Shown here: one piece after another, positions 1 to 47,929 of the stretch | Numbering within the stretch: position 1 is the stretch's first letter | Layout: each line of letters starts with the position of its first letter | Origin: a virus | Length of the DNA: 47,929 nt | Reading direction: 5' to 3' (one strand) | IMG/VR virus record: IMGVR_UViG_3300028024_000127 | Span: 1 to 47,929 of that record | Translations under genes and position numbers: made by a program | Notes under the pieces: model-generated | Told to the model about the DNA's origin: nothing | What the model saw: only the letters and a program-made list of their open reading frames with translations | The model's database searches: none

Positions 1-60
1 ATCCTTGATGCCGCGTTCGTCGATCAACTGCCTCAATAGACTCTTTTCCTTCTTGGCCAT
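1..60 (-). CDS. IS256-like transposase, N-terminal fragment (runs off the left edge)
   Basis: Reading leftward from an ATG at 60, the first 20 codons give MAKKEKSLLRQLIDERG and onward, which resembles the start of IS256-family (mutator-type DDE) transposases. A GGAGG ribosome site sits 8 bases upstream of the ATG (about 69-73 on the plus strand). The rest of the gene lies outside the window, so no catalytic residue can be seen. The adjacent 25-base sequence at 101-125 is where the terminal inverted repeat of such an element would be expected. The family assignment rests on a short N-terminus and is moderate. Confidence 0.55.
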   Translation of the reverse strand, partial: MAKKEKSLLRQLIDERGIKD

Positions 61-100
61 AAAAATATCCTCCGTTTCTTATTCTATCTGACAACGGAGG

Positions 101-125
101 TTTACACAATTCGTTCGCCAGTCTC
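101..125. mobile_element. Probable terminal inverted repeat of the IS256-like element
   Basis: Read on the minus strand this begins GAGACTGGCGAACGAATTG and ends in GTAAA, directly upstream of the transposase leader. It resembles IS256-family ends. The opposite end and the target duplication are outside the window, so the exact boundary is not proven. Between here and 275 there are two further 8-bp inverted repeats (127-134 with 172-179, and around 232-267), so the element edge could lie further right. Confidence 0.4.
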
Positions 126-274
126 GGCAAACCTGTATTTGGCTGACAAGCGGGGCTTGCTGGCCTGATTCGGTTTGCCTCCGCGAGAAAAATTCAACTT
201 CGTCATATCGCTTTTGTGAAGTTGGATGCATGCAACACCCTATTTCCCCCATTATACGGTGTTGCCCTAATATT

Positions 275-774
275 GAAAAGAACAATCCAAGTACAGTTGG
301 ATTATGTCCAAGCGATTTGAAATGATGATTCGTAGGATTCAAATCAAATATAAAACTTGCCGCATCACCGGCTCCGCGCTGGTCATATGGAATGCTAAAC
401 TTCTTTTCAAGGAAACTAATAGCCGATGCCAACGGATTATCGCCTTTGCCGTCCCATCCGCAGAGTTTCGCAAAATCAGATGTCCGATTTGCGAACCACT
501 TATCCGTGATATCTCCAATCGGCGATTCCCCGGGTTTTCCAACCAGGAAAATATCTATCAGACCACATAATGCTCCTGAACTTGCGGCCAATGCATAGTC
601 CAGCTTGTCGCAGTTCGGCCTGAGGCTCTCAACTGACTTAATTGTTTCTTCAAGGCTTCGTATTTCAGTTTCCGCAGATATAAGCGCAGTTTCAATGGAA
701 GATGTAAAGCTGAACCCATCGTCAGCAACATTCATTCCAAGAACGTATCGGTCTGTTCCTTCAGCATGATTCAT
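275..774 (-). pseudogene. Truncated gene of unknown function, cut by a mobile element
   Basis: A minus-strand reading frame starts at an ATG at 774, with an AAGGGAG ribosome site about 10 bases upstream, and stays open to 79. Only about the first 167 residues look like one coherent protein, with a helical N-terminus (residues 25-50) and a phrase like IPYDQRGAGDAASF near 130-145. After roughly residue 168 (plus position about 270) the composition changes and the frame runs into sequence belonging to the IS-like element. The family it recalls is larger, so this is probably the 5' part of a broken gene. No catalytic motif was recognised and function is unknown. Confidence 0.55.
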
Positions 775-912
775 GCTTTTATACTCCCTTCTTTTAGTTT
801 ACGTTTATAACCGAATGTCTGGTTGAACGTATTTTGGGTTATCAATCTCCTTGCAGTTGTCTGTATAATCTCAACATCCAACTTGCTCTATCAACCTCGA
901 CTTTTTCAAAAA

Positions 913-995
913 ACATCTAATCTGCTCTGTACGCTACCCCTGACATCTAATCCGCTCTGTACCAAACGCCTGACATCTAATCTGCTCTGTACGCT
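913..995. repeat. Three tandem copies of a 30-bp repeat
   Basis: ACATCTAATCTGCTCTGTAC (one T/C change in the middle copy) begins at 913, 943 and 973, an exact 30-bp period. A weaker fourth relative begins at 874. The conserved core is about 20-22 bp and the remaining 8-10 bp differ. The frames across it give a repetitive peptide that does not look like a real protein. The arrangement suits a protein-binding array such as a transposon end or iterons. It is too short and too similar throughout to be CRISPR. Confidence 0.7.
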
Positions 996-1170
996 AAGAA
1001 AAACACTCCGTGGATATGTTCCAACAGAGCGATAATCCTTTAGGTTTTTCGCGCTCTGGTTTAAAGCTTAAAATCCACAATGTCCAGATTATCTGGGCTT
1101 TCTACGCACCTACTTCTCCACCCGCGACATCAATACTACCGTCTCAACGTGGAACGATAGCATCAGATTG

Positions 1171-1364
1171 ATGTCTTGAGTGTAATTTTCATTATATCCG
1201 TTCTCGGGAATAAGTCCACACGATTTATCCGTTCTTGGAAACAAGTCCATAGTATTACCTTGAGAAGTCAATTTAGATATTTCCATATTACGGAATGGAA
1301 CGAACCGTTCATTTTTGATGTCTTGGCGTAATTTTACATATATCCATTATGGGAAACAAGTCCA
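1171..1364. repeat. Second repeat family: 24-bp motif in three copies within a 48-bp direct repeat
   Basis: The motif TATCCGTTCTYGGRAAYAAG followed by TCCA occurs at 1195-1218 and 1226-1249 (31 bp apart), and as a diverged copy at 1341-1364. The first and third are each preceded by ATGTCTTG and a T-rich stretch, making imperfect direct repeats 1171-1218 and 1318-1364. As with the 30-bp array to the left, spacing of about three helical turns suggests binding sites for a multimeric protein such as a transposase. Confidence 0.6.
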
Positions 1365-1605
1365 AAGCCTTTTGTGTTTTCTTAACTGGAACGAAGGTGT
1401 ATGTTGACAATCTAATAAGACTTAGCAAATTGAAACATGGGATTGATGGTAACACCTATCTCACAATTTATTGGTTCTTTGGGGTAGCAGATAGTTGCAT
1501 AAGGTGTGCTGAATTAATTATTATATCTGTAAAATATGGTATAAAATGGATTTGATATGCTGAATTAGTTCCATCATGCTGGTCAACTCACTTTTAACCG
1601 GGATG

Positions 1606-2907
1606 TCAATCTTCCTCGGTGGAACTTGCGCCTATTGTTTCAAGGAAAATACTCCGGAACGGTTCATCTAGCGTAGCGCAAACAAGTTCAGCCCACACTT
1701 CGGTACTGAGGCCGCCTCCTTTAACACACCAGACTTTGTAATGCTCGTCACTATACTCGCCGATTGAAATTCCGGTCTGCTGTTCAGCGTCACGATATTT
1801 GGCTTCAAAGACGGCTCTGTTGTACTGATTAACCGAGAAGTCAATATGATCGAATTTTCCAAGCGACGGATAGTACATCCCGTGTATGTAGTTTGTGATT
1901 ATAACGGGTTCCTTTCTGACGAACATCTCAGGATTCCATAGCTGCTCTACATTGAGGTGATAAAACTCCGCTCCATTTTCGTCAGTACCTTTTTTGACGA
2001 AGACGAGAATCTTGTGGAGGGTTTGGGGGTCAAAATGTACAATTGTTTCGTTTCCGCGCTTAATCTGTTCTGCAATATTCTTAAAGTTCAAGGTGATTCC
2101 GCGCCACTTCTGTGCGTCCCAAGTTGCGGTGCTGACTATTTGTGTTTCTGGAACCGCGAGATTTTCGTCACACCTTGTGAGGATTCTTGTCGATGGTTTT
2201 ATGCGCTGTATAAGTTCAATGGTTTTCGGAGCTTCGGGAGTCATGCTGCCGATAGACGTATCGAAGAAAATATTATAGAGATAGTATTTGCCGTTCAATA
2301 TGAAGCCTTGCCTTACAAATTCCGCATCCGTTACGTCGGTCAGACCATACTTATCACGCGGCAGTTTAAGACGCTCGTGGTCGAGTATTTCGTCAACGTC
2401 GTAAATCCGGCATACACAGCTTTCAACAAGCCGACAAATGAATGCGCAGATGAGGCGATCTATGTCAACATCGAAGTTATCGGCATAGGTAATTTTCCCG
2501 TCAGCCGCGTCCAAGACGGCGGCCTCATGGGCGAACTGTCCAGTACCGCGATATGTAATGATTTTACCGGCTGACGCAAGATATATGCGGTCTCCGCCGC
2601 CGCTATCGTCGGGGTCGGGCTGGAAACAAAAGCGGAGCAGTTCCTCCATAGCGAGGCCGACGCTTTCAAGCATGGTTCGAAACTTGGCTGCTTCCTCACG
2701 TAGCGGAAGCGGTAAAATGTGTCCGCTCTGAAACAGTCGAGAAGTCGAATATGCATAGTTTTTCAAAAATAAGTTGGGAAAGGTGTTGCGAAATACTCCT
2801 CCGTGCGGCGCTTTTTTCATGGAACGCAAGTAATAGTTGATTCTCCAAAACTCCGGCGTGGCTATCACATCGGAGATAAAGGTTTTCATTTTATCGGTTA
2901 AAATCAT
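1606..2907 (-). CDS. Conserved-looking protein of unknown function, last gene of the restriction/SbcCD operon
   Basis: This 433-residue cytoplasmic-looking protein has no signal peptide or membrane segment. No domain was recognised with confidence. A C-terminal stretch (about residues 350-375) contains a D-H-I-D phrase followed by an E-A-K triplet. That is compatible with, but far from proof of, a PD-(D/E)XK-type nuclease core. The ATG at 2907 overlaps the stop of a 41-codon open frame upstream (ATGA), so translation was probably coupled to a gene now mostly lost. The ribosome site is weak (GGGGGA). It sits 155 bases after sbcC in the same direction, which makes it a candidate effector or accessory factor of the system. 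Confidence 0.75.
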   Translation of the reverse strand: MILTDKMKTFISDVIATPEFWRINYYLRSMKKAPHGGVFRNTFPNLFLKNYAYSTSRLFQSGHILPLPLREEAAKFRTMLESVGLAMEELLRFCFQPDPDDSGGGDRIYLASAGKIITYRGTGQFAHEAAVLDAADGKITYADNFDVDIDRLICAFICRLVESCVCRIYDVDEILDHERLKLPRDKYGLTDVTDAEFVRQGFILNGKYYLYNIFFDTSIGSMTPEAPKTIELIQRIKPSTRILTRCDENLAVPETQIVSTATWDAQKWRGITLNFKNIAEQIKRGNETIVHFDPQTLHKILVFVKKGTDENGAEFYHLNVEQLWNPEMFVRKEPVIITNYIHGMYYPSLGKFDHIDFSVNQYNRAVFEAKYRDAEQQTGISIGEYSDEHYKVWCVKGGGLSTEVWAELVCATLDEPFRSIFLETIGASSTEED

Positions 2908-3029
2908 ATTGCGTCCCCCGCACTCATTGGCGCAAACCCCATCTCTTCAAGCATTGTGTTGAAATCGTCAATTGGTAGCGCATAACAACCGTTCAGGAGG
3001 GCGGGTACGCTTGGCGCTTTTAGACACCG
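2904..3029 (-). pseudogene. 3' remnant of a lost gene between sbcC and the 433-residue gene
   Basis: A minus-strand frame is open for 41 codons after a TGA at 3030-3032 and ends at 2904, inside the start codon of the next gene (ATGA). Its peptide ends ..LPIDDFNTMLEEMGFAPM.. and reads like the C-terminal tail of a real protein, but it has no start codon or ribosome site. The likeliest explanation is that a gene once lay between sbcC and the 433-residue gene and was deleted. Confidence 0.4.
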
Positions 3030-3062
3030 TCAACGAGTGCTTGGATTTCAGATCTGGTCGCG

Positions 3063-5828
3063 TCACACTAAGATCACGGCTTTGCTTCCGCCGCAGCGTT
3101 CTTTGGTAACCACAATCTTTTTCTCTATTTTTTCATCCAACCCGGCGACGTGTGAAATGATACCGATGAGACGGTTAGCCTGTGAGATGCTCACGAGAGC
3201 TTGCATCGCCTGTGCCAGTTTCGTTTCATCTAATGAATCAAAGCCTTCATCGACGAACATGGAGTCGAGGCGGATGCCCCCAGCGTTGCTTTGGATTTCA
3301 TCGGAAAGTCCAAGAGCCAGCGACAGCGAAGCGATGAAAGATTCGCCGCCTGACAATGTTCGTGCATCACGTTCGGTGCCGTTTACGTGGTCAATAACAT
3401 TCAAGTCTAACCCGCTTTGACCTTGCTTGCCGCCCTCGCTACGCCGCTTAAGTTCAAATTGCATATTAGACATTTGCAGCAGTCGCAGATTAGCACGTGC
3501 AATGATACTGTCAAAATAAGCTGCTTGGATGTAGGTCTCCAGCTTGATTTTCGCCTTACCGGCGATGTCGCCGTTGGCGGTATCTGAGAGTTCTCGGAGC
3601 CACATATAACGGGTTTCTAAAGCAGACAGCTTCTCAGCTGCTTTGCCCATGCCGTTCCATGCTGTCTGATTAGTTGACTGGCGTGTGGATATTTGCTGAT
3701 TCTGTTTTGATAATTCGCGCTGAGTGCTTTCGAGGGTTTCTTTTTCTTTCTTTATCGCATCATAGTCAAGCGGTTCAACGCCCGCGAGTTGCCCTTCCAA
3801 CGTTTCAATCTCGGTGGTCGTTGCATTTGCTTTGCCTTTTGCGGTATCTAATGTTGCCTGAGCAGTGGCGAGCGCCTCTTCAAAGGCTTTCGTCCTTTTA
3901 CCAAGAGTAGTGATTTCGGCGTTCGCAACTTCTTCGCTCTTAAATTTAAGCTCGGAGGCTTTATCATCGCGTTGTTTGATGTCAGCGGTGATTTGTGTTT
4001 CAAGAGTCGCTACCGCTTTTTGAGCATAATTCAAACTCTCGGCAGTAGTATTCAGGGTCGTTTCGAGTTCAGGGATTTGTTCTTCCAGAGTTGCTTTGCG
4101 CGAAGCCCTCGTTGTTTGCTCTCCAAGCTTTGCCTCTATAACTGAAAGCTCATCCGTCAACGCAGAGAGGGCTTCTCCCAAGGCGGTGGGTATTGCTTCA
4201 AAGTCAGGTTCGCCTAACAGTACAGTCGCAGCGGAGATAATTTCGCCTTTCTTGGTTTCGGATTGTCCTTTAAGATTGCTGGCAAACCCGCTGGCATCCG
4301 TGGTGTCTTTCTCCGCTTTCTCGGCGGTTTTCTTGGCTCTATCCAGTTCCGCTTTGGTCGGGGCTTTGTCCGATAAGACGGCAAGAGCGGGATGCTCAGT
4401 TGAACCGCATACGGGGCAAGGATCACCGTCGTGCAATTCTGCCGCCAACACGCCCGCCTGCTCGTCGAGGTAGGCACGATTCATCCGCTCGAATTCATCA
4501 CGCAATTGAGTGGAAAGCTCTGCTTTGCCAGTGTAATCATCCTGCGCGTCCTTGAGGGTTTCAAGTAACTCGGCATAGGCTGCTAGAGAGGCTTGTACGG
4601 AAATCAGACTTGTCCGCTTATTCGTCAACGCGTTCTTTTTTCCGTTCAAACCCTCAATGATTGCCGCAACATCCTCTAAGGTCTTGAGTTCTTCCTTTTC
4701 CGTTTTGAGGCCTTCATTGCCTATTTTCTGCTTTTCAGTTAAATCGATGACTTTTTGTTTTTCGGTGGTCAGCTTGACGTTATTTGAGGAAATGGCATCG
4801 ATAAGAGCCTGCAACTGCTGATACTTTGGTAACGACGCTTGAATCTCAGCGATTTGAGCCTTCACCGCATCGAGTTCAGGCTGTTTCGCTTTTTCTGCCT
4901 TGAAAGATGTTTCAGCTTCGGTCAAAGCAGACTTTTCCGCGGGCAAACGGCTTTTTGCCGCTTGCAACGAAGCTCGAGCCTTTTTGTCCTGCTCCGCCTG
5001 CCCTAATCGCTGATTAATATCGCCGAGTTTTTCGCGAAGATCATTAAGCAAACCATCATTGGTACAAATTATGCTTCGGTCGGTTTCGATCAAATTTGCA
5101 AGCCACTCGATTGTATCTTGGGGTGACAGCAGCCCTTTCTTGGCTTCAGCTAATTTCTGAATGCTGTCGGCATCATCTGCATCCACCTGAATATTGCCAA
5201 GGTTATAGTTATAGCCGCTCTTTTCCTGCTTGATATCAGCGACAAGGGCGTTTGCATCTTGCTTAACACAGTCTTGAAACTTTTTGTATTTGTCGGTATA
5301 AAAAATCTTGCGGAAGATTTCTATGCGTTCTTCCGTGCTGGCATGGAGGACTTTCAGAAACTCACCCTGCGCAATCATCGCTATCTGAACGAACTGGTCA
5401 CGGGTGAGCCCCAGTATTTCCACTATCTTTTTATTAACTTCTGTTAATCGTGCAATGGTACGACCCTCGGGTAAATCCAATATAGCGTCTGCTTGTTGCG
5501 TAGTCGTGCCATCGCCACGCTGCTTCGCCCGTTCATAGGTTGGACTACGCTTTACCCGATAGTCCTTTCCATGATAATTGAAGAAGAATTCGACACTGGT
5601 TTCCGCATCCGACTTTGCATATTTGCTGCGAAGCATACCCGGTTCGCGATTGTCGCCGCTGGGTTCGCCATATAGCGCAAACGTGATTGCATCAAATATT
5701 GTCGTCTTGCCCGCTCCGGTATCTCCGGCAATGAGATATAGCCCCTCTTCGCCGAGCAGGGTGAAGTCGATTTCTTCCTTGTCGGCATAGCACCCGAAGG
5801 CGGACATGGTTAATTTCTGAGGTTTCAT
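3063..5828 (-). CDS. sbcC: SbcC-type ATPase subunit of the SbcCD nuclease (Rad50-like)
   Basis: This 921-residue SMC-like ATPase pairs with SbcD to cut hairpins and blocked DNA ends. The Walker A motif GDTGAGKTT is at residues 35-43. A long coiled coil flanks the zinc-hook CPVC at 471-474. The ABC signature LSGGES is at 825-830 and Walker B with D860-E861 follows. Length is within the usual SbcC range (about 850-1050). The ATG at 5828 overlaps the sbcD stop (ATGA) behind a GAGGAGG site, so the two are translationally coupled. The unusual feature is the setting: directly downstream of a Type III-like restriction gene rather than in a housekeeping locus. All key motifs are intact. Confidence 0.93.
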   Translation of the reverse strand: MKPQKLTMSAFGCYADKEEIDFTLLGEEGLYLIAGDTGAGKTTIFDAITFALYGEPSGDNREPGMLRSKYAKSDAETSVEFFFNYHGKDYRVKRSPTYERAKQRGDGTTTQQADAILDLPEGRTIARLTEVNKKIVEILGLTRDQFVQIAMIAQGEFLKVLHASTEERIEIFRKIFYTDKYKKFQDCVKQDANALVADIKQEKSGYNYNLGNIQVDADDADSIQKLAEAKKGLLSPQDTIEWLANLIETDRSIICTNDGLLNDLREKLGDINQRLGQAEQDKKARASLQAAKSRLPAEKSALTEAETSFKAEKAKQPELDAVKAQIAEIQASLPKYQQLQALIDAISSNNVKLTTEKQKVIDLTEKQKIGNEGLKTEKEELKTLEDVAAIIEGLNGKKNALTNKRTSLISVQASLAAYAELLETLKDAQDDYTGKAELSTQLRDEFERMNRAYLDEQAGVLAAELHDGDPCPVCGSTEHPALAVLSDKAPTKAELDRAKKTAEKAEKDTTDASGFASNLKGQSETKKGEIISAATVLLGEPDFEAIPTALGEALSALTDELSVIEAKLGEQTTRASRKATLEEQIPELETTLNTTAESLNYAQKAVATLETQITADIKQRDDKASELKFKSEEVANAEITTLGKRTKAFEEALATAQATLDTAKGKANATTTEIETLEGQLAGVEPLDYDAIKKEKETLESTQRELSKQNQQISTRQSTNQTAWNGMGKAAEKLSALETRYMWLRELSDTANGDIAGKAKIKLETYIQAAYFDSIIARANLRLLQMSNMQFELKRRSEGGKQGQSGLDLNVIDHVNGTERDARTLSGGESFIASLSLALGLSDEIQSNAGGIRLDSMFVDEGFDSLDETKLAQAMQALVSISQANRLIGIISHVAGLDEKIEKKIVVTKERCGGSKAVILV

Positions 5829-6964
5829 ACGGTCGCCTCCTCGAATATTTCGTTGAACAGGCCGGTGACATAGGCTGATTGTTCATCGCTCAGCGGTTGC
5901 CCATTTTGCATTTCAAAGAAGTCTCCAAAATGCTGTGCGGGTGATTTTTTTTCGGTGGGTGCTGCCGTTGTGAAGTCGGGTGCCGCTTGGGTGCGTTTGT
6001 TGTCATACTCCAAGCACATCAGGTTTGGGTACACCATTTCCAGTTTGCGGCGAGCGTCCGGTTCTTCGTGTTCATCGATCAAGACAATCCGGACATAGTC
6101 GTCGGTGTTTATGTTGCGGTGAAATTCACGGCTCATAAGTTCGTTATACGTGCCGCGAATCACCCGCATCTCATGGATTGGTTCAAGTGGAAGCTCGGAT
6201 ATAACAATCTCGCCTTTGCCAGCAATATCAACGACAGTGACAGACTTGTGGTCATTCGCCTCGGAGAAAGAATATTTCAGCGGTGTACCGCAGTAGCGCA
6301 GGGTTTCACGCCCGATGTGCTGTGGGCGGTGGAGATGCCCCAGTGCCACATAATCAAACGCATCAAAGAGCGAACCGTCCACGTTTTCCGATCCGCCGAT
6401 ATACAGTTCCTCGGATTCGCTGGTCTCTGCTCCCGTAACGTATTGATGGGCGATAAGGATATTACGGGCTGCGCGGTCAAGTTCAATATTAGAGAGGGCG
6501 GCTGATAGTGCGTCTGTGTATGTAACAATGTCCCTGCCCTCAAAATGCCGTCGAACAAGAGCGGGCTTCAAATATGGCAGCATCCACACGTTTAGATCGC
6601 CGTGTTCATCGCTCACTGGGATAGGGGCGAGTTTGCCTTGATAGGACTGGACAATATGTACATTGCTGTTTTTTAGCAGGGCAGCCCCAAAAGCAACTCG
6701 CTCCACGCTGTCATGATTGCCGGAAACCATAAAGACGGTAATACCCAGTTCGTTGAGCCACACGAGAAATCTGTCCAATAGCTGCACCGCCTCAACCGTT
6801 GGCATGGATTTGTCATAAACATCGCCCGCAATCAGAACGGCATTCGGTTGATTCTCTTTGGCAAGCACGACGATTTTCTGCAAGATGTCCATTTGATCAT
6901 CCAGCATTGAAACTTCGTTGACACGCTTGCCGAGGTGCAAGTCTGAGAGGTGGAAAAACCTCAT
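5825..6964 (-). CDS. sbcD: SbcD-type exonuclease subunit (Mre11-like phosphoesterase)
   Basis: This 379-residue calcineurin-like phosphoesterase is the nuclease half of SbcCD. Metal-binding motifs are all visible: D8-x-H10, D48 in AGDVYD, GNHD at 82-85, H173, and GHLH at 209-212. The C-terminal third is the capping/SbcC-contact region. The ATG at 6964 has an AAAGGAGG site 10 bases upstream. The gene lies only 27 bases after the Res-like gene and overlaps sbcC by 4 bases, so it is part of the same transcript as the restriction genes. Confidence 0.93.
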   Translation of the reverse strand: MRFFHLSDLHLGKRVNEVSMLDDQMDILQKIVVLAKENQPNAVLIAGDVYDKSMPTVEAVQLLDRFLVWLNELGITVFMVSGNHDSVERVAFGAALLKNSNVHIVQSYQGKLAPIPVSDEHGDLNVWMLPYLKPALVRRHFEGRDIVTYTDALSAALSNIELDRAARNILIAHQYVTGAETSESEELYIGGSENVDGSLFDAFDYVALGHLHRPQHIGRETLRYCGTPLKYSFSEANDHKSVTVVDIAGKGEIVISELPLEPIHEMRVIRGTYNELMSREFHRNINTDDYVRIVLIDEHEEPDARRKLEMVYPNLMCLEYDNKRTQAAPDFTTAAPTEKKSPAQHFGDFFEMQNGQPLSDEQSAYVTGLFNEIFEEATV

Positions 6965-6991
6965 GTAGTAACTCCCTCCTTTATAATAGGC

Positions 6992-9739
6992 TTAATCAAG
7001 CCTTGCTTGCACTGGGACAGTTAGGTTTGCAAGGTAGGTGAAACTTGAGTTGGGGCGGATGTCGTCATGAGAGATGAGCAGATATCGCCACGGTTTGCCG
7101 CCATTTTCCCCATTGAACTTGCTGGCGGCACGGCAATACTCCTCAGCCGCCTCTTTCTTTTCCAACACGTCTACGTCAGCTAAGTTGCGGCTGGCTTTTG
7201 GCTCACACATATAAATGCAATCGCCGGTTTCTACAATAAAGTCCGGTTCGTATTTGCTTGCACCGCCTTGCCCCCAGTAGATGTTGAATTGCCGGGGAGC
7301 GGGGCGCAACCAACGCAGCACGGCTTTGTCGTTTTCCAATACGACGGCAAAGGTGCGCTCGGTGTCGCTGTCAAATTTATAAAGCGAGTGTCCAGCCTTG
7401 CGGAAGCCGCTGAATATCTTGGATTTCACCTCGGAAGCTGCCATGGTCGCGCGCAGATCGTAGATTTCATCCGACATAAACTTGCCGCCGAAGCTCGACT
7501 CAATTCGGGTGAAGGGGCGCATATTCGCCGCCTTATAGCTGACTTCTTCTTTGTAGAAATGCTCGTTCATCTGGGCGTAGATGATGTCGGCAATGGTGCG
7601 CTGGCGGTCACGCATAACCTTTTCGGTTTCTTCCTCACTCAGGTACGACAAAAAGTGCTTCTTAGCAGCTTCGATAAGCGAGTAAATGAGTTCGGCGCAG
7701 TCTCTGTAATCCACGTTGTCGTGGACGATGATATGGCGGACGATTTCATTCTCCACTGTGTCTACCTGTGTGAAAGCGGCTGTGCCTGTATCCAACGTGA
7801 AAGTTTTACCGCCCTCCTGCAATTCCGTACCGAGCAACGTATCGCCGGAGGGGTGCCAGTTCATGTTACGGGTATCCAGCGTAAAATCAGAAAATCCACG
7901 CTTGACCTCGGTGTGCGGTTGAATAACCGACTGAGGGATCGGAATAACATTGTCGGTGAGGGCCTGGGCGCAGGTTGCCACTGCCGCTTGAACCACAGCA
8001 TTGATATCTTCTTTTTTCAAATCAAGCTCCGGCCTTTGCTGGATGACTTGAGAAACGATGTTGTTTGCCACCCACGCTTGAGTGGCGGGTTCTTGGATGT
8101 CGGTAATATTGCGCACCTGACGGTTTACTTCAACCACAGCTTTTGCGGTTATTTTTTGAATAAGAGTAGCGATCTGCAAGGTCTGGTCAGGCGTGTGCCG
8201 GTCGACGAATTCAGGCGTTGCGGTTTCTTGCAGGGTAAGCACCAATTGCTCGGCGAAACTACTTGCTCCGGTTAGGTCATCATAGACTGTAGGCAGTTCA
8301 ACCGTTACCCGCTCATCCTCGGTGTCGGGTGCTGCCTGCTCCTCAATATAATACACCTTGCGGACAAGCGAATTCGGGTCGTTTGCAAGGTCGACAATGG
8401 CTTGATAGCGGTCGTGGCTGACGATGGAAAGGCGGTCGACTTCGTCAACGCCCGTTCGCTGTCCGTAGGGCAAGCGCAGCCCGCGCCCGATGGTCTGCTC
8501 GGTGAGGGTTTCGGAAGCTGAGGTACGCAGCGGGATAATAGTATAGAGATTCGTCACATCCCAGCCCTCCTTGAGCATATTGACGTGTATGACGATCTCG
8601 ATATTGTTATCAGGATGTTCCAGCGACAGCAGCAGCTCGATGTTCTCGTCCTTTTCACTGCCGCGCTGGGCGGAGTTGATTTCCAGCACCTTGTCTTTAT
8701 AAGAACCGCGGAAGAAAGCATCGGATACGACGTAATCCCTGATTTCTTTGGAGTGTGCGGTATCTTTGGCGACAACCAGCACGAAGGGCTTGACGATGGG
8801 CTTGCCGTGGGTTCGGGCGTAGACATCCAGTTGGCTCTTGGTTTCTTCATGCAAGCGAATACCGTCGTTGAGCTTTTCGCGGTCAAGTTGCTGTTGGGTA
8901 TATTCTTCCGCGCGGAAATCGCGGCGGGTAAACACGGTGGGGACTTTTACATACAGCCCGTCATTGAGCGCGTGGGCAAGGGAATATTCATACACCACGT
9001 TCTTGAAGTCGATTTTCCTTGCGCCATTTTGAATCTGCGGCGTGGCGGTTAGCTCCACCCCCAAAATGGGATGTAGCTCGTTGATGGTGTCAAACCCGCG
9101 GTCGGCGTGGTAATGGTGGCTCTCATCCATGAAAATGCACAAGTCAGGCAGTGCCTGCAAGTACGAGAAATAGGACTGACCCAGCACCTCCTGCAAGCGG
9201 CGCATACGCCCGCTTTCAGAATTCAGTTTGCTGATATTGAAAATGTTGATGGTGACACTGCTCGCAAGCACATCTATTTGCCGGAACTCCTCGTAGTTGT
9301 CGCCGTCAATAATGCGTGGCGGCGTAACGAACTTATCCAAACCACGGAACACGTACTTGCCGCTTGCCGGCTTGCCTAGGTCGTCTTTGAGCTTCTTATA
9401 GATCGTAAGGTTGGGAGCCATCACGAAAAAGTTGTTAATGCCCTTTTCATAGTGCAGATAGGCAATCAGCGCACCCATCAGACGGGTTTTCCCGATGCCC
9501 GTGGCAAGGGCAAAGCAAACCGATGGGAAGTCCCGCTCAAAACTCGTCAGCGTCGGGAACAACTCACGGATTTTGACAAGCTCGTCATTCAGGTCAGGCG
9601 TTTTACTAAGCGACAGGATGTCCGCTATACGAGCGAACCGCTCCAAACTCTCACGTTGGGGCGGCCGCAGGGCAAGCACATTGTTGATGTACTTTGACCA
9701 GTAGGTATAGGCTTTTTCGGAATAAGGCTCTCTAAGCAT
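6992..9739 (-). CDS. Type III-like restriction endonuclease, Res subunit
   Basis: This 915-residue SF2 helicase is fused to a C-terminal nuclease. Walker A ATGIGKTR is at 79-86, the DEAD-box-like motif DESHHY at 205-210, LTATP at 230-234 and motif VI QTIGRGLRLP at 415-424. A PD-(D/E)XK nuclease is indicated by P832-D833 and E846-x-K848, as in Type III Res proteins, which translocate or signal along DNA from a Mod-bound site and cut at a distance. Its ATG at 9739 overlaps the end of the methyltransferase gene by 8 bases and follows a GAGGAGGAA site. Mod-then-Res order is the classic Type III layout. The subtype and recognition site cannot be read. Confidence 0.9.
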   Translation of the reverse strand: MLREPYSEKAYTYWSKYINNVLALRPPQRESLERFARIADILSLSKTPDLNDELVKIRELFPTLTSFERDFPSVCFALATGIGKTRLMGALIAYLHYEKGINNFFVMAPNLTIYKKLKDDLGKPASGKYVFRGLDKFVTPPRIIDGDNYEEFRQIDVLASSVTINIFNISKLNSESGRMRRLQEVLGQSYFSYLQALPDLCIFMDESHHYHADRGFDTINELHPILGVELTATPQIQNGARKIDFKNVVYEYSLAHALNDGLYVKVPTVFTRRDFRAEEYTQQQLDREKLNDGIRLHEETKSQLDVYARTHGKPIVKPFVLVVAKDTAHSKEIRDYVVSDAFFRGSYKDKVLEINSAQRGSEKDENIELLLSLEHPDNNIEIVIHVNMLKEGWDVTNLYTIIPLRTSASETLTEQTIGRGLRLPYGQRTGVDEVDRLSIVSHDRYQAIVDLANDPNSLVRKVYYIEEQAAPDTEDERVTVELPTVYDDLTGASSFAEQLVLTLQETATPEFVDRHTPDQTLQIATLIQKITAKAVVEVNRQVRNITDIQEPATQAWVANNIVSQVIQQRPELDLKKEDINAVVQAAVATCAQALTDNVIPIPQSVIQPHTEVKRGFSDFTLDTRNMNWHPSGDTLLGTELQEGGKTFTLDTGTAAFTQVDTVENEIVRHIIVHDNVDYRDCAELIYSLIEAAKKHFLSYLSEEETEKVMRDRQRTIADIIYAQMNEHFYKEEVSYKAANMRPFTRIESSFGGKFMSDEIYDLRATMAASEVKSKIFSGFRKAGHSLYKFDSDTERTFAVVLENDKAVLRWLRPAPRQFNIYWGQGGASKYEPDFIVETGDCIYMCEPKASRNLADVDVLEKKEAAEEYCRAASKFNGENGGKPWRYLLISHDDIRPNSSFTYLANLTVPVQARLD

Positions 9740-11303
9740 CTTCCCATTCCTCCTCGTCCAGTTCGGGAGGATTGACGGTGTTCAGGTTGTAATCCTCCAC
9801 GCCGTATTCGCACTTATCCAGCACCGACTGCGGGATTTTGCGCACCTGAATGTTGTCGTAACGCTTGCTCAGCCCCACATCAAACGCCGGGGCGCAGATA
9901 AGCAGCCGCTCATACTCGGGTAGTTCTCTTGCGATTTCGTCCAGCTGCGAAGCCGTAAGGTATTCTGTGGTGACAAAGATGTAGCTTTGGTCTTGGCTTT
10001 TTCCTTGCTTCCAGAAAACTTCCGAGTCAGGGGCATAGCCGTAACCATTGAGCTTGGCAACGGCGGCAACCAGCATTTGCGCGTTGTATCTATCGCTGAT
10101 GACGGGCTGTCCGTGTTTGTCGGCAACAATTAGCGTCGGCGCAAGTTCATAAAACTTGAACCCGCCGCCACCCTGCCAGTTGTGTGCTTTGGAGATACCG
10201 CCTTGTTCACCGTCCACCACGGCTTTGAGGCGTGGCAAACAGTGGGTGTAGCAATGGTCGCCCAACTCGACGCCTATATATCGCCTGCCCATCTTGTGAG
10301 CAACCGCTGCGGTTGTACCGCTGCCGAGGAAGGAATCAAGGACGAGATCACCGGGGTTGGATGCAATTTTTAATACACGCTGAATTAGCCGCTCTGGTTT
10401 TGGAGTATCAAAAACATTGAATGCCCCAAATAACGCCAATATTTCTTTTTTAGCTTCCTGATTATGTCCTACTTCTTTATTGCTCCACCAAGTCCAAGGC
10501 ACTACTCCCTCATGTTCGCTTAAGTACGTTTTTCTGCGAGGCATGGCCTTTCCATCTGCCCCAAACCAGAACCGCCCTTGTGCTAACTGCTCCAAGTAAA
10601 CAGATTCAATGTTTTTCCAGCACTTTCCTGCGGGCGGAGTAAAAACCGATCCCCCTGGAGTCGTAATTGAATACATTTGATTTGGTCTATAACCCTGTGC
10701 GGTAAAATCTGCAGATGTCCACGGCCCTCGCGAATCATTATCCGGGTTACTATAATTGCTGGCTTGTTCCTGGCTCAGTGGCAATTTATTGCGCGACTTT
10801 TTGAAAGCGTCCGGGTTCTTAGCGTATACGAGAACATAATCATGCCCATCGCTAATTGTGCCCCTCATATCAGGGGAGGTTCGTTTTTGCCAGACAATGG
10901 TAGTAATGTAGGATGGCCGTGAAAAGACTTCATCGCATAAAACTTTGAGGTATGCTTGTTCGTCGTCATCAATACTGATCCAGATGCTACCGTCCTCGCT
11001 AAGTAAATTCCAAAGTATTCTTAGACGCGGCACCATCAACGACAACCACGTGGAGTGTTCAAGGTTATCATCGTAGTGTTCGAATGCACTTCCAGTATTA
11101 TAAGGCGGATCGATATAGATACACTTCACGCGCCCTGCGAACTCCTGCTCTAAGGCTTTCAGCACCAGCAAGTTATCGCCGTGGATCAGCATATTGTCAG
11201 CGGCAGGGTCACCGTAGTCCTTTGAAGCGTCATGCAGCAATATGCGCGGCTCCACCGCAGGTTCCTGCCCCTTGCCAATCCAAGTGAGTTCTAATTTCTG
11301 CAT
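9732..11303 (-). CDS. Type III-like N6-adenine DNA methyltransferase (Mod)
   Basis: This 523-residue amino-methyltransferase of beta type has the catalytic motif IV DPPYNTG (65-71) before the AdoMet-binding motif I, DSFLGSGT (323-330). It is predicted to methylate adenine in a short asymmetric site and to supply target recognition to the Res subunit. The target-recognition region would be the 130-300 segment between the two motifs. The C-terminal portion (from about 390) is a further domain also seen in Mod-like proteins. The ATG at 11303 has a GGAGG site. It follows the SNF2 gene by 14 bases and overlaps res by 8. Both catalytic motifs are intact. Confidence 0.9.
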   Translation of the reverse strand: MQKLELTWIGKGQEPAVEPRILLHDASKDYGDPAADNMLIHGDNLLVLKALEQEFAGRVKCIYIDPPYNTGSAFEHYDDNLEHSTWLSLMVPRLRILWNLLSEDGSIWISIDDDEQAYLKVLCDEVFSRPSYITTIVWQKRTSPDMRGTISDGHDYVLVYAKNPDAFKKSRNKLPLSQEQASNYSNPDNDSRGPWTSADFTAQGYRPNQMYSITTPGGSVFTPPAGKCWKNIESVYLEQLAQGRFWFGADGKAMPRRKTYLSEHEGVVPWTWWSNKEVGHNQEAKKEILALFGAFNVFDTPKPERLIQRVLKIASNPGDLVLDSFLGSGTTAAVAHKMGRRYIGVELGDHCYTHCLPRLKAVVDGEQGGISKAHNWQGGGGFKFYELAPTLIVADKHGQPVISDRYNAQMLVAAVAKLNGYGYAPDSEVFWKQGKSQDQSYIFVTTEYLTASQLDEIARELPEYERLLICAPAFDVGLSKRYDNIQVRKIPQSVLDKCEYGVEDYNLNTVNPPELDEEEWEDA

Positions 11304-11317
11304 ATCTAAAATCCTCC

Positions 11318-14179
11318 CTATACGATCTCAAACGAGAAGGTCATGATGGTTTCGGTTTCAATCTCGCCGTTAAGACGTTGCCGGATATCTTCCTGCAACC
11401 GCTCATTTTCCGTGTTGATGCGGTCTTCCTCCAGACTGATGTCCCGCTCCATCTTGCGGCGTTTGTCTTCCATTACCGTAATTTCACTGCGTAGTTCCAG
11501 CATAGCGTCCAGCGTCAAGGCGTCTTTTGAGGTGCGGAACACTTTGCGCTTTTCGGTGATTTCTTTTTTCAATATTTTGAGTTCCTTTTGCAAGCCCTCT
11601 TTCAAGTCCTCGCTGTATGCGTCCAGCTTTTCAACCTGCTCTAAGAAATAATTCTTGTTGCGGTCGGCAATGTCGTCCTTCTGCTGTTGAATCCCGGCGT
11701 GCCGCGCCCGAATCAGAGCTTCTGTTTCCGGCGAGCATACGCCAACAACAGCGGCTTGCAACTCCATAATGCGGGCGACCATATCGGCATCCACATCCGT
11801 GCCGTCCTCGGTGACCACGGAAAGGATGAGGTGTTCCTCGTTCTGGATACCCTTGTGGGTAAGCTTGTCCACAGAGAGAACGCCGCGCAAGTTGGGGTGG
11901 GTATCCAAAAAGCTGATATGCTCGGCTTGCGGCAATGACGAATGGGTGAACTGTATGGCGGCGGGCGCAACATTGGTTTGCATCGCTTGTGTCAGCCAAG
12001 TATGGCAAAGCTCACCATCACGCCGCAGGAATTCGTCGCGGTGTTCTTCCGCATCCCGCCAACGCAGGTTATAGGTTTTGCGTTCGCCGTTTTCTATGTA
12101 AGCAAACCGCCACTCATTCAACGGCTCAACCCGCTCGGCACCCCACATAATAAAGAAATCACACAACCAGCGGCTGAATTTATCTAGCCCGGCTTTGGTA
12201 TCATCATGGCAGCCTTTCAGGTGGGTTGCAACATCTTCGTCGAAGTTTTCTAAGATGGAATGCCGTGCTTCTGCTATTCTTTCGTTTATCTGCTCGGAAA
12301 GCTCGTCCTGCAAAGCGTCAAACGCCGCCTTGATCTCTTCTGGACTGCGGCAGGACTGATAAATCTCCAGTATGCGTCTTTCAAAATCCACGCCGTCTTC
12401 AATCGCACCCAGCACCTCGTCCGATGAGCCGAACACGCCATCAAACAGACTGAACTTTAGCGAAAGGATTTCGAATACGCGTACATCGGCGGCATTAGCG
12501 CGGTTGAGGAAGTTGATGACGATGACATCGTTCTTTTGCCCATAGCGGTGACAACGCCCGATGCGCTGTTCAATACGCTGCGGATTCCACGGCAGGTCAT
12601 AATTGACCACAATGTTGCAGAATTGCAGATTGATACCTTCGGCGGCGGCTTCCGTACCAATGAGGATAGAAGCGCGGTCGCGGAACTCTTCAACGATTGC
12701 GGACTTTCTATCGGCGGAGATTGAGCCGGAAGCAGCACCATCGTTCTTGTGCCGTTCTTTCCATTCTTTATATACACGAGTGGACACCAGGTCAGTGTTC
12801 GAACCGTCTAGAAACACGATTTGCCCGTCATAGCCATGCTGCGAGAGCAGGTTCATCAAGTAACGCTGTGTGCGTTTAGATTCAGTGAAGATGACGGCCT
12901 TTCTTTTTCCGCCCAGCCTTTCGTTCATCTCAAAGCCTTTGTCGAGGGCAAGTAGTAGATTGTCACCCTTGGCGTTTGTCTGGATGCTGTTGGCAAGGTC
13001 AGCGTAGCGTTGCAATTCTTCTATCTCTTTTTTAATAGCTTCACAGTCGGCTTCGATTTCTTCTGTCGCCCCGGCATCATCACCACCTGATTCTTCATCA
13101 ATGAGTTCTTCTATCCCGTCATAATCGTCAAGGTCGCCAGGTTCGAGCAGTGCGGTGTAATCGTTGAGCTTCAAGTTCAATCTGTCGATAACCGTGGACA
13201 ATGTCCCATGGATAGCCATTGAGGAGGATGCCAGCAACTTGCGGGCAACCAGCATCAGCAGCGTTCGCTGCCTTTGCGGGAAACCGTAGAGGTTGTCGCG
13301 CTGAAGGTATTCCGACACGCTATTGTAAAGTTCCTCTTCCGCTTGGCTTGGGGTGTATTCCTGTAAAATAGCAATACGGTCTGTATAGGGAACGTACTCC
13401 CTCACTTGATGTCGCAGGGTACGTTTGCAAAAGTTATGCAGTCGGCGTTTTAATTGTTGGTTACGCACATCAATGTCGGGAACGCCGTTAACATACAGCT
13501 CACGGAAAACATCCGCGCTGCCGAAAACTCGCTCGTCGATAATACTGACCAACCCGTAAAGCTCCATCAGGTTGTTTTGCAGTGGGGTTGCGGTGAGGAG
13601 AAGTTTTTTGCAATTACGCAGCGCATTCTTAATGTTCGCACCCATTACGTTATTGCGTTTATACACATTACGCAGCTTGTGCGCCTCGTCCATGATAACC
13701 AAGTCCCAGTCGATGGCTCGGATATCGTTCATCTTTGCCGAAGCAAAATTATATGAACAAATTACTACAGCATCGTTAACCGCAAAGGGGTTGCAGCCGG
13801 GGTTATCCTTTTTTGCTTTGTTATAGTTCTTTGATTCCAGTATTTCAGAGCGAATGAAGAATTTTTCTTCAAGCTCGGCTCTCCATTGCGTTCTAAGGGA
13901 AGCGGTGACAATCAGCAGAATTTTTCGCTTGCGTTCCGACCAACACTGCGCCAGCACAAGCCCCGCTTCAATCGTTTTGCCCAGGCCAACCTCATCCGCC
14001 AACAACGCCCCCGTCGATAAGGGCGATTGCAACGCAAACAAAGCCGCATCCACTTGGTGGGGGTTCAAATCGACCTTAACCCCGGACATGGAAGAAGCCA
14101 ACCCTTGTATTGTGTGTTGCGGCCGTTTTAGCATAAGCTGTTCAGCAAAAAAACGAACCTGATGAGGCGTATAAGGCAT
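11318..14179 (-). CDS. SNF2/HepA-type DNA translocase in the restriction operon
   Basis: This 953-residue SNF2-family ATPase resembles RapA/HepA and the DrmD helicase of DISARM class 1. Walker A is in ADEVGLGKTIEAG (61-73), DEAH at 164-167, LTATP around 195-199, and motif VI QRIGRCHRYGQ at 538-548. An acidic insert lies near 350-380 and a strongly charged coiled coil near 830-930. SNF2 proteins translocate on duplex DNA without unwinding it. It is the first intact gene of the operon, 14 bases after a truncated regulator. The DISARM partners DrmA, DrmB and DrmC are absent, so it belongs to a different assembly. Confidence 0.9.
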   Translation of the reverse strand: MPYTPHQVRFFAEQLMLKRPQHTIQGLASSMSGVKVDLNPHQVDAALFALQSPLSTGALLADEVGLGKTIEAGLVLAQCWSERKRKILLIVTASLRTQWRAELEEKFFIRSEILESKNYNKAKKDNPGCNPFAVNDAVVICSYNFASAKMNDIRAIDWDLVIMDEAHKLRNVYKRNNVMGANIKNALRNCKKLLLTATPLQNNLMELYGLVSIIDERVFGSADVFRELYVNGVPDIDVRNQQLKRRLHNFCKRTLRHQVREYVPYTDRIAILQEYTPSQAEEELYNSVSEYLQRDNLYGFPQRQRTLLMLVARKLLASSSMAIHGTLSTVIDRLNLKLNDYTALLEPGDLDDYDGIEELIDEESGGDDAGATEEIEADCEAIKKEIEELQRYADLANSIQTNAKGDNLLLALDKGFEMNERLGGKRKAVIFTESKRTQRYLMNLLSQHGYDGQIVFLDGSNTDLVSTRVYKEWKERHKNDGAASGSISADRKSAIVEEFRDRASILIGTEAAAEGINLQFCNIVVNYDLPWNPQRIEQRIGRCHRYGQKNDVIVINFLNRANAADVRVFEILSLKFSLFDGVFGSSDEVLGAIEDGVDFERRILEIYQSCRSPEEIKAAFDALQDELSEQINERIAEARHSILENFDEDVATHLKGCHDDTKAGLDKFSRWLCDFFIMWGAERVEPLNEWRFAYIENGERKTYNLRWRDAEEHRDEFLRRDGELCHTWLTQAMQTNVAPAAIQFTHSSLPQAEHISFLDTHPNLRGVLSVDKLTHKGIQNEEHLILSVVTEDGTDVDADMVARIMELQAAVVGVCSPETEALIRARHAGIQQQKDDIADRNKNYFLEQVEKLDAYSEDLKEGLQKELKILKKEITEKRKVFRTSKDALTLDAMLELRSEITVMEDKRRKMERDISLEEDRINTENERLQEDIRQRLNGEIETETIMTFSFEIV

Positions 14180-14193
14180 AGTGGTTACTCTCC

Positions 14194-14316
14194 TTACTTC
14201 TGGTCAGTCATCTCCATAATATCCGATATGTCGCAGTCTAACGCGCGGCATAACTTTTCGAGAATTTCGGTGTTTACATTCTCGTTCTTCCCAAGTTTAG
14301 TGATGGATGCTGAACT
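14194..14316 (-). pseudogene. XRE-family regulator, C-terminal 40 residues only
   Basis: Immediately upstream of the SNF2 gene a minus-strand frame encodes SSASITKLGKNENVN and on to DISDIMEMTDQK. That is the second half of a small Cro/CI-type helix-turn-helix protein (recognition helix plus dimerisation part). A TAG precedes the first serine codon and no start exists, so the 5' half is gone or replaced. Its stop lies 14 bases before the SNF2 start, behind an AAGGAGAG site. It was probably the operon's own repressor and first gene. Confidence 0.6.
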
Positions 14317-14639
14317 CTAATGCTTGCCACTTAGGGAGGCCTTTTTTCTTTAAATCACTGCTCGGGAAGGAGCAAAGGATTATTGGGGAGGTCGCTTTTT
14401 TAAGTACGTCGGCACTTAATATGGATGTGCTGATTATTGCGCCCAAGATATACATCCCCTCACAAGGAAAATTAAAGTAATATATTATTAATTTCCAATC
14501 CCAATAATTGCCCTAAATATTATATCAAATAATATCATCTATAAACCATATTGATCTTTCATCTTTCAACAAAAACAACCAGGATTCTATTATAGGTATC
14601 GAGCATCGAAGATTCTGGATCGGGGAAAATATTTACCAT
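14317..14639. other. AT-rich spacer between the defence operon and the SOS operon
   Basis: No convincing gene is present. A 57-codon plus-strand frame (14307-14480) overlaps the XRE remnant on the opposite strand and has no ribosome site. It may be part of a short repetitive insertion that destroyed the regulator. The 14480-14640 portion is very AT-rich and would suit divergent promoters, but no minus-strand promoter of good quality was found. Confidence 0.45.
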
Positions 14640-14668
14640 TTGACTCTGCTCAGCCGGAGGTCTATAAT
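14640..14668 (+). promoter_or_regulatory. Vegetative-type promoter of the Y-polymerase operon
   Basis: TTGACT (14640-14645) and TATAAT (14663-14668) are separated by exactly 17 bases, a near-perfect sigma-A promoter. The start site would fall near 14675, on the edge of the LexA box. Confidence 0.85.
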
Positions 14669-14676
14669 CCAAAATA

Positions 14677-14689
14677 CGAACATACGTTC
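14677..14689. promoter_or_regulatory. LexA (SOS/DinR) box
   Basis: CGAACATACGTTC matches the Gram-positive LexA consensus GAAC-N4-GTTC perfectly. It covers the expected transcription start of the promoter just upstream, so LexA binding should block initiation until DNA damage. Confidence 0.88.
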
Positions 14690-14706
14690 TAATATCAGAG
14701 GAAGTG

Positions 14707-15966
14707 ATGCCTATGCCGGACCGTTCCATACTGCACGTGGATGTAAATGCATGTTATGCGAGCATTGAGTTGCTGCATCGGCCCGAGCTGCGCGGGCTTC
14801 CCGTTGCCGTCGGCGGGGATGCGGAGGCGAGACATGGCATCATACTCGCAAAATCCGAGGAAGCCAAGGCCTTTGGCATTAAGACAGGAGAGGTACTCTG
14901 GCAAGCGCGACAAAAGTGTCCTAATCTTGTGGTGCTCAAGCCGAATTACCAGTTGTACCTGCGCTTTAGCCGGATGTTGCGAGAGCTGCTTGTCGATTAC
15001 ACGGATCAAGTGGAGTCCTTTGGGTTGGACGAATGCTGGCTTGACGTTACTGGCAGCACCCATCTTTTCGGAAGCGGGACAGAAATCGCGGAGAAAATCA
15101 GAGAGCGGGTCAAGCGCGAGCTGGGCGTTACGGTATCGGTTGGGGCATCGTTTAATAAGGTGTTTGCTAAGTTGGGTAGTGATATGAAGAAGCCCGATGC
15201 GGTAACCGCCATCGGGCGTGAGGATTATAAAGAGAAGGTCTGGCCGCTTCCAGCAGAGGAACTGCTTTACGTGGGGCGTTCAACCAAACATCGCCTGAAT
15301 AAGTACGGCATATTCACCATCGGCGATATCGCCAGGGCCGACCCGGCACTGCTGCAAAGCTGGTTCGGCAAATGGGGGTTGGTGTTGAACTGGTTTTCCA
15401 ATGGCATGGATAGCTCCCCCGTTGCCCGAGCGGGGGATGAAGCTGTCATCAAATCCATAGGCAACAGCACCACCACCCCACGAGACCTTACATGTGAGCA
15501 GGACGCGAAAATCATATTCTATATGCTCTCAGAAAGCGTAGCCTCGCGCCTACGGGAGGCCGGGTTCCGCTGTAAAACGGTGCAGATTAGCCTACGGGAT
15601 AATGAACTTTTCTCATTCGAGCGGCAGATGATACTTTCGCAGCCCTCCTGCATTTCCGGTGAGCTTTGCGTCGCGGCGATGAAGCTGCTGCGTGGGAATT
15701 ACTCCTGGCAGAAACCGCTCCGAAGCATCGGTATACGTGGCTGCGATCTTGTCCCCGTCGGAGCGCCTGCGCAACTTACTCTTCTTGAGGATGAAAACCA
15801 GCGAATCCGGCGGGAGCAACTGGAGCATACGGTGGACGATATCCGTCGGAGGTTCGGGCATTACTCCATCGGCCGGGCGGTAAATCATCTGGATACCACG
15901 CTGGGGAGAATCGATCCAAAGGGCGACCACACCATCCACCCGATAGGCTTCTTTAGGGCTATGTAG
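14707..15966 (+). CDS. Y-family translesion DNA polymerase (DinB/UmuC-like)
   Basis: This polymerase of about 419 residues lets replication pass damaged bases. The N-terminal catalytic motif has D and V residues in ILHVDVNACYAS, where DinB proteins carry HxDxxxFFAxVE. The second acidic patch, SFGLDECWLDVT, supplies the D-E pair. A helix-hairpin-helix region and the little-finger domain follow. Possible starts are GTG 14704, ATG 14707 and ATG 14713; the GAGG site at 14698 fits either ATG. Regulation by the LexA box upstream is clear. The next small gene follows by 10 bases. It resembles the chromosomal or element-borne SOS polymerases of Clostridia rather than a UmuC with a UmuD partner. Confidence 0.92.
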   Translation: MPMPDRSILHVDVNACYASIELLHRPELRGLPVAVGGDAEARHGIILAKSEEAKAFGIKTGEVLWQARQKCPNLVVLKPNYQLYLRFSRMLRELLVDYTDQVESFGLDECWLDVTGSTHLFGSGTEIAEKIRERVKRELGVTVSVGASFNKVFAKLGSDMKKPDAVTAIGREDYKEKVWPLPAEELLYVGRSTKHRLNKYGIFTIGDIARADPALLQSWFGKWGLVLNWFSNGMDSSPVARAGDEAVIKSIGNSTTTPRDLTCEQDAKIIFYMLSESVASRLREAGFRCKTVQISLRDNELFSFERQMILSQPSCISGELCVAAMKLLRGNYSWQKPLRSIGIRGCDLVPVGAPAQLTLLEDENQRIRREQLEHTVDDIRRRFGHYSIGRAVNHLDTTLGRIDPKGDHTIHPIGFFRAM

Positions 15967-15976
15967 GAGGACCGAA

Positions 15977-16231
15977 ATGCTACCAAGTGCAAATAAGGTA
16001 TATGTTGCTGTGAAGGCGTTGTTTACCCCGGATGCGCCGCTCAAGCCACTGTCCATCACATGGGAGGATGGCACAGAGTATGAAATTGAAGAGGTGCTGG
16101 ACGTCTGCCGCGCGGCTAGTTTAAAGGCAGGTGGCGCGGGCATACGCTATTCGGTTCGTATCGGCAAAACGATGACATACTTGTTTCTGGAGGAGTCCAA
16201 TTGGTTTGTAGAGAGGCGGACAAGAAGATAA
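15977..16231 (+). CDS. Small protein co-transcribed with the Y-family polymerase
   Basis: An 84-residue protein starts at an ATG at 15977 behind a GGAGGA site, 10 bases after the polymerase stop. It reads as a compact beta-rich fold (phrases such as SITWEDGTEYEIEEVLDV and AGIRYSVRIGKT). Similar short proteins accompany SOS polymerases in Clostridia, as far as I recall. A role in translesion synthesis is inferred only from its place in the LexA-controlled operon. Confidence 0.75.
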   Translation: MLPSANKVYVAVKALFTPDAPLKPLSITWEDGTEYEIEEVLDVCRAASLKAGGAGIRYSVRIGKTMTYLFLEESNWFVERRTRR

Positions 16232-16247
16232 ATTAACCTTGGGTAGG

Positions 16248-17246
16248 TTATACTTCATATTTCCGCACCATTTCTGCAATATCTGCCTTCACCAGTTCCC
16301 TTAGTTCATGAGGTTCCAGCACCTCACAATTAGGACCGTATTGTAGCGCAAAGAATCGCACACCTTCGATCGCAGCCTTTAGGCGGACTTCCATATAATC
16401 ATCATCCAGATCCCTTACTTTAACATCATATCCGAAGGCGTCTATAACAACTCCGGCCAATCGTTTGTTCATCTTTAGCACAATCTGCTCTGTTTTACCG
16501 CCGAACATGAGATTGTGCTCGGCAGCATATTGGGCGATATTAAGGCCGCTTTCGCAACCGGGAATCTCGGTGATCGTCCTCGCCGGTTTATCCCGCATTT
16601 CTATTTGTGTTATCCTGTCCAGCCGATAATGTATGAGGTGATCATATTTCCGAAAACTCGCGATCAGATAATACTGTCCGTTAGTACAAACAATAGCATA
16701 CGGATGCACAACATCCTTCGCTTTTCTTACCGGGGTTAGGGTCTTATCAGTAGACATTTGGTTATAAAAGAATGCGACCTGCCGTGATAAGGCAATTGCC
16801 TCATCTATCACTGACAAACTAAAAAAGAACTCCCGGTTACGCTGGTGCCTTCCTTCGTGGAAAGTATAAAGGTGCTTCATCCGGCCTCTGAACTGTATGT
16901 TTGATAGTGCCTCCAGTTTTTCAACCAGATGCTTGGCGTTGCTGGCCGGGATGTATTTTGATATCAGAACGCTGTCGATCAATACCCTCAGTTCCATATC
17001 ATCGAACTCGCGCGACGCAAGATAAGCGCCTTCTCGATTTTCTTCATAAGTGCTGATGTCATAGCCCATCTCGCATAGCAAGGATATGTTCTGGCCGACC
17101 GCTTTCCTTGCGGCCTCAATACCATACTCCTGCTGTAGCTTTCTGATAATATCCTTATAAGTCAAAGGATGACAGGGATCAGAGTAATCCTTTAGTATTT
17201 GAAGTATGCAAAGCGGGAGCGCTTTTTTACCGCCGACGAAAGGCAT
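16248..17246 (-). CDS. WYL-domain transcriptional regulator
   Basis: This protein of about 332 residues has an N-terminal winged helix (LTYKDIIRKLQQEYGI, then KAVGQNISLLCEMGYDI) and a WYL-type ligand-sensing domain. The latter is seen in VHPYAIVCTNGQYYLIAS and the RLDRI phrase near the middle, followed by the C-terminal WCX extension. WYL proteins often sense nucleic-acid ligands and control defence or repair loci. ATG 17246 is preferred over ATG 17252 because AGGAG lies 8 bases upstream of it. The gene converges on the Y-polymerase operon, with only 16 bases between the two stops. Whether it belongs to the prophage or the chromosome is unclear. Confidence 0.88.
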   Translation of the reverse strand: MPFVGGKKALPLCILQILKDYSDPCHPLTYKDIIRKLQQEYGIEAARKAVGQNISLLCEMGYDISTYEENREGAYLASREFDDMELRVLIDSVLISKYIPASNAKHLVEKLEALSNIQFRGRMKHLYTFHEGRHQRNREFFFSLSVIDEAIALSRQVAFFYNQMSTDKTLTPVRKAKDVVHPYAIVCTNGQYYLIASFRKYDHLIHYRLDRITQIEMRDKPARTITEIPGCESGLNIAQYAAEHNLMFGGKTEQIVLKMNKRLAGVVIDAFGYDVKVRDLDDDYMEVRLKAAIEGVRFFALQYGPNCEVLEPHELRELVKADIAEMVRKYEV

Positions 17247-17366
17247 ATCCATCTCTCCTAAAAGTAATCAGATTATTGAAGATGGTTCACTAATTTTGAA
17301 GCGAGTATTCCAAGCAACATTAAAAGGCCGACAGTGACGACTCGCGATAATCTATACATATCAGTT

Positions 17367-17406
17367 AAGGGACGGTTATAAGCCCATCTTTTGCCGTCCC
17401 TTTTTT
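17367..17406 (+). terminator. Intrinsic terminator at the left edge of the prophage region
   Basis: AAGGGACGG (17367-17375) pairs with CCGTCCCTT (17394-17402) around an 18-base loop and is followed by a T run. No plus-strand gene precedes it within 1.1 kb, so it either ends a short non-coding transcript from 17276-17366 or insulates the prophage promoter whose -35 box overlaps its T run. Confidence 0.65.
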
Positions 17407-17433
17407 GACGCATGGGATTTGTTATGATATGAA
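17405..17433 (+). promoter_or_regulatory. Putative promoter of the first prophage genes
   Basis: TTGACG (17405-17410) is 17 bases upstream of TATGAA (17428-17433). The match is moderate. It lies between a terminator and the first short open frame, the expected place for an early promoter. Confidence 0.4.
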
Positions 17434-17471
17434 CTATGAAATTTACATATTCAAGGGAGGCTTAAATCGGA

Positions 17472-17516
17472 ATGACGGACAGGATTATTTTGAGGAGGTT
17501 ACATGGATCACCCTGA
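17472..17516 (+). CDS. 14-codon leader peptide upstream of the zinc-ribbon gene
   Basis: ATG 17472 follows AAGGGAGG with 11 bases spacing and encodes MTDRIILRRLHGSP before a TGA at 17514-17516. It overlaps the start of the next gene, and the next gene's GAGGAGG site lies inside it, which would couple the two translationally. It may be a regulatory leader; no function is known. Confidence 0.35.
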   Translation: MTDRIILRRLHGSP

Positions 17517-17715
17517 CCTGCATTTAGTAGAGAAAAGAAAATACAAGCATATCAGATGTCCGAAATGTGGTAGGCGGGTTGCGGATGCAGCCGGTGAGAT
17601 TGACACCGAGGTGTATGAGATAAACCAAACCGGGACTTGGAAAGCCGACTATTACATGAAATGCTGGAACTGTAAAGCATTAATAGGACTCAAAAAACTG
17701 AATCAAGTTTCATGA
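17503..17715 (+). CDS. Small zinc-ribbon protein at the start of the prophage (Com-like)
   Basis: This 70-residue protein has two CxxC knuckles, CPKCG near residue 20 and CWNC near 57, suggesting a single zinc ribbon. Small proteins of this shape are common at the left end of clostridial prophages and resemble Com of phage Mu, an RNA-binding translational activator; that likeness is only structural here. The ATG at 17503 has a GAGGAGG site 6 bases upstream. The gene is followed by a strong terminator. Confidence 0.75.
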   Translation: MDHPDLHLVEKRKYKHIRCPKCGRRVADAAGEIDTEVYEINQTGTWKADYYMKCWNCKALIGLKKLNQVS

Positions 17716-17771
17716 TCACTTAGTACAGAGCACGACGCATCCGCCTAATAGGCAGGAATTAAACACGACGT

Positions 17772-17821
17772 ACGAGCCTGACGAGTAGCTACAAAGCTAT
17801 GCGTTCGGCTCGTTTTTTTTG
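17772..17821 (+). terminator. Strong intrinsic terminator
   Basis: ACGAGCC (17772-17778) pairs with GGCTCGT (17807-17813), with an inner TAGCT-ACAA-AGCTA stem, followed by eight T. It separates the zinc-ribbon gene from the sigma-like gene. Confidence 0.85.
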
Positions 17822-17860
17822 TAACTGCTCGTTTGGCTCCCTAAACGAAAGGAGCCAACC

Positions 17861-18325
17861 ATGGACAATCAGCAACGCTTTATTGAAATCGACGGACAGC
17901 AAGTACCCGTTACGGAAGAGGTCTACCGTGCCTACAAACGCCCTTTCTGGGTGGAACGCAAACGCAAAGAACGAGAAAAACGCTGCCGAGATGAAAAGGG
18001 CAACCGGTGCACGAAGGACTGCAGCAAATGCCCCCATCAGCGGACTGGCAGTTTTCTTTCACTGAACAGGTTCACCGAGGAGGGCTTCGAGGTCGCAGAT
18101 ACCTTCGACCTTGCTGAATTTGCCGCGGACAAGCTGCTGCTCGAAGAATTGTACGCAGTCCTAGAGGAACTTGATCCAGACAACCGCAGGATTATGGAAC
18201 TCTTCAGCATCGGCAAATCGGAGCGGGAAATCGCCGATGAAATTGGCCTGTCGCAGAAGGCAATCAACAAACGAAAAGCAAAGCTGTTTGCCCAGCTTCG
18301 GGAACGTCTCAAAGATTTTATCTGA
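17861..18325 (+). CDS. Sigma-70-like phage/transposon transcription factor
   Basis: This 154-residue protein has an N-terminal segment like that of Tn916-type sigma-like factors (IEIDGQQVPVTEEVYRAYKR), a cysteine cluster around residues 47-58 (CTKDCSKC), and a C-terminal region 4 helix-turn-helix (SEREIADEIGLSQKAINKRK). It probably directs or modulates transcription of the element's early genes. The ATG at 17861 has an AAAGGAG site. A conserved intergenic element lies directly after its stop. Confidence 0.85.
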   Translation: MDNQQRFIEIDGQQVPVTEEVYRAYKRPFWVERKRKEREKRCRDEKGNRCTKDCSKCPHQRTGSFLSLNRFTEEGFEVADTFDLAEFAADKLLLEELYAVLEELDPDNRRIMELFSIGKSEREIADEIGLSQKAINKRKAKLFAQLRERLKDFI

Positions 18326-18329
18326 TTTC

Positions 18330-18386
18330 GGTACTCAATATGCGTTCCGCTGTCCTGTGGATGGTGAGGGGAGAAAAACAGCCCTC
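18330..18386 (+). ncRNA. Conserved 5'-UTR element, copy A (candidate structured RNA)
   Basis: GGTACTCA, 12 variable bases, CTGTCCTGTG, 2 bases, TGGT, then GAGGG pairing with CCCTC (18366-18370 with 18382-18386). The same blocks with the same spacing recur at 22546. It ends a few bases before the ribosome site of the operon that contains the DUF2800 gene. Structured RNA motifs upstream of DUF2800 and DUF2815 genes have been proposed by comparative genomics; whether this is one needs a covariance search. Confidence 0.55.
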
Positions 18387-18403
18387 GGAACGGAGGTTGA
18401 AAA

Positions 18404-18577
18404 ATGCAGGCACAAGAAAAACAAGCTCACGCCGAACACCGCGACCGTGAGATTGACGAGGAGCTGGCGGATGTGCTCACAGCGATCAGTGTGGTGTCAA
18501 AACGCCTTGCCCGGAAGTTGACCACGCTTGCACGGGAGGACAAAGAAAAAACGGAAGGAGGTAAAACGGATGAGTAA
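18404..18577 (+). CDS. Small phage protein of unknown function
   Basis: A 57-residue, highly charged, helical protein (MQAQEKQAHAEHRDREIDEE.. then VLTAISVVSKRLARKL) starts at ATG 18404 with GGAGG 8 bases before it. Its stop overlaps the next gene's start by 8 bases, supporting real, coupled translation. No family was recognised. Confidence 0.65.
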   Translation: MQAQEKQAHAEHRDREIDEELADVLTAISVVSKRLARKLTTLAREDKEKTEGGKTDE

Positions 18578-18896
18578 GACGAGCGAATTGTCCCTTGCGG
18601 TAACCGAATTGAAGCGATGCGGAGAAGCGCTGGTCGGTATATCGGAGTCGCTGGCAGGCTTGTTCAGCGGTAACGATAATGCCGAAGCCCAGTCGAAAGC
18701 TGAAGCTCCTGCGCCAGAGGAAAAGCCCATTGTCCTTGAGACGGTCAGAGCAGTACTGGCAGAAAAAAGTCGTGCCGGTCATACTGCCAAGGTTCGGGAA
18801 CTGCTCGAAAAGCACGGTGCCGGAAAACTGTCGGAAATTGACCCCGCAGAATACCCGGCGCTTCTTGCGGAAGCCGAGGTGCTGGGAAATGGGTAA
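18570..18896 (+). CDS. Phage protein upstream of DUF2800, unknown function
   Basis: This 108-residue protein has an N-terminal helical half, an Ala/Pro/Glu-rich linker (residues 35-50) and a C-terminal conserved block (VRAVLAEKSRAGHTAKVRELL, then KLSEIDPAEYPALLAEAE). That block resembles the helical dimer region of rRNA-processing or DNA-binding accessory proteins and is commonly found before DUF2800 genes in prophages. ATG 18570 has GGAGG directly upstream; a TTG 42 bases earlier is not needed. It overlaps its neighbours on both sides. Confidence 0.75.
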   Translation: MSKTSELSLAVTELKRCGEALVGISESLAGLFSGNDNAEAQSKAEAPAPEEKPIVLETVRAVLAEKSRAGHTAKVRELLEKHGAGKLSEIDPAEYPALLAEAEVLGNG

Positions 18897-20010
18897 ACAC
18901 GCACTCCTTTCCGCTTCCGCTTCACACCGATGGCTGAACTGCCCTCCCTCCGCGAGACTCTGTGAAAGCTACGATGACAAGAGCAGCAACTATGCCGCCG
19001 AAGGCACGGACGCACACACTCTCTGCGAGTATAAGCTGAAAGCTGTACTCGGTGTAAGCGTCAAAGACCCTACGGCTGACCTTTCCTATTATAACGAGGA
19101 GATGGAAGAATGCGCGAACGGCTATGCTGCCTACATCCTCGAACTGGTGGAAACGGCAAAACAAAACTGTTCCGACCCGGTTGTTCTTATCGAACAGCGG
19201 CTAGATTTCTCCAGGTATGTTGAGGGCGGCTTTGGCACCGGTGACTGCGTTGTCATAGCAGATGGGACGCTTTACATCGTGGATTACAAGCATGGCCAGG
19301 GCGTTCTGGTGGAAGCCGAGGATAACCCGCAAATGAAGCTGTATGCCCTTGGAGCCTTGGAAATCTTCGACGGCATATACGACATCGATACTGTTTCCAT
19401 GACCATCTACCAGCCCCGCCGCGATAACGTATCTACCCACACAGTGTTCAAGGAGTCCCTGTACCAATGGGCGGAGAAAATCCTGAGACCCGCCGCCGAA
19501 CTCGCTTTCGCCGGAGGCGGTGAATTCAACTGTGGTGAATGGTGCCAATTCTGTAAGGCAAAACATGACTGCCGAGCCAGAGCCGAACGCAACATGGAGC
19601 TCGCCAGATACGACTTCAAGCTCCCTCCCCTACTTACAGACGATGAGGTCGAAGATATCCTCGATAAAATCGACAACCTGGTCTCGTGGGCATCGGACAT
19701 CAAGGATTATGCCCTGCAGGCAGCAGTAAGCGGGAAACAGTGGCATGGCTGGAAGCTGGTCGAGGGCCGTTCCAATCGAAGGTATACAAACGAAATGACG
19801 GTTGCCGCTGCTGTAAGCTCGGCCGGATATGACCCCTATGAACACAAGGTGCTCGGCATCACCGCCATGGCCTCTCTGCTTGGTAAAAAACAATTTGAAG
19901 AGGTTCTTGGTAGTTACATAGAAAAACCACAAGGCAAACCAGCGCTCGTGCCAGAGAGCGATAAACGCCCGGCAATCTATACGGCACAACAAGATTTTAA
20001 TAAATTTTAG
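18889..20010 (+). CDS. DUF2800 protein, RecB/Cas4-like nuclease
   Basis: A 373-residue member of the DUF2800 family begins at ATG 18889 (MGKHALLSASASHRW). The core looks like a PD-(D/E)XK exonuclease: GTGDCVVIADGTLYIVDYKHG gives the D and D-x-K residues. A C-terminal cysteine cluster (CQFCKAKHDC, with an earlier CGEWC) suggests an iron-sulphur anchor as in Cas4/AddB. It probably acts in phage recombination or replication together with the DUF2815 gene 13 bases downstream. An upstream in-frame start would extend it into the preceding gene and is rejected. Confidence 0.88.
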   Translation: MGKHALLSASASHRWLNCPPSARLCESYDDKSSNYAAEGTDAHTLCEYKLKAVLGVSVKDPTADLSYYNEEMEECANGYAAYILELVETAKQNCSDPVVLIEQRLDFSRYVEGGFGTGDCVVIADGTLYIVDYKHGQGVLVEAEDNPQMKLYALGALEIFDGIYDIDTVSMTIYQPRRDNVSTHTVFKESLYQWAEKILRPAAELAFAGGGEFNCGEWCQFCKAKHDCRARAERNMELARYDFKLPPLLTDDEVEDILDKIDNLVSWASDIKDYALQAAVSGKQWHGWKLVEGRSNRRYTNEMTVAAAVSSAGYDPYEHKVLGITAMASLLGKKQFEEVLGSYIEKPQGKPALVPESDKRPAIYTAQQDFNKF

Positions 20011-20023
20011 GAGGAAAAATCAT

Positions 20024-20602
20024 ATGTCCACTCATGCAAACAATGTCAACAGCAATCCTATGAAAGTCATCACCGGTCCCAATACCCGCTGGTCTTACGC
20101 CAACGTCTGGGAAGCAAAATCCATAAACGGCGGAACACCGAAATTTTCGGTATCCCTCATCGTACCCAAGTCCGACACCCGCACTGTGGGAAAAATCAAG
20201 GCCGCAATTGAAGCCGCCTATCATGAGGGCGAAGCAAGGCTGAAAGGCAACGGCAAGTCCGTACCGCCCCTCTCCGCTATTAAGACGCCCCTGCGCGACG
20301 GCGATACCGAACGTCCTGACGATCCCGCCTATGCCAACGCCTATTTCATCAACGCCAACTCCGCAACCGCGCCCGGTATCGTTGATGCCGACCGCAATGT
20401 GATCATCACCCGCTCCGAGGTTTACAGCGGCGTATATGGCAGGGCTAGTATCAACTTTTACGCATTCAACAGCAACGGAAACAGAGGCATCGCCTGCGGT
20501 TTAAACAATTTGCAGAAAATCCGTGACGGCGAGCCGCTTGGCGGAAAGTCCAGGGCTGAAGATGATTTCATCACGGACCTCGATGAGGACTTCCTCTCGT
20601 GA
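20024..20602 (+). CDS. DUF2815 protein, probable phage single-strand DNA-binding protein
   Basis: This 192-residue protein of the DUF2815 family reads as an OB-fold-like domain, with an acidic C-terminal tail (DDFITDLDEDFLS) typical of single-strand-binding proteins. Function is inferred from the family's position between a RecB-like nuclease and a DNA polymerase, and from this tail. ATG 20024 has an AGGAGGAAA site. The stop overlaps the GTG start of the polymerase gene. Confidence 0.87.
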   Translation: MSTHANNVNSNPMKVITGPNTRWSYANVWEAKSINGGTPKFSVSLIVPKSDTRTVGKIKAAIEAAYHEGEARLKGNGKSVPPLSAIKTPLRDGDTERPDDPAYANAYFINANSATAPGIVDADRNVIITRSEVYSGVYGRASINFYAFNSNGNRGIACGLNNLQKIRDGEPLGGKSRAEDDFITDLDEDFLS

Positions 20603-22539
20603 GGGCGCTCAGCATCGACATTGAAACCTATAGCAGCGTAGACCTCGCCAAAAGCGGGGTCTACCGCTATGCGGAATCACCGGACTTTGAGATTCTTCTG
20701 TTCGGCTACTCCGTGGATGGCGGCGAGGTTCATATAGTCGACATCGCGCGTGGAGGAACCCTGCCGCCCGATATCACCGCCGCCCTGGCGGATGAGAACA
20801 TGACAAAATGGGCATTCAACGCGCAGTTTGAACGCATCTGCTTATCTAAATGGCTTGGTATGCCTACAGGGCAATATCTTGACCCACAGTCATGGCGTTG
20901 CACCATGGTATGGTCGGCATATATGGGTCTGCCCCTCTCCCTTGAAGGCTCCGGCTCCGTTCTCGGCCTGGAGAAGCAGAAGCTGACGGAGGGTAAAGAC
21001 CTTGTTCGCTTCTTTTGTAAACCATGCGCTCCCACAGCAACCAATGGCGGACGAACACGTAATCTCCCAATCCATGCGCCGGACAAATGGGCTGCGTTCA
21101 AGTCATATAACCACCGCGACGTTGAAACCGAAATGGCGATACAGGAAAAGCTTACAAGATTTCCCGTGCCGGACAGCGTTTGGGAAGAATACCACCTCGA
21201 CCAGGAGATTAATGATCGTGGCGTATCCCTAGATATGCCTTTCGTGCGCCAAGCCATTGATATGGATAACCAGTCCCGTTCCGAACTGACCCGCATGATG
21301 CGGGAGCTGACCGAACTCGAAAACCCCAACTCCGTAATGCAGATGAAGCAGTGGCTTTCTGATAATGGACTTGAAACTGACACCCTCGGTAAAAAGGCGG
21401 TCGCTGAGCTGCTGAAGGCCGCTCCTGAACCGCTCGGTAGCGTGCTGGGACTCAGGCAGTCCCTTGCAAAGTCATCGGTCAAGAAATATACGGCTATGGA
21501 AAGCGCCGTCTGCGCCGACGGCCGCGCCCGCGGCATGTTCCAGTTTTACGGCGCCAACCGCACCGGCAGATGGGCGGGCAGGCTGATCCAGATGCAAAAC
21601 CTCCCGCAGAATCACATGCCGGATCTGGATCAGGCGCGAAGTCTTGTTCGCAGCGGAAATTTTGAAGCGTTGGAATTGCTCTACGGCTCTGTCCCGGAGG
21701 TACTGTCGGAACTTATTCGTACCGCCTTTGTGCCGAAAAGTGGCTTCAAATTCATTGTGGCGGATTTCTCGGCGATTGAAGCAAGGGTCATCGCTTGGCT
21801 CGCGGGAGAACAGTGGCGTCAGGAAGTCTTTGAATCCGGCTGCGATATCTATTGTGCATCCGCTTCTCAGATGTTCCGGGTACCCGTTGAGAAACACGGC
21901 ATCAACAGTCATTTACGGCAGAAAGGCAAAATCGCAGAACTTGCTCTTGGCTACGGCGGCTCGGTGGGCGCACTCAAAGCTATGGGTGCGCTGGAAATGG
22001 GGCTTGCGGAGGACGAACTGCAACCGCTCGTTTCAGCCTGGCGCTCCTCCAACCCCAACATCGTCCGGCTCTGGTGGGACGTCGATCGCGCCGCAATGCA
22101 GGCTGTCAAGGATCGCACCGTAACGGAAACACACGGCATCCGAGTTTCCTGCCAAAGCGGGATGCTCTTCATCACACTCCCGTCGGGCAGACAGCTTGCC
22201 TATGTCAAGCCGCGTATCGGCACAAACCAATTTGGTTCGGACTGTATCACCTATGAGGGGGTTGGCGGCACGAAAAAGTGGGAACGGATCGAAAGCTATG
22301 GACCCAAGTTCGTTGAGAACATCGTGCAAGCCACGAGCCGGGATATTCTCTGTTATGCCATGAAAAACCTTCGGCACTGCTCCATCGTAATGCACGTCCA
22401 CGATGAGATTGTCATCGAAGCTGATCGTCGAATGTCCACTGAGGCTGTATGCAAACTGATGGGTCGCACTCCTCCCTGGGCAAAGGGTCTTTTATTGCGG
22501 GCGGACGGTTATGAGACAAATTTTTATAAAAAAGATTGA
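20599..22539 (+). CDS. Phage family A DNA polymerase
   Basis: This 646-residue DNA polymerase starts at GTG 20599, overlapping the previous stop (GTGA). An N-terminal 3'-5' exonuclease is indicated by D7-x-E9 in SIDIETYSS. Polymerase motif A is DFSAIEARV from D389, the O-helix region follows around 430-460, and motif C is HVHDE with H601-D602-E603. It copies the phage genome together with the primase/helicase and SSB-like protein nearby. Length is usual for the short phage PolA type. No anomaly was noticed. Confidence 0.94.
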   Translation: MRALSIDIETYSSVDLAKSGVYRYAESPDFEILLFGYSVDGGEVHIVDIARGGTLPPDITAALADENMTKWAFNAQFERICLSKWLGMPTGQYLDPQSWRCTMVWSAYMGLPLSLEGSGSVLGLEKQKLTEGKDLVRFFCKPCAPTATNGGRTRNLPIHAPDKWAAFKSYNHRDVETEMAIQEKLTRFPVPDSVWEEYHLDQEINDRGVSLDMPFVRQAIDMDNQSRSELTRMMRELTELENPNSVMQMKQWLSDNGLETDTLGKKAVAELLKAAPEPLGSVLGLRQSLAKSSVKKYTAMESAVCADGRARGMFQFYGANRTGRWAGRLIQMQNLPQNHMPDLDQARSLVRSGNFEALELLYGSVPEVLSELIRTAFVPKSGFKFIVADFSAIEARVIAWLAGEQWRQEVFESGCDIYCASASQMFRVPVEKHGINSHLRQKGKIAELALGYGGSVGALKAMGALEMGLAEDELQPLVSAWRSSNPNIVRLWWDVDRAAMQAVKDRTVTETHGIRVSCQSGMLFITLPSGRQLAYVKPRIGTNQFGSDCITYEGVGGTKKWERIESYGPKFVENIVQATSRDILCYAMKNLRHCSIVMHVHDEIVIEADRRMSTEAVCKLMGRTPPWAKGLLLRADGYETNFYKKD

Positions 22540-22545
22540 TGCTCT

Positions 22546-22596
22546 GGTACTCACAGCGACGGTTTCTGTCCTGTGACTGGTAGAGGGCATCTACGC
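22546..22596 (+). ncRNA. Conserved 5'-UTR element, copy B (candidate structured RNA)
   Basis: GGTACTCA (22546), 12 bases, CTGTCCTGTG (22566-22575), 2 bases and TGGT repeat the layout of copy A exactly, followed by a small hairpin (GTAGA with TCTAC). It fills the 79-base gap between the polymerase and the DUF4406 gene and ends just before that gene's ribosome site. Position and hairpin suggest a cis-acting RNA or protein-binding site on mRNA or DNA. Confidence 0.5.
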
Positions 22597-22618
22597 CTTC
22601 AAGAATGGAGGGTGAACT

Positions 22619-23044
22619 TTGAGCATCAACAAGTTTAATTCAGAAGGATATTACGACCCTACCGCTTACGAAGCCCTAACAGCTGTAGAAAAAGAGGTAA
22701 AGGCCGCAAAAACCTTCAGGCCTTTGGTGTATATCTGCTCTCCCTATTCCGGGGACATTGAACAGAATACTGAGGCAGCGAGACGGTACAGCCGCTTTGC
22801 GGTTGACAGCGGATACATCCCTGTCACGCCACACCTGTTGTATCCGCAGTTTATGAATGACGGGGATCAGCAGCAGCGCGAGCTGGGGCTCCGCTTTGCG
22901 CTAATCCTGCTTGGAAAATGTGATGAACTCTGGGTATTCGGCGATCGGATAAGCAATGGTATGCAGCGTGAAATTGCCAAGGCGACAAAACGCGGTATCC
23001 ACATCCGGTATTTCAATCAGGATTTCAGTGAGTGGCAAGTATGA
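22619..23044 (+). CDS. DUF4406 protein (nucleoside deoxyribosyltransferase-like fold)
   Basis: This 141-residue protein starts at TTG 22619 behind GGAGGG. Phrases such as VYICSPYSGD, ARRYSRFAVDSGYIPVTPH and KCDELWVFGDRISNGM match DUF4406, related to nucleoside 2-deoxyribosyltransferases. The family may act in nucleotide salvage or nucleotide signalling; the phage role is unknown. Its stop overlaps the next start (ATGA). Confidence 0.85.
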   Translation: MSINKFNSEGYYDPTAYEALTAVEKEVKAAKTFRPLVYICSPYSGDIEQNTEAARRYSRFAVDSGYIPVTPHLLYPQFMNDGDQQQRELGLRFALILLGKCDELWVFGDRISNGMQREIAKATKRGIHIRYFNQDFSEWQV

Positions 23045-23982
23045 GAGAGATTGCAAGTCCAACTCGCCCTCAACTCGAATCTTGGGAATTCGCAAGATTA
23101 TGTGGTCTTGATTGGCATTCAGCCGCAAACGATGCCTATGACTTGGCACGTCGGAAACCGATCCTCCCACAGCCCGATGAAATCAATCTTTCCACTCTAT
23201 TAGCGGAAGAGCTTTACGAAGCGGGATTAAAGGCCGCGCCGATACTGCCTTGTCGCGCGCCGCTTCCGGCATTCGAGGTTACGATGTTCATTGATACCGA
23301 GGCTTGCGATACTCGTATTGCAAAACTGCTTCAGCCCGCCAAGCCCTATAGGGAAGATATGTGGATATATGGATTCGACGCACTTTTCGTTGCGGATGCG
23401 CCATCTGATGACCCTAATGTAGCTGTAAACGGCGTGACTTGCCTGCTGACATTGCACGATTGCAACGACTCCTCAGGAGGATCGTCGGACGTGGCGCTGT
23501 TTTCCTTTTTTGAAAAGAACGCACCAGAATTTTCGATTATCCCTTGGAATGTTGCCGAGGAGGCCGACTGGCTCTGTGATTTATCTGGTCTGAAAGCACT
23601 GGCACAGTGGCTCGCTTATTTATGGCGCGGAATTCAAGATCGACTGGTTAACCGTCCGGAATTGGTACGCCAGCGTCATGTTAGAGTCACCAAGGAACAA
23701 ATAAAGCAGGCAAAACAACAGGCACCGGGCCGAAAACGTATAGTCAAAGCCTATCGTATTATCACAATCGAACCCGAAACAATACTCGCCCCACCGCCTA
23801 CCCCCGCACAGAATCGTACGCTCCTCTGCCCGTGCTGGGGTGTAATGGGCCACTGGCGTCAATACAGGTCAGGTAAGCGTGTATGGATTCACCCATACCA
23901 AAAGGGCAAAGAGCGCGACAAACATTGCTTGTACTCATCTAAAGAGTACAAATTCCTGAAAGGAGATGCGGCGAATGCGTGA
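23041..23982 (+). CDS. Phage protein of unknown function
   Basis: A 313-residue protein starts at ATG 23041, overlapping the DUF4406 stop. No catalytic domain was recognised. A basic segment with RKRIVKAYRI lies near residue 240. The C-terminal block has the pattern GHWRQYRSGKRVWIHPYQKG, a motif that recurs in plasmid and phage proteins of unknown role. It sits directly before the primase/helicase and overlaps it by 8 bases, so a replication role is possible. Confidence 0.7.
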   Translation: MREIASPTRPQLESWEFARLCGLDWHSAANDAYDLARRKPILPQPDEINLSTLLAEELYEAGLKAAPILPCRAPLPAFEVTMFIDTEACDTRIAKLLQPAKPYREDMWIYGFDALFVADAPSDDPNVAVNGVTCLLTLHDCNDSSGGSSDVALFSFFEKNAPEFSIIPWNVAEEADWLCDLSGLKALAQWLAYLWRGIQDRLVNRPELVRQRHVRVTKEQIKQAKQQAPGRKRIVKAYRIITIEPETILAPPPTPAQNRTLLCPCWGVMGHWRQYRSGKRVWIHPYQKGKERDKHCLYSSKEYKFLKGDAANA

Positions 23983-26317
23983 ATTGCCTATAGCATATGG
24001 AAACAGCTGCTATGCAGTAAAGTGGTCAAATAAGAGCATCACTTTCGATGATCTTTGTGACAGGCTTAAGTCCACGGTACGGACGTCTGAGACCGCGGAG
24101 GAGTACCCAACGCTGCCAAAGACGGAACGTGACCGAATAAAAGATAAGGGCGGTTTTGTCGGCGGTTCGCTAAAAGACGGCCGACGGAAACGTGAAACGG
24201 TAGAATGCCGCTCCATGCTGACGCACGACGCTGACCATGCCGACGTGGATTTTATCAGCAGATATGAGATGCTCTGCAAATACGCATCCTGCCTGTACAC
24301 TACGCACGGGCATACGCAGGAAGCTCCGAGAGTTCGAATTATCACGCCGCTGACCCGCGATGTAACGCCGGACGAGTATGCCGCGCTCACACGCTACATT
24401 GCGGCTGAATGGGGTATCGACTGCTTTGACGAATGCTCCTATCGCCCTCATCAGCTTATGTACTGGCCGACCACACCGGCAAATGGAGAATACATATTCA
24501 AGAAGTTTGACGGCGATTGGCTTGACCCGGACGACTATCTGTCGCGTCACCCGAATTGGCGCGACTGCGCTCAACTGCCGACCTCGTCGCGGGAAAGCGC
24601 GATCATCGGCCGCGAGATGAAACATCAACAAAATCCACTCGAGAAGGACGGCATCATCGGCGCATTTAATAACGCCAACTTTCCGATACAGAATCTCATC
24701 GAGTCGGAGCTATCCGACGTCTACGAACTGGCCTCAATTCACGGGCGCTACGGATACCGCCTGGCCGACAGCACGGCGGGCGTTGTGATTTACGATGACC
24801 GTTTCGTTTACTCAAATCATGCTTCCGATCCCGCCTACGGCAAGCTCCTGAACGCCTTTGATCTGGTGCGCGTCCACCGTTTCGGCCAAATGGACGAAAA
24901 AGCCGGTATTAAGGCAATGCTCGATTACGCTCGAAATGACGATAGCGTAAAATCATGGCTCGCCAAACAGCGTACGGAGAAAGCGCAAGCAGATTTTACT
25001 GAATCCCTAGAACATCCAAATAACGAGTGGCAGTTACAGCTTGAATTAGAGAAGAATGGCAAGGTCAAAGATACACTCGACAACCTCGTCCTTATTCTTG
25101 ACAACGACCCGAAAGTAGCCGTGGTCGGCTATAACGAACTGAAAAGCAACCTGGACTTTCTCGAAAAGCCAGCGTGGGAACCTATAAAGTATCCTTTTTG
25201 GACCGACAACGACACCTCGCAACTGAGGGTTTACCTCAGCGATGTCTACGGAATTTACTCCCCTAACAAAACGCAGGATGCTCTGAATATGGTGGCGGCA
25301 AAGCGCAAGCACCATCCGATACGGGAATACCTGAACTCCCTGCCGTCGTGGGATGGAGAAATACGGGTTGAAACACTGCTCATCGACCATCTGGGCGCAG
25401 AGGACACCGCCTACACCAGAGCCGTTACGCGGAAAACGATTGTAGCGGCGGTAGCCAGAGTTTTCGTGCCGGGAATAAAATTTGACAGCATCCTTGTTAT
25501 GGACGGCCCTCAAGACAAAGGTAAAAGCACCCTGTTCAACCGTCTCGCAGGTGATGATTGGTTTAACGATGGGCTGACGCTAACGGACATGCAGGATAAG
25601 TCAGGTGCGGAGAAGTTGCAGGGTTATTGGATTCTTGAGATCGGGGAACTCACAGGAATGCGCAAAACCGACATTGACAGCGTGAAGGCTTTCATCAGCC
25701 GACGCGATGACAAGTATCGCGCCAGTTACGGACGCGTAGTGGAAAGCCATCCCCGCCAAAGCATCATAGTCGCAACCGTCAACAGCATGGGCGGATTCCT
25801 TCGTGATCCCACTGGCAATCGTCGCTTCTGGCCGGTTAAAACGCCCGGCGGTACGAAAAAGCATTCGTGGGATATCACCGAAGAAGAAGTCAAGCAGATA
25901 TGGGCGGAAGCTGTGGTTCTTTGGAAAAGTGGCGAAAAACTTTATCTGGAAGGCTGCGTTAAGGAATCAGCGGCAGCGGAGCAGAATGCCGCGCTTGAAA
26001 CAGATCCGCGGGAGGGTCAGGTTTCGGACTACCTCGAGCGGCCTCTTCCGGAAAACTGGGAGCAGCTGGACATCTACAGCAGACGCGAATTTATCCGTGC
26101 AGACGGCGATCCAACTCAACCGAAAGGCGTAAGACGGCGAAGTTCTGTATGCACCATAGAAATATGGAGCGAATGCTTCGGAAAGGACCCTGCTGTAATC
26201 AAGCGGGCTGACAGTTACGAGATAAGCACGATTCTGCGCAAGCTTGGGTGGTCGCAGTCCGATGCTTCCAAGCGCCTGCCGATTTACGGCAAACAGAGAA
26301 TCTGGAACAAGCCGTAA
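23975..26317 (+). CDS. VapE-type phage primase/replicative helicase
   Basis: This protein of about 780 residues has an N-terminal primase-like half (AEP/DUF-type region with DADHADVDF near 90) and a C-terminal virulence-associated E / D5-like AAA+ helicase. Walker A GPQDKGKST is at 511-519; a Walker B-like EIGELTGM and an arginine-rich FISRRDDKYR follow near 560-585. It primes and unwinds the phage origin. ATG 23975 is chosen because AAAGGAG lies 9 bases upstream; ATG 23966 is too close to that site. An iteron-like region follows the stop. Confidence 0.9.
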   Translation: MRELPIAYGNSCYAVKWSNKSITFDDLCDRLKSTVRTSETAEEYPTLPKTERDRIKDKGGFVGGSLKDGRRKRETVECRSMLTHDADHADVDFISRYEMLCKYASCLYTTHGHTQEAPRVRIITPLTRDVTPDEYAALTRYIAAEWGIDCFDECSYRPHQLMYWPTTPANGEYIFKKFDGDWLDPDDYLSRHPNWRDCAQLPTSSRESAIIGREMKHQQNPLEKDGIIGAFNNANFPIQNLIESELSDVYELASIHGRYGYRLADSTAGVVIYDDRFVYSNHASDPAYGKLLNAFDLVRVHRFGQMDEKAGIKAMLDYARNDDSVKSWLAKQRTEKAQADFTESLEHPNNEWQLQLELEKNGKVKDTLDNLVLILDNDPKVAVVGYNELKSNLDFLEKPAWEPIKYPFWTDNDTSQLRVYLSDVYGIYSPNKTQDALNMVAAKRKHHPIREYLNSLPSWDGEIRVETLLIDHLGAEDTAYTRAVTRKTIVAAVARVFVPGIKFDSILVMDGPQDKGKSTLFNRLAGDDWFNDGLTLTDMQDKSGAEKLQGYWILEIGELTGMRKTDIDSVKAFISRRDDKYRASYGRVVESHPRQSIIVATVNSMGGFLRDPTGNRRFWPVKTPGGTKKHSWDITEEEVKQIWAEAVVLWKSGEKLYLEGCVKESAAAEQNAALETDPREGQVSDYLERPLPENWEQLDIYSRREFIRADGDPTQPKGVRRRSSVCTIEIWSECFGKDPAVIKRADSYEISTILRKLGWSQSDASKRLPIYGKQRIWNKP

Positions 26318-26363
26318 AAACATAAAGGGAAAAAGGCTTGATTTATGGGCACTTTTATGAACC

Positions 26364-26483
26364 GGAACGAAGTGGAACGAAATCTACTATATATTATGTC
26401 AGTGTTTTATAAAGAGACAGACCGTTCCTGCACCCGCGTATAGCGCGTTATAGGAAATTTCGTTCCTCTTGTTCCTTCGTTCC
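26364..26483. other. Putative phage replication origin
   Basis: Two direct GGAACGA copies (26364-26370 and 26374-26380, 10 bp apart) face two inverted copies TCGTTCC (26460-26466 and 26477-26483), plus shorter GTTCC half-sites near 26424 and 26471. They enclose an AT-rich stretch (CTACTATATATTATG) and an imperfect palindrome TATAGCGCGTTATA. The region is the only non-coding gap of this size in the replication module and lies directly after the primase/helicase. Confidence 0.5.
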
Positions 26484-26509
26484 ACCAATTAAAGTTTTGG
26501 AGGAATGTT

Positions 26510-26791
26510 ATGAGAGAAAAAACGATAGAGCACAAACTGGCAAGCACAGTGAAAAGCATGGGCGGTATCGCGCCGAAGTTTGTAAGCCCCGGATTCGACG
26601 GTATGCCTGACCGCATTGTGCTTTTACCAATGGGCAAGATCGCATTTGTGGAGGTCAAGCAACATGGAGAGAAGCCCCGTCCCCTACAGGAGGTAAGGCA
26701 TGGGATGCTGCGGCGGCTAGGCTTTCGAGTGTACGTCTTGGACGATAATAGGCAGATCGAAAGGATACTTGATGAAGTACAATCCACATAG
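26510..26791 (+). CDS. VRR-NUC domain nuclease
   Basis: This 93-residue stand-alone VRR-NUC (PD-(D/E)XK superfamily) protein has the motif order SPGFDGMPDRIVLL, then FVEVKQHGEKPRPLQ, giving D and E-x-K catalytic residues and the conserved QxE/RH tail. Such small phage nucleases act as Holliday-junction or flap resolving enzymes. ATG 26510 has a GGAGG site. It overlaps the SNF2 helicase gene by 20 bases, which suggests a joint role in recombination-dependent replication. Confidence 0.92.
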   Translation: MREKTIEHKLASTVKSMGGIAPKFVSPGFDGMPDRIVLLPMGKIAFVEVKQHGEKPRPLQEVRHGMLRRLGFRVYVLDDNRQIERILDEVQST

Positions 26792-28130
26792 CTATCAAAA
26801 ATACGCCACCGAGTTCATATGCAGCAATTCCATCGCATGCCTCTTGCTTGATATGGGGCTTGGCAAGACAGCTATCACGCTGTCCTCACTGAACGACCTG
26901 CTATTCGACAGCTTCGAAGCGCACAAGATTCTGGTAATTGCTCCTCTTCGCGTTGCGAGAGATACATGGCCTGAAGAACTAGGCAAATGGGAGCACCTAA
27001 ACGGATTACGGTACTCGGTTGCGGTCGGCACGGAATCGGAACGTAAAGCCGCTCTCCTGCAACAAGCGGATATCTACATCATCAACCGCGAGAACATCCA
27101 GTGGCTTGTAGAAGACAGCGGTTTTCCTTTCGATTATGACACCGTGGTGGTCGACGAGCTTTCCTCTTTCAAGAGTCACCAGTCAAAGCGATTCCGGGCG
27201 TTATTAAAAGTCCGTCCCCGCGTCAGGCGGATCGTCGGGCTGACCGGCACTCCTGCAGGCAACGGTCTTATGGATCTATGGGCAGAGTTTCGGCTATTGG
27301 ATATGGGCAAACGGCTCGGACGGTTCATCGGACAGTATCGTAACGACTACTTCTCCCCCGATAAGCGCAACGGGCAGATCATCTTCAGCTACAAGCCCCT
27401 GCCGAATGCCGAGGAACAGATTTACGGCCGGGTTGCCGACATTACGATATCGATGAAGGCAACCGACCATTTACAGATGCCGGAACTAATCAGTACGGAA
27501 TATCCAGTGCGATTATCCGAAGCTGAGCGCAAACGCTATAACGAGTTGAAGCGAGACCTAGTGCTTCAATTGCCGGACGGTGAAGTTACTGCCGCCAACG
27601 CGGCAGCACTGAGCGGAAAGCTGTGTCAGATGGCAAACGGCGCCGTTTACGCCGACGATGGTTCAATTATCCGTATCCACGACCGTAAAATGGATGCCCT
27701 TGAGGATCTGATCGAAGCGGCGAATGGAAAGCCCGTGCTTGTGGCGTACTGGTTCAAGCACGATTTGGAGCGGATCACCGGGTCGCTGGATAAACTGCAT
27801 ATCCCCTTTTCCCGCCTGGACACTGCCGAGAGCATCAGGAGGTGGAACTGCGGTGAAATTCCGGTTGCCCTTATCCACCCTGCTTCCGCTGGGCATGGGC
27901 TGAACCTTCAGGCGGGCGGGTCCACCTTGATATGGTTCGGGTTAACATGGAGTTTGGAACTTTACCAGCAGACCAACGCACGGCTCTGGCGACAGGGCCA
28001 AAAATCCGAAACCGTGGTGGTTCAGCATATCATCGCAAAAGGCACGATTGATGAGAGAATCCTAAAAGCACTGTCTGACAAGGACAATACGCAGGGGGCT
28101 TTAATCAATGCGGTCAAAGCGAATTTGTAA
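26772..28130 (+). CDS. Phage SNF2-type helicase
   Basis: This 452-residue DEAD/DEAH SNF2-like ATPase has LLDMGLGKTA at about residues 25-34, a variant box II VVDELSSFKSH, LTGTPAGNG, and the C-terminal ARLWRQGQKSE motif. It is much shorter than the SNF2 protein of the left-hand operon and belongs to the phage type found next to VRR-NUC. ATG 26772 is preferred over the TTG 3 bases earlier. Its likely role is branch migration or remodelling during phage replication. Confidence 0.92.
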   Translation: MKYNPHSYQKYATEFICSNSIACLLLDMGLGKTAITLSSLNDLLFDSFEAHKILVIAPLRVARDTWPEELGKWEHLNGLRYSVAVGTESERKAALLQQADIYIINRENIQWLVEDSGFPFDYDTVVVDELSSFKSHQSKRFRALLKVRPRVRRIVGLTGTPAGNGLMDLWAEFRLLDMGKRLGRFIGQYRNDYFSPDKRNGQIIFSYKPLPNAEEQIYGRVADITISMKATDHLQMPELISTEYPVRLSEAERKRYNELKRDLVLQLPDGEVTAANAAALSGKLCQMANGAVYADDGSIIRIHDRKMDALEDLIEAANGKPVLVAYWFKHDLERITGSLDKLHIPFSRLDTAESIRRWNCGEIPVALIHPASAGHGLNLQAGGSTLIWFGLTWSLELYQQTNARLWRQGQKSETVVVQHIIAKGTIDERILKALSDKDNTQGALINAVKANL

Positions 28131-28200
28131 ATCAGAGTCGACCTATGGAGTCAAAAGCTGCCAATCCGAGTGAAATTAATTTTTTACGGAGGATTAGCGT

Positions 28201-28455
28201 ATGGTGCAGTATCAAACACAAATTGGCATCCATCAAACAGAGTATGGATACGAACAACTGGCAAATGCCATCATCCTGCAAGCGGTTAAGGATTATCGGG
28301 ACGCGTTGAAAAGACTGAAAAAGCATCCAAATAACAGCACGGCATTATCAACAAAGCTGGATGCGGAGCAGTTTCTCCGTTCGAATAGGTTCGCAATGCT
28401 GACCAGTATCGATCCGGAAATGTTGATTCAAAAGTTTCGTGCGGAGGTGGCATGA
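28201..28455 (+). CDS. Small phage protein of unknown function
   Basis: An 84-residue, helical protein starts at ATG 28201 with CGGAGGA upstream. Residues 30-55 (YRDALKRLKKHPNNSTAL) read like the short phage proteins found just before ArpU/DUF1492 regulators. The stop overlaps the next start (ATGA). Confidence 0.65.
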   Translation: MVQYQTQIGIHQTEYGYEQLANAIILQAVKDYRDALKRLKKHPNNSTALSTKLDAEQFLRSNRFAMLTSIDPEMLIQKFRAEVA

Positions 28456-28877
28456 TGACCTCAAAAGAATATCTCGGCCAGACTTATCGGCTTGATCAGC
28501 GCATAAACAGTAAACTGGAGCAGGTGTCCTCCCTGAGGGAACTCGTCGTGAAGGCGACCTCTACTATATCGGACATGCCAAGAGCGGCAACGCCAAACCG
28601 GCACCGCATGGAGGACATCATTTGCAAGATCGTCGGGTTGGAGAATGAAATCAATGCCGATATCGATCGCTATATCGACTTGAAGAAGGAAATACAGATG
28701 GTGATCGATGCAGTACCGAATCTGGATGAACGTATGGTGCTAAGCTATCGTTACACCCACAACTACACATGGTCGAGAATCGGTGAAGAGTTGAATGCCG
28801 ATGAGCGCACCGTCCGCAGATGGCATCAGCTTGCATTGCACCATGTAATCTTACCCCGCATCCCAATGATCATCTGA
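28452..28877 (+). CDS. DUF1492/ArpU-like transcription regulator
   Basis: This 141-residue protein has an N-terminal coiled coil and a C-terminal sigma-region-4-like helix-turn-helix (MVLSYRYTHNYTWSRIGEEL, then DERTVRRWHQLAL). ArpU/RinA-like proteins of this shape activate late phage transcription. Two ATG codons lie at 28452 and 28455 behind GGAGG. It is the last gene before a strong terminator and the obvious candidate for the activator of the late promoter region near 29731-29778. Confidence 0.82.
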   Translation: MMTSKEYLGQTYRLDQRINSKLEQVSSLRELVVKATSTISDMPRAATPNRHRMEDIICKIVGLENEINADIDRYIDLKKEIQMVIDAVPNLDERMVLSYRYTHNYTWSRIGEELNADERTVRRWHQLALHHVILPRIPMII

Positions 28878-28912
28878 AGCAGTGGTCACAGCACAAAATA
28901 AAATCAGCAATG

Positions 28913-28943
28913 AGCCTTCGAGAAAACCTCGAAGGCTTTTTCT
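28913..28943 (+). terminator. Intrinsic terminator ending the early operon
   Basis: AGCCTTCGAG (28913-28922) pairs perfectly with CTCGAAGGCT (28928-28937), followed by five T. It closes the replication operon. Confidence 0.9.
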
Positions 28944-28964
28944 GTAATTAATTTCCTGTCCCCA

Positions 28965-28993
28965 TTGACAATGCAACCAATCGGATGTAATAT
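28965..28993 (+). promoter_or_regulatory. Consensus promoter of the XRE gene
   Basis: TTGACA (28965-28970), 17 bases, TAATAT (28988-28993): one of the best sigma-A matches in the window. Confidence 0.88.
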
Positions 28994-29015
28994 ATAGCAT
29001 ACTACCAATTGGTTG
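28974..29015. promoter_or_regulatory. Probable operator for the XRE regulator
   Basis: CAACCAAT (28974-28981) and its inverted copy ATTGGTTG (29008-29015) flank the -10 box, and ACCAATTGGT (29004-29013) is itself a palindrome. The layout fits autoregulation by the gene that follows. Confidence 0.6.
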
Positions 29016-29029
29016 TAAAGGAGCGTATC

Positions 29030-29305
29030 ATGAATTTCATTAAATACGAATTCCCGAAAACTATAATTTCAGGTGAAGAGTTTTTTACAATGCAGGAAGA
29101 TCACCAAATTCTACGCAGCAGAAGAACTGAGCTTGGTTTGACGCAGCAACAAGTGGCGGACAAGGCCAGGATTCATCTGCAGCAGTATCAGAGATTGGAA
29201 AGCGGAGAAAGGCATATATATGGTGCAAGTATGCGCATTGGACTTTCCGTCTGTGCAGTGCTCAAGCTTGATCCGTATTTGTTCTTTCCCGAGATAAGGC
29301 AGTAA
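29030..29305 (+). CDS. XRE-family helix-turn-helix regulator
   Basis: This 91-residue protein has a Cro/CI-type domain at about residues 27-85 (LRSRRTELGLTQQQVADKARI, then YQRLESGERH). An unusual N-terminal extension of about 25 residues contains a FPKTIISGEEFF phrase. ATG 29030 has AAAGGAG upstream; the TTG start 21 bases earlier is not favoured. Lower GC than its neighbours and an own promoter, operator and flanking terminators suggest a cargo cassette between the replication and packaging modules. Confidence 0.85.
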   Translation: MNFIKYEFPKTIISGEEFFTMQEDHQILRSRRTELGLTQQQVADKARIHLQQYQRLESGERHIYGASMRIGLSVCAVLKLDPYLFFPEIRQ

Positions 29306-29400
29306 ATCAGATTGAGACAAACAAATAAGCAGGAATTTAAGGAGATAACTTAAAGGTTGTGCCGCACATACAGCTATGAATAAAAGAAAGGAAAACCGCT

Positions 29401-29658
29401 ATGGAATATTGGGAAATATCTGCAAATACAGCAGAACAAATTTACGAGAAAAGAGAACAACTTAAAGACTTGAAAAACTATCTCATTAAGTTAGATGTTC
29501 AGCGAGATTTTGCTGATAAAGGCTCACAAAGATTTTTAGAACTTGATTCGAGATATAATGAAATGAAACAAAAATATGAAGATCTGGAAAGCGAAATCGA
29601 CCAAATGGAAAGTAAACGAGAATCATTGTTACGAGAATATCCAGAATATTTTCGATAA
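29401..29658 (+). CDS. Small coiled-coil protein of the low-GC cassette
   Basis: This 85-residue protein is almost entirely coiled coil (residues 8-80; Lys/Glu-rich heptads such as LKDLKNYLIKLDVQ). ATG 29401 has an AAAGGAAAA site. It follows the XRE gene by 95 bases, with similarly low GC, so the two may form one unit. No function was recognised. Confidence 0.65.
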   Translation: MEYWEISANTAEQIYEKREQLKDLKNYLIKLDVQRDFADKGSQRFLELDSRYNEMKQKYEDLESEIDQMESKRESLLREYPEYFR

Positions 29659-29730
29659 TTGTAAAGCGCGATTTTATTTAGCAATTCCATGTTATGCAGA
29701 GAGCCATTTCCTAAATTATTAAAAATGCGC

Positions 29731-29778
29731 CGTAGATGTCCGTAGATGTCCGCACGGCATGTGTGTTACCATTACAAT
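29731..29778 (+). promoter_or_regulatory. Candidate activator-dependent late promoter
   Basis: Two perfect head-to-tail 10-bp repeats CGTAGATGTC (29731-29740 and 29741-29750) lie upstream of a -10-like TACAAT (29773-29778). There is no -35 box where one would be expected (29750-29755). This is the pattern of a promoter needing an activator bound near -40. Confidence 0.4.
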
Positions 29779-29795
29779 AGCAAAAACAGCATACA

Positions 29796-29835
29796 AAAAG
29801 GCCTTCACGGGAAATTCCCGCGAGGGCCTTTTGTT
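29796..29835 (+). terminator. Long hairpin terminator just downstream of the candidate late promoter
   Basis: AAAAGGCC..CGGG pairs with CCCG..GGCCTTTT in an almost unbroken stem of about 16 bp ending in TTTTGTTT. It stands between the presumed start site and the first late gene. Confidence 0.75.
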
Positions 29836-29861
29836 TACCATCCAGATGAGGAGGTTTGCGT

Positions 29862-30023
29862 GTGGACATAAGGACATTCATGAAATTGCTTCGTACAAAT
29901 AAGACGAACCTGACCAGGCAGCAGTTCGCCACGCTGAAAGGACAAGCTCTCTCCGGCAATATCGAAGGCGCCTTAAAAGGAATTAACACCCTGATCAAAC
30001 GGCGTCGGGCTTTATCGGTTTGA
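29862..30023 (+). CDS. Small phage protein preceding the HNH gene
   Basis: A 53-residue basic protein starts at GTG 29862 behind GAGGAGG: DIRTFMKLLRTNKTNLTRQQ, then FATLKGQALSGN.. and a KRRR tail. Short proteins of this type regularly precede HNH endonuclease genes at the packaging end of HK97-like prophages. Function is unknown. Confidence 0.7.
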   Translation: MDIRTFMKLLRTNKTNLTRQQFATLKGQALSGNIEGALKGINTLIKRRRALSV

Positions 30024-30038
30024 GTACGAGGTCCGTGT

Positions 30039-30398
30039 ATGCCCAATAAACCCAAACGTCCGTGCTCCTCCCCCGGTTGTCCCGAACTGACTGACGGAAG
30101 GTTCTGTAAAGAACACGCCAAACAGGAAGCACGGCGGTATGAACAATATGGACGTGATCCCGTTGCCAAGAAACGGTACGGCCGGACGTGGAAGCGCATC
30201 CGCGACCGTTATATCGCTGTCCACCCCCTGTGCGAGCAGTGTCAGGCCACCGACAGGATCACCCCCGCCGAGGAAGTACACCATATCCTTCCTCTCTCCC
30301 GTGGCGGCACGCACGCCGAGGAAAATCTTATGAGCCTATGCACGAGCTGCCACTCGAAAATCACTGCTCGGGATGGCGGGCGCTGGCAAAGACGTTGA
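30039..30398 (+). CDS. HNH endonuclease (packaging-associated)
   Basis: This 119-residue HNH nuclease has an N-terminal zinc knuckle (CSSPGCP .. CKEH), then CEQC near 66-69, the H-H motif in EVHHILPLSRGG, N in EENLMSLC, and CTSCH. HNH proteins next to terminases of cos phages cooperate with TerL/TerS to cut the genome at cos. ATG 30039. It lies upstream of TerS as expected. Confidence 0.93.
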   Translation: MPNKPKRPCSSPGCPELTDGRFCKEHAKQEARRYEQYGRDPVAKKRYGRTWKRIRDRYIAVHPLCEQCQATDRITPAEEVHHILPLSRGGTHAEENLMSLCTSCHSKITARDGGRWQRR

Positions 30399-30529
30399 TT
30401 CTTTCGGCGGGGAGGGGTGGTCAAAATCTCTGTGCCGCTTCGCTCGGGCAACGGGCAGGGGGTCACGCGCGAAAAAATTCAGGTTCAAACAGGGGATTAA
30501 CCCACCACAGCCATGAGGAGGTGATACAC
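30399..30529. other. Candidate cos region between HNH and TerS
   Basis: This is a 131-base non-coding gap with G-rich blocks (GGCGGGGAGGGGTGGTC, then GGGCAGGGGGTC) followed by an A/T-rich GCGAAAAAATTC. In HK97-like phages with an HNH-TerS-TerL order the cohesive-end site lies in this interval. The staggered cut itself cannot be read from sequence alone. Confidence 0.4.
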
Positions 30530-31108
30530 GTGGCGAAAGACGGAACGAACAGAGGCGGTCGCCGCGTGCGAGCCGGTGACAAACCTCAACCCCTCGTAGA
30601 TAAAATCTCGAAAGGCAAGGCAGCTAAAATACTGGAAGTCGCGGATCTGAAACCGGATTCGATGCTGGAAGCAGAAGACTTGGATGGAGCCTCTGATTTG
30701 CACGGAGAGGATATGCCTGCTCCAAGCGATTACCTCAGCGCAAGGCAAAAAGATGGGAAACCACTCGGCGCGGATTCGCTCTACATCGAAACATGGCAGT
30801 GGCTCAAAAACCGCGGGTGCGAGAAGTTAGTCAATCCGCGTCTTATTGAAGCTTACGCGCAGGCATTTACCCGTTTTATCCAATGCGAGGAGGCGATTAG
30901 CACATACGGGCTCTTAGGAAAGCACCCCACGACGGGCGGCGCTATCACCAGTCCCTTCGTTCAGATGAGCCAATCGTTCCAGAAGCAGGCTAACCTTCTC
31001 TGGTACGAAATTTTCGACATTGTCAAGCAGAACTGCACCTCTGCTTTTGTGGGCAACCCGCAGGACGACATCATGGAAGCCCTACTGTCGGGCAGGAAAG
31101 GTAGATAA
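30530..31108 (+). CDS. Phage terminase small subunit (P27 family)
   Basis: A 192-residue TerS starts at GTG 30530 behind GAGGAGG. It opens with a GRRVRAGDKP phrase, has a low-complexity acidic linker, and a helical C-terminal half (LYIETWQWLKNRG, then ARQKDGKPLG before it). TerS recognises the packaging site and loads TerL. An upstream in-frame extension is rejected because it lies in the cos interval and the HNH gene. Confidence 0.85.
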   Translation: MAKDGTNRGGRRVRAGDKPQPLVDKISKGKAAKILEVADLKPDSMLEAEDLDGASDLHGEDMPAPSDYLSARQKDGKPLGADSLYIETWQWLKNRGCEKLVNPRLIEAYAQAFTRFIQCEEAISTYGLLGKHPTTGGAITSPFVQMSQSFQKQANLLWYEIFDIVKQNCTSAFVGNPQDDIMEALLSGRKGR

Positions 31109-31113
31109 CGGCT

Positions 31114-32352
31114 ATGCATACAACTGACCGTTTTGAAAAAGTGAATATAGACAAGCTGGTGCCGTATGCCCGTAACGCCCGTACCCACAGCAAGGAGCAG
31201 ATTCTTCAGCTTCGCGCATCATTACGTGAGTTCGGATTTGTCAACCCGGTAATTGTAGACAAGGATTTAAATGTCATCGCCGGGCACGGCCGGATTCTGG
31301 CCGCCAAAGAAGAATGCATAACAGAGGTCCCCTGCGTGTTTGTGGAACACCTGACAGATGCTCAAAAGCGGGCATACATCATTGCGGATAACCGTCTGGC
31401 TCTGAACGCGGGCTGGGATGCAGAGATGCTGTCTGTGGAGATCACCGATCTGCAGGGCGCAGACTTCGATATTTCCCTCCTCGGCTTTGATGACGCGGAA
31501 CTCAATAAGCTCATGGGTAATATCGAGGATGTCAAGGATGATGATTTCGATGTCGAAGCCGAATTGCAAAAGCCCGCTGTCACTAAGGCGGGCGATCTGT
31601 GGCTCCTCGGCCGTCATAGGCTCGTCTGCGGTGACAGTACGAAGGCCGAGACTTTTGATTTGCTCATGGACGGCAAGGCAGCGAACCTCACGGTGACGGA
31701 CCCGCCTTACAACGTTAATTACGAAGGTACGGCAGGAAAAATCAAGAACGACAACATGGCAGACGAGAAGTTCTATCAGTTCCTCCTGGACGCATTCACC
31801 CTCACCGAAAAGGTTATGGCAAAGGACGCGTCCATTTATATGTTCCACGCGGACACCGAAGGGCTGAACTTCCGCAAGGCCTTTGCGGCAGCTGGGTTCT
31901 ATCTTTCCGGAACATGTATTTGGAAGAAGCAGTCGCTGGTGTTAGGCCGCTCCCCGTATCAATGGCAGCACGAGCCGGTACTCTTCGGCTGGAAGAAGTC
32001 CGGCAAACACGCCTGGTATTCTGACCGCAAGCAGTCGACCATCTGGGAGTTCGACAAACCCAAGAAGAATACCGACCACCCCACAATGAAACCTGTGCCG
32101 TTGATCGCATATCCCATTCTCAACTCCAGCATGACGGGCTGTATCGTTCTCGATCCCTTCGGCGGCTCCGGAAGTACACTCATTGCCTGTGAGCAGACGG
32201 ATCGATCCTGTTACACCATTGAGCTTGACGAAAAATACTGTGACGTGATCGTGAAGCGGTTTATCGAGGGTGGCGGTAGCGCGGATAACGTATTTTTAAT
32301 GCGGGACGGCGTCGAATACAAGTATTGCGACGTGCCGGAAAACAGCGCATAA
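31114..32352 (+). CDS. ParB-like domain / DNA methyltransferase fusion
   Basis: This 412-residue protein has an N-terminal ParB-type nuclease/CTPase-like domain (VNIDKLVPYARNARTHS, then DLNVIAGHGRILAAK) joined to a beta-type amino-methyltransferase. The catalytic motif is DPPYNVNYEG at D196 and the AdoMet motif DPFGGSGSTL at about 347. Such proteins sit beside TerS/TerL in many clostridial prophages and probably methylate phage DNA, which may protect it from host restriction. ATG 31114 follows terS by 5 bases. Confidence 0.9.
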   Translation: MHTTDRFEKVNIDKLVPYARNARTHSKEQILQLRASLREFGFVNPVIVDKDLNVIAGHGRILAAKEECITEVPCVFVEHLTDAQKRAYIIADNRLALNAGWDAEMLSVEITDLQGADFDISLLGFDDAELNKLMGNIEDVKDDDFDVEAELQKPAVTKAGDLWLLGRHRLVCGDSTKAETFDLLMDGKAANLTVTDPPYNVNYEGTAGKIKNDNMADEKFYQFLLDAFTLTEKVMAKDASIYMFHADTEGLNFRKAFAAAGFYLSGTCIWKKQSLVLGRSPYQWQHEPVLFGWKKSGKHAWYSDRKQSTIWEFDKPKKNTDHPTMKPVPLIAYPILNSSMTGCIVLDPFGGSGSTLIACEQTDRSCYTIELDEKYCDVIVKRFIEGGGSADNVFLMRDGVEYKYCDVPENSA

Positions 32353-32418
32353 AAGGCTTGCAATTTCACAGCTTTAGAGTGATGTATATGACTACCAAAA
32401 ATGAAAGGTGGTCACAAC

Positions 32419-33372
32419 ATGCGAATCCATTACAACCTCACGGGTGCCGAGCGCAAATCACTGGTGGGTGCAATCAGCCAAGTGCTGAACGCTCCCACCA
32501 AATACCTCGGAGCCCCCTCCTTCGCTTACGAGGTGGGCGGCTACCACATCGACAAGCACGGCACGCTCACGGGGCCCGACTCCCTCGACCTAGAAGCTGA
32601 CCTGCAAGGCCTGCACGGCTTTGAAGCAGTCGAACGCGCGTACGACGAGCCCGATACCTACGAGAGCGGGCTTGGTGGGATGGGCGCGTTTGAAAGCCCT
32701 CAAGAACTTGGGGCAAATGAAGAGGAGTGTTTTAACGGTGACCAACACCGCCCTGGGCAGTATTCAAACCCCAATGCTCCCACTACCGAGACCATGCAAA
32801 GCCAGTTGGATGAGGTGCCCGCCTTTGAGGACCTGAAGATGGATGTTCGTGAGGAGCTTGGGCTTGGTCGCACCTGCCGCGAGAACCCGCAGGGCGAAAA
32901 CGGCATGCAGGCAAGCGATGTTCCTGAACTCGACACCCTCGCAATCGAAATGCCGCTGACGGGCTTCACGCCCGAGAAGATGGAGAACCTTTTCAGGTTG
33001 GTCAACGCCAAGGCACCGCTCCTCAAGGCAGCCCTGGGCGTGGATAACCTGCCCATACAGCAGACCGACGAGGATGGTGGCAAGCTGGTGTTCCCTTGGT
33101 TTACCGGCGACGCCGACTGCGATGCGGTCAGGGCCTACACTATGCTCATTGAGAGGCTCTGCGCAGCTGCAAAAGAACAGCACCGCGTGACCGCCAAGGT
33201 AAAAAACGTGGAGAATGAGAAGTTCGCCTTCCGCGTTTTTCTCATAAGGTTGGGATTCGTGGGCGACGAGTACAAGGCCGCTCGGAAAATCCTGCTTAAG
33301 AACCTTTCCGGCAACAGCGCCTTTAAAAACGGCGCACCCCCGAAAACGACGGAGATACCAGCCGATGAATAA
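32419..33372 (+). CDS. Phage 'virulence-related' protein of unknown function
   Basis: This 317-residue protein has an N-terminal domain (residues 1-65: NLTGAERKSLVGAISQVL, then YEVGGYHIDKHGTLTG) seen in proteins loosely labelled virulence-related, followed by a variable linker (80-160) and a C-terminal helical domain. No active site was recognised. ATG 32419 is chosen because AAAGGTGG precedes it by 7 bases. The stop overlaps the DUF4314 gene. Confidence 0.7.
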   Translation: MRIHYNLTGAERKSLVGAISQVLNAPTKYLGAPSFAYEVGGYHIDKHGTLTGPDSLDLEADLQGLHGFEAVERAYDEPDTYESGLGGMGAFESPQELGANEEECFNGDQHRPGQYSNPNAPTTETMQSQLDEVPAFEDLKMDVREELGLGRTCRENPQGENGMQASDVPELDTLAIEMPLTGFTPEKMENLFRLVNAKAPLLKAALGVDNLPIQQTDEDGGKLVFPWFTGDADCDAVRAYTMLIERLCAAAKEQHRVTAKVKNVENEKFAFRVFLIRLGFVGDEYKAARKILLKNLSGNSAFKNGAPPKTTEIPADE

Positions 33373-33628
33373 GTTCCCATCCAAAGAGACCGTTGAACGC
33401 CTCCGTGAACAGTATCCTCACGAGTGCCGTGTAGAGCTGGTGCAGATGAACGACCCCTATTCCCGGCTGAAGCCCGGCGACAAGGGAACGGTTGACTTCG
33501 TAGACGACACGGGTACGATATTCTGCTCTTGGGACTGCGGTTCCACACTCGGCGCGGTGTACGGTGAGGATATCCTGCGCCGGGCTATTACTGACTCTGT
33601 GGAGAAGGAGGTAATAGTCGGTGACTGA
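33365..33628 (+). CDS. DUF4314 protein
   Basis: This 87-residue protein has a single SH3-like DUF4314 domain (CRVELVQMNDPYSRLKPGDKG, then VDFVDDTGTIFCSWDCG). It is found singly or in tandem before terminase genes in Firmicute phages; role unknown. Starts at ATG 33365, overlapping the gene before; the stop overlaps the gene after. Confidence 0.87.
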   Translation: MNKFPSKETVERLREQYPHECRVELVQMNDPYSRLKPGDKGTVDFVDDTGTIFCSWDCGSTLGAVYGEDILRRAITDSVEKEVIVGD

Positions 33629-33809
33629 AAAGATAAAGAAACAAATCTTAGCTATACGGGAAAGCGGCGTTACTAACATGTTTGACGTTAAGCGCGTCCA
33701 AATTGAGGCCAACAATTGCGGCTTCCACGAATTGGTGGTATTCCTTATAGACCACAGAGCCGAATACAGTCGGTTCGTCGTAATAGGCGAAACGGAGGAC
33801 GCTTTATAA
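33621..33809 (+). CDS. DUF5049 protein
   Basis: This 62-residue protein starts at GTG 33621 behind GGAGG: KQILAIRESGVTNMFDVKR.. and ..HRAEYSRFVV. It matches the DUF5049 family that follows DUF4314 in many prophages. It may be a small nucleic-acid-binding factor; unknown. Confidence 0.85.
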   Translation: MTEKIKKQILAIRESGVTNMFDVKRVQIEANNCGFHELVVFLIDHRAEYSRFVVIGETEDAL

Positions 33810-33832
33810 CAATAACCGCGCGCTTAAGCAAG

Positions 33833-33860
33833 GAGCTTCCACATGGAGGCTCTTTTCTTT
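33833..33860 (+). terminator. Intrinsic terminator-like hairpin before TerL
   Basis: GAGCTTCC (33833-33840), loop ACAT, GGAGGCTC (33845-33852), then TTTTCTTTT. All eight pairs form (one G-T). It lies between the DUF5049 and TerL genes inside the late operon. Confidence 0.75.
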
Positions 33861-33889
33861 TGCCCATTATACGAAAGGAGGCGGCGGCA

Positions 33890-35494
33890 ATCAGAAAACT
33901 CAAAAACTACAAGCCGACCGCCTTCATGACCAAAGGATCGTACTACGATAAAGGCACCGCTGATTACGCGGTATCTTTTATCGAAGCCCTCTCTCATACC
34001 AAAGGTTCTTGGGCCGGGAAGCCCTTTGAACTTATCGACTGGCAGGAGCAAATCGTACGGGATGTATTCGGCGTTATCAAGCAAAACGGGTATCGCCAGT
34101 TCAACACGGCATATGTGGAGATTCCCAAGAAAATGGGCAAGTCTGAGCTTGCTGCCGCCATCGCTCTTTTGCTCACCTGCGGCGATCACGAAGAGCGCGC
34201 TGAAGTGTACGGCTGCGCGGCGGATAGGCAGCAGGCTTCCATCGTATTCGAGGTGGCGGCCGACATGGTGCGGATGTGCCCGGCACTGAACAAGCGCGTT
34301 AAGCTGCTTGCCTCCACCAAAAGGCTCGTATACCTGCCGACCAACAGCTTTTATCAAGTTCTGTCTGCAGAAGCGTACTCCAAGCACGGCTTTAACATAC
34401 ATGGCGTGGTGTTCGATGAGCTGCATACCCAGCCAAACCGGAAACTGTTCGATGTTATGACCAAAGGCTCCGGCGATGCGCGAATGCAGCCGCTGTATTT
34501 TCTTATAACTACGGCGGGTTCGGATACGAACAGCATCTGCTATGAAACACACCAGAAGGCGCTGGACATCCTTGAAGGCCGGAAATCTGATCCCACCTTC
34601 TACCCCATTATCTACGGCGCTGCGGAAGAAGACGACTGGACGGACCCCAAGGTATGGAGGAAAGCAAATCCCTCCCTTGGCATCACGGTCGGCATCGACA
34701 AAGTGAAGGCGGCGTGTGAATCGGCGAAGCAAAACCCTGCCGAGGAGAACAGCTTCCGTCAACTGCGCCTGAACCAGTGGGTGAAACAGGCTATCCGCTG
34801 GATGCCAATGGCAAAGTGGGACGCCTGCGCGTTTCCAATTAATACAGAGAACCTTCGTGGGCGGGTGTGCTACGGCGGGCTTGACCTTTCGTCCACCACG
34901 GATATCACAGCATTCGTGCTGGTATTCCCTCCGGAAGACGAAGCAGACAAATACAGTGTTCTGCCCTTCTTCTGGATGCCTGAGGATAACATCGACCTGC
35001 GTGTGCGCCGAGATCATGTACAATACGATCTCTGGAAGAAGCAGGGATACTTGCTGACTACCGAGGGTAACGTGGTTCATTACGGCTTCATTGAGAAGTT
35101 CATTGAGGAACTGGGCAAACAGTACAATATCCGTGAGATTGCTTTTGACCGTTGGGGCGCTGTGCAGATGGTGCAGAACCTTGAAGGGCTGGGCTTTACC
35201 GTCGTTCCCTTTGGGCAGGGCTTTAAGGACATGTCACCGCCCACCAAGGAGCTTATGAAGCTGACCTTGGAGGAGCGCCTCGCGCACGGCGGTCATCCCG
35301 TACTGCGCTGGATGATGGACAACATTTTCATCAAGACCGACCCAGCGGGCAATATCAAGCCCGACAAAGAAAAATCCACCGAGAGGATCGACGGCGCAGT
35401 GGCGACGATTATGGCGCTCGACCGCGCGCTACGGTGTGGCGGCGGCGATCGCAGCGCTTCCATCTACGACGAAAGGGGGCTTTTGATCCTGTGA
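33890..35494 (+). CDS. Phage terminase large subunit (start codon probably ATC)
   Basis: This TerL of about 534 residues comprises an ATPase (Walker A-like EIPKKMGKSELAAA near 75-88, Walker B VVFDELHTQ near 175) and a nuclease half (GGLDLSSTTDITAF near 330, RIDGAVATIMAL near the end). It packages DNA into the prohead. No ATG exists at the expected N-terminus. An AAAGGAGG site at 33874-33881 is followed 8 bases later by ATC, which as a start would give MRKLKNYKPT, the usual opening of this family. Alternatives are TTG 33860, whose ribosome site is buried in a hairpin, or ATG 33927, which would delete conserved residues. Confidence 0.9.
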   Translation: MRKLKNYKPTAFMTKGSYYDKGTADYAVSFIEALSHTKGSWAGKPFELIDWQEQIVRDVFGVIKQNGYRQFNTAYVEIPKKMGKSELAAAIALLLTCGDHEERAEVYGCAADRQQASIVFEVAADMVRMCPALNKRVKLLASTKRLVYLPTNSFYQVLSAEAYSKHGFNIHGVVFDELHTQPNRKLFDVMTKGSGDARMQPLYFLITTAGSDTNSICYETHQKALDILEGRKSDPTFYPIIYGAAEEDDWTDPKVWRKANPSLGITVGIDKVKAACESAKQNPAEENSFRQLRLNQWVKQAIRWMPMAKWDACAFPINTENLRGRVCYGGLDLSSTTDITAFVLVFPPEDEADKYSVLPFFWMPEDNIDLRVRRDHVQYDLWKKQGYLLTTEGNVVHYGFIEKFIEELGKQYNIREIAFDRWGAVQMVQNLEGLGFTVVPFGQGFKDMSPPTKELMKLTLEERLAHGGHPVLRWMMDNIFIKTDPAGNIKPDKEKSTERIDGAVATIMALDRALRCGGGDRSASIYDERGLLIL

Positions 35495-36717
35495 ACATAT
35501 TTTCAGCGCTGTTCAAGGCGCGTGACAAGCCTCAAAACAGACTGCCGGGAAGCGATCTCGGCTTTTTCTTTGGGGGCACGACATCGGGCAAATTGGTCAA
35601 CGAGCGGACGGCCATGCAGACCACGGCGGTGTACGCTTGCGTACGCATCTTGGCCGAGGCGGTGGCGGGCCTCCCGCTGCATCTTTACCGGCACAAGCGG
35701 GACGGCGGCAAGGAAAAGGCGCTCGGGCACCCGCTGTATTACCTGCTGCACACCGAGCCCAACCCCGAAATGACCTCGTTCGCGTTCCGGGAAACCCTCA
35801 TGAGCCACTTGCTGCTGTGGGGCAACGCCTACGCACAGATCATCCGGGACGGCGCGGGCCGGGTTCTCTCCCTGTATCCGCTGCTGCCCAGCAAAATGAC
35901 CGTGGACAGGACGGGAGCCGGGCAGCTTTTCTACGAGTACCGGGCGGACACCGGCCCCGTGATACTTCGCCCACAGGATGTGCTGCATATTCCCGGCCTT
36001 GGATTTGATGGCCTGATTGGCTACTCCCCTGTAGCCATGGCCAAGAACGCCATCGGCATGGCGATCGCCACGGAGGAATACGGTGCGAAATTCTTCGCCA
36101 ACGGCGCAAACCCTGGCGGCGTGCTGGAGCACCCCGGCGTGGTGAAAGACCCCAAGCGCGTGCGTGAAAGCTGGAACGCTGTGTATCAGGGCAGTGGTAA
36201 CGCACACCGCATTGCCGTGCTTGAGGAGGGCATGAAGTTCAACGCCATCGGCATTCCGCCTGAGCAGGCGCAGTTTCTAGAGACGCGCAAGTTCCAGATC
36301 AACGAGATCGCGCGCATCTTCCGCGTCCCGCCGCACATGGTGGGCGACCTCGAAAAGAGTAGCTTTAGTAACATCGAGCAGCAGTCGCTGGAGTTCGTGA
36401 AATACACGCTTGATCCGTGGGTGGCGCGCTGGGAGCAGGCAGTTCAGAAGGCGCTACTACTACCGTCCGAAAAGCGCGCGTATTTTGCCAAGTTCAACGT
36501 AGATGGCTTACTGCGGGGCGATTACCAGAGCCGCATGACCGGCTACGCCACCGGGCGGCAGAATGGCTGGCTTTCCGCTAATGACATCAGGGAACTGGAG
36601 GATATGAACCGCATCCCGGCGGAGTTGGGCGGCGACCTGTACCTGATCAACGGCAACATGACCAAGCTCGCGGACGCGGGCATTTTTGCTTCTAAGGAGG
36701 AAACGGATGCATCGTAA
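35491..36717 (+). CDS. Phage portal protein (HK97 family)
   Basis: A 408-residue portal protein starts at GTG 35491 behind AAAGGGGG. Typical blocks are ERTAMQTTAVYACVRILAEA near 35-55, YYLLHTEPNPEMTSF, GNAYAQIIRD, and IFRVPPHMVGDLEKSSFSN near 275-295. It forms the dodecameric DNA entry ring at one head vertex. GC content and codon use jump upward from here compared with terL, a sign of module exchange. Confidence 0.94.
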   Translation: MNIFSALFKARDKPQNRLPGSDLGFFFGGTTSGKLVNERTAMQTTAVYACVRILAEAVAGLPLHLYRHKRDGGKEKALGHPLYYLLHTEPNPEMTSFAFRETLMSHLLLWGNAYAQIIRDGAGRVLSLYPLLPSKMTVDRTGAGQLFYEYRADTGPVILRPQDVLHIPGLGFDGLIGYSPVAMAKNAIGMAIATEEYGAKFFANGANPGGVLEHPGVVKDPKRVRESWNAVYQGSGNAHRIAVLEEGMKFNAIGIPPEQAQFLETRKFQINEIARIFRVPPHMVGDLEKSSFSNIEQQSLEFVKYTLDPWVARWEQAVQKALLLPSEKRAYFAKFNVDGLLRGDYQSRMTGYATGRQNGWLSANDIRELEDMNRIPAELGGDLYLINGNMTKLADAGIFASKEETDAS

Positions 36718-37408
36718 ATTCTGGAATTGGGTGAAGAACGAGGACGGCGCGCGCACCCTTCGCTTGGACGGAGCCATCGCCGAGGAAAGCTGGCTTGGCG
36801 ACGAGGTGACGCCCCAGCAGTTCAAGGCCGAGCTACATTCCGGTGAGGGCGACATTACCGTCTGGATCAACTCGCCGGGCGGCGATGTGTTTGCCGCCGC
36901 ACAGATCTACAACATGCTCATGGAGTACAAAGGAAAAGTCACCGTCAAGATCGACGGCATCGCGGCGTCGGCCGCCAGCGTGATCGCCATGGCGGGCGGC
37001 GAGGTGTACATGTCACCGGTCAGTATGCTCATGATCCACAACCCCATGACCGTGGCCATAGGCGACAGCGCGGAAATGCAGCGGGCCATTTCCATGCTGG
37101 AGGAGGTCAAGGAATCGATCATAAATGCTTACGAATTGAAGTCCGGGCTTTCGCGTACGCGGATATCCCATCTCATGGACGCGGAAACGTGGCTCAACGC
37201 CAAGAAGGCCGTGGAGCTGAAATTCGCGGACGGTATCTTGTTCACCGCCGATGAGGAAGCTCCGCCCGGCGTACAGGTTTCGGACGGCCTGATATTCAGC
37301 CGACAGGCGGTAATGAACTCTATCCTGAAGAAACTGCCCCACCCCGAAAAACCCATAGGTGTCCCAATCGAGTCGCTGGAAAAGCGACTTTTTTTATTGC
37401 AGAAATAG
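36707..37408 (+). CDS. ClpP-type prohead maturation protease
   Basis: A 233-residue Clp-like serine protease cleaves the capsid delta domain. WINSPGGDVFAAAQ lies at 53-66, catalytic Ser88 in GIAASAAS and His111 in MIHNP; the aspartate would be in the 155-170 region. ATG 36707 has AAGGAGG upstream and overlaps the portal gene by 11 bases. The last codons form a hairpin with a T run (described separately). Confidence 0.93.
   Translation: MHRKFWNWVKNEDGARTLRLDGAIAEESWLGDEVTPQQFKAELHSGEGDITVWINSPGGDVFAAAQIYNMLMEYKGKVTVKIDGIAASAASVIAMAGGEVYMSPVSMLMIHNPMTVAIGDSAEMQRAISMLEEVKESIINAYELKSGLSRTRISHLMDAETWLNAKKAVELKFADGILFTADEEAPPGVQVSDGLIFSRQAVMNSILKKLPHPEKPIGVPIESLEKRLFLLQK
37371..37396 (+). terminator. 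Terminator-like hairpin in the last codons of the protease gene
   Basis: AGTCGCT (37371-37377), loop GGAAA, AGCGACT (37383-37389), then six or more T. It is a good intrinsic terminator just before the capsid gene, within translated sequence. Confidence 0.7.
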
Positions 37409-37418
37409 GAGGAATTAC

Positions 37419-38621
37419 ATGAGCAAAATTCTTGAACTACGCGAAAAGCGTGCGAAAGCATGGGAAGCCGCCAAGGCATTTCTGGATAGTAAGCGCGGTA
37501 ACGACGGCCTGCTCAGCGCCGAGGACGCCGCCGTTTACGACAAAATGGAGGCCGACGTAGTGGCGCTCGGCAAGGAGGTCGAGCGTTTGGAGCGGCAGGC
37601 CGTGGTCGATCTGGAGCTTGCTAAGCCGACTTCCACACCCATCACGGGCAAGCCCGCGCATGCGCCAGGCGGTGAAATCAAGACCGGCCGTGCGACGGAC
37701 GATTACAAGCGCGCATTCTGGAACGCCATGCGCTCCAAGGCTGCCCGCCCCGAGGTGTTGGACGCGCTGCAGATCGGCACCGACTTCGAGGGCGGGTTTC
37801 TCGTGCCGGACGAGTTCGAACGCACGCTGGTGGAAGCGCTGCAGGAAGAAAACATATTCCGCACCCTCGCCCACGTTATCCAGACCTCCAGCGGTGACCG
37901 CAAAATTCCGGTCGCCACGACCAAGGGTACCGCGTCGTGGGTGGACGAGGAGGGCCTAGTCCCGGAAAGCGACGACGCGTTCGGACAGGTGTCCATCTCG
38001 GCGTTTAAGCTCGCGACCATGCTCAAGGTTTCCGAGGAGTTGTTGAACGACAGTGTGTTCAACCTCGAAAGCTACATCGCCACCGAATTTGCCCGCCGCA
38101 TAGGCAGCCGTGAGGAGGAATCCTTCTTCATCGGCGACGGCGCGGGCAAGCCCACCGGCGTATTCGCGGCGGTCGGCGGTGCGGAACTGGGCGTCACGGC
38201 GGCGAGCGCGACCGCCATCACGGCGGACGAGATCATCGACCTGTTCTACTCGCTCAAATCCCCCTACAGGAAAAAGGCGGCGTTCGTCACCAACGACGCG
38301 ACCGTAAAGGCGATCCGCAAGCTCAAGGATAATCAGGGTCAGTACCTCTGGCAGCCGTCCATAACGGCGGGCACACCGGATACCATACTCAACCGTCCCG
38401 TCAAGACCTCCGCATATGTCCCCGTGATCGCGTCCGAATCCAAGCCCATCGCGTTTGGCGACTTCCAGTATTACTGGATTGCGGACAGGCAGGGCCGTTC
38501 CTTCAAGCGCCTCAACGAGCTGTACGCGCCCACCGGCCAGGTTGGCTTCATGGCTTCTCAGCGCGTGGACGGTAAGCTCATTCTGCCCGAGGCCATCAAG
38601 GTACTGCAGATGAAGCTGTAA
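37419..38621 (+). CDS. Major capsid protein (HK97 fold)
   Basis: A 400-residue HK97-type capsid protein. Residues 1 to about 95 are a charged coiled-coil delta/scaffold domain (LELREKRAKAWEAAKAF..) expected to be removed by the protease encoded upstream. The mature part begins around the GTDFEGGFLVPDEF block and carries EESFFIGDGAGKPTGVF near 235. ATG 37419 has an AGGAGGAA site. Position after portal and protease is canonical. Confidence 0.95.
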   Translation: MSKILELREKRAKAWEAAKAFLDSKRGNDGLLSAEDAAVYDKMEADVVALGKEVERLERQAVVDLELAKPTSTPITGKPAHAPGGEIKTGRATDDYKRAFWNAMRSKAARPEVLDALQIGTDFEGGFLVPDEFERTLVEALQEENIFRTLAHVIQTSSGDRKIPVATTKGTASWVDEEGLVPESDDAFGQVSISAFKLATMLKVSEELLNDSVFNLESYIATEFARRIGSREEESFFIGDGAGKPTGVFAAVGGAELGVTAASATAITADEIIDLFYSLKSPYRKKAAFVTNDATVKAIRKLKDNQGQYLWQPSITAGTPDTILNRPVKTSAYVPVIASESKPIAFGDFQYYWIADRQGRSFKRLNELYAPTGQVGFMASQRVDGKLILPEAIKVLQMKL

Positions 38622-38643
38622 CCGACGAAAGGCGGTGAGCGGC

Positions 38644-38955
38644 ATGGAGCTACTGGAAAAGGTCAAAAAGAACCTGATCCTCCAACACGCCGAGGACGAC
38701 GCGCTTTTGCAAAGCTACATTGCCGCCGCCGTCGCATATGCCGAGGGCTTTCAAAAGAAAGCGCCGGGCAGCTATTCCGCCGAGGCCAGCATGACGCCCG
38801 CTACCGAGCAGGGAATCGTCATGCTGGCTTCGCTCTTTTACGAGAGCCGGGATGGCGGCACGGGCGGCTTTTTTGCAGACAGCGCGCAGGCAGCGCAGCA
38901 GGCATGGGCGACGGTCGACCTGCTGCTGCGGCTGGACAAGGATTGGCAGGTGTAG
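38644..38955 (+). CDS. Head-tail connector protein (gp6-like)
   Basis: A 103-residue helical adaptor (LEKVKKNLILQHAEDDALLQ, then YIAAAVAYAEGF) matches the phage gp6/QLRG-type connector that attaches under the portal. ATG 38644 is chosen; GTG 38635 is closer to the ribosome site and less likely. 22 bases after the capsid gene. Confidence 0.88.
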   Translation: MELLEKVKKNLILQHAEDDALLQSYIAAAVAYAEGFQKKAPGSYSAEASMTPATEQGIVMLASLFYESRDGGTGGFFADSAQAAQQAWATVDLLLRLDKDWQV

Positions 38956-38958
38956 CAC

Positions 38959-39297
38959 ATGGGCCTTGGGAGGATGGGCGCGTTCATAGACATCGTGGCG
39001 GTCACGGCCGCCAGGGATGACGAGGGCTTCGCCACAACGACAGACACGGTGCTTGCCAGTGTGCGGGCACATAAGGAATCGCGCCAAATGCGCGCGGTGG
39101 GATCGCGGGATGCGGGCGCGACGTTTGCTACGGCAACGACGCTGTTCAGCTTCCGGGCTATCCCCTCCCTGAACATCACAACCGCCCATGCGATACGCTG
39201 CGGCGGCGAGAGGTACACCATCGTGAGCGTTATGGACATGCGCGGCATGTACGTCGAGGTGCTCGCGGAAATCGTGACGCCCAAGGGAGGCGATTAG
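38959..39297 (+). CDS. Phage head closure protein
   Basis: A 112-residue beta-rich protein starts at ATG 38959, 3 bases after the connector gene. The pattern (an ASVRAHKESRQMR strand pair, then a central IRCGGERYTIVSVMDMRGMY) fits head-tail joining/closure proteins of the SPP1 gp16 / HK97 gp7 group that stopper the portal before the tail docks. Confidence 0.8.
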   Translation: MGLGRMGAFIDIVAVTAARDDEGFATTTDTVLASVRAHKESRQMRAVGSRDAGATFATATTLFSFRAIPSLNITTAHAIRCGGERYTIVSVMDMRGMYVEVLAEIVTPKGGD

Positions 39298-39298
39298 C

Positions 39299-39730
39299 CT
39301 GGCAAAAGCACAAATCCAGATGCCGGAACAGCTCATGGCGTCGCTGGAGACGCTGGGCGACAAGACGGACGGGATCATACAGTCCGCGCTTGAAGCGGGC
39401 GCGGAGGTCGTGGTATCGAAGGCGCGAAGCAACCTCGCCTCGGCGATTGGACGCAATCTCAAGGAGCGGCCGCGCTCCACGGGCGCGCTACTGGCCGCGT
39501 TGGGCGTGTCGCCCGTCAAGATCGACCACAACGGCGTCCACAACCTCAAGATCGGGTTCAGTGAGCCACGGCGCGGAGGCGGCGTCAACGCCAAGCTCGC
39601 CACCATCCTCGAATACGGCAAATCGGGCCAGCCGCCCAAGCCCTTCCTCCGGCCCGCGCGCTTGGCGTCCCGCGCGCCCTGTATCGCGGCCATGCAAAGG
39701 AAGTTCGAGGAGGAGGTGAACGGCATATGA
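39299..39730 (+). CDS. HK97 gp10-like head-tail joining protein (CTG start)
   Basis: A 143-residue protein if started at CTG 39299, giving (M)AKAQIQMPEQLMAS, the usual opening of this family; the first ATG is 21 bases downstream (39320). AAGGGAGG ends 8 bases before the CTG. Family blocks include GAEVVVSKARSNLASAIG and TILEYGKSGQPPKPFLRPA. It connects head completion and tail terminator proteins. The stop overlaps the next start (ATGA). Confidence 0.87.
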   Translation: MAKAQIQMPEQLMASLETLGDKTDGIIQSALEAGAEVVVSKARSNLASAIGRNLKERPRSTGALLAALGVSPVKIDHNGVHNLKIGFSEPRRGGGVNAKLATILEYGKSGQPPKPFLRPARLASRAPCIAAMQRKFEEEVNGI

Positions 39731-40068
39731 GCCTGTTGAAGGAAGTCAAAGCCGTATTCGACGCGCTCGGTATCCCGGTGGAAACGGGCGCTTTCAGCAC
39801 TGCGCCGCCCGACCGGTACGCGCTCATCACGCCCATGGCGGACCTATACGGGCTGTTCGCGGACAACCGGGCGCTGTTTGAAACACAGGAGGCAAGACTT
39901 TCTCTCTTTGACAAGGGCGCGTACACCTCCTTCAAAAACGCAGTGGTCAAAGCGCTGCTTGCGGCGGGGCTGACCATTACGGGCCGGATATACCTCGGGC
40001 GCGAGGCGGACACCGGCTATCACCACTACGCCATTGACGTGGCAAAAGAATACGCATTGGAGGAATGA
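39727..40068 (+). CDS. Tail completion/terminator-type protein
   Basis: A 113-residue protein (VKAVFDALGIPVETGAF, then PPDRYALITPMADLYGLFAD) resembles the small tail-terminator proteins that cap the tail tube just before the major tail gene. ATG 39727 overlaps the stop of the gp10-like gene. Assignment leans on position. Confidence 0.75.
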   Translation: MSLLKEVKAVFDALGIPVETGAFSTAPPDRYALITPMADLYGLFADNRALFETQEARLSLFDKGAYTSFKNAVVKALLAAGLTITGRIYLGREADTGYHHYAIDVAKEYALEE

Positions 40069-40069
40069 C

Positions 40070-40657
40070 ATGGCAACGATCGGATTGGATAGTCTGTTCT
40101 ATTCCAAGATCACGGAAGTAGACGGCATTGAAACATACGGCCTGCCCAAGGTTCTCGCAAAGGCGATCAAGGCGGATTTGTCAGTCGAGCTAATAGAGGC
40201 CATCCTGTACGCGAACGACGGCGCGGCGGAGGTGGTCAAGGAATTCAAGAGCGGCAAGCTAAGCCTCGGCGTGGACGATATCGGAACGGCGGTCGCCGTC
40301 GAGCTAACAGGTGCCGTTGCCGACGACAACGGCGTGCTCATATCGGGCAGCGAGGACATCGGCGGGCCAGTTGCGATCGGCTTCCGAGCACAGAAGGCCA
40401 ACGGAAAGTACCGGTATTTCTGGCTGTATCGTGTGATATTCGGCCTGCCCGCGACCAATTTGCAGACCAAGGGCGACTCGATCTCGTTCCAGACCCCGAC
40501 GATCGAGGGTACGGTCATGCGCAGGAACAAGCTCGACGCGAGCGGCCGCCACCCGTGGAAGGCGGAGGTCACCGAGGGCGATTCCAACGTCGCGCCGTCC
40601 ACCATATCGGAATGGTTTTCCGAGGTGTACGAGCCGATTTTCACTTTGGAGCCATAA
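40070..40657 (+). CDS. Major tail tube protein
   Basis: This 195-residue tail tube subunit has IGLDSLFYSKITE at the N-terminus and a central domain with FRAQKANGKYRYFWLYRVIF and DSISFQTPTIEGTV, typical of phi13-type major tail proteins of Firmicute siphoviruses. ATG 40070 follows GGAGGAATGAC. It precedes the tail assembly chaperones. Confidence 0.92.
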   Translation: MATIGLDSLFYSKITEVDGIETYGLPKVLAKAIKADLSVELIEAILYANDGAAEVVKEFKSGKLSLGVDDIGTAVAVELTGAVADDNGVLISGSEDIGGPVAIGFRAQKANGKYRYFWLYRVIFGLPATNLQTKGDSISFQTPTIEGTVMRRNKLDASGRHPWKAEVTEGDSNVAPSTISEWFSEVYEPIFTLEP

Positions 40658-40666
40658 GGAGGAACC

Positions 40667-41053
40667 ATGGATAACGATAGAACGGCATTCATTGAGATTG
40701 GCGGGAACGAGTACGCGCTCGTCCTCACCACGCGCGCGACCAAGGAGATCGCGAAGAGGTATGGTGGCTTGGAGAACCTCGGCGACAAGCTGCTTAAGGC
40801 GGAGGATTTCACGCTCGCCATCGACGAGGTGGTGTGGCTCCTTACCCTGCTCGCCAATCAGGGCGTGCAGGTACACAACCTCTTACATCCGAAGGACACC
40901 CGCGAACTCCTTACCGAGGAGATGGTGGAGCTTCTGACTTCGCCCTCCGACCTTGCCAAGTACAAGGGCGCGATCATGGAGGCCATGTATCGCGGTACAG
41001 CTCGGCACATCCTGAGCGAGGACGAAGCCGGAAAAAACGCGCAGGCCGGGTAA
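40667..41053 (+). CDS. Tail assembly chaperone, short (gpG-like) product
   Basis: A 128-residue protein starts at ATG 40667 with an AAGGAGGAACC site. Helical blocks VLTTRATKEIAKRYGG and EEMVELLTSPSDLAKYK match gpG-like chaperones that coat the tape measure protein during tail assembly. It ends with KNAQAG and TAA after a slippery heptamer; a fraction of ribosomes should shift -1 and make the longer gpGT product. Confidence 0.88.
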   Translation: MDNDRTAFIEIGGNEYALVLTTRATKEIAKRYGGLENLGDKLLKAEDFTLAIDEVVWLLTLLANQGVQVHNLLHPKDTRELLTEEMVELLTSPSDLAKYKGAIMEAMYRGTARHILSEDEAGKNAQAG

Positions 41054-41241
41054 GCGATGAGGAATTGTTTGCCCGGCTCATTTATTACGGGGTGAGCCAG
41101 CTCCATCGCGCGGAAATTGAGGTGTGGCTCATGCCGCTCGGGCACCTGCTCGACCAGTGGGAGGCGCACAAGCAGTTCCACGGGTTGGCAAAGCCCAAGC
41201 GGGAGTATTTTATTGAGGATATTATTCCTGACGGTATTTGA
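40667..41241 (+). CDS. Tail assembly chaperone, long (gpGT-like) product by -1 frameshift
   Basis: Reading frame 0 to 41038 and then -1 gives about 191 residues (124 before and 67 after the shift). The T extension runs KRAGRVSDEELFARLIYYGV to the end IIPDGI at 41241. It has no start codon of its own with a ribosome site, yet it is conserved-looking coding sequence. It begins exactly at the slippery site, the standard arrangement between major tail and tape measure genes. Confidence 0.88.
41032..41077 (+). promoter_or_regulatory. Programmed -1 ribosomal frameshift signal
   Basis: A AAA AAC at 41032-41038 is in the correct phase (ggA AAA AAC). Six bases later GCCGGG (41045-41050) can pair with CCCGGC (41072-41077) to form a stimulatory stem with a 21-base loop that contains the zero-frame stop. 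Confidence 0.88.
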
Positions 41242-41266
41242 AACATACTGCAATCTGTGGTATATT
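41238..41266 (+). promoter_or_regulatory. Own promoter of the moron gene
   Basis: TTGAAA (41238-41243), 17 bases, TATATT (41261-41266). The -35 box overlaps the stop of the gpGT reading frame. Confidence 0.65.
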
Positions 41267-41317
41267 TCATTTGCCGTTAGAATAGACAAACAGAAAATTA
41301 AAAGGCTAAAACAAAAC

Positions 41318-41704
41318 ATGAAATTGTTCAAGTCAATATTCAATAAGAAAAACAAGAAAGAATTAATAATCTTGCCTTCATGGGCAGAAATTGTTGAAAT
41401 AATGCATGATAAAGGCCTTGTTTTTTCTGACGATGTAAAAATCGAAATGGTAATATACTCAGTAGATAAAGCAAAACGTTTCATTGTATTGTACTCAAAT
41501 AAGGGCTTTTTTAAGTACAACTATGAAATACTTAGATCGTTTGATGAGGATGAATTACAATGGATGGGAAAAGATGCACTACCAGCTTTTTGGGCGCCAA
41601 TAGATGATACATGTTGCTCGCTTTATGGCACTATGTCAGAAGCAATTAAAGAGTTGAAAAGCGAGCCGGAATTCAAATCTAACTTTGATATTAACGAAAT
41701 TTAA
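41318..41704 (+). CDS. AT-rich moron (cargo) gene of unknown function
   Basis: A 128-residue protein starts at ATG 41318, with a basic N-terminus (FKSIFNKKNKK) and a globular remainder (SDDVKIEMVIYSVDKAKRF, then ALPAFWAPIDDTCCSLYG). No family was recognised and there is no membrane segment or signal peptide. Its very low GC contrasts with the GC-rich tail genes on both sides. With its own promoter upstream and terminator downstream it is a textbook moron, possibly expressed from the lysogen, where such genes often alter host properties or exclude other phages. The latter is inference. Confidence 0.8.
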   Translation: MKLFKSIFNKKNKKELIILPSWAEIVEIMHDKGLVFSDDVKIEMVIYSVDKAKRFIVLYSNKGFFKYNYEILRSFDEDELQWMGKDALPAFWAPIDDTCCSLYGTMSEAIKELKSEPEFKSNFDINEI

Positions 41705-41747
41705 TTCCAGTTTGTGCGTCTTGATATGACGCTAACGATTAATCCCG

Positions 41748-41774
41748 GAGCAATCGAAAGGTTGCTCTTTTTTT
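41748..41774 (+). terminator. Intrinsic terminator after the moron
   Basis: GAGCAATC (41748-41755), loop GAAA, GGTTGCTC (41760-41767), then seven T. It stands about 30 bases before the tape measure start. Confidence 0.88.
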
Positions 41775-41804
41775 ATGCCCTTTTTCAGGGAGGAGGCGGT
41801 TTTT

Positions 41805-44072
41805 TTGGCGGACAACTTCGGGCTAAAGATCGGGGTCGAGGGCGAAAAGGAATTCAAGAAGGCCCTGCGCGAGATCAATCAGGATTTCAAGGTGCTTGGC
41901 TCGGAAATGAAGCTGGTCACCTCGCAGTTCGACAAGCAGGACAATTCCGTTCAAGCCGTTACCGCCCGGAATAAGGTGCTAAACCGTGAGATCGACGAGC
42001 AGAAGGAAAAGATCGACCTGCTGGAAAAGGCGCTCAAAAACTCCACGGACTCCTTCGGCGAAACGGACAGCCGCACCAAGTCGTGGGCCACCCAGCTCAA
42101 TCATGCCAAGGCCGAGCTTAACGATATGGAGCGCGAGCTCGATAAAAACAACGCCGCGCTTGACCAAGCGGGCAGCGAGTTTGGCGAAGCGGAAAAGCAA
42201 ACGGATGATTTCGGCGATGCGGTAAAAAAGAGCGCCAATCAGGCGGAAGATGCCGGAGGGCGCTTTGAAAAGCTGGGCGGTGTGTTAAAAGGGATCGGCA
42301 TGGCCATGGGCGCGGCGCTTGCGGCCATTGGCACAGCGGCAGTAGGCGCGGGCAAGGCGCTCATGGATATGTCGGTGAATGCCGCAGCATACGCCGACGA
42401 AATTCTGACCGCCTCCACCGTGACCGGTATGTCGGCAGACAGCCTGCAGGCGTACAAATATGCCGCCGAGCTGGTTGATGTATCCATGGAAACCTTGACG
42501 GGCAGCATGGCCAAGCAGCTCAAATCCATGGCCAGCGCGCGGGACGGCTCCGACAAATTTGCGTCGGCATATGAAAAGCTCGGCGTATCGGTGGCTGATT
42601 CCAACGGGAGTCTGCGGGATAGCGACGCCGTTTATTGGGAAACCATCGACGCCCTTGGAAAAGTGGCCAACGAAACCGAACGCGACGCGCTGGCCATGCA
42701 GATCTTCGGGAAATCGGCGCAGGAGCTTAACCCCCTGATTGCGCAGGGTTCGGCGGGCATCGCGGCGCTGACCGAGGAAGCGAAGCGCATGGGCGCGGTC
42801 ATGAGCGGGGATTCGCTTAACGCTCTCGGTGCGTTCGACGATAGTATCCAGCGGCTTAAAGCGGGCGGTGAAGCGACTAAAAACATGCTGGGCACGGTAC
42901 TGCTGCCGCAGCTTCAGCAGTTGGCCGACGGCGGCGTTTCCCTGCTCGGCGAATTTACACGCGGCCTATCTGAGGCAAACGGCGACTGGACAAAAATCAG
43001 CGAGGTTGTAGGAAATACGGTAGGCGGCCTTGTCGATATGCTCATGGCTAACCTTCCCAACCTCATCCAGGTAGGGCTGGACATTGTGACCTCCATTGGC
43101 GGGGCTATCGTGGAGAACCTGCCGGTTATTATCGACGCGGCGGCGAATATCGTCATGACGCTGCTGCAGGCATTGGTTGACGCTTTACCCCAAATCACCC
43201 AGGGCGCGCTGGCGCTTGTGATGACTCTGGTCCAGGGCATCATTGAAAACCTGCCTGCACTGGTAGAAGCGGCCATACAGATGATCGTAACGCTGGCGAC
43301 GGGCCTTGCCGATTCGCTGCCGGAGCTGATCCCCTCCATTGTGGAGGCTATCATTCTCATTGTGCAGGTCCTCATTGAGAACATGCCCAAGATACTCGAC
43401 GCCGCGCTCAAGATCATACAGGGGCTGGCACAGGGGTTATTGAACGCGCTGCCCAAGTTGGTGGACGCGTTGCCGAAAATTATCACGGCCATCATCAACT
43501 TCATCGTCAGCAACCTGCCCAAGATCATCGAAATGGGTATTTCCCTCACCGTGCAGCTTGCCGTGGGCCTTATTCAGGCAATTCCCCAGCTCGTCAAAGC
43601 CATTCCACAGATCATTTCGGCGATCATCGACGGCTTGGGCAAGGCGCTGAGCGCGGTGTGGGAGATCGGCAAAAACATCGTATCGGGTTTGTGGAGCGGC
43701 ATCCAGAGCATGGCTTCGTGGATCAGGAGCAAGGTCAGCGACTTTGTGGGCGGCATCGTTAGCAGCGTTAAAGGGCTATTGGGTATCCACTCGCCGTCCA
43801 CCGTGTTCGCTGGGATAGGCGGCCATATGGCGGAGGGCCTTGGTTTGGGCTTCATTAGAGCCATGGACGGCATCCGCAGGGATATGTACGGGGCAATACC
43901 GACAGATTTCGATATGGATGCGCAGGTTCATTCCAGCCGCGCGCTCGGCGCACAAACCGGCGGTACCACTATTCACCAGAGCATATCGGTGGTTACGCCC
44001 AAGGCGCTCAGCGAACGGGAACTCTCACGTGAGTTCAAGAATCTTTCCCGTAAGCTGGCGCTGGAACTGTAA
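41805..44072 (+). CDS. Phage tail tape measure protein
   Basis: A protein of about 755 residues starts at TTG 41805, 8 bases after AGGAGG, which gives MADNFGLKIGVEGEKEF, the usual opening. ATG 41775 would place the ribosome site inside the gene. The N-terminus is helical coiled coil, residues 165-200 are hydrophobic (MAMGAALAAIGTAAVGAG), and 420-620 contain repeated amphipathic units of the type LPxLIxxAxxIVxxLxxGL. The C-terminal domain near IHSPSTVFAGIGGHMAEGLG is typical. Its length sets tail length (roughly 110 nm by the usual 1.5 A per residue rule). Confidence 0.93.
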   Translation: MADNFGLKIGVEGEKEFKKALREINQDFKVLGSEMKLVTSQFDKQDNSVQAVTARNKVLNREIDEQKEKIDLLEKALKNSTDSFGETDSRTKSWATQLNHAKAELNDMERELDKNNAALDQAGSEFGEAEKQTDDFGDAVKKSANQAEDAGGRFEKLGGVLKGIGMAMGAALAAIGTAAVGAGKALMDMSVNAAAYADEILTASTVTGMSADSLQAYKYAAELVDVSMETLTGSMAKQLKSMASARDGSDKFASAYEKLGVSVADSNGSLRDSDAVYWETIDALGKVANETERDALAMQIFGKSAQELNPLIAQGSAGIAALTEEAKRMGAVMSGDSLNALGAFDDSIQRLKAGGEATKNMLGTVLLPQLQQLADGGVSLLGEFTRGLSEANGDWTKISEVVGNTVGGLVDMLMANLPNLIQVGLDIVTSIGGAIVENLPVIIDAAANIVMTLLQALVDALPQITQGALALVMTLVQGIIENLPALVEAAIQMIVTLATGLADSLPELIPSIVEAIILIVQVLIENMPKILDAALKIIQGLAQGLLNALPKLVDALPKIITAIINFIVSNLPKIIEMGISLTVQLAVGLIQAIPQLVKAIPQIISAIIDGLGKALSAVWEIGKNIVSGLWSGIQSMASWIRSKVSDFVGGIVSSVKGLLGIHSPSTVFAGIGGHMAEGLGLGFIRAMDGIRRDMYGAIPTDFDMDAQVHSSRALGAQTGGTTIHQSISVVTPKALSERELSREFKNLSRKLALEL

Positions 44073-44081
44073 GGAGGCCGC

Positions 44082-44933
44082 ATGCAGATTACTTATGAAA
44101 ACAGCGGCGGCGAATCGCTTACCCTTCGGCAGCGCCGCCCGTACTTCCTCACAAACGTGGACGGTACAGGGCATATACGGCAAAGCATACTCACATTCAA
44201 AGCGCCGAGTCAGGACGGCGCTTTTTTTATTTCCGGCACGCTGGACATGCGCAACATCACACTGGAGGGCACGATCGTGGCGGGCAGCGCCGACGAGGCG
44301 GCAACACTGCGGCAAAGGCTGATGCGTATCTTCTCGCCTAAGAAAGCCGGGGTATTTACCTATCGCGGCAAGCGCATCCCCTGCAACGTGGAGGAGGTCG
44401 TGTTGGCTCAGCGCAGCAGCGCGCGCACGCCTTCCTTTTTTATATCGCTGCTTTGCCCGTCGCCGTTCTTCGAGGACATCGACGAGCTGCGCGTGGAGCT
44501 CGCGGCATGGACTGCCAAGCTCTGTTTCGCGCTGGAAATACCCGAGACCGGCATGGAGTTTGGCGCACGCGAGCCGAGCCAGATCATATTCGTGGATAAC
44601 GACGGCGACGTGCCCTGTGGGTGCAGCATCCAGTTCCGGGCGCTGGGCAGTGTGACAAACCCTGAACTCATGAACGTGGATACCGGCGAGGTCATGCGCA
44701 TCCTGCGTACCATGACGCCCGGCGAGCAGATCACGGTGGATACTCATTTCGCTGCCAAGCGCGTGTACAGCACAAGAGACGGCATGGCGGTGAACGCGTT
44801 TCCAGATGTGGACACCGCGTCTACGTTCCTGCAGCTAAATGTGGGCCGGAACACCTTGCGCTACAGCGCGGCCGAAAACATGGACATGCTGGAGGTCACT
44901 ATCTTCTTCCGGCCGCAATATTTGGGGGTGTAG
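44082..44933 (+). CDS. Distal tail protein (Dit)
   Basis: A 283-residue Siphovirus tail component starts at ATG 44082 behind AAGGAGG. The N-terminal half has the Dit ring-domain pattern (PYFLTNVDGTG, then GTLDMRNITLEGTIVAGS) and the C-terminal half a galectin-like insertion/extension. It forms the hub at the tail tip. A perfect terminator-like hairpin lies inside its coding sequence at 44199-44228. Confidence 0.9.
   Translation: MQITYENSGGESLTLRQRRPYFLTNVDGTGHIRQSILTFKAPSQDGAFFISGTLDMRNITLEGTIVAGSADEAATLRQRLMRIFSPKKAGVFTYRGKRIPCNVEEVVLAQRSSARTPSFFISLLCPSPFFEDIDELRVELAAWTAKLCFALEIPETGMEFGAREPSQIIFVDNDGDVPCGCSIQFRALGSVTNPELMNVDTGEVMRILRTMTPGEQITVDTHFAAKRVYSTRDGMAVNAFPDVDTASTFLQLNVGRNTLRYSAAENMDMLEVTIFFRPQYLGV
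44199..44228 (+). terminator. Terminator-like hairpin inside the Dit gene
   Basis: AAAGCGCCG (44199-44207), 8-base loop, CGGCGCTTT (44216-44224), with a total of seven T to 44228. All nine pairs form. It is within translated sequence, so its activity would depend on translation or antitermination. Confidence 0.6.
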
Positions 44934-44936
44934 CAT

Positions 44937-45974
44937 ATGGAGCTTTATGTATTCGGCGCGGATCGCAGCCTGTTGGGCGTGATCGAGGCATATGAGCACC
45001 TGCAATGGACGCGAAGGTACAGCGCATGCGGTGGGTTTACGCTCCGGGCGATCGCCGACGAGAATAACCTGAGCCTGCTGCGTATGGGGCACATCCTCTG
45101 GAAGAACGACGACGTTGAGGCCGGGATCATAGACCACATCGAGCTAAACGCACAGGAGCAGGAGTACATCACCGTCGGCGGCCGATTCGCGACCGGGTTG
45201 CTTGCCCGCCGGATAATCTGGCAAACGGAAATGCTGCAGGGAAACCTTTCAAACGCAATTGCCCAACTTCTCGCCAACCATGTGATCGCCCCGTCCGCCC
45301 CGGACAGGGCGATTTCAGGTATGGGCTTCATTTCGTCACCGCTGTCCCAAACCGTAACCATGCAAGTTTCCTACCGGAATCTGCTCACCACCGTCGAGGA
45401 CTTGTGCGCCGCCTGCGATGTGGGTCTGCGCACGGCCTTCGACCCGGTCACAAGGGTGTTCACCGTTACGCTGTACGAGGGCAGAAGCACTTCGGCGGTA
45501 TTTTCCAGAGAGTTTGAAAACCTGACCGAACAGGCGTACACGCACAGCGTGCGGGACTATGCGTGCGTGGCGCTCGTCGGCGGCGAGGGCGAAGGCGAGC
45601 TGCGCACCTTTGTCACTTCCGGCTCCGGCAGCGGCCTTGGCCGGTACGAGGTGTTCGTGGACGCCAAGTCGCTGCGGAGCGAGGACTTCGGCGAGGGGTA
45701 TGCGGCGGCGCTCATACAGCACGGGGATGTCCGGCTCAAGGAACTCGGAATGGCACAGAGCTTCGACGCGACGCTCCACGAGCACGGCAATCTGCGCTAC
45801 AGGGAGGATTTCGATCTGGGCGACATTGTAACGGTGGTGGCAAACCGCTGGGGCGTATCCATGCAAACGCGCATCACGGAGATCGAGGAAACCTACGGCG
45901 CTGACGGCAGGCACATCGATATTGTGCTCGGGCGCGGCGCGCTTACGCTGGCACAAAAGCTCAAGGGGGTATAA
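44937..45974 (+). CDS. Gp37-like tail/baseplate protein (ReqiPepy6 Gp37 family)
   Basis: This 345-residue protein has a gp27-like N-terminal hub fold (DRSLLGVIEAYEHLQWTRRY, then GGFTLRAIADENN) and a second domain with EEYTHSVRDY-like strands. It matches Siphovirus Gp37/Tal-type proteins that complete the tail tip under Dit. ATG 44937 lies 3 bases after the Dit stop. It is shorter than Tal proteins that carry a lytic domain, and no peptidoglycan hydrolase is seen. Confidence 0.87.
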   Translation: MELYVFGADRSLLGVIEAYEHLQWTRRYSACGGFTLRAIADENNLSLLRMGHILWKNDDVEAGIIDHIELNAQEQEYITVGGRFATGLLARRIIWQTEMLQGNLSNAIAQLLANHVIAPSAPDRAISGMGFISSPLSQTVTMQVSYRNLLTTVEDLCAACDVGLRTAFDPVTRVFTVTLYEGRSTSAVFSREFENLTEQAYTHSVRDYACVALVGGEGEGELRTFVTSGSGSGLGRYEVFVDAKSLRSEDFGEGYAAALIQHGDVRLKELGMAQSFDATLHEHGNLRYREDFDLGDIVTVVANRWGVSMQTRITEIEETYGADGRHIDIVLGRGALTLAQKLKGV

Positions 45975-45978
45975 CCAT

Positions 45979-46482
45979 ATGGAAAAGAGCGGCTTTTTCA
46001 ACTCTTCCGGCGGCGACCGTGTATATGACGCTGCGGACTTTGCCGGATATTTCGCCAAACTGGTCACCAACGGTATCTTCTATGCCGATGTCAACAACCT
46101 CAAGGTCACAGTCTCCGAAGGCATGCAGGTGTCGGTCGCTCCGGGCAGCGCGTGGATCAAGGGCTATGCATATGAAAATACGCTGCCGCTGCAGCTATCG
46201 CTCACAACGGCGAATGGTACTTATCCGCGTATTGACCGGGTGGTACTGCGTTTAAGCGCAGTGGACAGGAACATCGTGCTCGCCGTCAAGACCGGCACGG
46301 CGCTTGACCTGCCCGTCCCGCCCGCGCTTACGTGTACCGCCGAGGTGTACGAGCTGGGCCTCGCTGACGTGCTGGTGGGCAAGGGTGTGGTGTCGATCAC
46401 ACAGGACAAGATCACGGACACGCGACTGGACTCCGCACTCTGTGGCACGGTCAACTCGCTGATCACCGCCGTGTACGAATAA
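45979..46482 (+). CDS. Baseplate upper/tail tip protein
   Basis: This 167-residue protein has the N-terminal pattern SGFFNSSGGDRVYDAADFAGYF and a beta-rich body (KVTVSEGMQVSVAPGSAW, YPRIDRVVLRLSAVDRNIVL). It is typical of the protein placed between Gp37-like hub and receptor-binding proteins in Firmicute siphoviruses. ATG 45979, five bases after the previous stop. Adsorption apparatus role inferred from family and position. Confidence 0.8.
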   Translation: MEKSGFFNSSGGDRVYDAADFAGYFAKLVTNGIFYADVNNLKVTVSEGMQVSVAPGSAWIKGYAYENTLPLQLSLTTANGTYPRIDRVVLRLSAVDRNIVLAVKTGTALDLPVPPALTCTAEVYELGLADVLVGKGVVSITQDKITDTRLDSALCGTVNSLITAVYE

Positions 46483-46492
46483 GGGGTGCAGC

Positions 46493-47929
46493 ATGCCATC
46501 TTTAATTAAGCAGGCCACTCATATATGCGAGATCGACAGAGCGTCGCCCGATCAGGCCAACGTCAACTCGTGTGACGTCGGTAAATATTCAACCACTACC
46601 AACAACTGCTTTTTCAACTTTGAGAGCCTGAATACGCAGATACCGGCGGGCTCCACGATCGACAGCGCCGTTCTCATATTGGCGCAGGTTTCCGGCGGCC
46701 TCGCCGCTACGCTCACCAGCAAGGTCAGCCTGCGCAGGGGCAATTGGGGTGCGTTCACATGGAGCGTAGGGCCATATCTTGCATGCGACGGAAACCAGTT
46801 TACGCTCACCGGCACAAGCGCGGGCAACCGAACGATCGACGTGAAGGGGATCGTCCAGTGGATTGTGGACAACAACAGCCCGCACCATATTTTCCGCTTG
46901 GAGCGCGTTCCCAACGACCAAAGCGGCACGAACGACGCGAAGCGGTTCTCTACAACGCCGTCCAACCACAGCCTGCAGATCATCTACACCCCGCCCGCAC
47001 CGTGCAGGCAACCGACCAATATCACCGTTTCTCCCTCGGTTGCAGAAACAACCGCTACGCTGGCCTGGAGCGGAGCGGCGGGCGGCGGCGCGAATTCTAT
47101 CACCGGTTTCGAGATCGAATTTGGCGATTCGTCAGATGGTGACAATTGGGGCGCGTGGCAGGCGCTCGCCATTGTGGCCTCTTCTTCGGGAAGCGGTTCA
47201 CGCACCGTCGACCCACCGCCCATACGTGGGGAATACCGGCGGTTTCGGATACGCACGCGCGGTGTGCTCGGCGAAGCGTATTACTCAGATTGGGCAACAT
47301 CGGGCAATCTGCGCAAAAACATGCTGCCCTCGCCACCGGCAGTGTTCACTGCCGGACCCGAGGTGTACGACGGCGGTAACATCGCCCTTTCGTGGAGCGG
47401 CGTGGTGCCGGGCACGAGCGCGATCAAGTCGTACACAATCCAGAGCGCAAGCTCCATGGACGGCGGCGTGACATGGACAGGCTTTGCAACGTTGGCCACA
47501 ATCCTGTCATCTGTAACCTCCGGCAGCACGGCTGTTGCGGCGGATATGCGCGACGGGGTCAAGGTGGTTTACCGCATTCGGACGGTGGACAGCTTCGATG
47601 CGCCCTCGGCGTATATATCGAGCAACATCGTCGGTATGGTCACTTCACCGCCCGAGCCAACGATACTTTCTCCCGTGGAGGGACGTACAACGTATTCTTT
47701 GACTCCAAGGGTGCTGCTCAAGACCGGTACATATGCGGGCGGCATGCAGACGCTGCATGTACAGGTGGACGACGGCCCATGGTATGACAGCACGGTTGAT
47801 GCCGATATGTTCTCGGTGTCCGGTCCCTTGGGCGGCAGCGCTCCGACCATATTCATCACGCCGCCGCTTGCGCCGGGGAGCCATACCTTGACTGTCAAGG
47901 CGGTCAACGTCGTTACGGGTGCCGAGAGC
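46493..47929 (+). CDS. Tail fibre/adhesin with DNRLRE-like and fibronectin III domains (runs off the right edge)
   Basis: From ATG 46493 the frame is open to the window end (479 codons, no stop). Residues 1 to about 165 resemble a DNRLRE-type carbohydrate-binding beta-sandwich (STIDSAVLILAQVSG, then GIVQWIVDNNSPHH). After a proline-rich hinge come two fibronectin type III repeats, about 170-275 (ITGFEIEFGDSS..) and 285-395 (IKSYTIQSASSMDGG..), and the start of another beta domain. It is likely a receptor-binding or structural tail fibre; the C-terminus is unknown. Confidence 0.85.
   Translation, partial: MPSLIKQATHICEIDRASPDQANVNSCDVGKYSTTTNNCFFNFESLNTQIPAGSTIDSAVLILAQVSGGLAATLTSKVSLRRGNWGAFTWSVGPYLACDGNQFTLTGTSAGNRTIDVKGIVQWIVDNNSPHHIFRLERVPNDQSGTNDAKRFSTTPSNHSLQIIYTPPAPCRQPTNITVSPSVAETTATLAWSGAAGGGANSITGFEIEFGDSSDGDNWGAWQALAIVASSSGSGSRTVDPPPIRGEYRRFRIRTRGVLGEAYYSDWATSGNLRKNMLPSPPAVFTAGPEVYDGGNIALSWSGVVPGTSAIKSYTIQSASSMDGGVTWTGFATLATILSSVTSGSTAVAADMRDGVKVVYRIRTVDSFDAPSAYISSNIVGMVTSPPEPTILSPVEGRTTYSLTPRVLLKTGTYAGGMQTLHVQVDDGPWYDSTVDADMFSVSGPLGGSAPTIFITPPLAPGSHTLTVKAVNVVTGAES

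Follow-up and report, generated by a model that had tools for sequence, protein, structure and literature searches.

Type III restriction enzymes such as EcoP15I, EcoP1I and LlaFI are characterized by an ATP-dependent cut that falls 25-27 bp from one site of an inversely oriented pair. They pair a beta-class N6 methyltransferase (Mod), with its recognition domain between DPPY and FxGxG, with a Res subunit that carries SF2 helicase motifs and a C-terminal PD-(D/E)xK nuclease, and mod and res are adjacent in one operon. DISARM is defined by the presence of DrmA, DrmB and DrmC, and SbcCD is a double-strand break repair nuclease. Hma and other BREX-related systems centred on DUF499 need a DUF499 AAA+ ATPase together with an N6-methyltransferase and an SNF2 helicase (PMC12839542). 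Accessory defence genes can be inserted in restriction operons, as seen for PrrC in PrrI, MORC/paraMORC and HEPN genes (PMC3710099, PMC2292703).

Here we analyse positions 1 to 47,929 of the IMG/VR virus record IMGVR_UViG_3300028024_000127 (47.9 kb, hereafter the window). The left of the window carries, on the minus strand (14179-3063), a restriction cassette of five intact genes, SNF2, Mod, Res, SbcD and SbcC, and siphophage genes (exonuclease, DNA polymerase A, VapE-type primase, terminase, portal and tail) follow from about 17.8 kb onward. Families were assigned with Pfam, PADLOC and NCBIfam profiles, and the features are collected in Table 1. An earlier sequence-only reading had proposed a tightly spaced operon of these five genes and a sixth encoding a 433-residue protein, u433. 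All six open reading frames are indeed present in this place on one strand, and recurrence of the five-gene order in six other loci makes the arrangement more than chance. Tight spacing holds from SNF2 to SbcC, where the gaps run from -8 to +27 bp (SNF2-Mod 14 bp, Mod-Res -8, Res-SbcD 27 and SbcD-SbcC -4), but not for u433, which is exempt because it lies 155 bp behind SbcC. A terminator scan between sbcC and u433 found none, a promoter scan returned weak promoter-like sites only, and Rfam and tRNA searches of the window gave no matches.

Table 1. Position and supporting evidence of the features of the restriction cassette and the adjoining slot in the window.
Feature	Position	Strand	Evidence
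Remnant of the cassette's 68-aa XRE regulator	14197..14340	-	tblastn of intact L004 XRE, 79% over residues 23-68
SNF2-family translocase, DrmD_b-like, 953 aa	11318..14179	-	PF00176, PF00271; NF038318 683 bits, cut-off 950
Mod, Type III beta-class adenine methyltransferase, 523 aa	9732..11303	-	PF01555; PADLOC MTase_III 577 bits; PDB 4zcf, 6k0w
Putative target recognition region of Mod, residues 111-300	10404..10973	-	11-49% identity to cassette homologues vs 76-95% either side
Res, SF2 helicase and PD-(D/E)xK nuclease, 915 aa	6992..9739	-	PF04851; PADLOC REase_III 576 bits; PDB 4zcf_C (EcoP15I Res)
SbcD, Mre11-type nuclease, 379 aa	5825..6964	-	PF12320; TIGR00619 above cut-off; PDB SbcD entries
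SbcC, Rad50-type ATPase with CPVC zinc hook, 921 aa	3063..5828	-	PF13476, PF13558
C-terminal scrap of another gene, stop overlapping u433 start (ATGA)	2904..3020	-	Read from sequence; putative cargo-exchange scar
u433, cargo of the exchangeable slot behind sbcC, 433 aa	1606..2907	-	No match in Pfam, PADLOC, NCBIfam or PDB sequence; relatives 41%, 28-29%
88-bp element, far side of slot	1129..1216	.	blastn: 82% to L004 21533-21620

The catalytic motifs reported as intact for the SNF2, Mod, Res, SbcD and SbcC proteins were all found in the sequence: DEVGLGKT, DEAH and QRIGRCHRYGQ in SNF2; DPPY and FLGSG with a variable region in between in Mod; GIGKT, DESH, QTIGRGLR and PD...ExK in Res; D8/H10/D48/N83/H84/H210/H212 in SbcD; and Walker A, the CPVC zinc hook, LSGGES and FVDEGFD in SbcC. 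Across six loci, the motifs of Res, SbcD and SbcC show little or no variation. The XRE remnant is likewise confirmed: residues 23-68 are left, with an internal stop and the N-terminus lost. In cassette relatives an intact 68-aa XRE precedes SNF2, as in locus L004. Near the restriction family, XRE occurs paired with an ImmA/IrrE-type gene (L004:2012-3131, L038:1847-3026, L005:1734-2838 and L064:735-1827), with and without SbcCD; the Peptidase_M78 (ImmA/IrrE-type) partner was tested in L004 and L038. This pair may be a regulator of the restriction family. Further genes adjoin the cassette. A Y-family (ImpB/MucB/SamB type) DNA polymerase gene (14704-15966, plus strand) separates the promoter region of the cassette from a WYL regulator gene (16248-17252, minus), and in the Aeromonas locus L024 a WYL gene directly precedes SNF2. 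At the other end, a defence-like gene (79-774, minus, 231 aa) matches PADLOC BnzB with 142 bits, its residues 34-171 aligning to the middle of the profile.

Comparison with described systems places the locus nearest to Type III. Its Mod and Res share the domain arrangement given above and match EcoP15I Mod and Res in the PDB, and the two genes overlap by 8 bp. Unlike these enzymes, the cassette adds an SNF2 translocase in front and SbcD-SbcC plus an exchangeable slot behind. The SNF2 protein is nearest to DrmD_b (NF038318) and, as in the DrmD-containing class of DISARM, is linked to a methyltransferase. However, DrmA, DrmB and DrmC, which the sequence-only reading had noted as missing, are absent among the operon genes in Pfam, PADLOC and NCBIfam, Res is present instead, and the DrmD score stays below the equivalog cut-off (683 against 950 bits); DISARM was therefore rejected. 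Hma and BREX share the SNF2 helicase and methyltransferase operon, but no DUF499 match was found in Pfam or PADLOC and Mod is of Type III, and this filing was rejected as well. The principle of inserted accessory genes is that of the PrrC and MORC-type restriction operons, except that here one clade has SbcCD as a constant accessory, behind which another slot remains exchangeable. Similarly, SbcD and SbcC have all the catalytic and zinc-hook motifs of SbcCD/Mre11-Rad50 and YhaO-YhaN-type pairs and differ in forming a separate clade tied to Mod-Res. By its predicted gene content, the cassette is a variant of Type III-like restriction and not DISARM or Hma. In the literature searched we found no named system with this gene set, in agreement with the sequence-only reading, and no publication joining SbcCD, "type III restriction" and phage.

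Relatives were sought with Res, using the best 79 of at least 587 candidate matches in a genome collection together with 20 viral loci and plasmid records. Among these listed matches, SNF2-Mod-Res is a widespread module found in many phyla. The full order SNF2-Mod-Res-SbcD-SbcC recurs in L004 (= L042), L029, L032 and L038; L031 has the same order but a shortened SNF2, next to a serine recombinase, and L030 keeps order and spacing up to a contig end inside sbcD. Including the window, seven loci among the Res matches listed carry the cassette, mostly from draft bins. Every listed locus with a full-length Res at least 77% identical, and with sequence present behind it, has SbcD, and this SbcCD was found in none of the listed loci with Res at most 74% identical. 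Gene order and spacing are kept even though Res is only 77-83% identical across the cassette loci, and the -8 overlap of Mod and Res is also seen in L004, L036, L038 and L043. The proposal of an extended restriction system thus stands, since the five genes recur together and are co-inherited. The search for the same six-gene order elsewhere recovered five of the six: u433 is in no other cassette. One carrier, L029 (JAHKLX010000070.1), is filed as a Micrarchaeota bin. Its SNF2 is 97% identical to that of L004, which makes the label doubtful; near identity in SNF2 and Res to a Desulfobulbaceae bin probably reflects a binning error or a very recent transfer.

The SbcCD pair of the cassette forms a group of its own. 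Cassette SbcD proteins are 69-74% identical to the SbcD of the window, compared with about 52% for the best unlinked SbcD (Clostridia), and none of the 29 best other Clostridia SbcD has a Res within its 1.5-kb flanks. The cassette SbcD proteins are monophyletic with support 100/100, a result independent of two wrongly picked rows in the tree (L118 and L134). The L118 SbcCD, on a viral contig beside phage genes, was rejected as a cassette member: it looks chromosomal, with host-like genes flanking it. Strict profile searches of 399 Bacillota, 188 Synergistota and 194 genomes of the G006 class, plus 291 Clostridia (about 1070, some overlapping), returned no unlinked cassette-type SbcD, with matches only in genomes already known to hold the cassette. 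The check for an SbcCD that is unlinked, or kept in place without the restriction genes, therefore leaves the linkage standing, as cassette-type SbcD was never seen without Res. SbcD scores above the TIGR00619 cut-off, and the matches to TIGR00618 and to the lineage equivalogs fall below their cut-offs, as expected of a divergent clade. The description of this pair as a private second copy was not supported: in each of the six host assemblies checked, all of draft quality (genomes, single-cell or metagenome bins), no protein other than the cassette SbcD passes the TIGR00619 cut-off, and this SbcD could therefore also serve the host.

Trees and substitution rates indicate that these genes share a history. 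Res and SNF2 trees each contain a cassette clade with support 100; the SNF2, SbcD and SbcC trees pair the window with L032, and L004 pairs or groups with L029 and L038 against window-L032, apart from weakly supported or open forks. Between L004 and L029, dS is 0.40 for SNF2, 0.50 for Res, 0.63 for SbcD and 0.48 for SbcC, with dN/dS of 0.03-0.15. In view of the missing unlinked copies, the separate clade, and the age and main branching shared with SNF2 and Res, SbcCD is, as judged by these comparisons, a fixed part of the cassette. Mod is the exception (dS 2.28 between L004 and L029, and a discordant tree) because residues 111-300 have been exchanged. In L031 this region is 69-76% identical to that of L005, which is not a cassette member, and 13-34% identical to those of cassette members. 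Since Type III enzymes read DNA in this region, the specificity of the cassette seems to have changed repeatedly through it. In sum, these data show that the five genes are co-inherited and subject to purifying selection, and that the recognition region of Mod and the accessory slot can be swapped.

The slot behind sbcC is occupied on the same strand, from a 31-bp overlap to 155 bp away, by different genes in each locus: a PLD-like protein and an SF2 helicase in L004, an Mrr-type nuclease (PADLOC PDC-S02) and an OLD-type ATPase in L029, a DUF4357 protein (PADLOC PDC-S14) and a protein of unknown family in L031, and a Schlafen/AlbA_2 protein in L038. The slot genes of L004 and L029 are unrelated, and the PDC-S14 type also stands directly behind Res in L034 and L005, both without SbcCD. 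In the window, the slot holds u433, which had been taken for an accessory or effector of the system. This role was rejected: u433 is absent from every other cassette, where other genes occupy its place, and its nearest relative (41%) belongs to a different defence island, which has no SbcCD and in which CBASS genes (cyclase, E1-E2, JAB) stand on one side of it and two Pycsar-type cyclases on the other. At that locus (L154:212-11446) the relative follows two short open reading frames (230 and 68 aa), which may be a single gene split by a frameshift. No relatives were found in phage and plasmid collections, and the structure prediction of u433 (mean pLDDT 49, pTM 0.35) was too poor for a fold search. 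Its absence from other cassettes and its relative in a CBASS/Pycsar island lead us to read u433 as a travelling defence-island gene that fills the exchangeable slot. Consistent with exchange at this place, the gene scrap next to u433 would be a scar of cargo exchange. Short direct repeats found by a repeat search (913-1002 and 1195-1371) lie beside the 88-bp element, which may mark the border of such exchange.

The cassette travels on different carriers. A phage replication module adjoins the cassette in both the window and L004, in the same layout, so that related prophages carry it in these two cases. In L038 it stands beside a tyrosine integrase and a TraI-like/LPD7 protein, and in L031 it adjoins ssrA (tmRNA), with serine recombinases. 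In the wider family, the gap between SNF2 and Mod exceeds 600 bp in 37 of 67 complete loci and that between Mod and Res in 15 of 67. The gaps hold coiled-coil SMC/Rad50-like or OLD ATPases, YhcG nuclease, Schlafen and Abi proteins, and others. A module of the form SNF2-[cargo]-Mod-[cargo]-Res is widespread. Coiled-coil ABC-type ATPases of 758-791 aa occupy the SNF2-Mod slot in L051, L063, L068, L070, L100 and L107, with no SbcD partner. A Salmonella resistance plasmid (L025, NZ_CP100694.1) has the order SNF2, IS, Abi-family gene, Mod and Res near floR and tet(A), and L086 has two Mod-type methyltransferases in tandem, the extra one (5789-7405) placed between SNF2 and Mod.

Two distant loci place another Mre11/Rad50-type pair next to Res. 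In a Planctomycetota bin (L095:12707-16467), an Mre11-like phosphoesterase and a Rad50-like ATPase lie 15 bp behind Res on the same strand; on a Sphingopyxis plasmid (L187:11693-15426, NZ_CP012701.1), such a pair is convergent with Res at 29 bp. The two pairs are related to each other and only distantly to SbcCD. The front slot of L095, a distant SNF2-cargo-Mod-Res locus, also holds a Schlafen-type gene. At a rough guess of one to two such pairs per 3500 genes, at most 0.1 would be expected in about 75 other loci, a figure that defence islands would raise. None was found in the 1.5-kb flanks of 23 further Planctomycetota matches and five of a Clostridial order, and we therefore regard the Mre11/Rad50 linkage as repeated but rare.

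After a cut 25-27 bp from their site, Type III enzymes stay on the DNA and are sequestered (PMC3874151). EcoP15I, another Type III enzyme, is held on its product in vitro, and exonuclease releases it to cut again (PMC3874151). A block of bound protein stimulates SbcCD: the nuclease cuts about 20-25 bp inward of the block and, in addition, digests 3'-5' (PMC6265447). The retention of Type III enzymes at ends and the clipping of blocked ends by SbcCD fit together, and for this reason we prefer a clip-and-release reading. The retention of Type III enzymes on cut DNA is a long-standing observation, and their release by exonuclease in vitro reportedly goes back to Raghavendra and Rao (2003), cited in PMC3874151. 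The best explanation, which we hold to be slightly on the probable side, is a mobile restriction cassette of five genes plus an exchangeable accessory slot, with SbcCD clearing cut ends blocked by Mod-Res. From what is known of the family, Mod and Res would act as a Type III-like enzyme. Host DNA would be methylated, and unmodified DNA would be cut once the enzyme, driven by ATP, has found a second site. Mod-Res would then remain near the cut, and turnover would stop until the product is removed. SbcCD could clip the blocked end about 20-25 bp inward and digest the fragment, destroying invader DNA and freeing Mod-Res. The weakest link is SNF2, possibly a RapA/DrmD-type double-strand translocase that clears proteins from invader DNA or aids movement of the enzyme. 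The slot gene (u433; elsewhere nucleases, an OLD ATPase or a Schlafen-type protein) would be an independent second-line defence. Beyond co-inheritance, we infer these steps, and we count against them that most members of the wider family manage with no linked SbcCD and that the XRE regulator is broken in the window.

Joint function is not the only way to account for the linkage. A host repair sbcCD may have landed once behind a Type III operon and spread along with it without any common role, and a single origin would indeed account for the whole cassette clade. The cassette SbcD is also the only clear SbcD in its host assemblies, and SbcC evolves faster than Res. We nevertheless judge such an accident unlikely, because order and spacing persist at 77-83% Res identity, on different mobile elements and in assemblies of several phyla, and because the gene right behind sbcC is freely replaced while SbcCD, under purifying selection in both genes, stays. 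The two further loci in which a different type of Mre11/Rad50 pair adjoins Res also speak against it.

Phage T4 gp46/47 has a role in replication and recombination, and the SbcCD of the cassette could in parallel serve its carrier phage, with Mod-Res merely adjacent; the replication module common to the window and L004 agrees with this. However, the same SbcCD stands beside the integrase and TraI-like genes of L038 and the ssrA and serine recombinase genes of L031, it is oriented with the restriction genes and opposite to the phage replication genes, and it has so far never been found in phages without Mod-Res. The virus record L005, moreover, has an SNF2-Mod-Res relative without SbcCD, and a phage function is in our judgement very improbable. 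A mobile restriction system that enters an unmethylated host risks self-cutting, and SbcCD, given its repair role, might mend breaks made by the restriction enzyme in unmethylated DNA of the host, for instance after transfer to a new one. The host's own recombination enzymes would serve equally well for such self-protection, which we consider rather improbable, and the present data do not separate it from end clearance.

The clearance of blocked ends by SbcCD thus remains our preferred reading. A bolder version of it, tentative and in our estimate somewhat short of even, would be a new extended Type III class in which SNF2, Mod-Res and a dedicated SbcCD act as one machine that turns a normally single-turnover restriction enzyme into a multiple-turnover one, with a plug-in slot for second-line effectors, and for which Mre11/Rad50 pairs have been recruited repeatedly. 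If true, an operon with its own nuclease for protein-blocked ends would be the genetic counterpart, and a direct test, of exonuclease release in vitro, and Mre11-Rad50 enzymes, usually repair factors, would be placed inside a methylation-guided defence. The cargo slots of the widespread, unnamed SNF2-Mod-Res module are a place to seek new defence genes, and the SbcCD-linked cassette suggests how restriction enzymes may be cleared from the ends that they have cut.

Follow-up and report, generated by a model that had tools for sequence, protein, structure and literature searches.

A candidate late control element in a phage genome: tandem repeats, an extended -10 promoter and a promoter-proximal terminator, with a DUF1492 protein as proposed activator

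The stretch of DNA analysed here, hereafter the window, is a single virus record of 47,929 bases; the genes and transcription signals located in it below lie on the + strand. A gene for a 141-aa DUF1492 protein with a sigma region 4-like domain (28452–28877), the proposed activator according to Pfam, PHROG, an AF2 model and covariation, comes after a helicase gene and before the HNH-terminase genes, with two cargo genes intervening. The latter encode an XRE-type HTH protein (29030–29305; Pfam HTH_3), which is a rival candidate regulator, and a small coiled-coil protein with weak coiled-coil matches only (29401–29658). The preliminary description had placed the DUF1492 gene just upstream of the tandem repeats described below, which is not so: 852 bp and these two genes separate its stop codon from them. 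Past the DUF1492 gene lie a terminator-like hairpin found by the terminator scan (28912–28938) and a consensus promoter, TTGACA-17-TAATAT (28965–28993; 10 of 12 matches), that probably serves the cargo genes; each is weak taken alone, with five terminator-like sites in the scanned stretch against 3.6 expected from shuffles, and four sigma-70-like sites against 3.3. The late genes start with a 55-aa open reading frame without family match (29856–30023), followed by an HNH endonuclease (30039–30398; Pfam HNH, 54.4 bits; PHROG 144), the terminase small subunit (30530–31108; PHROG 83, E 6e-30), a methyltransferase and the terminase large subunit (33716–35494; Pfam TerL_nuclease and TerL_ATPase). 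The DNA between the HNH and terminase small subunit genes (30399–30530) is G-rich, and 15 phage records match it in part; judged by Paenibacillus phages, it is probably the cos region. Because relatives of the phage sit in bacterial genomes, it is presumably temperate.

Between the cargo genes and the late genes lies a compact series of signals, beginning with a putative activator site, two copies of CCGTAGATGT plus CCG (29730–29752), which was read directly from the sequence and recovered by a repeat search. The copies begin at 29730 and 29740, and no further copy occurs on either strand of the whole window; a 10-base offset yields 13 of 13 repeated bases, for which a random sequence of 48 kb would give an arithmetic expectation of about 0.0007. 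Within the site, two TGTCCG half-sites (29737–29742 and 29747–29752) represent a motif common to other phages whose regulators have (D/A)ERT(V/I)RRW helices, and they are positioned at about -42/-37 and -32/-27 relative to the predicted transcription start. The perfect 10-bp tandem repeats of the preliminary description are thus real, and the spacing it gave is exact, the second CGTAGATGTC ending at 29750 and TACAAT (29773–29778) standing 22 bases later. Its statement that a -35 box is missing was likewise borne out by a sigma-70 scan (at least 9 of 12 matches), which lists no + strand promoter at the repeats or TACAAT. Its choice of -10 box has to be revised in part: TACAAT is present, but as a second -10-like box that adjoins the conserved one, an extended -10 of the form TGT-TACCAT (TGTTACCAT, 29764–29772). 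The latter agrees with the consensus of 54 elements described below, and in a leave-one-out matrix trained without the window it is the best site of the entire window (21.3, against runners-up of 10.5 on the + and 8.2 on the - strand). Boxes of the TACAAT type are conserved in the training set, but not clearly so in an independent set chosen without that box, and a pause element is one possible role. Transcription is predicted to start at 29779, 7 nt past the first -10.

The last signal is a hairpin (29796–29832) with a T-rich tail, together a predicted intrinsic terminator (29796–29836). Its arms of 18 nt each (29796–29813 and 29815–29832) are 89% complementary, and the segment 29780–29850 folds with -27 kcal/mol (z -5.1), a stability that none of 200 shuffles equalled. 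As the preliminary description had it, the hairpin stands close to the start and before the late genes, beginning 11–17 nt after the two possible start sites. It is shown solely by RNA folding and the repeat finder and is unlisted on the + strand by the simple terminator scan, we think because the stem enters the T-tract and too few T remain after it; nor does the window contain any Rfam match at the gathering score. Its sequence and folding make it very probably a real terminator.

The DUF1492 protein matches its Pfam family (PF07374) with 31.5 bits (cut-off 21.5) and Sigma70_r4 with 27.4 bits (cut-off 24.1), and PHROG 36 classifies it as a transcriptional regulator. The NCBIfam model of ArpU (TIGR01637) was missed at its cut-off (18.7 against 43.1 bits, E 0.0015) and matches 18 of 44 relatives at E 0.01, so that by this model the protein is ArpU-like, not ArpU. 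An AF2 model built on an alignment of 44 of the 78 regulators collected (pLDDT 90, pTM 0.74) has a long helical hairpin (residues 1–86) and then a C-terminal sigma region 4-like domain. Residues 77–138 of the model align with sigma region 4 structures, with no Foldseek match at E 0.001; fold matches include 8jzt (rmsd 1.5 over 50 columns) and SigR region 4 (Z 8.8, rmsd 3.0 over 64 residues), and the entries of highest Z are coiled coils that match the helical hairpin. Neither the Q protein of phage 21 (21Q) nor AlpA is among the best 50 matches listed in either fold search, and no sequence relation to 21Q was detected in a profile search, whose 20 PDB matches (E ≤10) do not name it.

Relatives of the element were collected as viral loci, 23 via the DUF1492 protein and the best 80 of 260 via the HNH protein, and as genome loci, the best 80 of 94 via the HNH protein. 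Profile searches of the viral loci found a DUF1492 relative in 78 (77 at E <1e-10), HNH in 110 and both in 71, and 43 of the 44 members of the aligned relative set match Pfam DUF1492 at E 0.1. A recurring order was found 5' of HNH: tandem direct repeats, then after about 15–20 bp an extended -10, and past a short gap a T-tailed hairpin and the ribosome-binding site. The first element finders weighed hairpins and placed some positions wrongly. The 102 viral loci gave 71 nonredundant ones, of which 54 were kept at a promoter score of at least 10; several of the 17 lower-scoring loci carry the element by eye (L004, L036, L041, L043, L052 and L087). The 54 viral elements have the consensus TGnTATwAT, with T3 and T8 in all 54, A4 in 53, T0 in 49 and G1 in 45. 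Tandem repeats occur in 26 of the 54 against 1.7 expected, and in these 26 clear-repeat loci the median distance from the end of the second arm to TG is 15 nt, which places the centre of this arm near -35.

Several observations were made along the way. In L005 (6400–6610) two repeat-bearing promoter copies stand in tandem with one terminator after both. In many loci TATGCCC recurs directly 3' of the T-tract, about 25 nt before HNH, and in some it begins a very short reading frame closed at the ribosome-binding site, as with ATGCCCAAAATGAGGTGA in L064. Searches for the repeat pattern gave a single stretch in IMG/VR when exact and 63 when broader, many of them unrelated by eye. The sole exact match (L105, 808–1140) is a 23-nt repeat on an unrelated-looking high-GC contig, directly after a small HTH gene (helix ERTARRW) and before a large late-type gene (a portal by eye); the helix is similar to that of the window and the DNA is the same, common descent is not evident, and no -10 or terminator was recognised by eye at these repeats. 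A set of contigs (L111, L114, L119–L123, L128, L136, L138–L142, L145, L147, L165 and L166) carries ATGTCCGAAAATGTCCG, mostly repeated and ahead of a GAGTCCTTTAGGACTC or GTGTCCTTAAGGACAC dyad, L142 being partial; these have no recognisable -10 or T-tract and represent a different element with the same motif.

Which protein reads the repeats can be addressed by asking what changes together with them. Among 36 viral regulators, the identity of the recognition helix correlates with the similarity of the repeats at a partial r of 0.53 with the rest of the protein controlled for, and among 23 genome regulators, none sharing more than 90% identity with a viral regulator, at 0.50; in each set none of 2000 permutations reached the observed value. 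A first run with 37 regulators had given 0.50. None of 200 ten-residue blocks elsewhere in the protein attains the value of the helix (maxima 0.155 in the viral and 0.142 in the genome set), and the rest of the protein correlates with the repeats at 0.19 and 0.15 when the helix is controlled for. The comparison is limited to loci with a promoter score of at least 10, and in many of them the repeats overlap the 3' end of the regulator gene, so that repeat and protein DNA are not fully separate. By eye, helices of the type DERT(V/I)RRW go with ATGTCCGnA, DLRYxHKLH with GACAC, SIQHxFRxH with GAGAG, NVRHVYRLH with GTCAC, SIHHLYKxH with GATAC and xRTVHRxHS with TTGGCAC. The close relative L099 has the helix DRTTVYRW and the repeats TTGCAACA, and distant regulators with ERTVRRR or ERHMRR helices (L108, L124) also have CCGnAnATGTCC-type repeats. 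Because recognition helix and repeat sequence covary, the DUF1492 protein is the likely reader of the repeats, and we consider it highly probable on these sequence comparisons that it binds them. The proposal of the DUF1492/ArpU-like protein as candidate activator is supported by the same covariation across phages, as is that of an activator-dependent promoter, to which the activator-dependent relative Ltr of phi13 adds, as far as the available text describes it (PMC13123087).

The terminator behind the promoter was examined in a hairpin-blind manner: promoters were placed in the genome loci by the matrix alone, which had been trained on the viral elements. After exclusion of 27 of the 80 loci (5 with short upstream sequence, 22 redundant), 53 were tested, 13 of which scored below 10. 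All 40 loci with a score of at least 10 have a terminator just downstream, against 53 of 400 random positions, and so do all 32 of those unlike the training set (random positions 44/320). Across all 53 loci the terminator is present in 45 (random 67/530), including 5 of the 13 below score 10, and other co-directional gaps of 80–350 nt in the same loci contain one in 22 of 107 cases. The hairpin begins a median of 10 nt past the promoter matrix and, in 48 genome loci, about 15 nt behind the predicted start of the RNA; a further terminator-like hairpin within 120 nt upstream of the promoter was found in 11 of the 40. A terminator lies no more than 80 nt away in 51 of the 54 viral elements (shuffles 83/540, random positions 59/540; median stem -21 kcal/mol), although hairpins had counted in the choice of these elements; by the test, L014, L040 and L067 have none. 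The T-tails are modest, 32 of 92 hairpins having at most three T among the last base of the stem and the 5 nt after it. In 65 aligned hairpins the tail positions T33–T35 are at least 90% conserved, in rows picked with a T-tail filter, and double changes at six of seven consensus stem pairs together with U-G pairs are weak evidence, the rows having been preselected as hairpins.

Hosts among the 40 loci include Clostridium, Syntrophomonas, Acidaminococcus, Helcococcus, Falseniella, Oscillibacter and Desulfosporosinus. The order of promoter, then terminator, is also present in phages phi11, Erysipelothrix phi1605, Terrisporobacter TPDSL_ph1, Gardnerella vB_Gva_AB1, Fusobacterium phiHugo, Ruminococcus phiRM10 and Lactiplantibacillus H1-Guo, with the hairpin 52–54 nt away in phi11 and phiRM10; the hosts of vB_Gva_AB1 (L254) and phiHugo (L255) fall outside Bacillota. 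In phi13 a hairpin of -12.1 kcal/mol follows a promoter that scores just 4.9 by the matrix. Paenibacillus phage Fern has a promoter of 10.1 and a T-tailed hairpin (by eye) after its ArpU gene; a higher-scoring match (14.2, the best in this stretch) is located elsewhere and by eye lacks such a terminator. Neither TP901-1 nor A118 has a terminator of -8 kcal/mol or better beside the promoter (only -6.0 and -5.5), and the hairpin of Javan191 is without T-tract. L108, a different kind of phage contig with a GpA-type terminase by eye, combines a DUF1492 relative and ATGTCC repeats with a terminator ahead of the terminase genes, its TATAAT box being called by eye at a matrix score of 0.9. In L108 (8620–9230) and L124 (1965–2480), both with DUF1492 relatives and ATGTCC repeats, the hairpin stands almost at the start predicted by eye, and the terminated RNA would measure just about 36 nt.

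The element also appears in extra copies around cargo genes. L002 has three repeat-promoter-terminator copies (at 2011, 3847 and 4416; span 2011–4540) with cargo genes between them, among them by eye a RelB/DinJ-like antitoxin, and L056 and L064 each have one repeat-bearing copy right behind the regulator and another ahead of HNH, around cargo. Cargo between regulator and element occurs in L158 too and, by distance, in L066 and L077, and in Fern HicBA lies downstream of the regulator's promoter-terminator. These arrangements suggest that cargo was acquired via duplication of, or recombination at, the element. In the window, 28876–28950 reaches a local alignment score of 39 against the working element, compared with at most 32 in 300 shuffles; the comparison covered 14 elements, of which 5 beat all of their own shuffles. 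The stretch 28879–28946 (+ strand) is therefore tentatively regarded as a probable decayed first copy of the element that has lost its repeats.

Taken together, we favour, with somewhat better than even confidence, the interpretation of the entire arrangement as a late control element of the phage. Two DUF1492 molecules would each occupy one of the tandem TGTCCG half-sites, which are spaced by one helical turn. The molecule on the downstream half-site would sit near the position where sigma region 4 contacts the -35 box, and would bring RNA polymerase of the host to a promoter with an extended -10 and no -35. The repeats, the promoter consensus, the hairpin with its T-tail and their order are observed directly; the start site and the placement of two molecules are proposed on their basis. 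Transcription from about 29779 would meet the strong intrinsic terminator within about 17 nt, before the HNH-terminase late genes, so that late expression would require a polymerase that ignores it. The preliminary description had likewise assumed a terminator that must be overcome, and the terminator behind the promoter in all 40 independent loci that pass the matrix threshold supports this assumption: a promoter-proximal terminator in every one of them would be hard to explain unless the polymerase coming from the promoter can ignore it. We accordingly lean towards a regulated read-through of the terminator. The simplest route would be that promoter-loaded DUF1492 stays on the polymerase and antiterminates, as 21Q and AlpA do; for the protein itself as the antiterminator we see even chances. 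The position of the terminator suggests that the activators, or a partner, also antiterminate.

The most serious competitor holds that DUF1492 only activates, that the terminator keeps early and cargo transcripts out of the late genes and that a strong promoter leaks enough through it. Cargo genes indeed stand ahead of the element in the window, L002 and L158, modest T-tails would fit a leaky terminator, and the available text presents both Ltr of phi13 and Alt of TP901-1 as activators that work through repeats (PMC13123087). An insulator downstream of the promoter would, however, cut the promoter's own output, yet all 40 scored loci have the terminator just there, and it is also present in loci without cargo between regulator and promoter; we regard this explanation as unlikely, if worth retaining. 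Much less probable is a hairpin that stabilises the 5' end of the mRNA or shields a ribosome-binding site: the hairpin would suit such a role in that it begins near the predicted 5' end (median about 15 nt) and directly ahead of the first ribosome-binding site, but a stabiliser does not need the conserved T33–T35 (at least 90% in 65 hairpins, in rows picked with a T-tail filter), and the median stem of -21 kcal/mol also counts against this reading. It is more improbable still that the XRE protein binds the repeats instead of DUF1492. Its gene is the nearer one and stands between the DUF1492 gene and the repeats, but like repeats directly follow DUF1492 genes of the DERT(V/I)RRW type in L002 (first copy), L106, L112, L113, L131, L133 and L153, and the helix-repeat covariation of DUF1492 likewise counts against it. 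A role of the dyad in packaging (cos), or as DNA bound by HNH or terminase, is hardly credible, since the U-G pairs and compensated changes in the stem, albeit in rows preselected as hairpins, oppose such a site, even though the dyad adjoins the HNH-terminase genes and is partly conserved in sequence. A cos or packaging site had been considered and was rejected: in Fern, the cos overhang, given by the record ends and lying between HNH and terS, is about 2.2 kb from the promoter-terminator, according to the available part of its description (PMC6070908).

Late activators that bind repeats are already known (RinA, Ltr, Alt), and in the available descriptions those of Gram-positive phages have so far been treated as plain activators. 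Among the matches listed by the literature search, as titles and beginnings of abstracts, none ties ArpU, RinA, Ltr or DUF1492 to antitermination or to a promoter-proximal terminator, and a mention in the founding papers is possible. The terminator behind all 40 score-passing independent promoters makes the plain-activator account incomplete, as is the case with AlpA. We tentatively propose, at slightly less than even odds, that DUF1492/ArpU, RinA and Ltr form a separate counterpart of Q with a helix-repeat code, sigma region 4-like proteins of Gram-positive phages that replace sigma region 4 where the promoter has no -35 and then antiterminate past the terminator built into that promoter. The correspondence of helix and repeat is moreover a large natural data set for the DNA-recognition code of sigma region 4-like domains; it could allow the prediction of late promoters from regulator sequences and marks the early-late boundary in uncultured phages.

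The preliminary description had compared the arrangement to lambda pR'-tR', in which a terminator after the late promoter controls access to all late genes. Antitermination of this kind is plausible by analogy; however, lambda pR' is active in the absence of Q, with tR' at a distance of about 190 nt, whereas the promoter in the window lacks a -35 box and has its hairpin about 17 nt from the start. Phage 21 Q or AlpA are nearer parallels than lambda Q, and both are precedents for promoter-bound proteins that antiterminate, as far as the available texts go (PMC6606751 for 21Q; PMC9371919 and PMC7969949 for AlpA). According to the part of the source available, 21Q combines a sigma region 4-like fold, two protomers on direct repeats, a -10-like element and a terminator to pass (PMC6606751). 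The sigma region 4 domain is shared, recognised in DUF1492 by sequence (Sigma70_r4 of Pfam) and in 21Q by structure (PMC6606751), as is, by sequence and folding, a predicted intrinsic terminator downstream of the promoter. The binding sites differ: those of 21Q and AlpA lie between -35 and -10, the subsites of 21Q about 8 bp apart near -21 and -13 in the available account, whereas the half-sites of the window are 10 bp apart at or above -35 (about -42/-37 and -32/-27), which puts its operator about 1.5–2 helical turns further upstream. This geometry is that of an initiation activator and counts against a strict parallel with 21Q and AlpA. AlpA of Pseudomonas aeruginosa is DNA-bound at a promoter with a terminator downstream (PMC9371919); unlike the situation in the window, the available text describes one molecule on one site and cellular lysis genes.

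The RinA/Ltr/ArpU systems share with the window a protein that recognises repeats at the late promoter, in the window to judge from covariation, and a terminator-like hairpin is found behind the late promoters of phi11 and phi13 too. In the available text, promoter P23 of phi13 is lost without Ltr or without the Ltr repeats, and Ltr is needed in a reporter that ends at +50 (PMC13123087). With the start placed from the published TATA-box position, we reckon that this reporter includes the hairpin but ends within the T-tract; it thus assays initiation rather than read-through, and places the action of Ltr at initiation; the word "terminator" is absent from the main text of that paper (PMC13123087). 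The phi13 repeats are 18 bp long and lie inside the regulator gene, whereas those of the window are 10 bp long and 852 bp off, past two cargo genes. TP901-1 Alt is described, in the same partly available source, as a late activator on direct repeats at -76 to -32 (PMC13123087). The TGATATACTTGTATTATGAAG promoter after the alt gene fits our matrix with 16.8, and the terminator-like hairpin of TP901-1 lies far downstream, just before terS, whereas that of the window is promoter-proximal.
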